29,151 nt of DNA, taken from IMG/VR virus record IMGVR_UViG_3300020176_000067, positions 1 to 29,151 of that record. The stretch is one strand, 5' to 3'. Positions 1 to 29,151 of this stretch are shown here, in pieces (position 1 is the stretch's first letter; every line of letters starts with the position of its first letter). Source of the stretch: a virus. The translations under genes and the position numbers were made by a program. The notes beneath the pieces are model-generated. The model made no database searches, was not told the origin of the DNA, and saw only the letters and a program-made list of their open reading frames with translations.

Positions 1-2
1 CT

Positions 3-230
3 AATTTATTGACTGTTTGGGCGTCTGTTATATATCCAAAAAGCGGAGTTCGTGAAGACGTTACAGAAGGCGCGGTTTATGCAACCAACCGAGCAAACTT
101 CGAGATTCGTAAAACAGATGTAACGGTGATTGATCGGATTGTTTACAATGGGGATAATTGGGATATAATTCGCATATCCGAGCAAGGCAGAAACGATCGT
201 TTAATACTTGAAACGCAGGTCACAGAATGA
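3..230 (+). CDS. Head-tail connector / head closure protein, C-terminal part (5' end outside window)
   Basis: The frame is open to the left edge of the window, so only the last 75 or so residues are visible. They read LLTVWASVIYP near the start and DRIVYNGDNWDIIRISEQGR near the end. This is the usual C-terminal half of the phage head-tail joining family (PF05521-like, SPP1 gp16/HK97 gp9 type): a small beta-barrel that closes the portal after packaging and docks the tail. Family members are about 105-115 aa, so some 30-40 residues lie upstream. The TTG at 9 is internal and should not be taken as a start. The stop overlaps the next ATG by four bases (ATGA), and the next gene is a gp10-like neck protein, the usual order. 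Family assignment is by motif and context only. Confidence 0.75.
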   Translation, partial: NLLTVWASVIYPKSGVREDVTEGAVYATNRANFEIRKTDVTVIDRIVYNGDNWDIIRISEQGRNDRLILETQVTE

Positions 231-739
231 ACGAACAATTAGCAAAGGAAGTCGAAGAACTGTTAAAGGAATTTAGGCAGATAGCGCGCAACGCCAAACG
301 CGGGACGAGCGCTATTCTAACCAAATCGGCTAAACCGGTAGTAGCGGCTCTTTATCGGGCAGCGCCACACGGCCGCAAAGTTCACAAAAGATACAGCACT
401 GCAAAACTCGTTAAGAGTATGCGCGCGCCAAAGGGCCGCGGCAATGTAGTAGCAACCTATTATCCTGGCAACCTCGCTGCGTCGTTTGACGTTTTACGCT
501 TTAGGCAAAGTAAGTACGCGGTTTTTGTCGGCGCTAAATTAGCAAAGGGAACAGCTCAGGGCGTTTTTGGGCCATTCGGCAAAACGGATGGATACTACGC
601 TCACATGATCGAAAAAGGCACGCGCCACACACCGCCAAGACCGTTTATTCTGCCTACTTGGATAATGATGAAAGAGCGCACTCAAAAAACGATTATAGAG
701 GGCTTAAAAGCCAAAATAAAACGCCTAAAAAAAGTATAA
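227..739 (+). CDS. HK97 gp10-like neck / head-tail component
   Basis: 170 aa. It has a helical, lysine/arginine-rich N-terminus followed by a small alpha/beta domain. The C-terminal segment YAHMIEKGTRHTPPRPFILP (about residues 125-145) is the hallmark of HK97 gp10-like proteins: EKGTxxxxPRPF before a last amphipathic helix. These proteins sit in the neck and help join tail to head in the assembling virion. It overlaps the connector by 4 nt (ATGA) and its TAA overlaps the next ATG (TAATG at 737-741), so the three neck genes are translationally coupled. The highly basic tail (KAKIKRLKKV) is common in this family. Confident family call; the exact position in the neck is inferred. Confidence 0.8.
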   Translation: MNEQLAKEVEELLKEFRQIARNAKRGTSAILTKSAKPVVAALYRAAPHGRKVHKRYSTAKLVKSMRAPKGRGNVVATYYPGNLAASFDVLRFRQSKYAVFVGAKLAKGTAQGVFGPFGKTDGYYAHMIEKGTRHTPPRPFILPTWIMMKERTQKTIIEGLKAKIKRLKKV

Positions 740-1293
740 TGAACGTTCAAGGCCCAATCCGAAAAATAATAGCAGATAACACCGACGCGTTTGCCATCTT
801 TGGTACGCGCGTTTATCCGGTCGTGGCCCCGCAAAACGCGGCCCTTCCTTTTGCTGTTGTTACGGTAGTAGGCTCTAATCCAGCCCACAACAAATCGGCT
901 GCGAGTTGGGTAGATAACGTTTTAACGGAGGTAGCGATTTGGGGAACGACATTTGACGAAGCGCGACAAGCAGAAGAAGCGTTTAGACAGGCAATAGACT
1001 TTTTTCGCCGCGATGTTACATTTCAGCTCGAACTAACAAGCATTGACGGCATTAGGTACGAACAAGTCCGACAAATTTACGACAACGACTCGGGCTATCA
1101 TTGCCACATTGCACAATATACAATCCGAGTCAACCGGCAAAATGCAGTCGGGCCGCCATTGCCTGTTTACGGTCGTTTTTTCACTCACGATGCCGATGCG
1201 CTCGCGGCCGGTATGCAATCGGGCGACCTTTACTTTTTATCAATCAACAACTACTACGGCCTCCCTTACGGGGTCGTTAAAATGATAGAATAA
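739..1293 (+). CDS. Tail completion protein (DUF3168/gp11-like) with an added C-terminal GDLY motif
   Basis: 184 aa from the ATG at 739. An in-frame start at 658 lies inside the preceding gene and is unlikely. Residues 1-140 resemble the tail-completion/DUF3168 fold: an N-terminal helix, a VYPVVAPQNAALPFAVVTVV strand pair, a helix EARQAEEAFRQAI, then ending in a strand such as IAQYTIRV. Such proteins cap the tail tube where it meets the neck. After about residue 145 there is an extra segment with DADALAAGMQSGDLYFLS followed by YYGLPYGVVKMIE. This GLxxGDLYxx...G.lkiv motif occurs at the C-termini of many phage structural proteins and is repeated as a separate gene immediately downstream. TAATG couples it to both neighbours. 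Confidence 0.72.
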   Translation: MNVQGPIRKIIADNTDAFAIFGTRVYPVVAPQNAALPFAVVTVVGSNPAHNKSAASWVDNVLTEVAIWGTTFDEARQAEEAFRQAIDFFRRDVTFQLELTSIDGIRYEQVRQIYDNDSGYHCHIAQYTIRVNRQNAVGPPLPVYGRFFTHDADALAAGMQSGDLYFLSINNYYGLPYGVVKMIE

Positions 1294-1432
1294 TGATAGT
1301 TAATCCGGACGGCCCGCTCCCATCAATCAAAGTACGCTTTTTTGATTCAGACGCCGACGCACTCGCATCAGGTTTGAACGTTGGCGATCTTTACTTTTTG
1401 ACTGCCAACAACTACTACGGCCTCCCTTACGG
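1245..1432 (+). repeat. 27-bp direct repeat marking a partial gene duplication
   Basis: An identical 27-bp segment is present at 1245-1271 and 1406-1432. It encodes NNYYGLPYG plus flanking bases in both the tail-completion gene and the 54-aa gene. Similarity continues upstream at lower identity (GACGCACTCGC-like, GGCGAYCTTTACTTTTT), so this is an old tandem duplication of about 161 bp with one well-preserved core. Confidence 0.85.
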
Positions 1433-1457
1433 AATTTTAAAAATTGTATTTGGATGA
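1293..1457 (+). CDS. 54-aa stand-alone duplicate of the upstream C-terminal GDLY motif
   Basis: A short ORF whose ATG overlaps the upstream TAA (TAATG at 1291-1295) and whose TGA overlaps the next start (ATGA at 1454-1457). Its product, about residues 14-54 (RFFDSDADALASGLNVGDLY and on to YYGLPYGILKIVFG), is plainly homologous to the last 45 or so residues of the upstream tail-completion protein. A 27-bp stretch is identical between the two. The divergence elsewhere, with conservation of DADALA, GDLYFL and NNYYGLPYG, argues that both are under selection rather than one being decaying debris. The role is unknown: a free copy of the domain could cap or decorate the same binding surface. It is short, but the overlaps on both sides and the homology make it credible. 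Confidence 0.6.
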   Translation: MIVNPDGPLPSIKVRFFDSDADALASGLNVGDLYFLTANNYYGLPYGILKIVFG

Positions 1458-3919
1458 GATATATATTAATAATTGCCGCGCTTTTTTGCAGTTTACCGCA
1501 AATTTCCGCACAAAATAACATTACATACGGCGCCGGCATCAGCTACACCAACGGCGCTCCTTCGTTTGTGCCTCCCGCACGCACTTCGCGAGTTGCCATT
1601 GACACGATAACGGGCAAATGGTATCACTTTAACACGCCCGGAGGATGGCAGTTAATCGGCAACACGATCGAGGAAATTGCAGGATGTTCAACGCCGGCCT
1701 ATACTCCAAATAAAGGAGATAGTAAAGTTGTAATTAATAATTGCACTACTCCGGAGTTGTACTTTTATAACGGTTCGGCGTGGATTTGGATTAATCAGGG
1801 CGCAAACTATTACGCCGGCGATGGAATCCGCATCCAAAATGATAGCATCATCCTTGACAGCCTCTATACTTTGCGTTTTCGTACAGGCAGCGCCGCAGAT
1901 GGCGAAGCCGGCCGGTTGTCGTGGGATGCAAATGAAGGGACTATTGATGTTGTGTTGAATGCTGGCGGCGTCACCGGCCAAATGTTCGAGGACGTGTTTT
2001 TTAATTGCCGCAACCAAACAGGCTCCACAATAACACGCGGTACAGTAGTAATGGCAGTCGGCACGCATGGCGCATCGGGGCGTATTTTAATCGCTCCCGC
2101 AATCGCGAACGGCACAGTAAACAGTGAGTATATTTTAGGTACAGCCGCGCAGGATATTTCCAATGGTAGCGATGGTTTAGTTTACCACTTCGGTAAAGAC
2201 AGAGGATTAAATACAACAGGCGCGAGTTGCGGGGAAACGTGGGCGGATCGTGATGTACTTTATTGCAGCGCAACGACGCCCGGATGCCTTACAAAGGCGC
2301 TACCAACCGCACCTAACTTAAAGGTTCCAATAGCTTTTGTAATACGCGCCGGCAATAATGGAACGCTATTCATAAGGCCCTCCCATTTTCCCGGCCTTAA
2401 TCAAATAAACGACGTACAACTAACAAGCCCGACCACAGGCCAAACGCTAATTTATAACAGCGTCACCGGTGTATGGTCAAATCAAACTCCGGCAGATCCA
2501 AGCGCTACCAACGAGCTGCAAACGCTATCGACCGGAACCAATACTTTAACTTTATCCAATGGGGGCGGTACGGTTACGGTGGACACAGATCCAGCAAGCG
2601 ATGTGACAGGGTCAGGAACAACCGGACAAGTATCATTTTGGACAGGAACGCAAACGCAAGGTGGGGATAATGGACTTTTTTGGGATAATACAAACAAAAG
2701 GCTGGGGCTTGGTGTAACTACACCTACGCTTCCTTTTCAAATTGAAAGGAACGCTAATTCAAGTCAAAATATCTGGGTGAGAAATATCAATACTGGAAAC
2801 AATGCTTATTCAGGTATAGCAGCTGCATCGATTGGTATTTCGCCTTCAACTACTGGCTCAATAGAATTGCGCGCTTATTCCTTTGGGCATACTATTTGGC
2901 CCTCTAGGGGGTTAATTGCTGCAAGTTCGGAACTTACAAATGGTATGGTCTTTATCACGAGCTCTGCTTCACCAATTGAATTTTGGACAAACAATGGAAG
3001 GCGTGCAATAATAGCATCAACAGGGGAGTTTTCAATAGGCACAACTAGCGCAGCAGCCCGCCTCCACGTAGTAGGCTCTGGCACCTCCTCCTCCACTTGG
3101 ACAGCTCAATTCCACAACAGCGCTGGCAATAACAACGCGCTAATGATTCGAGATGATGGGAATGTGGGGATTGGGACAAATACACCAACGGCGCGATTGC
3201 ACGCTGTTGGAGCAGGAGCAACAAGTGCAACAGAGGCCTTTAGAGCAGCAAATAGTGACAACAAAAATTTATTTAGGGTGCTTAATAATGGATGGCTCAG
3301 ATTTGGGAATGCAGCCAATAGCGCAAGCCCAATTTTTTTCCCATTTACTAATCAGCAAGGAGCCTCTGATATAAACGGTACAAATTTATGCTTCTTTAAT
3401 TACACGACAAGTCAATCCTCTTCGCTTGGCAAATACTTTTTTACGGGCGAACAAAGCACACAAACAAGTGGCAACAATTTCTGTTTTTACATAAATGAGG
3501 AATTCACACCGCCAAGCGGGAATGCAACCAGCACAGCTTTTTACGTTCGATCTGTAATTAACCAAACAGCTGGAGGCACTGGGATTACACGTGGGTTGAG
3601 TTTGGTTCCTTCGCTAATTAATGCAGTGCAATACCAAACAGTTCATTGGGACACTCCACGAGGCGCAAATAATTGGGGGTTGTATGGACAAGGGACTGCG
3701 TTAAATTACCTTCAAAGCGCTTTAGCTATAGGTACAACAACCCAAGACGCAAGTTCAGCCTTTGAGGTAGCATCTACTACACAGGGCGTTCTCTTCCCTC
3801 GCATGACCACAACACAACGTAACGCAATTGCAACACCTGCCGACGGGCTGGTTATCTACAACACAACAGACAACAAACTGCAAGTCAGGGCCGCAGGCGT
3901 TTGGGTTGACCTTCACTAA
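1454..3919 (+). CDS. Large exported fibre/adhesin-like protein with signal peptide
   Basis: 821 aa. Residues 1-20 (MRYILIIAALFCSLPQISAQ) form a typical Bacteroidota signal peptide: basic start, hydrophobic core, cleavage after Ala before Gln. The rest is Gly/Thr/Ser/Asn-rich, as in beta-rich fibres. It carries repeated units of the form xxxGIGTxxPTxRLHVxG, for instance GNVGIGTNTPTARLHAVGAG near residue 575, and LGLGVTTPT and SIGTTSAAARLHV earlier. The C-terminus reads GVLFPRMTTTQRNAIATPAD and then VIYNTTDNKLQVRAAGVWV, a cap module common at the ends of Bacteroidota phage fibres and secreted adhesins. The part encoded by about 2700-3780 is poorer in CpG and GC than its surroundings, suggesting a swapped receptor-facing section. 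Sec export is odd for a virion protein, so it may be a host-surface protein such as a lysogenic-conversion adhesin. ATGA-coupled to the 54-aa gene. Confidence 0.7.
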   Translation: MRYILIIAALFCSLPQISAQNNITYGAGISYTNGAPSFVPPARTSRVAIDTITGKWYHFNTPGGWQLIGNTIEEIAGCSTPAYTPNKGDSKVVINNCTTPELYFYNGSAWIWINQGANYYAGDGIRIQNDSIILDSLYTLRFRTGSAADGEAGRLSWDANEGTIDVVLNAGGVTGQMFEDVFFNCRNQTGSTITRGTVVMAVGTHGASGRILIAPAIANGTVNSEYILGTAAQDISNGSDGLVYHFGKDRGLNTTGASCGETWADRDVLYCSATTPGCLTKALPTAPNLKVPIAFVIRAGNNGTLFIRPSHFPGLNQINDVQLTSPTTGQTLIYNSVTGVWSNQTPADPSATNELQTLSTGTNTLTLSNGGGTVTVDTDPASDVTGSGTTGQVSFWTGTQTQGGDNGLFWDNTNKRLGLGVTTPTLPFQIERNANSSQNIWVRNINTGNNAYSGIAAASIGISPSTTGSIELRAYSFGHTIWPSRGLIAASSELTNGMVFITSSASPIEFWTNNGRRAIIASTGEFSIGTTSAAARLHVVGSGTSSSTWTAQFHNSAGNNNALMIRDDGNVGIGTNTPTARLHAVGAGATSATEAFRAANSDNKNLFRVLNNGWLRFGNAANSASPIFFPFTNQQGASDINGTNLCFFNYTTSQSSSLGKYFFTGEQSTQTSGNNFCFYINEEFTPPSGNATSTAFYVRSVINQTAGGTGITRGLSLVPSLINAVQYQTVHWDTPRGANNWGLYGQGTALNYLQSALAIGTTTQDASSAFEVASTTQGVLFPRMTTTQRNAIATPADGLVIYNTTDNKLQVRAAGVWVDLH

Positions 3920-3933
3920 AAAAAATACATACA

Positions 3934-4548
3934 ATGAAAAATACACTAATATTTACCCTACTCCTAACAGCGCTACAAATGCAAGCGCAAACAATAATCA
4001 CAGATACTACCTTCATCACGCCAACCGCGCAGGGATTATACCTTACGCATTTGACAATAGACGATCAAGGCAAGCGCACACAAACAGACGTACCCATTAA
4101 GGACACCGTACAGCAGGTAGCAGCGCTCAGGCAGTTGTCATCGCAGGAAATAGGCAGGCGGGTAGCAGATATGCGAGTGGTGCAAAAATACCGGGCAGAG
4201 ATAGGAGGAATGATTCGAGATGGCAACCAAATAGAACAAGCGTACAGAGTAATTTTGTTTGACACGACAGGACAAAAAGAGCTAACGCTACAAACGTGGG
4301 CACTCAAAGGCTACACCCAACAAACGACTATATTTTTTAGAGTTGTTAAAGTGCAAGGTTTAGACCGGTTGCAATGGTCGTTTACAAAGGCAGCAGGCAC
4401 TTGGAAGCGCGCCTACTATTCTCCGAGCTACCTTCGCCTAACGGAGTGGGATAGTGAAGGATTTATTGAGTATTTCCAAAATGGTGCTAACTGGTATTCA
4501 TTGGGCACGGATTATGTTATTCGGCCCGCAACAGTTGTAAAGCGATGA
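3934..4548 (+). CDS. Secreted protein of unknown function with signal peptide
   Basis: 204 aa. The first 19 residues (MKNTLIFTLLLTALQMQAQ) are a clear Sec signal peptide ending in Ala-Gln, like the upstream gene. The mature part begins TIITDTTFITPTAQGLYLTH, then has a charged helical stretch (about residues 60-105, QQVAALRQLSSQEIGRRVAD) and a beta-rich C-terminus rich in Trp and Tyr (QWSFTKAAGTWKRAYYSPSY). No catalytic motif is recognised. It starts 15 nt after the fibre-like gene, so the two are probably co-expressed. It could be an export-side partner of that protein, for example an anchor or assembly factor. That pairing is inference from position and matching signal peptides. Confidence 0.6.
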   Translation: MKNTLIFTLLLTALQMQAQTIITDTTFITPTAQGLYLTHLTIDDQGKRTQTDVPIKDTVQQVAALRQLSSQEIGRRVADMRVVQKYRAEIGGMIRDGNQIEQAYRVILFDTTGQKELTLQTWALKGYTQQTTIFFRVVKVQGLDRLQWSFTKAAGTWKRAYYSPSYLRLTEWDSEGFIEYFQNGANWYSLGTDYVIRPATVVKR

Positions 4549-4664
4549 TGGAATTTTTAAAGTACGCGCTTTTTGGAGTTTTCGCCGGTTTTGGATTTAT
4601 GGCAGGCATGGTTTGCTTTACTTGGATTGAAGATAATTTTAAGCGACCGAAAAAAAGATTTTAA
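4545..4664 (+). CDS. 39-aa single-span membrane protein
   Basis: A small ORF whose tandem ATGs (4545 and 4548) overlap the TGA of the preceding secreted protein. It encodes MMEFLKYALFGVFAGFGFMA, then GMVCFTWIEDNFKRPKKRF: one hydrophobic segment of about 20 residues followed by a strongly basic tail. The layout fits an inner-membrane protein with its C-terminus in the cytoplasm (positive-inside rule). Coupling and composition suggest it is expressed. Function unknown; small membrane proteins in phage can be holin-like, superinfection-exclusion or export helpers, and nothing in the sequence separates these. Confidence 0.45.
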   Translation: MMEFLKYALFGVFAGFGFMAGMVCFTWIEDNFKRPKKRF

Positions 4665-4685
4665 GACAAATACCCAAATAAACAA

Positions 4686-4925
4686 ATGCAACAACTATAC
4701 GACCTCTTCGCTTCTAAACTAAAAGATCAAGGACTTTCAGTAATATTTTTCGTTGGTTCTACTTGGTTTTTTTTTAATATGTGGGGATCGACCGAAAAAA
4801 AGTTGGAATCCAAAATCGAAGATTTAAACGCGCTTTTGGTTAATTGCGATCGAGAACGTAAAGATTTGGCCGTCGAAGTCGCTAAAATGCAAGAACGATT
4901 AAACGCTATTCAATTAAAAAAGTAA
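4686..4925 (+). CDS. Small membrane-anchored coiled-coil protein
   Basis: 79 aa. One hydrophobic segment at residues 16-34 (SVIFFVGSTWFFFNMWG) is followed by a heptad-patterned helix, about residues 36-79, rich in Glu/Lys/Leu (KKLESKIEDLNALLVNCDRE and VEVAKMQERLNAIQLKK). This architecture, one N-terminal span with a coiled coil, is shared by i-spanin/Rz-like lysis proteins and by assorted phage membrane proteins. No overlapping o-spanin lipoprotein gene is visible, so the spanin idea is weak. Its TAA overlaps the next ATG (TAATG). It lies in the accessory block between the neck and tail-tube genes with other exported or membrane proteins. Confidence 0.55.
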   Translation: MQQLYDLFASKLKDQGLSVIFFVGSTWFFFNMWGSTEKKLESKIEDLNALLVNCDRERKDLAVEVAKMQERLNAIQLKK

Positions 4926-5212
4926 TGGACAGATACCAATTCATTAAACAATGGGTAGATCAGTCGGCCGGCGGAAAAATCTATTTACCTGGTTATTGCG
5001 TTCGTTTAGGGGCAGACGCAAAGGCCTTGTTAGATCAGGGCATAATAAAACCGATTGCAGACTTTACACTTTGTCGCAAAAACGCGTTAGCGGATAATGC
5101 TTGTACACCTTTAACCGAAGAGCAAGCAGCCGCCCTTGAAACGTTCGAGCCGTCAATCGCTGACGAAATAACAATACCTACACCGCCCAAATCCTTTTCA
5201 CGTTCTAAATAA
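4925..5212 (+). CDS. Conserved-looking hypothetical protein before the tail tube gene
   Basis: 95 aa, start ATG overlapping the upstream stop. It has an N-terminal segment with QSAGGKIYLPGYCVRLGADA (about residues 13-33), a helix KALLDQGIIKPI, and a Pro/Thr/Glu-rich tail with a basic end (SFSRSK). Three cysteines are present. I recognise no domain. It ends 8 nt before the major tail protein gene, so it may belong to tail assembly rather than to the exported block upstream. Real gene by codon pattern and tight packing; function not known. Confidence 0.55.
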   Translation: MDRYQFIKQWVDQSAGGKIYLPGYCVRLGADAKALLDQGIIKPIADFTLCRKNALADNACTPLTEEQAAALETFEPSIADEITIPTPPKSFSRSK

Positions 5213-5220
5213 ATTCCATT

Positions 5221-5634
5221 ATGCCAACAACAGGCGTTTTAAATTCCCGTTTGGCAGTAATACAAGTTGGATCAGCGACTATTACTTGCCTTGTAGATGC
5301 TAATTTGAGTATCTCAATGTCGCCTCGCGACACCACTTGCAAAGATACCGACTCTTGGGGTTCGCAGCTTCCAGGCCGGTTGTCGTGGGAAATGTCCGGT
5401 AGTGCTATGTTCGCTTGGGACAGCACCTACACTTTTGATGACTTGTACGCCCTGATTAATGGCGGCACGACGGCAACAATCAAATGGGGTACGACCGTAT
5501 CGGGCGATAAGATCTACTCCGGTACTGGTATGCTTACAAGCCTAAGCGCATCTTCATCCGGAGTCGATGAAAATGTAACCTACGACTTCACTTTTGTAGG
5601 AACCGGTGCTTTATCTGAAACAACAAATCCTTAA
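5221..5634 (+). CDS. Major tail tube protein (TP901-1/HK97-like family)
   Basis: 137 aa. The pattern is typical of the TP901-1-type major tail protein: a short N-terminus (MPTTGVLNSRLAVIQVG), an early strand LVDANLSISMSPRDTTCKDTD, the region GSQLPGRLSWEMSGSAMFAW, a DDLYALINGGTTATIKWGT hairpin, and a final VTYDFTFVGTGAL strand. This subunit forms stacked hexameric rings of the tail tube. At 137 aa it is near the usual family length of 135-170. A factor-independent terminator lies immediately after the stop, which fits a gene needing more mRNA than its downstream neighbours. Position before the assembly chaperones and tape measure supports the call. Confidence 0.85.
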   Translation: MPTTGVLNSRLAVIQVGSATITCLVDANLSISMSPRDTTCKDTDSWGSQLPGRLSWEMSGSAMFAWDSTYTFDDLYALINGGTTATIKWGTTVSGDKIYSGTGMLTSLSASSSGVDENVTYDFTFVGTGALSETTNP

Positions 5635-5639
5635 TGCTT

Positions 5640-5676
5640 GGCCCGGCTTTTGTCGGGCCTTATTTCTTTTTTTTTT
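5640..5676 (+). terminator. Factor-independent terminator after the tail tube gene
   Basis: A perfect 6-bp GC stem GGCCCG (5640-5645) / CGGGCC (5654-5659) with an 8-nt loop is followed by TTATTTC and ten Ts (5667-5676). It sits 6 nt after the tail tube stop and 3 nt before the next start. Partial termination here would make tail tube mRNA more abundant than the distal tail genes. Confidence 0.85.
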
Positions 5677-5678
5677 CT

Positions 5679-6026
5679 ATGGTCAATTATTTAGATTTTA
5701 ACGGACAACAAACGCCTATCAAATTCGGATTTGGCGCACTTTATCACTATGAGAAATTAACAGGCCGCACAGCTTTACGGGATTTTTCAGAATCTATTCA
5801 AGGCGGTGAGGCAGAGATTAAAATTAGCTTTATTGCCGATCTTGCATTTTCAGGTTTTACCAACGGCGGCAAAGCAACAAAAAAACCTTTTGCGGCATCA
5901 GTTGAAGATGTTGCCGACTGGTTAACAGGAGAAACAATCGCTAAAATAATGGAGCTTTTTGCCGACTCAATGCCAAAGGCGAAAGGAGGTGAAGCGCAAT
6001 CGGGGGAGCCACAGCCGACAGCCTAA
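5679..6026 (+). CDS. Tail assembly chaperone, short form (lambda gpG-like)
   Basis: 115 aa from the ATG at 5679 (MVNYLDFNGQQTPIKFGFGA). An in-frame ATG at 5634 would translate the terminator hairpin into a Phe run and is rejected. The protein has an N-terminal beta segment, a helix LYHYEKLTGRTALRDFSESI and a C-terminal helix VADWLTGETIAKIMELFADS, the plan of tail tube/tape-measure chaperones in Bacteroidota phages. Its last residues are polar (KAKGGEAQSGEPQPTA), as expected upstream of a frameshift site. The next ORF is in the -1 frame and overlaps it, matching the G/G-T arrangement found between tail tube and tape measure genes of long-tailed phages. Confidence 0.65.
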   Translation: MVNYLDFNGQQTPIKFGFGALYHYEKLTGRTALRDFSESIQGGEAEIKISFIADLAFSGFTNGGKATKKPFAASVEDVADWLTGETIAKIMELFADSMPKAKGGEAQSGEPQPTA

Positions 6027-6067
6027 CGGATTGGGAGTCGCTCGAACAAACGGCGGCTTGGGTTGGT
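5993..6067 (+). other. Probable -1 programmed frameshift window / upstream extension of the second chaperone ORF
   Basis: The frame of the following ORF is open from 5993 (after a TGA at 5990-5992) and overlaps the end of the chaperone ORF until 6026. Its translation there (GGATADSLTDWESLEQTAAW and on to VGLSEDDFYN) looks like real protein before the TTG at 6068. Within the overlap is CGGGGGA (6001-6007), a run of five G where P-site slippage by -1 is possible. A strong AGGAGGTGA (5984-5992) lies about 10-14 nt upstream, like the Shine-Dalgarno element that stimulates dnaX frameshifting. No canonical X-XXY-YYZ heptamer is present, so the mechanism is inferred from arrangement. Confidence 0.45.
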
Positions 6068-6352
6068 TTGTCGGAGGATGATTTTTACAACACTTCGCCG
6101 CGGTATTTTACGGCAATGGTCAAGGCGAAGAATGATCAAATGAAGGAATCTTGGATTCAAGCGCGTCAAATTGGATATTGGGCTATATTGCCGCACACAG
6201 GCAAAAAGCGTATAAAGCCCACTGATTTAGGGCGGTTTGGATGGGAGGAAAGTAAGTTTAAAGGCATTAAGGTATCGGAGGCGGAGTTAAAAAAACAAGC
6301 CGAGTTGATGCTCGCAATGTTTGAATCTAATACTAAACGAATTGTAAACTAA
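6068..6352 (+). CDS. Second tail assembly chaperone ORF (T part of a G-T pair)
   Basis: 94 aa if started at the TTG at 6068, but coding signal extends upstream to 5993 in the same frame. The TTG lacks a ribosome site, so the product is more likely a frameshift fusion to the preceding ORF. Residues include DFYNTSPRYFTAMVKAKNDQ and a helical ARQIGYWAILPHTGKKRIKP, then a C-terminal helix ending in SNTKRIVN. The YNTSPRYFxAM segment resembles the second chaperone ORF of other long-tailed phages, where it binds tape measure protein. Its TAA overlaps the tape measure ATG (TAATG at 6350-6354), which keeps expression of the two linked. Confidence 0.65.
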   Translation: MSEDDFYNTSPRYFTAMVKAKNDQMKESWIQARQIGYWAILPHTGKKRIKPTDLGRFGWEESKFKGIKVSEAELKKQAELMLAMFESNTKRIVN

Positions 6353-8868
6353 TGGCAGTTAGCGACTTAAATGTACGAATAGCGGTAAATTTTAGGGAGT
6401 TTGACCGCTCTATGAGGCAAGTGGAAGCGCGGATGAGAAAATCAGCCGAGCAACTACGCGGAATGGCCGACGGCCTATCTATGTCGCTTACATTGCCTTT
6501 AGTAGGTATTGGAGCCGCCGCAATTAAGGCTGCAGGTGATTTTGAAACGCTCGACAAGGCGTTAAATACCACAATGCGAAACGCCGGCTATACAACCGAA
6601 CAGGCGGCCGCAGAACTTGAGAAATTAAGGCAAGTCGCGCTGGCTCCTGGTATTGATTTGGAACAAGCTGTTAAAGGCTCCATTCGTTTGCAGTCGGTAG
6701 GATTTTCAGCAGAACGAGCGCGGGTAACTATTGCCGAGCTTGCTAACGCATTAGCCGCGTCCGGTGGTAGCGCCGATCAACTCGACAGCGTAACGCGGCA
6801 ATTCTCGCAGATGTCATCTAAGGGCAGAATATTGCAAGAAGACCTAAGCGTAATTCTTGAAAATATGCCTGGTTTGGCTAAAACAATCAAAGATACTTTT
6901 GGTACAATTAGCGCCGACGCCTTACGCGATGCCGGCGTATCAGCGGACGAGTTTATAGACAAAATAACACAGGGCCTTGCAAAAACCGAGCGCGTACAAG
7001 GCGGAATTGCGAACGCCGTAAACAATGCGCAAAGCGCGTTAAAGCAGTTTTTTGCAACCATTGGAACCGAAATAAATAAGGTCTATAATATAAACGAAAT
7101 TGCAGACGCTTTTTCGGAAACACTTGGAAGGCTCGCAGATTATTTCCGTTTACTCGATCCGGAAACGAAAAAAAGTATTTTGAACTTTGCGCTTTTTGCG
7201 GCGGCACTTGGCCCGGCTATTAAAGTGATGCAGTTATTTTATTCCGGAGGTGTTGCGGTTGTGCAGGGGATTAGATTTATAGCTGACGGCCTTAAAAATT
7301 TATCAGGAGTAACGCTTAACGCGGTCGCGGCGCTGCAAAAGATGACAGTTGCGCAAAAAGCACTTGCGGCCGGTACAGTTATCGGAGCCATTGCGTTATT
7401 GGCTGGCGCTTTTGTTTTGCTTAGCGATAAAATTAAAAACGCAAATACAGCTTATGCGACATTATCCGAAATACGCGCAAAAGCAAACGAGCAAGTAAGC
7501 ACCGAACGCGCCGCAATTATTCCACTCATTGCCATACTAAAAGACGAAAACGCAACGAGGGACGAAAAAGCAAAAGCGCTTGGAAGGTTGCAGGAAATTT
7601 CGCCTAAATACTTCGCAAATCTTGACATTGAAAAATTAAGCATTGCGGAGCTTACTAAATTGCAAGATCAATACATTGAAAGCCTATTAAGAGCGGCAAG
7701 AGTCAAGGCAGCCGAGGAAAAATTGATTGAGCTTGACAAAGAACGGATAAGGCTGGAGGAGCAAAAGTTAAGATTGACGCAAAAAAGCACCGTAGCTTTT
7801 CAGCAAGCAACGGCCGGATTTGGTTCGTACACAGCATTAGAAAAACAATCATCAGCAGTTAAGCAAGAGTTGATTGCGGACACCGACCGAGCCTTGCAGT
7901 CAATTAAAAATCAGACTGATGCCGTAACCGGATTAATACGCGCAAATTTAGACCTCCCGCAAACGACTAACAATGTAAAAAACGCAACAGGCGACTTAAA
8001 TAAAGCAACCGACGCAAATACCGAATCCACCTTAAAATCCGCAAAAGCAATTAAGGAGCAAAAAGACCGCTATCAGGAACTTTTTGATTTAATGGACGAA
8101 ACAGAAGCGCGGGCGATAAAATTAGAGGCAGCGACGCGAGCTTATTATGATGCGGTTGCAATACAGCGTTTTCAGGCTAATTTTGGAGCAGATCCGACCG
8201 CGCCAAGCGAGGGAGATATTCAGGCGGCTTTTCCACAGGCAGACCAACAAACGCCTGGTATATCATTTACGAACGAAGAGCTTTCAAGTTTAGATGCGCT
8301 ACGTGAAAAGCTAAAACTAACAAGAGAAGAACAGGAGGCGTTTACCTATTCAACAGGCGACTTTTTCGCGATGTGGAAGGACGGCGGCGAAGCTCAAAAA
8401 GCGATGACCGATTCCGTTTTAAATTCGATACAGTCGCTAAACAGTCAAGGCTCCGCATCGTTTCAGGAATATGCAGCGGCGGCGGTTAGTTCTGCATTGC
8501 AGGTAGCTAAATCAATGGCAATTGAGGGTATATTTAAAGCGGTTAGCTCTGCAATGAAGTTGCCATTCCCGGCAAACATCGCAGCGGGCGCACTCGCAGC
8601 GGGCGCGGTATCGGCGCTGTTTAACAGACTGCAATCAAAAATACAACCTCCAAAACTCGCTCAGGGTGGTTTGGCGTACGGGCCAACGCTTGCAATGGTT
8701 GGCGATAACAGAATGGCGGGAATAGATCCGGAGGTTATTGCGCCTTTATCAAAATTGCAAGATATGTTAGGCGGTTCGCAGCGCGTAGAAGTTATGGGTA
8801 AAATATCCGGACGCGATTTGATGTTAGTAATGAACAAAGAAGTTGAATCAACAAATAGATACCGATAA
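6352..8868 (+). CDS. Tape measure protein
   Basis: 838 aa, the second largest product of the late region. The N-terminal 240 residues match the tape-measure N-terminal region: RMRKSAEQLRGMADGLSMSL, then AAIKAAGDFETLDKAL, a long alternating Ala-rich helical domain, GRILQEDLSVILENMPGLAK and ANAVNNAQSALKQFF. Hydrophobic segments lie near residues 340-362 (TVIGAIALLAGAFVLL) and 740-760, and charged coiled-coil stretches lie between. The C-terminus (SGRDLMLVMNKEVESTNRYR) is a common ending in Bacteroidota phage tape measures. The protein sets tail length and is ejected at infection; its length would fit a tail somewhat over 100 nm by the usual 0.15 nm per residue rule. TAATG links it to both neighbours. 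Confidence 0.85.
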   Translation: MAVSDLNVRIAVNFREFDRSMRQVEARMRKSAEQLRGMADGLSMSLTLPLVGIGAAAIKAAGDFETLDKALNTTMRNAGYTTEQAAAELEKLRQVALAPGIDLEQAVKGSIRLQSVGFSAERARVTIAELANALAASGGSADQLDSVTRQFSQMSSKGRILQEDLSVILENMPGLAKTIKDTFGTISADALRDAGVSADEFIDKITQGLAKTERVQGGIANAVNNAQSALKQFFATIGTEINKVYNINEIADAFSETLGRLADYFRLLDPETKKSILNFALFAAALGPAIKVMQLFYSGGVAVVQGIRFIADGLKNLSGVTLNAVAALQKMTVAQKALAAGTVIGAIALLAGAFVLLSDKIKNANTAYATLSEIRAKANEQVSTERAAIIPLIAILKDENATRDEKAKALGRLQEISPKYFANLDIEKLSIAELTKLQDQYIESLLRAARVKAAEEKLIELDKERIRLEEQKLRLTQKSTVAFQQATAGFGSYTALEKQSSAVKQELIADTDRALQSIKNQTDAVTGLIRANLDLPQTTNNVKNATGDLNKATDANTESTLKSAKAIKEQKDRYQELFDLMDETEARAIKLEAATRAYYDAVAIQRFQANFGADPTAPSEGDIQAAFPQADQQTPGISFTNEELSSLDALREKLKLTREEQEAFTYSTGDFFAMWKDGGEAQKAMTDSVLNSIQSLNSQGSASFQEYAAAAVSSALQVAKSMAIEGIFKAVSSAMKLPFPANIAAGALAAGAVSALFNRLQSKIQPPKLAQGGLAYGPTLAMVGDNRMAGIDPEVIAPLSKLQDMLGGSQRVEVMGKISGRDLMLVMNKEVESTNRYR

Positions 8869-11800
8869 TGGCCGCAATAAGATTTAAGGCAGAATTTGAC
8901 AGTTTCAGCGGCGACCGTTATACGATTGAGATTTGGGATAGATCCTACTCAGGAGATCCAATTCCATTCAATCCCGACTCGCGTGGATTTGCGCTTACGC
9001 ACGAAGCAAGCGACCGAATTAGTACCATAATGGGGACGGAGTGCCAATTCGTTATGTACGCTGAAAATGCAAGCCACGAATTATTTTTTACTGATTTGAT
9101 TGCAAGCGAGGAGGGGCGATTTGTGGTAAACATAACCAAAGGCACAACGCCGGCGGCATACTGGCGCGGGGTTATTTTACCGGACATTGGCAGCTATGAG
9201 GATGCAAGTTATCCATATCAAATTAACGTAACGGCAACGGATGGAATAGCGAGTTTGAAGGATATTAAGTACAACAACGCGGGAACAGCCTACACAGGTA
9301 AAGCGCGCTTAATAGATCACTTAATAAACGCACTTTCAAAAATCCGGTACGTTGATGTACTGTTTACGCCGACTCAACACTTTGTTTCGAGCTTCATTGA
9401 CTGGTGGGAAAACGATCACGCCGCGACCGCGTCCGATCCTTGCGCGTTGTATCAAACATACGCAGATCATTCCGTTTTTTACAAAGACGAAAAAGGCGTA
9501 AAGGACTATTTATCGTGCTATGAGGTAATAGAAAATATCCTAACGAATTTTAACGCGAGGATCACGTTTAACAACGGAACTTTTTGGATCGAACAGATAC
9601 CATACCGAACCGCCGCAACGGTCGTAGGGCGCAATTATGACCGCTCAAAGAACTATTTAGGGTCGGGTAATTTTAGCGCTATTAACACAATCAACCAAAC
9701 AAATACGCTTGCGCTCGAAGCAACTGGAAGATATGAGTTTTTGCCGCCGTTAAAAGAACACCGGCATACTTTTTTGGCTCTTGAACGGTTCAATCTATTG
9801 TCAGGAGTTAAGGCGTTTACAGATACGAATTTCACAGCCGTAACGGTACCAAAGCCGATTAACAGCAACAGCGGAAACACTTATTTTCGGATTTCCGCTA
9901 ACCTTCAATTTACGCTATCAAGTAACACCGCGCCTGGATCTCCCTTTCAGCCGTTTGTTTGCTTATTTAGATTTTATCTAAAAATAGGCGACCGTTTTGC
10001 GCGGCGTACATATACCCTTACTCCACAATACCAAGTACAATACTCGCAGATTGATTTTGTGTCCGGAGTTCAATATATCTACTATGCCGTACCGATTTCT
10101 AACGCAGTCTTTTTGTACAACAATACAAGCGCGATATTCAGCTTTACCAATTTGATAGAGCTTGTTACTACTCAAATAGGCATAAACGCAGATAATTTTG
10201 AATTTAACTTTGAGTTTGTCCGCTTCGAAAAATACGACGGCACGACCATAACCGGAACAACGTTTGACCTTACCTACCAATTAGGCAATCAAACACTTTT
10301 AATACTTCCCGACATTGCCACTGATGAGTACGAGTACACCTCGACAAACTATCTATTCCCAAACAATAGCGTTGTTACTCAAACAAAGTCGCTGTTAGGC
10401 ACGTCCGAAAATCCAAACGCATTGGGCGCTTTGTGGGTTTACAAATCAAGCGCCTATGAACTCGCATTCCTTTGGGGGCCGGGTACAGATCCAAAAAACA
10501 AGCGTTTAGAATATCTACTTTGCGAATTTATAGTAGCGGGGCAGCACGTACCAATTCGTAAGTTGCAAGGGAATGTTTTTGGGAACTTGACAACATTAGG
10601 CCGCGTCGTTTGGCGCGATTCGGTCTGGTTATTGATGCGCGGTACTTGGACAGCTAATGACGATACAATGTCGGGAGAATGGTTCGAGTTAAAATATGGT
10701 ACAGGGTTTAGCACGTCAGCACCTGTCAAAAAAATAGTCACTGCCAACGATCCGCAAATACCGACCGTTCCGCAAACGTCAAGTTCAACCGGGCCATCTT
10801 ATGAGCTTGTTGCCAAACCTCCCGGCACTTTAATTGCGCCTTTGTCGCTCACAACGACAAGCGCCTTGCAACTTAACGCGGGGCCAATTACGACTATCGG
10901 AACGGCGGCGGCCTTGACTGGCGGCGATATTTACGCAGGCGATACGCTCGTTGTTCTTAATCCGCTTACCGGCGATTTTAACGAGTTGACAGTCGCTACT
11001 ACACCAACAACCGGAGCTACTTCAATCGCTGTTACCGGCACGCTAACTGCAAGCTATCCGCAAAACTCGCTACTAATCAAAAAACCAAAAATTGGTACTT
11101 TTAGCCTTCCGCCGGGAACGGCAAACGATTTACTATACCACAACGGAACAGAGTGGGCAGTTTTCCCAGAAGGCAGCGCCTTGCAAGTGTTGCGCGTAAA
11201 CGCAGCAGGCACGGCGCTTGAATGGGCAACTATTACAACGGCATCCGGAACGGTCACAAGTGTAGGCTTAAGTTTGCCGGCTATATTTACGGTAAGCGGT
11301 TCTCCGGTGACGACATCCGGAACCTTAACGGCGGCCCTTGCTACTCAATCAATAAATACCGTTTTTGCCGGCCCGTCAACCGGTTCCGCAGCGGCTCCAA
11401 CATTTAGAGCGTTAGCGGCAGCAGATATACCAAATTTAGACACGTCTAAACTTACGTCAGGAACTTTGCCAATTGCACGCGGTGGCACTGGGTTGGCGGC
11501 ATTGGGTACAGCCTTGCAAGTATTGCGCGTAAACAGTGGAGCGACGGCGTTAGAGTACGCGACTTTATCAGCCATTACCGGCACTTTAGTAGCGGGCCGA
11601 ATCGCAATTGCGGACGGCGCCGGATCGCTAACAACCGATGACGTTTTTCTTTACGACGCTTCCAATAACCGATTGACAATTGGAGCTACTTCGCACGGAT
11701 CGTACCTGTATAACCTATTAGGGCCGACGCAATCAACCGCTTTAAGCTTGTTTGATTTTGGAGCGACAGTAAACGGCTCAAATGTTTATGGGCAAATCCG

Positions 11801-12566
11801 GAATGGCTCAAACTTTAATGGAAGCTCCAACACAATATTAAATATACAGGTTGGAGGAACAAACGCGGGCGATCCGATCATTCAATGGCAAATACCTGGT
11901 ACAGGCGGCACCACGTGGAGCGCTGGTATAGATAATTCAGCCAACGACGTTTTTAGGATTGCACCGGATAACACGCCATCAGTAGGAAGCGCCGGTTTGA
12001 CTATTTCTAAAGATAGTAGAGTTGGTATAAACAACTCAATTCCGCTTGTTGGTTTGGATATGGACGCGGTCACGGATGGAATATTGATGCCATCAGGATC
12101 GACCGCGCAACGACCAACGACCGGATCTACTTTATTGGGTAAAGTACTAAGAACAAATAATGCGTTTGCGGGTCTTGAATATCAGACCACAAATAACAAC
12201 GTACAACAACTAACAAGTTCGCTCAGTCCGTTAACAACCTCTTTAACTTGGTACTCCGGGGCAGGTACAACAGCGGCAACGGGCGTATCGTTTGGAACGG
12301 ACTCTAACATACTTGTTTACCAAATAACATTTACCACAACGTCAAGCCCATCCGGGAATGTGGATGTTTTTAAATATACGTTCCCATCCACAGCGCAACC
12401 GAACCGAATAGGGCGAGTGTTTATAACTCCGCGATCGTTCACCGCCGCAAGTCCTTCGCTTTGCTGGTGGGTAAGCGCACAATCTGCAACCGAGTACACA
12501 ATCGCAATCGCGGGCACTTTGTCCGCAACTACACAATATATCCTAAACATCGAAGTAAGATACTAA
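8868..12566 (+). CDS. Large tail-tip / receptor-binding fibre protein
   Basis: 1232 aa. The first 600 or so residues look like a distal-tail/baseplate hub protein (start MAAIRFKAEFDSFSGDRYTI, followed by an IEIWDRSYSGDPIPF segment). From about residue 640 it becomes a Thr/Ser/Gly-rich fibre. Modules include GTFSLPPGTANDLLYHNGTE, GTVTSVGLSLPAIFTVSGSP, LPIARGGTGLAALGTALQVL and a second copy of the LQVLRVNxxxTALEYAT unit. The GTVTSVGL...LPIARGGTGL motif is a hallmark of phage fibres in Bacteroidota. The last 110 residues are beta-rich and probably form the host-contact tip. It lies directly after the tape measure, as a Dit/tail-tip fusion would. Unlike the 1454-3919 product it has no signal peptide. 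Confidence 0.78.
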   Translation: MAAIRFKAEFDSFSGDRYTIEIWDRSYSGDPIPFNPDSRGFALTHEASDRISTIMGTECQFVMYAENASHELFFTDLIASEEGRFVVNITKGTTPAAYWRGVILPDIGSYEDASYPYQINVTATDGIASLKDIKYNNAGTAYTGKARLIDHLINALSKIRYVDVLFTPTQHFVSSFIDWWENDHAATASDPCALYQTYADHSVFYKDEKGVKDYLSCYEVIENILTNFNARITFNNGTFWIEQIPYRTAATVVGRNYDRSKNYLGSGNFSAINTINQTNTLALEATGRYEFLPPLKEHRHTFLALERFNLLSGVKAFTDTNFTAVTVPKPINSNSGNTYFRISANLQFTLSSNTAPGSPFQPFVCLFRFYLKIGDRFARRTYTLTPQYQVQYSQIDFVSGVQYIYYAVPISNAVFLYNNTSAIFSFTNLIELVTTQIGINADNFEFNFEFVRFEKYDGTTITGTTFDLTYQLGNQTLLILPDIATDEYEYTSTNYLFPNNSVVTQTKSLLGTSENPNALGALWVYKSSAYELAFLWGPGTDPKNKRLEYLLCEFIVAGQHVPIRKLQGNVFGNLTTLGRVVWRDSVWLLMRGTWTANDDTMSGEWFELKYGTGFSTSAPVKKIVTANDPQIPTVPQTSSSTGPSYELVAKPPGTLIAPLSLTTTSALQLNAGPITTIGTAAALTGGDIYAGDTLVVLNPLTGDFNELTVATTPTTGATSIAVTGTLTASYPQNSLLIKKPKIGTFSLPPGTANDLLYHNGTEWAVFPEGSALQVLRVNAAGTALEWATITTASGTVTSVGLSLPAIFTVSGSPVTTSGTLTAALATQSINTVFAGPSTGSAAAPTFRALAAADIPNLDTSKLTSGTLPIARGGTGLAALGTALQVLRVNSGATALEYATLSAITGTLVAGRIAIADGAGSLTTDDVFLYDASNNRLTIGATSHGSYLYNLLGPTQSTALSLFDFGATVNGSNVYGQIRNGSNFNGSSNTILNIQVGGTNAGDPIIQWQIPGTGGTTWSAGIDNSANDVFRIAPDNTPSVGSAGLTISKDSRVGINNSIPLVGLDMDAVTDGILMPSGSTAQRPTTGSTLLGKVLRTNNAFAGLEYQTTNNNVQQLTSSLSPLTTSLTWYSGAGTTAATGVSFGTDSNILVYQITFTTTSSPSGNVDVFKYTFPSTAQPNRIGRVFITPRSFTAASPSLCWWVSAQSATEYTIAIAGTLSATTQYILNIEVRY

Positions 12567-12567
12567 T

Positions 12568-12894
12568 ATGGCTCTAACAACATCAGATACAATTGCAATT
12601 TTTGAGGACGCCGACGGCATTGATTCGGCCGCGCGGCTGTTTAAAGTAGCATCATTGTCTATTAGCTTTAATCTTGAAAGTAACGACGATATGATATGCC
12701 TTTTAACCTTAATAGACAACGAAGGCAACAGGGCAGGAAGTAATATTTATCAAATGACAGGCACGGAACTAACCGGCAAAGAGGCGTCATTTACTACTTC
12801 GCTTGCGACCGTTCGAGCGGCGGTAGAAAAAGTACTTCGGGACAGACTTTTAGCAATCCCGGCAAACTCAGGCAAAACTATTACTTACTCTTAA
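12568..12894 (+). CDS. Hypothetical protein downstream of the tail fibre
   Basis: 108 aa, starting 2 nt after the fibre stop. It contains VASLSISFNLESNDDMICLL and NIYQMTGTELTGKEASFTTS, then a helix ATVRAAVEKVLRDRLLAIPA. It has no signal peptide or membrane span. The position between receptor fibre and holin suggests a minor tail or fibre-associated protein, but no family is recognised. Codon pattern and tight spacing support it as a real gene. Confidence 0.55.
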   Translation: MALTTSDTIAIFEDADGIDSAARLFKVASLSISFNLESNDDMICLLTLIDNEGNRAGSNIYQMTGTELTGKEASFTTSLATVRAAVEKVLRDRLLAIPANSGKTITYS

Positions 12895-12905
12895 ATTATA
12901 CTATT

Positions 12906-13304
12906 ATGAACATTAAACAAAGCATTAATTCTACCAATTTTTATACCGCCGTTATTCTGTTTTTGGGCGGGCTTTTTGTAGGATTCCCAGAGGGCGAAGG
13001 CCGTACAATTGCGGCGGGCTTGTTTGGTATCATTGGCGCGGCGGGCGCGCTCCGAGTGTATTTTAAAAACGCAAAATTGGACATTAAACAGTGGGCAACG
13101 AATGCGAACACTTGGAACTACTTGTTTACGATTTTAAGCGCGTTTTTTCCAATTCTTACTCCGGAAATGTTTGACAAGCTCCAATTGATCGCAGCCGCCG
13201 CAATTGGCGGCAATTGGCAGGGCCTAATTCAGGCGGTTATTAGCTTAGTGACAATTCTATACTTTGCCACTAAAAACAGCGAACCAAAACCAATTCGGGA
13301 ATGA
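12906..13304 (+). CDS. Putative holin
   Basis: 132 aa, with hydrophobic segments around residues 13-28 (FYTAVILFLGGLFVGF), 35-52 (AAGLFGIIGAAGALRVYF), 70-85 (YLFTILSAFFPIL) and 107-122 (GLIQAVISLVTILYFA), and a charged C-terminus (NSEPKPIRE). Size, several membrane spans and position right before an endolysin support a holin, which would form the inner-membrane lesion that releases the endolysin at the end of infection. The last four bases overlap the endolysin start (ATGA). No holin family motif is recognised, so the call is from topology plus context. Confidence 0.65.
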   Translation: MNIKQSINSTNFYTAVILFLGGLFVGFPEGEGRTIAAGLFGIIGAAGALRVYFKNAKLDIKQWATNANTWNYLFTILSAFFPILTPEMFDKLQLIAAAAIGGNWQGLIQAVISLVTILYFATKNSEPKPIRE

Positions 13305-13780
13305 ACCTACACGCGACCGGAGCCGTACTACCGGATTTTTTCCGGTTGGAGGAGTTTGTACACCCTATTATTTTTCGCACTTTTGGAAGTCAGTCGATTA
13401 GGATGGTATCTGCCTTTCAAATTGAGTACGCGACCGCGCTACGCAATTTAATGGGGCCTATACGGATAAATAATTGGCATGTTGGCGGCAATTTGCAAAA
13501 CAGAGGGACGCGACCGAGGGGAGTTAAGCCAAAAGGCGGAGCGGAATTTAGCCAACATTACCTGGCCAATGCGCTCGACACAGATACACCGGATTACAAG
13601 CCTTCGGAAATGGTCGAGTGCATACACGACAACTTCGACCTTTTTTTTAATCTTGGGTTAAGGGCGATCGAGGATGTAAATTATACTCCTACTTGGCTGC
13701 ACGGCGATTGCCGCTTTTTGTGGCCCGATCAAATTAAGCAAATAAAGGAAACAAAGAAATTCATAACAGTACGACCTTAG
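13301..13780 (+). CDS. Endolysin, M15-type zinc peptidase
   Basis: 159 aa with the M15 (D-Ala-D-Ala carboxypeptidase/VanY-like) signature. SQHYLANALDTD supplies zinc ligands His86 and Asp93, and the later EDVNYTPTWLHGD supplies the probable catalytic Glu124 and the third ligand His134 in the WxHxD motif. Such enzymes cut the peptide part of peptidoglycan and serve as endolysins in many Bacteroidota phages. No signal peptide is present, so release depends on the holin encoded just upstream, whose stop overlaps this start. A strong terminator follows within 15 nt, closing the late operon. The length fits a single catalytic domain without a wall-binding module. Confidence 0.8.
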   Translation: MNLHATGAVLPDFFRLEEFVHPIIFRTFGSQSIRMVSAFQIEYATALRNLMGPIRINNWHVGGNLQNRGTRPRGVKPKGGAEFSQHYLANALDTDTPDYKPSEMVECIHDNFDLFFNLGLRAIEDVNYTPTWLHGDCRFLWPDQIKQIKETKKFITVRP

Positions 13781-13794
13781 TTCCTTTTGCCTTT

Positions 13795-13825
13795 AACGTC
13801 TTGTTGTAAAACAGGGCGTTTTTTT
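13795..13825 (+). terminator. Terminator of the late (structural and lysis) operon
   Basis: A 9-bp stem AACGTCTTG (13795-13803) / CAGGGCGTT (13812-13820), with two G-T pairs and an 8-nt loop, runs into seven Ts (13819-13825). It lies 15 nt after the endolysin stop and just before the first early promoter. Confidence 0.85.
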
Positions 13826-13841
13826 ATGTCTGTTTTATTTT

Positions 13842-13896
13842 TGTATAAAAACTATGTTAAAATTTTGGAAATAAAGTAATAATGTATTTACATTTG
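13842..13896 (+). promoter_or_regulatory. Early promoter P1, Bacteroidota type
   Basis: TTTG at 13864-13867, 21 nt, then TACATTTG at 13889-13896 match the -33/-7 elements of Bacteroidota promoters (TTTG and TAnnTTTG). An upstream TGTATAAAAA begins exactly 22 nt before the TTTG. The same three blocks with the same spacing occur at 23944-23998. The promoter sits 21 nt upstream of the ATG at 13918 and reads into the early operon. It rules out the in-frame ATG at 13882, which lies inside it. Confidence 0.75.
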
Positions 13897-13917
13897 CATA
13901 AACAAAAACAGCTAATA

Positions 13918-14484
13918 ATGAAGGAAATTAATGAGTTTCGCAAGCGCTGGCGAATTTACGAGGCGCACGGATTAACGTCGCCTATATGGCGCGAAATTGA
14001 AGGAAGGGGGGAGATATACACTCCTTTAACTTTGGTAATTTTTCACAATGGAAATATCAAAGAAGACAACATCCGATACTATATTGGAAAGCTCTATCAG
14101 GGCGGCTTTTTAGAGCGATCACCGGACAACAAAGCGTTTTACCGAGCCAACAAAAAGGCCGTTGAGGGCATGCAGCATATCGGCAAGCAATTAGGAAGCA
14201 AGCTCCAAGCGCAGACCTTCCTGAACGCTCTTTGTAACGGTACAGGCCGCAAAATATTTGACTGCCTATTTGCAAGCCCTACTAAGTCGGCGACGTTGGC
14301 GAATATTTACGACTATTGCAACGCAGATACGGACAATAAACAAAGTACAATTAGGCAGTTTGTCGGGAAATTTGTTCAAGTGAGCATTGCACATAAAAAC
14401 AAAAAGGCAATTACCTTAAACGCGGACGCGCTCAATATCATTCAACAAATAAAAGAGTTTATTAATGGAACTAACAAAAAGTAA
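13918..14484 (+). CDS. First early gene: putative winged-helix protein
   Basis: 188 aa from the ATG at 13918 (MKEINEFRKRWRIYEAHGLT); the upstream in-frame ATG falls within promoter P1. The first half contains TLVIFHNGNIKEDNIRYYIG followed by KLYQGGFLERS, which looks like a winged helix with recognition helix and wing. The second half contains GRKIFDCLFASPTKSATLAN and a further NADALNIIQQIKEF helix, which could be a second wHTH. As first gene behind an early promoter it may be a transcription regulator of the phage programme, but DNA binding is only inferred from helix pattern. It overlaps the bet-like gene by 20 nt. Confidence 0.55.
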   Translation: MKEINEFRKRWRIYEAHGLTSPIWREIEGRGEIYTPLTLVIFHNGNIKEDNIRYYIGKLYQGGFLERSPDNKAFYRANKKAVEGMQHIGKQLGSKLQAQTFLNALCNGTGRKIFDCLFASPTKSATLANIYDYCNADTDNKQSTIRQFVGKFVQVSIAHKNKKAITLNADALNIIQQIKEFINGTNKK

Positions 14485-15178
14485 TTTGCAGGCCCTTGAA
14501 AGCGCCGGAGTAATTCCACCTGGAACACCACCGGCCCAAGTCGCCATTTTTGCCGAAGCGAGTAGGCAACACGGATTAAGTCCGTTCAAAAAAGAGATAT
14601 ATCTTACTCGCTATCGTACGCGGGATGGGGATAAGTACGCGATTATCGTGGGTATTGACGGATTCCGAATTAAGGCCGCGCAAACGGGGCAGCTCGCAGG
14701 ATGTGACGATATAAAGTACAATCTCAAAAGCGATGGATCCTACCTAACAGCCGCCGACATAAAGGAAAGCGGAAAGTTACCATTAACAGCAACCGCGACC
14801 GTTTATAGAGTTATTAGCGGCGTTCGTTGCCCGTTTACTCACACCGCCGTATTTGCGGAGTTTTACCCAAACGTTGTCAGCGGTAAGGACTTCTCCAAAG
14901 CCGCTCAAATGCCGCTCCAAATGATTGCCAAGTGTGCGGAGGCGTTCGCTTTGAAAAAAGGATTTAGCGATGAACTAAGCGGATTGAACATCGAAGAAGA
15001 AAGGCAGGCGTTTGAAGGGCCACAGGTTCAAACGATTAGCCTGGATCAAATTGACGTCGAAGCAAAGGTAAAATCCATCACGAGCGTGGCCGAACTTGGC
15101 GCACTTTGGAAGGAATTGAACGCTCCGGATTTATATATTGATTTATTTACTCAACGCAAAAAGGAACTAACAAAATGA
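14465..15178 (+). CDS. bet: Single-strand annealing recombinase, Bet/RecT family
   Basis: 237 aa. The diagnostic stretch spans about residues 15-80: PGTPPAQVAIFAEASRQHGL, SPFKKEIYLTRYR, then YAIIVGIDGFRIKAAQTGQL. This equals the L.P..kqIY...r......v.vGIDGfR pattern of phage lambda Bet-type proteins. Later AAQMPLQMIAKCAEAFALKK is the conserved helix before the variable C-terminus. Bet binds ssDNA left by an exonuclease and anneals it to complementary strands. A PD-(D/E)XK exonuclease lies two genes downstream, giving the usual two-component recombination system. The 5' end overlaps the wHTH gene and the 3' end overlaps the repeat gene (ATGA). Confidence 0.85.
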   Translation: MELTKSNLQALESAGVIPPGTPPAQVAIFAEASRQHGLSPFKKEIYLTRYRTRDGDKYAIIVGIDGFRIKAAQTGQLAGCDDIKYNLKSDGSYLTAADIKESGKLPLTATATVYRVISGVRCPFTHTAVFAEFYPNVVSGKDFSKAAQMPLQMIAKCAEAFALKKGFSDELSGLNIEEERQAFEGPQVQTISLDQIDVEAKVKSITSVAELGALWKELNAPDLYIDLFTQRKKELTK

Positions 15179-15810
15179 AATACGAACTTATAATAAACGA
15201 TTCAATTACTGTAAATAACATTAATTTATTTAGGATAAAGGCGCTAAGATCATTTTCAAATGTAGGCGTTAATGAATTGGGCGGCTATATTCAATCTGAA
15301 AAAAACCTAAGCAATACAGGCGATGCGTGGGTATACGGCGATGCGAAGGTATACGGCGATGCGTGGGTATACGGCGATGCGTGGGTATACGGCGATGCGC
15401 AGGTATACGGCGATGCGCGGGTATACGGCGATGCGAAGGTATACGGCGATGCGCGGGTATACGGCGATGCGTGGGTATACGGCGATGCGTGGGTATACGG
15501 CGATGCGCAGGTATACGGCGATGCGCAGGTATACGGCAATGCGGGGGTATACGGCGATGCGAAGGTATACGGCGATGCGCGGGTATACGGCGATGCGCGG
15601 GTGTCTTTTCAAGGCGAATTTATAACGATAGGGCAATTTGGAGATAATTACAGATATTTGACAATATCAAAAAAAGACATAATAAATGCAGGTTGCTTTT
15701 CTGGAAATTTTAGCGACTTTAAAAACGCCGTTACAAATAAGTATGGAAGCGATTATGGAGCTTATAAAAATGCTATTATCATTATTGAAAATTATTTAAA
15801 CAATGACTAA
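15175..15810 (+). CDS. Hexapeptide-repeat (left-handed beta-helix) protein
   Basis: 211 aa. The N-terminus (MKYELIINDSITVNNINLFR, then VGVNELGGYIQSEKNLSNTG) leads into 15 tandem hexapeptides of the form VYGDAx (one VYGNA), about residues 50-143. They are followed by a C-terminal domain ending in KNAIIIIENYLNND. The V-Y-G-D-A-x period fits a left-handed parallel beta-helix, one turn per 18 residues. Similar repeat proteins preceded by ELGGYI are common in phage genomes, but their role is unknown. The x position is W, K, Q, R or G only; everything else is constant. It sits between bet and the exonuclease gene with 4-nt and 8-nt overlaps, so it is expressed with them. Confidence 0.75.
   Translation: MKYELIINDSITVNNINLFRIKALRSFSNVGVNELGGYIQSEKNLSNTGDAWVYGDAKVYGDAWVYGDAWVYGDAQVYGDARVYGDAKVYGDARVYGDAWVYGDAWVYGDAQVYGDAQVYGNAGVYGDAKVYGDARVYGDARVSFQGEFITIGQFGDNYRYLTISKKDIINAGCFSGNFSDFKNAVTNKYGSDYGAYKNAIIIIENYLNND
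15319..15600 (+). repeat. 18-bp tandem repeat array inside the beta-helix gene
   Basis: About 15.7 copies of GGCGATGCG-xxG-GTATAC. Fifteen of the 18 positions are identical in essentially all copies, including the synonymous sites. The only regular variation is in the first two bases of one codon (TGG, AAG, CAG, CGG, GGG). The order of encoded x residues is W K W W Q R K R W W Q Q G K R R, with a longer-range echo (WWQRKR, then WWQQGKRR). No spacers are present, so this is not a CRISPR array. Confidence 0.95.
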
Positions 15811-16639
15811 ACAAGAATTAATTAACAAACTAAGCGAAGGCGATTACAAACTATCTTTTTCGGCTTTATCAGCCTTCGCAGTAAGCCCGCGTAATTTCAT
15901 TGCTTACAAGCTTCAAGAGCGCGCACCAACAAAGGCAATGATATTAGGGGAAGCGCTGCACGTTGCTATTTTGCAACCGCATTTATTCAATATCCTTTAT
16001 GTTTCAGGGCCGGAGGTTGACGCCACAACAAAGGAAGGCAAAAAGGCGTGGTTAGATTTTTTGGCGCAGCACACAGGAATTGAGGCCGAAAAAATGACAG
16101 TTGCCGAAATTAAACAGAAAGTAAAAGAAGCTTCAAAAGTTACGATTTTAGAAAAGGCGGCCATTGAAGAGTTAAAACGCAAACAAGACGCAGTCCTCAA
16201 CAACTTTGTTTGCAAGTCCTTTTTAGATCGTTTGCAAGTGGCTGAGGTAGATATACCGGAGGTTATTATCAACGACATTGTATTTAGGGGGCGTGTAGAT
16301 GGCTTAGGCGATGACTTTATAATTGATTTAAAGAATGTACCAAGCGCACAAATAAAACGCGCAGAGAACGAAATTAGAGGACGTCGTTTGCATTGGCAGG
16401 GCTTTATTTATTCTTATGCGTACGATATGACAAAGGCACCCTATATTTTAGCCGTGGACGATGACGGGGAAACGAGCGTACATAAGTTCTCCAATTATCA
16501 ATTAGACGAAGCAGAGCGGCAAATAATGAAGCTAACGGACGCTTTTAAACGCCGTTGTTTTGAAGGTTCGTTTGATCCATGCGTTTGGGACAGCTCACAG
16601 GATTTTTGGACTCCGGATGGAATTAACCTAATTTTATAA
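15803..16639 (+). CDS. PD-(D/E)XK exonuclease (RecE/YqaJ-like, DUF3799)
   Basis: 278 aa. It opens with SFSALSAFAVSPRNFIAYKL, the start typical of this exonuclease family, and GEALHVAILQP, whose His54 is a usual active-site residue. The nuclease core GRVDGLGDDFIIDLK holds Asp166, Asp175 and Lys177 (D...DxK). The downstream LHWQGFIYSYAYD supplies the Gln/Tyr motif. The predicted role is 5'-3' resection of dsDNA to give the single strands used by the Bet protein encoded upstream. The 8-nt overlap with the repeat gene and shared early operon support the pairing. I do not give the gene name exo or recE because the subfamily is not resolved. Confidence 0.82.
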   Translation: MTKQELINKLSEGDYKLSFSALSAFAVSPRNFIAYKLQERAPTKAMILGEALHVAILQPHLFNILYVSGPEVDATTKEGKKAWLDFLAQHTGIEAEKMTVAEIKQKVKEASKVTILEKAAIEELKRKQDAVLNNFVCKSFLDRLQVAEVDIPEVIINDIVFRGRVDGLGDDFIIDLKNVPSAQIKRAENEIRGRRLHWQGFIYSYAYDMTKAPYILAVDDDGETSVHKFSNYQLDEAERQIMKLTDAFKRRCFEGSFDPCVWDSSQDFWTPDGINLIL

Positions 16640-16641
16640 AC

Positions 16642-17088
16642 ATGAAAACACCACTCGAAAAAATAGAATCTATCATCACGGCGTACAATTCAAAGCGCTG
16701 GGAGCCACACGAAATAGAACGTTTGGTAAACGCATCCAGGTCACTCGCTACGGAAATATTTTTTTTCTCGTTTGAGGTAGGCGAGCTTCACAAGCAAATG
16801 ACGCGAACCGAGTTTAACCGGAAACTAACTTTTGCCCGCTCTTGTCAAATCTTAAACGAGGACAAATCGAAGGCAGGCGAAAAACCGGTACAAACGGTAA
16901 TTGAGCGCGAAGGGTTACTAATGAGCCAAAAGGCACTGGAAGAGGAGAAAATGAGTGAAAGCGAATATCAGGCCGCAAAGCTCCTTTTAGACTCTGCACG
17001 CGACGTACTCGACGCAATTAGATCACAAATATCATACTTCAAAACAGAAAAAGCGCTTGAACAAAGCGCGCAAGGTTCGCAACGATGA
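16642..17088 (+). CDS. Helical protein of unknown function in the recombination operon
   Basis: 148 aa, almost all charged helix, starting 2 nt after the exonuclease gene. Stretches such as HEIERLVNASRSLATEIFFF and FARSCQILNEDKSKAGEKPV, then EEEKMSESEYQAAKLLLDSA suggest a long helical hairpin. No enzymatic motif, no membrane span. The placement after bet and exo suggests an accessory of recombination or a nuclease modulator. That is position-based inference only. It overlaps the next gene by 4 nt (ATGA). Confidence 0.55.
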   Translation: MKTPLEKIESIITAYNSKRWEPHEIERLVNASRSLATEIFFFSFEVGELHKQMTRTEFNRKLTFARSCQILNEDKSKAGEKPVQTVIEREGLLMSQKALEEEKMSESEYQAAKLLLDSARDVLDAIRSQISYFKTEKALEQSAQGSQR

Positions 17089-17300
17089 CAACTAAAAACA
17101 GATTAACAGAAATTTACTTCACGCTTTTTTTAATCGGCGTGGAAAATAACATTGACGTTTCAGGATGGTATACCAGCATCAACGGCCGCTCCGTTATGGC
17201 GGGCGATTCTGAATTGCAAGCAACTCGGGTAATGTTGTTCCCGGCTATTAATCAGGACGTTATCAATTTAAAACAAGAATATAATAGATTGTATCTATGA
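17085..17300 (+). CDS. Small hypothetical protein
   Basis: 71 aa, ATGA overlap with the gene before and 4-nt overlap with the kinase-like gene after. It has an N-terminal hydrophobic-aromatic stretch (EIYFTLFLIGVENNIDVSGW) and a C-terminal helix (INLKQEYNRLYL). Not recognised. Tight coupling on both sides suggests a real gene. Confidence 0.5.
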   Translation: MTTKNRLTEIYFTLFLIGVENNIDVSGWYTSINGRSVMAGDSELQATRVMLFPAINQDVINLKQEYNRLYL

Positions 17301-17749
17301 AAATCATTATCACAGGGCCGGGAGGAGCCGGCAAAAGCACACTTAAAAATATATTCATTGCCAAAGGTGCAAAGTTTGGCCGAATGGTTACGACGCGACC
17401 TAAACGGTTTAGTTCTGAAAATGAATATATATTTATCGAATCAGCCGACAAAGATTTAGCCGCGCAAATCAATCAAAAGGATTTGATTACGGAAGAGTAC
17501 AACGGATGGGTTTATGGCGTTTCGCTTGGAACGCTCGAACGCAACGACCTATTTATTTTGCCGCCGGCAATCATTAACAGGCTGCCAAAATCAATTCGCG
17601 ATCAATCCATCGTTATTTATGTGAATATGTCAGAAGCGGTACGGTTTTCGCGTTTGACAAAAAGAACGGGAGATGACGCAATGAGGCGTATTGAATCCGA
17701 TAAAGCCGACTTTGAAAACTTCAAAAATTACGACTTAATGATTAATTAG
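17297..17749 (+). CDS. Guanylate kinase-like P-loop protein
   Basis: 150 aa. A Walker A loop GPGGAGKST (residues 7-15) is followed by MVTTRPKRFSSENEYIFIE (residues 30-48), which matches the GMP-binding signature TTRxxRxxExxxYxF of guanylate kinases. YNGWVYGVSLGTLE fits the next GMP-contacting region, and RLTKRTGDDAMRRIESD fits the lid/adenine helix. It is shorter than cellular Gmk (about 200 aa), so the C-terminal helical part is reduced. A likely role is making GDP for phage DNA synthesis. Substrate specificity is inferred: phage versions may act on modified or deoxy-GMP. It sits among early DNA-metabolism genes. Confidence 0.7.
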   Translation: MKIIITGPGGAGKSTLKNIFIAKGAKFGRMVTTRPKRFSSENEYIFIESADKDLAAQINQKDLITEEYNGWVYGVSLGTLERNDLFILPPAIINRLPKSIRDQSIVIYVNMSEAVRFSRLTKRTGDDAMRRIESDKADFENFKNYDLMIN

Positions 17750-17750
17750 G

Positions 17751-17945
17751 ATGGAACTAACAGAACAACAAAAACAACTCGTTTTAGCCGAAAAAAAGAT
17801 ATTGCAAGCGATTTACTTGGCGGAAAAAGTACTCTTTAATTTAGGCGAACAAAAGGGGCATTTAACAATCGAACAGGAGCAAGCGTACGTCGCTCTCCTA
17901 ATTCTTAAACTTCATTTTAATTTAGGCGATGAAAAAACTAACTAA
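17751..17945 (+). CDS. Small helical hypothetical protein
   Basis: 64 aa, starting 1 nt after the kinase-like stop. It is nearly all predicted helix (MELTEQQKQLVLAEKKILQA, then LAEKVLFNLGEQKGHLTIEQ). No known family. It overlaps the next gene by 17 nt. Confidence 0.45.
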   Translation: MELTEQQKQLVLAEKKILQAIYLAEKVLFNLGEQKGHLTIEQEQAYVALLILKLHFNLGDEKTN

Positions 17946-18138
17946 AGCAGACATTCCGGAGGGTTATAAATACGCCGCGGTAAACCTTGATGGGAAAGCG
18001 TACGCCTTCAAAAGTAAGCCATTGCCCTGTTTTGATTTCTCCTGGCAAACGGTCAAAGACGATGAAGAATTTGAGCGAATTAAGGGCAATTTTGATTGGC
18101 ACGACTGGCAAAATTCCCTTGTAAGTGTCGAAGATTAA
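17929..18138 (+). CDS. Small hypothetical protein, last gene of the early operon segment
   Basis: 69 aa. It starts MKKLTKADIPEGYKYAAVNL, then GKAYAFKSKPLPCFDFSWQT and ends in an acidic/aromatic DWHDWQNSLVSVED. This looks like a compact beta protein: in small phage proteins, PEGYKYAAVDxxG openings are common and of unknown function. Its 3' end contains the -33 element of the promoter that drives the structured RNA, so the two transcription units overlap. Confidence 0.5.
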   Translation: MKKLTKADIPEGYKYAAVNLDGKAYAFKSKPLPCFDFSWQTVKDDEEFERIKGNFDWHDWQNSLVSVED

Positions 18139-18149
18139 TCGTATTTTTG
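18119..18149 (+). promoter_or_regulatory. Promoter of the structured RNA
   Basis: TTG at 18119-18121, a 20-nt spacer, then TATTTTTG at 18142-18149: a full match to the Bacteroidota TTG - N19-21 - TAnnTTTG promoter. Transcription would start around 18153-18157, at the 5' edge of the structured RNA. The -33 element lies inside the end of the preceding coding region. Confidence 0.75.
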
Positions 18150-18152
18150 CAA

Positions 18153-18293
18153 CGTCGTAGGACGCGGGCGGGAACCCGTTAAATACAGATTATCAAATAT
18201 GCCTTCGGGCGCTGTGGAGCGGTTTATCTGTACGCTCTTTATTGTATCCTTTTCCCGGAGGGTGCAAGCAGCGGCCGAAGGCATTTTTTTTTT
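18153..18293 (+). ncRNA. Structured RNA with predicted pseudoknot, ending in an intrinsic terminator
   Basis: A 140-nt segment between two genes, behind its own promoter, packed with complementary segments. (1) CGTC/GACG (18153-18156 with 18161-18164), or alternatively GCGGG/CCCGT (18164-18168 with 18175-18179). (2) A long closing stem, 18199-18208 (ATGCCTTCGG) with 18275-18284, extended past one G-G mismatch by 18210-18215 with 18268-18273. (3) Inside it, hairpin GGAGCG/CGCTCT (18216-18221 with 18233-18238). (4) The loop of hairpin 3 contains ATCTGTA (18226-18232), exactly complementary to TACAGAT at 18184-18190 outside the long stem, giving a pseudoknot. Ten Ts follow the closing stem. It could be a stand-alone sRNA or a leader that controls the replication genes starting 8 nt later. 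I recognise no known RNA family. Confidence 0.65.
18199..18293 (+). terminator. Terminator formed by the closing stem of the structured RNA
   Basis: A 10-bp perfect stem (18199-18208 with 18275-18284), plus six more pairs beyond one mismatch, is followed immediately by ten Ts (18284-18293). The next coding start is at 18301, so transcription of the replication genes from this promoter needs read-through. Confidence 0.8.
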
Positions 18294-18300
18294 AATTTTT

Positions 18301-18585
18301 ATGATTTCACTTTCTCAAAAGGCCCTTAAAATATGCGGGCCAAATGAATACTATTTACTTGCTTGCATAGTAGACTACATGAATAACAATGATGCAAACT
18401 TTCCCGATAATGATTATTTATCGGCAATGACCGGCGATACTAATAATATGATTTTTAGGCGTCGAAAAAAATTATTAGATATGGGCGCCTTAAAAATGTA
18501 TTGGGCGATTAATGAAGAAACCGAAAAGCCCGAAAAAAGGTACACGGTAGATTTAGATTGTATAATAATGTTAAACGAAAACTAA
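18301..18585 (+). CDS. Small winged-helix-like protein upstream of the replication gene
   Basis: 94 aa from the ATG at 18301 (MISLSQKALKICGPNEYYLL). An in-frame ATG at 18199 would translate the structured RNA and its T-run and is rejected. It contains LACIVDYMNNNDANFPDNDY, LSAMTGDTNN, and FRRRKKLLDMGALKMY, then a wing-like ekRYTVDLDCI. This plan resembles the N-terminal wHTH of the next gene: a helix pair, N-D/N-K-Y-L/F-A, an RRRKKLL recognition helix and a strand. It may therefore bind the origin or regulate replication. It starts 8 nt after the terminator T-run. Function inferred. Confidence 0.55.
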   Translation: MISLSQKALKICGPNEYYLLACIVDYMNNNDANFPDNDYLSAMTGDTNNMIFRRRKKLLDMGALKMYWAINEETEKPEKRYTVDLDCIIMLNEN

Positions 18586-18588
18586 GCC

Positions 18589-19518
18589 ATGAAACAAAGC
18601 GATCCAGGATTTATAGCTTATTTGCCGTCAAAAGTAAGGTACGACAACTCACTGCCTTTTGGTGCGCGTATTATTTACGCCGAAATTTCAGCCCTTTGCA
18701 ATTCGAAGGGCTACTGCTGGGCTAACAATAAATACTTTGCAGATTTATACAATAACAGCAAGGACACGATTTCTCGATGGATTTCAGACCTTGAAAAGGC
18801 TGGTTATATTAAGTGTTTTGTCGCTCAGGATGAAGGCAACTCAAGGAAGATTTATTTAGTAAATGCTTCTCTTGACTACCTATCGGAAGAAATGCAGTCA
18901 CGGCAAAAACAAAGCGAGCTATCCGTAAAAAGCCCGAAAGGGTCGCGGCAAAAAAACCGAGAGGGTATAGGTAAAAATGCCGAACATAATAGTATAGTTA
19001 ATAATACACTTAATAATACAGTTAATAGTAATAGCGCTAACGCGCATTTTTCCTTTCTTCAAAATGAGGATCAAGAAAATTCTGCTACTCAAAAAGCTGA
19101 ACCAACTACCATTAAAGGGAGAAAAAAGAACGAGGATGTACACCGGGCCGACCTATTACAAAAAAATGCAATACAACTAAAAGAAGAGTTTATTGCGGAG
19201 TTGGAGCGGAAAGGCATTGCGCACTACTACGAACCGTTTAAGGCTGCTTGGTTGGAATGGATTAGGTATAAAAAGGAGATTAAGAATACATACAAGTCAG
19301 CACAAAGCGCGGCAACTGGATTTAAAAGCATGCTTGAAAAAAGCAAATACAATCCGGAAACGGCATTGAGGATTGTAGAAACGGCGGTTGCAAATTGCTG
19401 GAAAGGCATACAGGAAGAGCGGCAACAGTTTAAGCCATCAGGAAAAAGCAAAGTGCAAGAGCAACATGAGGACTTAGTTAGTTATGTAATAAATAAAAGG
19501 AATTTATTAAATGGATAA
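18589..19518 (+). CDS. Phage replication initiator / helix-turn-helix protein (O/DnaD-like)
   Basis: 309 aa. The N-terminal wHTH (about residues 10-95) has GFIAYLPSKVRYDNSLPFGA, NNKYFADLYNNSKDTISRWI and SDLEKAGYIKCF, the helix-turn-helix of phage replication proteins of the HTH_36 type. A low-complexity Asn/Ser/Lys linker (residues 105-190) follows. The C-terminal helical domain (YEPFKAAWLEWIRYKKEIKN and onward to SMLEKSKYNPETALRIVETA) resembles the part that contacts the helicase. The predicted role is origin recognition and helicase recruitment. It starts 3 nt after the preceding gene and overlaps the putative loader by 8 nt. Confidence 0.65.
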   Translation: MKQSDPGFIAYLPSKVRYDNSLPFGARIIYAEISALCNSKGYCWANNKYFADLYNNSKDTISRWISDLEKAGYIKCFVAQDEGNSRKIYLVNASLDYLSEEMQSRQKQSELSVKSPKGSRQKNREGIGKNAEHNSIVNNTLNNTVNSNSANAHFSFLQNEDQENSATQKAEPTTIKGRKKNEDVHRADLLQKNAIQLKEEFIAELERKGIAHYYEPFKAAWLEWIRYKKEIKNTYKSAQSAATGFKSMLEKSKYNPETALRIVETAVANCWKGIQEERQQFKPSGKSKVQEQHEDLVSYVINKRNLLNG

Positions 19519-20236
19519 CAAGCTGCAAATTCAATATAACCTCCACCCGGCAACGCTCGAACGATGGGAGCAGATTAAAACGGTTATGCCGTACAAGTTC
19601 TCACAGGCCACCGCGCTCCGTTGCGTTGATATGATTGCTATTTGGCCGCAATTAAAACCGGCAACGTTTGACGATGCGATAAAAGCCGACACTCCCACGC
19701 TTGGCGCGCTTGGTTTTTATTTAGGCAGCGAACAGGCAATACAACTAATTGCCGAGATGATAACCGCCGCCGCAATTCTTTTAAACGTGGGTAAAAATCT
19801 ACAAAAACACCAACTTGAACCAATTGCCGAAGTGCTTTACACCGAGTTCAAACTTTTGACGGTTGCCGACTTTCGATGCGCGCTCCGGATGGGGGCTACT
19901 GGCAAATTTGGCCAAGTGTTTGATCGGTTAGACGTGGAAGTACTATCGAGTTGGTGCGCGCAATATTGGAGCCAAAAGGCAGACTATTGTGAAGGGATGA
20001 ACGCTCGAAAGCACAAAGAGAATAAACAACCGCCTTCCAACGCAATCGCAATGCCCGACTTTTTTAGAGATTGGCTAAAAGAGCGCGAAACAGGTAAACA
20101 GCGAGAGCGGGCAAAGTTTGAACCGGACGATGCACTTTTGAAGCAGTGGGAGAAGGAATGGGAAGCGATTGACAACGAGTTAAGGCCGGAGTTTGCGCTA
20201 TATGTCAAACTTAAAACTCAAATGCTTTTTCGATGA
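19511..20236 (+). CDS. Putative replication-associated protein (helicase-loader-like)
   Basis: 241 aa, largely helical. The motif VADFRCALRMGATGKFGQVF, then DRLDVEVLSSWCAQYW (about residues 118-153) is the F..A...G.yG.i..rld...i..W pattern seen in Bacteroidota phage proteins encoded beside replication initiators. The C-terminal region (FRDWLKERETGKQRERAKFE) is charged helix. It overlaps the initiator gene upstream and, by 4 nt, the methyltransferase downstream. Helicase loading is inferred from position and resemblance and is not proven by any enzymatic motif. Confidence 0.5.
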   Translation: MDNKLQIQYNLHPATLERWEQIKTVMPYKFSQATALRCVDMIAIWPQLKPATFDDAIKADTPTLGALGFYLGSEQAIQLIAEMITAAAILLNVGKNLQKHQLEPIAEVLYTEFKLLTVADFRCALRMGATGKFGQVFDRLDVEVLSSWCAQYWSQKADYCEGMNARKHKENKQPPSNAIAMPDFFRDWLKERETGKQRERAKFEPDDALLKQWEKEWEAIDNELRPEFALYVKLKTQMLFR

Positions 20237-21099
20237 AACATATATCTTTATTCAGCGGCATTGGCGGCTTTGATTTGGCAGCAGAATGGGCAGGATGGAC
20301 AAACGTTGCATCGTGCGAAATAAACGATTTCGGAAACAAAGTTTTAGAGTACTATTGGCCACAGGCATACCACCACCGCGACATTCACACTTTAACCGGA
20401 CAAATTTTGAACGATGAAATACAACAACGATTCGGAGATGATTGGCAGGCAGATGGAACTATTCTCACAGGAGGGTTTCCATGCCAACCATACTCAACAG
20501 CAGGGAAGCGACTTGGAAAGGAAGATGAGCGCCACCTGTGGCCCGAGATGCTTAGAGTTATTCGGGAGATTCAGCCGGAATGGATTGTGGGCGAAAACGT
20601 TCGCGGCCTTGTTAGTTGGTCAGGAGGGTTGGTATTCGAGGAGGTGTGGACTGACTTGGAAGCTATTGGGTACGAAGTACAACCGTTTATACTTCCAGCT
20701 GCAAGCGTCAACGCACCACACAAGCGAGAGCGAATTTGGTTTGTTGCCTACTCCGATAGCTGGCGATTGGAAAGGACAAAAAAGGAGCGATGGAACAGCG
20801 AGTATGTTAAGCGGAGTAGTAGCCTTAATGCTGCCAACGCCAACAGCAGACGACAACCCGGCGAAAAACACTGGCAAGAGAAACCAAGATGGGCTTCAAA
20901 AAAGAGCGTACCTAATGACTGGTCAAACTTCCCAACTGAACCCGCAGTTTGTTCTAGAAATGATGGGTTTTCAGAGCGATTGGACTCTATTACCTTTCCA
21001 AAGTGGAGAAACGAAAGCATCAAGGCAGCAGGAAACGCAATAGTACCACAGGTAGCCTATCAGATTTTTAAGGCAATAAACGATTACAGGAATTTATAA
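20233..21099 (+). CDS. DNA cytosine-C5 methyltransferase
   Basis: 288 aa with all core C5-MTase motifs in order: motif I FSGIGGFDLA (residues 7-16, AdoMet binding), motif IV GGFPCQPYS with the catalytic Cys84, motif VI ENV (121-123), motif VIII HKRERIWFVA (163-172), and motif X ESIKAAGNAIVPQV near residue 265. The target-recognition region between VIII and X is short and polar (NANSRRQPGEKHWQEKPRWA), so specificity cannot be predicted. The enzyme probably methylates phage DNA against host restriction. The gene is notable because most of it (20414-21043) also reads open in the +1 frame with a family-like product. A bare promoter-like region follows before the helicase-methyltransferase gene. 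Confidence 0.9.
   Translation: MKHISLFSGIGGFDLAAEWAGWTNVASCEINDFGNKVLEYYWPQAYHHRDIHTLTGQILNDEIQQRFGDDWQADGTILTGGFPCQPYSTAGKRLGKEDERHLWPEMLRVIREIQPEWIVGENVRGLVSWSGGLVFEEVWTDLEAIGYEVQPFILPAASVNAPHKRERIWFVAYSDSWRLERTKKERWNSEYVKRSSSLNAANANSRRQPGEKHWQEKPRWASKKSVPNDWSNFPTEPAVCSRNDGFSERLDSITFPKWRNESIKAAGNAIVPQVAYQIFKAINDYRNL
20414..21043 (+). CDS. 209-codon ORF nested in the methyltransferase gene, +1 frame
   Basis: ATG at 20414, or the internal ATG giving MELFSQEGFHANHTQQQGSD. The frame is open for 209 codons across the catalytic and target-recognition parts of the C5-MTase. The product is not random-looking. It has SATCGPRCLELFGRFSRNGL, GWYSRRCGLTWKLLGTKYNR, FGLLPTPIAGDWKG, a second LMLPTPTADDN, LNPQFVLEMMGF and LPFQSGETKASRQQETQ. 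Sequences of this pattern are often annotated next to or inside phage cytosine methyltransferases. Two readings remain: a true overlapping gene, or apparent conservation imposed by the conserved main frame. Long stop-free length and the LPTP and LNPQFV elements favour the former. Confidence 0.45.
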   Translation: MKYNNDSEMIGRQMELFSQEGFHANHTQQQGSDLERKMSATCGPRCLELFGRFSRNGLWAKTFAALLVGQEGWYSRRCGLTWKLLGTKYNRLYFQLQASTHHTSESEFGLLPTPIAGDWKGQKRSDGTASMLSGVVALMLPTPTADDNPAKNTGKRNQDGLQKRAYLMTGQTSQLNPQFVLEMMGFQSDWTLLPFQSGETKASRQQETQ

Positions 21100-21116
21100 A
21101 ACCAATTTAAATAGAT

Positions 21117-21149
21117 ACTTTTTATTATCACTTATTGTATATACATTTG
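21117..21149 (+). promoter_or_regulatory. Early promoter P2 (TACATTTGCA class)
   Basis: TACATTTG at 21142-21149 followed by CA is identical to the -7 block of P1 and P3. The expected -33 position (about 21117) has CTTT rather than TTTG, so it may be weaker or need help. It lies 25 nt upstream of the ATG at 21174 and excludes the in-frame TTG at 21135. Confidence 0.6.
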
Positions 21150-21173
21150 CAATTCAATTTAAACTTAACTATT

Positions 21174-23375
21174 ATGTTACCGGATCAAGATTACATCGAA
21201 CTATTACAACGAAAGCTCAAAAAGCACGCCGCCACCGGCGTAGAGGTTGCGCAAAACGACCTAAACGCGCACTTATTCCCATTCCAACGCTACATTGTAC
21301 AACGAGCGCTAAAAGCGGGCAAATACGCCATTTTTGCGGATTGTGGACTTGGCAAAACGCTTATGCAATTGGAGTGGGCAAATCAGGTAGTGCAATTTAC
21401 TCAAAAGCCGGTTTTGATACTGGCGCCGTTGGCAGTTAGTCCGCAAACGATTGCACAGGGCGAACGCTTCGGGATTGAGTGCCAAAAGTACTCCGGACAG
21501 ACATTGCCGGGAGTGTATATCATCAACTATGAGCAGTTAAAGAACATTGAGTGTTCAATTTTTGGCGGTGTCGTACTCGATGAAAGCTCCATCCTGAAAA
21601 ACTTTACTGGCGTTTATAAGCAGCTTATTATCGAAGCCTTTACCGGTACACGATTTAAGCTCGCTTGTACAGCTACTCCCGCGCCTAACGACTTGAACGA
21701 GATTGGAAACCATTCTGAGTTTCTCGACGTGATGGACGCAAACGACATGCGAATGAGGTGGTTTGTTCGCGACGAGGGTATGAATAATTACCGGCTAAAA
21801 GGTCACGCCGAATCGGATTTTTACGGATGGATCGCGAGTTGGAGTAGCGTACTTAGAAGCCCGTCGGATTTGGGATTTGAGTCGGTCGGATATGATCTGC
21901 CTTCGCTCAACTTTTTTGAAAAAGAGATTGAAGTCGAAAAACGCGAAAACGGAATGTTGTTCAATAGCGCATCGGTAAACGCGACCGACTTTAATAAGGA
22001 GCTAAGATTGACGATACTTCCAAGAATTGAAGCAGTTGCCGAAATTGTAAACAAGTCCAAAGAGTCGTTTATTATTTGGGTCAACCAAGATGCCGAAGAG
22101 GATCAAGTACTTAAACTTATTCCGGAGGCGGTTGGCGTTCGTGGCTCCGAACCGCAGGACAAAAAAGAGTCTAAGTTGATAGGATTTGCCAATGGCGATT
22201 TTCGTATTTTGGTCACTAAGAAAAAGATCGCCCAATTCGGCCTTAATTATCAGCACTGCAATAACCAAGTTTTTGCAAGTTTAGATTTTTCGTTTGAGGG
22301 TCTATACCAAGCCATTAGGCGTTCGTATCGGTTCGGCCAAAAGAATGAAGTAAACATTTACCTTATTACCACTAACACAATGGCAAATGTCGTTCAATCA
22401 ATTGCCAACAAACAAGCTCAATTTGATAAAATGATGAATGAGATTACTAACCAGGTAAACGCAAAAACGTTTGATCTTAAATTAGATTATAACCGCCGGG
22501 AAGTTAAAACGGAACACTTTCATATCATCAATGGCGACTCCTGCGAACTCATTAAGGAAATACCGGATAATTCAATAGACCTAAGCGTGTTTAGTCCTCC
22601 ATTTAGTACGCTGTTTACATATTCAGATAATATCCGGGATATGGGTAATTGCGAGTCGGACGAACAGTTTTTCGAGCAACAACGATTCCTACTCAAAGAG
22701 CTTTACCGGATCATTAAGCCCGGGCGACTTGTTTGTGTCCACTCTAAAGATTTAGCCCGCTACAAGAACTCCTCCGGCTTTTCAGGTATGTGGGACTTTA
22801 CTGGCGCCTATCATCGCGCGATGGAAGAGGCCGGATTCAAATACCATTCCAAGATTACTATTTGGATCGATCCGGTACTTGAAATGCAGCGCACCAAAAC
22901 ACAACGCCTATTGTACAAGCAGGTAACAACCGATTCGAGCTACTCCGGTATAGGTATGCCCGAGTACATAACCATTTTCCGCAAGTGGGAAGGCGATGAG
23001 GCAGAATGGACGCCAATCACCAACAAGACAAAACAAAACTTTGATCTTAATACCTGGCAAAAGTGGGCTTCGCCGGTTTGGATGGATATTGATCGTACCA
23101 ACGTGCTAAACAATTACAAGGGCGCTAAAGAAGAAAAGGACGAAAAACATATTGCGCCGCTCCAACTTGACATTATCGAGCGTTGTATAGCTATGTGGTC
23201 AAATCCAGGAGAAACTATCTTTACTCCTTTTTTGGGCATTGGCTCCGAAGTATTCCAAGCGGTTAAGATGAACCGTAAAGGCATCGGATTTGAATTGAAG
23301 GAATCCTATTTTGATTTGGCGGCCCGGAATTGCGCTGCGGCGGTTGAGTCTAAAAAGCAGTTATCTTTTTTTTGA
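21174..23375 (+). CDS. SNF2-like helicase fused to a beta-class DNA methyltransferase
   Basis: 733 aa from the ATG at 21174 (MLPDQDYIELLQRKLKKHAA). The N-terminal two thirds are a superfamily-2 ATPase: a Q-like FPFQRYIV, Walker A DCGLGKT (Lys61), Walker B-like VVLDESS (residues 134-139), motif III CTATPAPND, and motif VI-like IRRSYRFGQKNEVNIY near residue 385. The last third is an amino-methyltransferase in beta order: motif IV SPPF near residue 475, then FTPFLGIGSEVFQAVKMNRK (motif I) near 683 and GIGFELKESYFDLA. Such helicase-methyltransferase fusions occur in phages and are thought to modify DNA and counter restriction (P1 DarB is a well-known relative by architecture). Target base (N4-C or N6-A) is not determined. 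Transcribed from P2. Confidence 0.85.
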   Translation: MLPDQDYIELLQRKLKKHAATGVEVAQNDLNAHLFPFQRYIVQRALKAGKYAIFADCGLGKTLMQLEWANQVVQFTQKPVLILAPLAVSPQTIAQGERFGIECQKYSGQTLPGVYIINYEQLKNIECSIFGGVVLDESSILKNFTGVYKQLIIEAFTGTRFKLACTATPAPNDLNEIGNHSEFLDVMDANDMRMRWFVRDEGMNNYRLKGHAESDFYGWIASWSSVLRSPSDLGFESVGYDLPSLNFFEKEIEVEKRENGMLFNSASVNATDFNKELRLTILPRIEAVAEIVNKSKESFIIWVNQDAEEDQVLKLIPEAVGVRGSEPQDKKESKLIGFANGDFRILVTKKKIAQFGLNYQHCNNQVFASLDFSFEGLYQAIRRSYRFGQKNEVNIYLITTNTMANVVQSIANKQAQFDKMMNEITNQVNAKTFDLKLDYNRREVKTEHFHIINGDSCELIKEIPDNSIDLSVFSPPFSTLFTYSDNIRDMGNCESDEQFFEQQRFLLKELYRIIKPGRLVCVHSKDLARYKNSSGFSGMWDFTGAYHRAMEEAGFKYHSKITIWIDPVLEMQRTKTQRLLYKQVTTDSSYSGIGMPEYITIFRKWEGDEAEWTPITNKTKQNFDLNTWQKWASPVWMDIDRTNVLNNYKGAKEEKDEKHIAPLQLDIIERCIAMWSNPGETIFTPFLGIGSEVFQAVKMNRKGIGFELKESYFDLAARNCAAAVESKKQLSFF

Positions 23376-23376
23376 T

Positions 23377-23616
23377 ATGAGGAAGGAAATTAAAGCCGAT
23401 ATTCAATCCGTTATTGATAGTTTTAGTATCATTGATGAATGGTGCAAAGAGTCAGCCGACATACTCAAACGAACGTGCGAGGCGTACAAATACGACAAAC
23501 AAAAGCTGCAAAGTATCGCGCCAAATTTATACGTTTGGAGAGCTTATTCGAGCCTTAAAAACGAAGTAGCAACGATGCGGCAAATAGATGATTTGATAAA
23601 AAATTACTTTGAATGA
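23377..23616 (+). CDS. Small helical hypothetical protein
   Basis: 79 aa from the ATG at 23377, 1 nt after the upstream TGA. The in-frame ATG at 23311 lies within the methyltransferase gene and is rejected. The product is mostly helix (MRKEIKADIQSVIDSFSIID and KRTCEAYKYDKQKLQSIAPN) without known motifs. It overlaps the VRR-NUC gene by 4 nt (ATGA). Confidence 0.5.
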   Translation: MRKEIKADIQSVIDSFSIIDEWCKESADILKRTCEAYKYDKQKLQSIAPNLYVWRAYSSLKNEVATMRQIDDLIKNYFE

Positions 23617-23960
23617 TTAAGTTCGAAACAGCCAACCAAATACAGGCAAATATTATCCGAGTAGTAAACTTTCAGCCCGGATGCGTTGCGGTACGCATTA
23701 ATACCGTAGGCATTTGGGATGCTGCAAAAGGTGTGCATCGAAAGTCGAACGGCGGTAAAGGAACTGAGGACGTTATTTGTTGTATTCGTGGTAGGTATGT
23801 CGGCATTGAAGTTAAAGCCGGCAAAGATCGGCAAAGCGATGATCAAAAGAGGAGGCAATTTGAAGTTGAGCGGGCAGGAGGTATTTACTTTATTGCCCGC
23901 TCAACCGATCATTTTTTAGAATTTTTCACCAGGATTTTAGAGATGTACAAAAAAGAGTAG
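23613..23960 (+). CDS. VRR-NUC domain nuclease
   Basis: 115 aa with the VRR-NUC core. GTEDVICCIRGRYVGIEVKA carries Asp53 and the Glu66-Val-Lys68 (ExK) active-site pair. It is followed by GKDRQSDDQKRRQFEVERAG and GIYFIAR, the typical Gln-helix and GG-strand. Stand-alone VRR-NUC proteins occur widely in phages beside SNF2-type helicases and are taken as structure-specific or Holliday-junction nucleases. The placement after the helicase-methyltransferase fits that pattern. Promoter P3 lies across the end of this gene. Confidence 0.85.
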   Translation: MIKFETANQIQANIIRVVNFQPGCVAVRINTVGIWDAAKGVHRKSNGGKGTEDVICCIRGRYVGIEVKAGKDRQSDDQKRRQFEVERAGGIYFIARSTDHFLEFFTRILEMYKKE

Positions 23961-23998
23961 ATAAATTTGAAAATGTATTTACTTTGTATTTACATTTG
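23944..23998 (+). promoter_or_regulatory. Early promoter P3 (close copy of P1)
   Basis: TGTACAAAAA (23944-23953), TTTG at 23966-23969, 21 nt, then TACATTTG at 23991-23998, followed by CAT. Block order and all spacings equal those of P1 (47 nt from first block to TACATTTG in both). The first block lies in the end of the VRR-NUC gene. The ATG of the next gene is 23 nt past the -7 element. Confidence 0.78.
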
Positions 23999-24021
23999 CA
24001 TTACATTCAATCTATTTTATT

Positions 24022-24669
24022 ATGACACACAAAGAATATCAAATTCAACAAGGCGTCACCCAGCGCGCCGCCGCTTACCGGCTTAAATTCGTTGGGCTTG
24101 AATTTTCGCAGCATCAGGAGCTAACCGACCAGCAGCTTGAACAATTAAACGAGCGATTTAGTAAGGGCCGCAAAGTTATGCAACGAAGTAGTCCGCGCGC
24201 CACGTTACGCACTCCGGCCAAAAACCATTTCGTTGACGTCAACGAAATGGTGCACTTGGCAGACGTTGCCCAAAAAACATTAGATGTTAATAAGCAAGCA
24301 TTAGAAACAAGGCGCAAACGCATTCCAGCGCGTCAACTACTACTCGACACGATTAACGCCGTTGAGCTTGTCTTTTTCGCTTATGGTATGGTTAAACTAT
24401 TTGGAGCCGCCGGCATCATTCCGGCTCTTATTCCGATTGCGTTCTACTTGTTTACAATCCTCGATTTAAAGCAAGGCGGCCAAAGTTACCGATCCGACGT
24501 AGGCTTATTCGTTTGCGCGTTGTTGGCTCTCGGCTTTATGTGGGTACACGGCCAAACATTCAACGCCTGGTTACCAGGTCAATTTTACACCAATCTATCA
24601 TTTGCGGGCGCTGTGAGCGTTATTAGCTGGTTAGCGCTCGTTCAATCAATCAAACAAGATGAAGTCTAA
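24022..24669 (+). CDS. Membrane protein of unknown function
   Basis: 215 aa. A basic N-terminal half (residues 1-110, with QRAAAYRLKFVGLEFSQHQE and LNERFSKGRKVMQRSSPRAT) precedes three or four membrane spans: around 116-150 (ELVFFAYGMVKLFGAAGIIP and on), 162-178 (VGLFVCALLALGFMWVHG) and 195-210 (FAGAVSVISWLALVQSI). The soluble half probably faces the cytoplasm. It is first behind promoter P3 and overlaps the GH73 gene by 11 nt, so it may assist export or placement of that enzyme. Codons for KNHFVDVNEMV hold a 28-bp perfect palindrome. No family recognised. Confidence 0.6.
   Translation: MTHKEYQIQQGVTQRAAAYRLKFVGLEFSQHQELTDQQLEQLNERFSKGRKVMQRSSPRATLRTPAKNHFVDVNEMVHLADVAQKTLDVNKQALETRRKRIPARQLLLDTINAVELVFFAYGMVKLFGAAGIIPALIPIAFYLFTILDLKQGGQSYRSDVGLFVCALLALGFMWVHGQTFNAWLPGQFYTNLSFAGAVSVISWLALVQSIKQDEV
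24224..24251 (+). repeat. 28-bp perfect palindrome inside the membrane-protein gene
   Basis: The left arm ACCATTTCGTTGAC (24224-24237) is followed with no spacer by its exact reverse complement (24238-24251). It is coding throughout. The length and perfection are far beyond chance for a 29-kb window. It could be a protein-binding site, a replication or recombination site, or a cruciform/hairpin element. Confidence 0.9.
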
Positions 24670-25471
24670 AATCATTCAACTATTATACGTTGTTCGGCAT
24701 CAAATCGAAGCGACGCCTCACGGCTTACTCCTTCGTCTTATTGCCCTCGTTGCTCTACTTATTGTGGTATTGGTATGGCTGCCAAATTCGAGCGTTGAAA
24801 TTAACATCCGCTTAAACGATGCAGGCCACCGGAACCAAATTGAGCAGCGCACCGAACCGGAACCGATGCAACCTGTAATGGCAGGGCCCCCTATCGATGC
24901 AAGTGTATCATTTTCCATCAATGACGAACCGAAGGAAAGTAAAGCAAGTAAGCGAGAAGCGAAGGCTGGCGAATTAAAAAAAAAGGTTAAAAAAGCTAAA
25001 TACCCGGATTGGATGTACCTACCTGACTCGAAGCAAACCAAAGAGCAGCGATTTGCGGCAAAGTATCTAAGATTAGCCCAAATTGAGCGGGAAAAGTATG
25101 GTATTCCGGTGAGTATCAAATTAGCTCAGGCAATTTTGGAAAGCAATTCAGGGCAAAGTACGTTAGCATCGAAGGCTAACAACTTTTTTGGGATAAAGGG
25201 AAAACACAACGGAAAGTACATACTCCGACACGACGAAGTCGGATGGGGACCGCAAAAGTTTAGGAAGTACCCTTCGTTGTGGCATTCTTGGCGCGATCAT
25301 TCCGAGTTTTTGCAGCAACCGAGATACGCGCGGTTAAAGAAAGCGAAAAACTACAAACAGTGGGCCAATGGTTTGAAGGAGTGCGGATATGCGACCGCAA
25401 AGCACTATCCAAAGGCATTGATCCGGATTATTGAACAAAACAAACTATACTTATTAGATGAAACAAATTAA
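24659..25471 (+). CDS. Membrane-anchored GH73-type N-acetylglucosaminidase
   Basis: 270 aa. One hydrophobic segment (residues 22-41, GLLLRLIALVALLIVVLVWL) is followed by a Lys/Glu-rich spacer (residues 80-120, with KESKASKREAKAGELKKKVK). The C-terminal domain (about 125-265) is GH73/flagellar-glucosaminidase-like: YGIPVSIKLAQAILESNSGQ with the likely catalytic Glu161, ANNFFGIKGKHNG, KYPSLWHSWRDHSEFLQQPR and GYATAKHYPKALIRII. It would cut peptidoglycan sugar bonds from the periplasmic side. This makes a second wall hydrolase besides the M15 endolysin, but in the early/middle region, so a role in entry, DNA transfer or signal-anchor-release lysis is possible. It overlaps both neighbours. Confidence 0.78.
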   Translation: MKSKIIQLLYVVRHQIEATPHGLLLRLIALVALLIVVLVWLPNSSVEINIRLNDAGHRNQIEQRTEPEPMQPVMAGPPIDASVSFSINDEPKESKASKREAKAGELKKKVKKAKYPDWMYLPDSKQTKEQRFAAKYLRLAQIEREKYGIPVSIKLAQAILESNSGQSTLASKANNFFGIKGKHNGKYILRHDEVGWGPQKFRKYPSLWHSWRDHSEFLQQPRYARLKKAKNYKQWANGLKECGYATAKHYPKALIRIIEQNKLYLLDETN

Positions 25472-25835
25472 ACAGATTTATGACTTTCAACAACGCTACC
25501 AACGCGAAGTTGGTGTTTACGGGCAAAAGCCAAGCATGCAAGTATTTGATTTAAGAGTAAGCTTAATTACTGAGGAACTGCGAGAACTTGTTGAAGCTTG
25601 GCGCAAAGAGCCGGTTGTTAATTGCTACAAAGAGTTGATCGACTTAATGTACGTCGTTTTTGGCGCCGCGTGTGACTTCGGATTACATCCGGATTTGGTA
25701 GAGCAGATATTTGACGAAGTACACAAATCGAATATGAGCAAAGGAACGAACGGGCAGCCGGTTTTTAACCAAGCCGGGAAAGTGCTAAAAGGCGAAGACT
25801 ATACACCGGCGGATCTATCATTTTTAAAAGTGTGA
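25458..25835 (+). CDS. MazG-like nucleotide pyrophosphohydrolase
   Basis: 125 aa. The all-helical MazG/PRA-PH type core is visible: IYDFQQRYQREVGVYGQKPS, then LRVSLITEELRELVEAWRKE with the EExxE metal site, KELIDLMYVVFGAACDFGLH with ExxD, and FDEVHKSNMSKGTNGQPVF with the usual KxxxxNGxP end. Such enzymes hydrolyse (d)NTPs or cut alarmone-related nucleotides; in phages they are thought to shape nucleotide pools or host stress response. It overlaps the GH73 gene by 14 nt and its TGA overlaps the next ATG. Confidence 0.8.
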   Translation: MKQIKQIYDFQQRYQREVGVYGQKPSMQVFDLRVSLITEELRELVEAWRKEPVVNCYKELIDLMYVVFGAACDFGLHPDLVEQIFDEVHKSNMSKGTNGQPVFNQAGKVLKGEDYTPADLSFLKV

Positions 25836-26416
25836 TGTATATTTATCAAATATTTGCCCGCAATTTAGATCCGGTCTACATTCCTGGTAATAACCAAGAG
25901 GACGCAATTAATACCTTTTTTGAGCTGCATCCTTTTTGCGGAGTAAGTGACATTCAATCAATTCATAAATTAGGGCTACTTGTTTTTGATAATGGATCTT
26001 TGTCGGTTATTATGGATCGGCAATTTTTTAAATACAAAAATCAGAAGCACGAAATAAAACGCAATTTTAAAATGCAAGACACAAGCCACCAAGCGCGCCA
26101 ATTGAACGCGCCAAAAGCGCCTTCGCAAAAGGAGCGCATATTTTTACACCTATTGTCAGCCGGCCCGCTCACGGCAAAGGAATTAAGCGGAACGACTCAA
26201 CTACAAATAACGACTGTTTATGCGCGCCTAAACGATCTTAAACGTGGATTCTATCATAAGGGAGCAAGCTACGAGGCATACGAACAGGAGATAATTAACG
26301 GTGAAATTCGTTGGGGTATCCGGTTCCAGGTTAGGCAATTCAGCGAAATAGAGCGCATTGAACAAAAAATAAAATACCTAACTGAAAAGCTCGATGAATT
26401 AAAGCGCACGATGTAA
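25835..26416 (+). CDS. Hypothetical protein with a C-terminal winged helix and coiled coil
   Basis: 193 aa from the ATG at 25835, overlapping the MazG-like stop (TGATG); the GTG at 25832 is less likely. The N-terminal 75 residues (MYIYQIFARNLDPVYIPGNN) form a small alpha/beta domain. Residues 95-160 hold a wHTH (SQKERIFLHLLSAGPLTAKE, TTQLQITTVYARLNDLKRGF) and the last 30 a coiled coil (EIERIEQKIKYLTEKLDELK). The combination suggests a DNA-binding, dimerising regulator. No known family; regulated genes unknown. Confidence 0.6.
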   Translation: MYIYQIFARNLDPVYIPGNNQEDAINTFFELHPFCGVSDIQSIHKLGLLVFDNGSLSVIMDRQFFKYKNQKHEIKRNFKMQDTSHQARQLNAPKAPSQKERIFLHLLSAGPLTAKELSGTTQLQITTVYARLNDLKRGFYHKGASYEAYEQEIINGEIRWGIRFQVRQFSEIERIEQKIKYLTEKLDELKRTM

Positions 26417-26425
26417 CTTTGTGCA

Positions 26426-26638
26426 ATGGCAAAGCATAAGGAACCGGAGGAGATGCGACCGATTAAAGGTCGGTTCACTAAAACGGAATTTATCCGGATT
26501 GCAAAGCCAACGTACAAAGAGCAAACCGAATTAGTTTTTGAGCAATTTTTGAAAAGTGGAAAGATTGAACCTATTGGAGTAGCAGGTATTGAAGGCAAAG
26601 TTTTTATCTTTTCATGGCGACAGGGGCCGGGCAAATGA
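26426..26638 (+). CDS. Small hypothetical protein ending the middle operon
   Basis: 70 aa (MAKHKEPEEMRPIKGRFTKT), with a helix EQTELVFEQFLKSGK and a short beta end (KVFIFSWRQGPGK). Its basic, compact form is typical of phage regulatory peptides but nothing is recognised. The last codons overlap a GC-rich hairpin (26623-26648), and a terminator follows 55 nt later. Confidence 0.5.
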   Translation: MAKHKEPEEMRPIKGRFTKTEFIRIAKPTYKEQTELVFEQFLKSGKIEPIGVAGIEGKVFIFSWRQGPGK

Positions 26639-26648
26639 GTCCGGCCCT
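26623..26648 (+). other. GC-rich stem-loop overlapping the end of the middle operon's last gene
   Basis: GGGGCCGG (26623-26630) pairs with CCGGCCCT (26641-26648), eight pairs with one G-T, loop of 10 nt containing the TGA stop. No T-run follows, so it is not a terminator by itself. It may protect the mRNA 3' end or pause transcription before the terminator downstream. Confidence 0.5.
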
Positions 26649-26692
26649 ATGAGTTTGGGTAATTGTTGAATGTCATATATAATAGATTGGTG

Positions 26693-26726
26693 AAAGTAGC
26701 CGCCGTAATGGTCGCTACTTTTTTTT
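26693..26726 (+). terminator. Terminator of the middle operon
   Basis: A perfect 8-bp stem AAAGTAGC (26693-26700) / GCTACTTT (26714-26721) with a 13-nt loop is followed by more Ts (eight Ts in all, 26719-26726). It separates the P3 operon from the dyad-controlled unit. The region 26639-26871 otherwise holds an AT-rich stretch and the next promoter, with no gene. Confidence 0.85.
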
Positions 26727-26787
26727 ATTTTAAAGCGTTGGTTTTCAATACTTAATTAAATAATGTACAAAAAAGTTTAAAAAATAT

Positions 26788-26829
26788 TGTGCAAACACTT
26801 GCACAGAATTGGAAAGCGCCTTATCTTCG
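26788..26829 (+). promoter_or_regulatory. Promoter P4 with overlapping operator dyad
   Basis: TTG at 26799-26801, 20 nt, then TATCTTCG at 26822-26829 (one base from TAnnTTTG). Overlapping the -33 is a perfect inverted repeat TGTGCAAacacTTGCACA (26788-26805, arms of 7). A near copy sits in the same place at promoter P5 (27946-27963). A dimeric regulator binding there would cover the -33 element and probably repress. Position relative to the ATG at 26872: 42 nt. Confidence 0.65.
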
Positions 26830-26871
26830 TGTTATAATTAAGACATTCAATAACATTCAACATTTACAATT

Positions 26872-27279
26872 ATGACACGCTCTCAAATATTTAAACAAGC
26901 GCATATCAATGCAAAACAAAGCGAAATAAATAAGCCATATCGCCAACGCTTTTCATTTGAGCTTTTTTGTATTTATGGCGAAATTGCAGAAAAAAAGCAA
27001 AAATCAAATGACTTTGTATGTGCTACAAACTTAAATTCAATTAAGGCTGCTATTATGCGTTACGCATTTGATTCAGCTAAACACAATTACGCTTTCCATC
27101 AAAGATTGACAAATGACGCTTGCGGATTAATAGTTTATGTTAGCTCTTTAAATTCATTTGCTGCAAATGTTGCGTCTACTTGTTTGGCTTCGAATAAAAT
27201 ATCTGAAAAGCAAGCGTATGTGATTGCCCGTGAAATAGTATTAAATAAAGTCAATATTCAAAGCTGGATTAATAAATAA
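26872..27279 (+). CDS. Hypothetical protein, AT-rich
   Basis: 135 aa, first gene behind P4. Start MTRSQIFKQAHINAKQSEIN, then YRQRFSFELFCIYGEIAEKK, KAAIMRYAFDSAKHNYAFHQ and a C-terminal helix ISEKQAYVIAREIVLNKVNI. The N-terminal 25 residues resemble the start of small Bacteroidota phage proteins that begin MtrseIfkxAHxxa, function unknown. It is AT-rich and CpG-poor compared with most of the window, hinting at separate acquisition. Not assigned. Confidence 0.5.
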   Translation: MTRSQIFKQAHINAKQSEINKPYRQRFSFELFCIYGEIAEKKQKSNDFVCATNLNSIKAAIMRYAFDSAKHNYAFHQRLTNDACGLIVYVSSLNSFAANVASTCLASNKISEKQAYVIAREIVLNKVNIQSWINK

Positions 27280-27286
27280 ATGCATT

Positions 27287-27514
27287 ATGACAACTCAGCA
27301 ACTTTGGAGCAAATTACAATTTAAGGGCGAATTTAGCGGCGTTGCTATCTGCCATTGGAGAATTGACGGCAAAGATGTAATCATCAGAAGTACAGACAAA
27401 GCAGCCATTGCCGCCGTCGATCGTTTGGAGCGCTGTTTATTAGATCCAAAGGACTCCTACAATGGATTGACAGTTCGGAAGGCATTAAACATTCTTTATA
27501 AATTAGTTAAATAA
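27287..27514 (+). CDS. Small hypothetical protein, tandem paralogue A
   Basis: 75 aa (MTTQQLWSKLQFKGEFSGVA). It shares with the next gene the start MTTQQL, an I/T-W-R/G-K central strand region and an end of the form Y-x-L-T/K-x-A-L. Both are about 72-75 aa, adjacent and in the same order of elements, so they look like products of a tandem duplication. No known domain; the short beta-helix plan suggests binding to a protein or nucleic acid. Confidence 0.55.
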   Translation: MTTQQLWSKLQFKGEFSGVAICHWRIDGKDVIIRSTDKAAIAAVDRLERCLLDPKDSYNGLTVRKALNILYKLVK

Positions 27515-27521
27515 AAGCATC

Positions 27522-27740
27522 ATGACAACTCAACAACTGTACAACCGACTATCTTTTGCCGTTTGCTTACACGGACATGTTTACTCGACTTGGGAATGGC
27601 GCGGTAAAACCATTACAACAAGAACTACAAACGCATCCGCCTACGATCGCATACAACGCACCGACTTACCGGAGCGTGCAATTCACGCCGGTTACACACT
27701 TAAACAAGCACTCGAAGCGTTAAAACCATGCAAATCCTAA
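27522..27740 (+). CDS. Small hypothetical protein, tandem paralogue B
   Basis: 72 aa (MTTQQLYNRLSFAVCLHGHV), paralogous to the gene before it: MTTQQLxxxLxF, HVYSTWEWRGKTITTRTT against AICHWRIDGKDVIIRST, then AGYTLKQALEALK against NGLTVRKALNILYK. Divergence is high outside these blocks, so the duplication is not recent. It overlaps the next gene by 13 nt. Function unknown. Confidence 0.55.
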   Translation: MTTQQLYNRLSFAVCLHGHVYSTWEWRGKTITTRTTNASAYDRIQRTDLPERAIHAGYTLKQALEALKPCKS

Positions 27741-27952
27741 ATAAATCCGAACTAACGTACACCGACGGGCGCGGCTTGCTTTACCTAACTAACAAGGAAA
27801 CAGGAAAGCGGATCAACTACGACTCCCACATGCCCGCGCATCTTGCATCAGTAAAATATTGGGAGTTGTTAAAGGTAGATATTATTGTTGTTAAAGACAT
27901 TACCTTACTTGACATACCGATATTTTACCTGGCTACAAAAAAAATTGTGTAA
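27728..27952 (+). CDS. Small hypothetical protein
   Basis: 74 aa (MQILNKSELTYTDGRGLLYL), with a beta-rich N-terminus and a helix HLASVKYWELLKVDIIVVKD and hydrophobic end (PIFYLATKKIV). The stop TAA lies within the operator dyad of promoter P5, so this gene ends where the next unit begins. Not recognised. Confidence 0.5.
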   Translation: MQILNKSELTYTDGRGLLYLTNKETGKRINYDSHMPAHLASVKYWELLKVDIIVVKDITLLDIPIFYLATKKIV

Positions 27953-27987
27953 ATACTTGTACAAGAACTTTCAACCACTTACTTTTG
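27946..27987 (+). promoter_or_regulatory. Promoter P5 with operator dyad like that of P4
   Basis: TTG at 27957-27959, a 20-nt spacer and TACTTTTG at 27980-27987: a full Bacteroidota promoter. The overlapping imperfect dyad TGTGTAAatacTTGTACA (27946-27963) differs from the P4 dyad only at pyrimidine positions, giving the shared form TTGTGYAAAYACTTGYACA. The -33 TTG is the start of the right arm in both. The ATG of the secreted peptide gene is 20 nt past the -7. Confidence 0.72.
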
Positions 27988-28006
27988 TCAAATAATTGTT
28001 ACCGAT

Positions 28007-28237
28007 ATGAGATACTTACTATTCGCACTCCTTACAATTGGCGCTACTAAATTAAACGCACAAGGCCCGGCAATTATTCCCGCCGCGCCATTCCACCCAC
28101 AAGAAGCAGTTAAGAACATACCGACACCAAAGCCTGTGCGAATGAGTGCGGGCGCTCCAAAGATCATTAGTGACAGCATCACTCTTCCACCGGTAAAACC
28201 GACATTAGTGGTAAGGCAACCGTCGAAGCGGTCGTAA
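28007..28237 (+). CDS. Short secreted proline-rich protein
   Basis: 76 aa. A signal peptide (MRYLLFALLTIGATKLNAQ, cleavage before or at Gln19) is followed by a Pro/Val/basic mature part of about 57 residues (GPAIIPAAPFHPQEAVKNIP and ITLPPVKPTLVVRQPSKRS). Mature size and the Pro-rich unstructured look suggest a periplasmic or outer-face peptide, for example exclusion, lysis or signalling. It is the only gene of the P5 unit and is followed by structured RNA and a terminator. Third Sec-exported product in the window. Confidence 0.6.
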   Translation: MRYLLFALLTIGATKLNAQGPAIIPAAPFHPQEAVKNIPTPKPVRMSAGAPKIISDSITLPPVKPTLVVRQPSKRS

Positions 28238-28252
28238 GATCGTGGAAACAAC

Positions 28253-28272
28253 GGGAGTCAAATGAGGCTCCC
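28253..28272 (+). other. Stem-loop in the P5 transcript
   Basis: GGGAGTC (28253-28259) pairs with GGCTCCC (28266-28272), 7 pairs with one T-G, loop AAATGA. No T-run follows. It lies between the secreted peptide gene and the tRNA-like element and may define a processed 5' boundary of that RNA. Confidence 0.5.
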
Positions 28273-28277
28273 AAATA

Positions 28278-28357
28278 TCAGGGCAATGGTTAGCGGTTTA
28301 TCTCTCACAACTGAGAAGTATTTTTCGCCCGCTGCCGGTTCGATTCCGGCGCCTTGA
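28278..28357 (+). ncRNA. tRNA-like element (T-arm and acceptor stem only)
   Basis: An 80-nt stretch. The 5' TCAGGGC (28278-28284) pairs fully with 3' GCCTTGA (28351-28357), one G-T. Directly before the latter is a canonical T-arm GCCGG-TTCGATT-CCGGC (28334-28350). The middle does not fold as normal D and anticodon arms: the best hairpin is TCTCA-CAAC-TGAGA with a 4-nt loop and no U33-type anticodon loop, and AGCGG can pair with CCGCT. So it is not a convincing translating tRNA and has no encoded CCA. It could be a decayed tRNA, a tRNA mimic or an attachment-site remnant. It lies in a 262-nt stretch without a gene. Confidence 0.45.
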
Positions 28358-28380
28358 CGTGTGAAAGAATGTTTTTTGTA

Positions 28381-28410
28381 GGAGCGTGGCGAACGAGTCG
28401 CGCTCCTTTT
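28381..28410 (+). terminator. Terminator of the P5 unit
   Basis: A ten-pair stem GGAGCGTGGC (28381-28390) / GTCGCGCTCC (28397-28406), two pairs being G-T, with loop GAACGA and four Ts. It ends the transcript that holds the secreted peptide and the tRNA-like element. Confidence 0.7.
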
Positions 28411-28466
28411 ACCTTAAAAGATTTTAGTTTGAGTTTTCATATTTTTTGGTTAGTTAGTTAAAGTTG

Positions 28467-28495
28467 CCCGGTGCGTTTAGGCGTGCCGGGTTTTT
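28467..28495 (+). terminator. Terminator-like hairpin directly before the HNH/packaging cluster
   Basis: A nine-pair stem CCCGGTGCG (28467-28475) / CGTGCCGGG (28482-28490) with two G-T pairs, loop TTTAGG and five Ts (28491-28495). It stands 5 nt before the ATG at 28501 and only 57 nt after the previous terminator, so it may act as an attenuator in a leader rather than as the end of a gene. No clear promoter was found between the two hairpins. Confidence 0.72.
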
Positions 28496-28500
28496 GTATT

Positions 28501-28716
28501 ATGAGCGAACGTAAAGAACCTATATTCATTGAAAAGAACGGCATTGAAGTACTCAACGCAAAGTCCGGACTATGTATTCTCACTGGCTTTATGTTTAAGG
28601 CGAACGAGTGGAGTAAAAGAGAGTATGCAGAAGCAAGAAGGAAACGCGGCGTTGATTGCAACGAACGAAGGCGAAAAGGATATAAGGAACAAATGAAAAG
28701 CAAGGATGCAAAGTAA
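28501..28716 (+). CDS. Small basic hypothetical protein before the HNH gene
   Basis: 71 aa from the ATG at 28501 (MSERKEPIFIEKNGIEVLNA). The in-frame GTG at 28471 lies in the hairpin and is rejected. The N-terminal half is beta-like (SGLCILTGFMFKANEWSKRE) and the C-terminal half is a charged helix (KRGVDCNERRRKGYKEQMKS). Possibly nucleic-acid binding by charge. Likely the first gene of the cluster leading to packaging genes. Confidence 0.5.
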   Translation: MSERKEPIFIEKNGIEVLNAKSGLCILTGFMFKANEWSKREYAEARRKRGVDCNERRRKGYKEQMKSKDAK

Positions 28717-28798
28717 GGATGATATTACGGTAACACAGGGTAACACGCTCGCAACGCTGCAAAGTATTGCGGGCATTATTAAGCACGATACAACATGA
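28706..28798 (+). CDS. Possible 30-aa ORF bridging to the HNH gene
   Basis: An ATG at 28706 overlaps the previous stop by 11 nt and reads MQSKDDITVTQGNTLATLQS, then IAGIIKHDTT, ending in a TGA that overlaps the HNH start (ATGA at 28795-28798). The double coupling favours translation, perhaps only to keep ribosomes moving into the HNH gene. Too short for domain assignment. Confidence 0.35.
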   Translation: MQSKDDITVTQGNTLATLQSIAGIIKHDTT

Positions 28799-29127
28799 CA
28801 CGAATAACAAAGCATCAGCCGCGACCGTGGCAGCCCGAAAGGAAGGCCCAAGCGAGGCGGCGCAATGATAACAACGAGTTTTACAACTCCCAAGCATGGA
28901 GGAAGTATCGCCGCGCGTTTATAGATAACAATCCACTTTGCGTCGTTTGTGATGGCAGTGGATTGTTTGTCGTTGGTACGGTGGTGGATCACATTGTACC
29001 AATCAACGAGGGCGGATCTAAATGGGATATAGCTAACCTGCAAACGTTGTGCGATAGTTGCCACGCTATCAAGTCAGGCAGAGAGGCCCACACCGGGCGC
29101 AAACGTCAAGGGGATGGGGGGTTATGA
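28795..29127 (+). CDS. HNH endonuclease (phage packaging-associated type)
   Basis: 110 aa. The HNH core has CVVC (Cys49, Cys52), VVDHIVPINEGG with Asp65-His66, NLQTLCDSCH with Asn81, Cys86, Cys89 and His90: a zinc-bound beta-beta-alpha metal finger. NEFYNSQAWRKYRRAF before it is the usual N-terminal part of these proteins. HNH proteins of this size are encoded next to terminase genes in many phages with long tails and assist genome cutting during packaging (shown for HK97 gp74). The next gene starts within its stop codon, which suits a terminase small subunit. Confidence 0.85.
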   Translation: MTRITKHQPRPWQPERKAQARRRNDNNEFYNSQAWRKYRRAFIDNNPLCVVCDGSGLFVVGTVVDHIVPINEGGSKWDIANLQTLCDSCHAIKSGREAHTGRKRQGDGGL

Positions 29128-29151
29128 TCTCTACGCGATCCTGGGCAACAT
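29124..29151 (+). CDS. Start of the next gene (truncated by window end)
   Basis: An ATG at 29124 overlaps the HNH stop (ATGA) and reads MISTRSWAT up to the window edge. Only nine codons are visible. Position after an HNH gene suggests a terminase small subunit, but the sequence seen cannot confirm this. Confidence 0.3.

Follow-up and report, generated by a model that had tools for sequence, protein, structure and literature searches.

The packaging RNA of phage phi29 forms a three-way junction that is closed by a long stem and carries two loops for kissing; these loops pair between molecules, and the role of the RNA is DNA packaging. Two phage RNAs are associated with premature termination or read-through according to an excerpt of PMC4825925: the sRNA IsrK of prophage Gifsy-1 (Salmonella) occurs as a terminated short form and as a read-through mRNA form, and in case of P4 an antisense RNA causes premature termination and prevents replication-gene expression. 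C4 antisense RNAs have been recorded in Proteobacteria and phages (PMC2864571). How replication genes are controlled is poorly known in phages other than a few models. Here we describe an RNA of approximately 140 nt from a 29-kb fragment of an uncultured IMG/VR phage (29,151 nt, analysed at full length and referred to as the window), which we regard as probably, if by no means certainly, an attenuator-type 5' leader of the phage replication operon.

Together with its promoter, the RNA occupies the gap that separates a 69-aa gene from a small replication gene (Table 1). TTG and TATTTTTG at a 20-nt spacing are present as given in a preliminary description of this DNA, and due to this TTG-N20-TAnnTTTG promoter a Bacteroidota host is most likely for the window phage. 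A TAnnTTTG −7 box was observed upstream of all 21 members (loci in other phages are given with L numbers), and the full TTG-N20-TAnnTTTG motif in the window, L009, L002, L049, L045, L012, L013, and L042. The RNA folds far better than its dinucleotide shuffles (z = −6.3, 0/200). The closing stem previously described with 10+6 pairs exists but is slightly shorter, since P1 consists of 9 and 5 Watson-Crick pairs separated by one G.G mismatch (14 bp), and it encloses not a single hairpin, the known P2, but additionally a second one, P3. As expected for an intrinsic terminator, this GC-rich stem is situated directly before the U run, whose ten Ts had been correctly recognised, and the same arrangement occurs in all homologues. 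Two long-range pairings connect the 5' part of the RNA to the loops within P1. The pseudoknot PK1 joins TACAGAT of the linker to ATCTGTA of the P2 loop, which are exactly complementary over 7 bp as already reported, and the complementarity persists in homologues with changed letters. In the second pairing, a kiss of 6 bp, the entire six-base P0 loop is engaged with the P3 loop; this interaction as well as the hairpins H0 and P0 had been overlooked. The plan H0-P0-P1[P2,P3] is reproduced by nested folding alone in five divergent members, and H0 is made by different sequences in L041, L042, and L128. The fold, the T run, and the adjoining genes bear out the view of a phage-encoded structured RNA with a built-in terminator just before replication genes.

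Table 1. Features of the RNA locus and of the genes behind it (positions within the window)
Feature	Position	Strand	Remarks
Bacteroidota-type promoter	18119–18149	+	TTG 18119–18121, 20-nt spacer, TATTTTTG 18142–18149
H0, 5' mini-hairpin GUC[GUAG]GAC at predicted transcript start	18154–18163	+	
P0 hairpin, stem GCGGG/CCCGU	18164–18179	+	stem changes double-sided
P0 loop CGGGAA (kissing strand)	18169–18174	+	
Linker strand UACAGAU of pseudoknot PK1	18184–18190	+	pairs with 18226–18232
P1 5' strand (closing/terminator stem)	18200–18214	+	
P2 hairpin	18217–18237	+	stem 18217–18221/18233–18237; loop strand AUCUGUA 18226–18232 (PK1)
P3 hairpin	18242–18267	+	loop strand UUCCCG 18252–18257 kisses P0 loop
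P1 3' strand	18269–18283	+	
Ten-T run, intrinsic terminator	18284–18293	+	T run after P1 in all members
First replication-operon gene, 94-aa small winged-helix-like protein	18301–18585	+	weak hit (E = 0.0034) to the replication initiation protein phrog_270
Replication initiator	18589–19518	+	HTH_36; phrog_19658/270/186

Close relatives of the RNA in L009, L002, L045, L049, L012, and L013 were found via neighbouring proteins and sequence patterns, and L009, L002, L012, and L013 share 72–94% identity over the RNA (blastn). Within this close family, the kiss occurs as CGGGAA/UUCCCG, CGGCAA/UUGCCG, and GUGCAA/UUGCAC, and the pseudoknot as UACAGAU/AUCUGUA, ACGAGA/UCUCGU, AUAGGU/ACCUAU, CAUACU/GGUAUG, and CAUAGU/GCUAUG. 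Paired cells account for 99.2% in the alignment of the family, compared to 38–44% with the partners slid. Eleven pairs changed on both sides (10 according to RNAalifold, independently), and 3 of the 6 kiss pairs do so. Covariation in homologues, set beforehand as a test of the fold, was thus found for P0, P2, P3, the kiss, and the pseudoknot. In case of P1 the outcome is divided: the stem is constant within the close family, in which the loops diverge, and is formed by wholly different, still complementary sequences in distant lineages. The window and L009 differ, with one exception, exclusively in or beside the pseudoknot strands; an inserted G on one of these strands is matched by an inserted C, and the P2 loop comprises 11 nt in the window and 10 nt in L009.

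Distant members share the topology of the RNA rather than its sequence. L041 was obtained as a weak covariance match with the same topology and unrelated sequence, and L042 and L128 by a script that demands a long terminator stem with inner hairpin loops pairing with upstream loops. The first members were already known when this script was written; shuffled, reversed, and unrelated DNA served as controls for its thresholds. A strand-by-strand check of the eight distinct sequences of this class (class I) revealed 100% standard pairs for H0, P0, P2, the kiss, and PK1, 96% for P3, and 95% for P1, with the unequal P3 strands of L042 assigned by hand and imperfectly. Complementarity of PK1 is kept in 8 of 8 homologues by 8 different sequences, and both long-range pairings are retained across four class I lineages that have almost no sequence in common. 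Most close members belong to related phages, and the number of independent lineages is approximately four for class I and six for class II (see below). When partners were permuted, the true assignment was best for the P0 and P3 loops (1/720) as well as for the linker strands and P2 loops (1/40,320). A scan with a strict descriptor returned 10 class I matches from nine loci, one match being an overlap; six shuffles, reversed DNA, and 341 kb of unrelated genome loci gave no match. Furthermore, the spacer between the PK1 strand and P1 lengthens with P1 (9–26 nt for 15–20 layers, Spearman 0.81), in keeping with a linker that follows P1 up to the P2 loop. Judged from these lengths, the pairing would fit within a single molecule, and the relation is also compatible with dimers.

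A simpler RNA is found at a comparable place in ten related phages (class II). It possesses a P0 hairpin of 9–14 bp whose loop pairs over 6–7 bp with the loop of the terminator hairpin, and the −7 box is located 98–107 nt before the T run in each of the ten phages. Six distinct kiss sequence pairs occur, for which the true assignment again was best upon permutation (1/720). Weak covariance matches of the L020 type, at first glance plain terminators, actually carry this kiss between P0 and the terminator loop. Among eight named Bacteroidota phages (339 kb), a single match was obtained, in the cultured Flavobacterium phage 11b (L159); shuffles gave 0.15 per scan, and the remaining seven phages none. 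The class II RNA of phage 11b (NC_006356.2:33621-33738) is unannotated in the record and comprises a P0 loop CGGGCAGG pairing over 8 bp with the terminator-hairpin loop CCUGCCCG, followed by an ATG 18 nt after the T run. A single-structure folding program misses this RNA, since in a nested model the hairpins lose out to the kiss. Classes I and II have layout and position in common.

Similar arrangements were observed elsewhere. On the minus strand of L052, a Bacteroidota-type phage, an RNA with promoter TACATTTG, an H0 of GUC-UUCG-GAC, and a T run at approximately 2638 stands between both classes, its P0 loop GUAGCGG pairing over 7 bp with CCGCUAC in the terminator hairpin. The same layout outside the Bacteroidota-type phages is given by L163:3297-3441. 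In this phage, which has a sigma-70-type promoter, a 5-bp hairpin carries the loop UUGGUC, whose partner GACCAA lies within a terminator stem of 17 bp. The structure is situated 17 nt ahead of a Rha/KilAC antirepressor gene, with initiator and DnaB genes behind it. An additional 6-bp linker/P2 pairing of this RNA has no spacer to span P1 and may be due to chance, so that only the P0 kiss was counted as credible. The same layout is present in the GC-rich phage or provirus L169 (4950-5093), where the loop UGAUCCC pairs with GGGAUCA in a long terminator stem, and a GTG start is situated 16 or 22 nt downstream. The terminators at L025:1537, L036:540, and L035:4971, located 16–18 nt before a gene, are plain hairpins without such pairings by eye. 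Together with L017:1479, L018:2717, L019:1140, L020:4684, and L029:1465, these loci share a second conserved hairpin of the class II phages, mostly GTAGTAAGG...CCTTACTAC-TTTTT and in L018 GTAACCAGG...CCTGGTTAC, with a repeated GTGTTTTAGTGTATTAGTGTT-like stretch 5' and a gene directly 3'; possibly this is another leader terminator. The string TTTGCAAAGTCTTAGGAC, identical to the promoter/H0 start of the window RNA, was also encountered at L054:6781-6798 and L056:11394-11411, where it opens a leader ahead of a tRNA-like stretch; both are large phages, one of them on a 327-kb contig, and this identity may be due to chance. Within the window itself, an 18-bp tandem repeat (15314-15620) lies in a gene and gives rise to a protein with approximately 17 repeats of VYGDA(K/W/Q/R), and a single ORF (21135-23375) encodes a SNF2-type helicase fused to an N6/N4 DNA methyltransferase.

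The preliminary description knew of no matching family, and Rfam 15 indeed gave no match in the window at the gathering threshold, nothing relevant up to E = 10 around the RNA, and none at the RNA positions in L128, L041, L016, L017, L020, L029, and L035. The C4 covariance model (RF01695) matched neither the window nor the proteobacterial-type L163 and L169. Exact and gapped patterns recovered only the close family from IMG/VR, and all 45 pattern matches in isolate genomes lacked the rest of the stem and were dismissed as chance. Searches by blastn against named phages and plasmids yielded short chance matches only. In 395 Bacteroidota genomes each, the covariance models R1 and R2 remained without a match, a weak result due to the narrowness of these models. 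A search of open-access papers yielded no account of the fold. A fold unmatched in Rfam, with two long-range pairings, thus recurs before replication operons, and neither sequence search nor standard covariance models could find it because the phages have almost no RNA sequence in common.

In the window, the start codon of the first gene is situated 17 nt after the first and 7 nt after the last T of the terminator. In an automatic ORF check, 20 of 21 members had a start codon downstream of the first T at a distance of 14–19 nt. The exception is L013, where inspection revealed an ATG at 15 nt opening a 37-codon ORF below the cut-off of the script. Behind other terminators in the same phages this spacing was observed in 3 of 35 cases (Fisher p ~4e-11, or ~9e-8 with lineages collapsed). 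Replication initiators (PHROG, Pfam) are encoded in the same direction within one to three genes in the window, L009, L012, L042, L128, and L020. All members that were checked lie at or near the head of a replication operon, with differing first genes. The close relatives L002, L045, and L049 retain the RNA although another gene has taken the place behind it, and the RNA is thus tied to the operon head and not to one particular gene. As in attenuator leaders, the terminator is located between promoter and start codon at a spacing that is constant in homologues. The gap from terminator to start codon is too short to hold a promoter. Any transcript of the first gene must therefore pass the terminator, be it started at the local promoter or upstream.

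The structure of the RNA is well supported, and from it we infer a mechanism for the proposed attenuator-type leader. Polymerase would start at the promoter just upstream of the RNA, and the 5' half, i.e., P0 and the single-stranded linker, would pair with the P3 and P2 loops inside the terminator stem P1. Most transcripts would then stop at the U run and release a compact, stable RNA of ~140 nt, which would be shielded by a hairpin at either end and held together by the two long-range pairings. A minority would read through, presumably the route to the replication-gene mRNA, with the start codon 14–19 nt further on leaving just enough space for a ribosome. In this way the leader would set, and possibly gate, the expression of the replication genes. 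The knot may affect termination or RNA stability, and the leader may respond to a signal. Candidate roles of the knot are to stabilise the released RNA, to tune termination, to bind a factor, or to recognise other copies in trans.

Alternatively, the RNA may be a free-standing phage sRNA, trans-acting or protein-binding, with a constitutive terminator and a next gene that is merely packed close and driven otherwise, which we consider possible although on the whole unlikely. The own promoter, the 5' protective hairpin, the strong terminator, and the compact fold suit such an sRNA, as do the conservation of the RNA but not of the downstream gene and the fact that no conserved antiterminator was found. 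In contrast, the start-codon spacing is far tighter than behind other terminators of the same phages, a conserved unpaired seed is not apparent, and the longest complement within the phage's own genome (11–12 nt) equals that of shuffled RNA. The tight spacing favours a cis leader role with the free RNA as terminated product. As a counterpoint, packing alone may bring genes into close vicinity of terminators in compact phage genomes; moreover, given the great strength of P1 as a terminator and the negative search for a conserved antiterminator, termination may be constitutive and the operon driven differently. Rather doubtful is a trans control of immunity or copy number similar to that by the P4 CI RNA, in which the released RNA would kiss the loops of nascent leaders and raise termination before the replication genes, the loops diverging so that each phage recognises its own kind. 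It would account for the two complementary loop pairs directly upstream of replication genes, for diverging loops around a constant P1 in the close family, and for the differences between the window and L009, almost confined to the pseudoknot strands and including an inserted pair made good on both sides; P4, according to the same excerpt of PMC4825925, blocks its replication genes by premature termination through an antisense RNA. However, the same pairings are possible within one molecule, for which the spacer lengths fit, and neutral compensatory drift equally explains the divergence of the loops. The broader notion that phages of several phyla share a layout of knotted leader terminators, with free copies of the RNA sensing the nascent leaders of their own phage via rapidly changing loop pairs, is likewise doubtful. 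If true, it would amount to a dose-sensing, self-specific brake on the replication operon, like plasmid copy-number RNAs, with the sensor inside the terminator.

A riboswitch for a ligand or a leader that senses a protein, in either case with competition between knot and terminator, is in accordance with the leader position, the terminator, and a pseudoknotted fold like that of several riboswitch expression platforms, and a riboswitch-type switch had been suggested earlier. This suggestion found no support here. By nested-structure prediction, no antiterminator competing for the 5' strand of P1 is common to the homologues, this strand pairing differently in each of them as long as its 3' partner has not been made, which argues against a classic riboswitch. 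An invariant unpaired ligand pocket is missing in four lineages with almost no common sequence, the first genes differ, and the spacer before P1 grows with P1 length as if pseudoknot and stem coexist. We rate such a sensor as very improbable. It is barely conceivable that an ordinary terminator shows complementarity by chance, or that the stretch acts at the DNA level, for instance as an origin hairpin, or codes for protein. Terminators are common, and one in-frame ATG (18199) occurs in P1, but the homologue data already contradict this reading: chance is excluded by the permutation, shuffle, and slide controls, G.U pairs and the correctly placed promoter point to RNA, and coding was rejected because of compensatory substitutions and frame-breaking length changes, the 1-nt change of the P2 loop between the window and L009 breaking any frame.

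A knot that many phages keep while its letters are rewritten suggests that viral DNA replication is subject to a hitherto unrecognised form of control by RNA. The element is concrete and testable, and Flavobacterium phage 11b provides a cultured representative. More members may be found with a simple descriptor, i.e., a 5' hairpin loop pairing into a terminator stem and a start codon 14–19 nt further on.

Like the phi29 packaging RNA, the window RNA possesses a long stem closing a three-way junction and two kissing loops, but these loops pair with its own 5' part and its neighbours are replication genes. Covarying kissing loops and RNA-only folds are shared with GOLLD, ROOL, and OLE, of which GOLLD and ROOL occur in phages (PMC12286853); those RNAs are far larger and form multimers via intermolecular kissing, whereas the window RNA comprises ~140 nt and ends in a terminator. 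C4 antisense RNA (RF01695) is close to the window RNA in size and likewise occurs in phages, where it precedes regulatory genes, but no Rfam match was obtained even at E = 10. In common with IsrK as described in the excerpt of PMC4825925, the window RNA is a phage RNA with its own promoter and an intrinsic terminator directly upstream of phage genes. By contrast, the short form of IsrK activates translation of the long one and governs the expression of an antirepressor; an Rfam link between the two is missing, and that excerpt reports no two-loop knot for IsrK. The likeness to the P4 CI RNA, based on the same excerpt, comprises a leader before replication genes, premature termination, and complementary segments within one leader, which were found here as well. 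The CI RNA arises by processing of a longer transcript, and its partners are seqA and seqC (PMC4825925), whereas the window RNA terminates at a stem of its own, on which the partner loops are carried. IsrK and P4 are analogies to the leader RNA and not its relatives.
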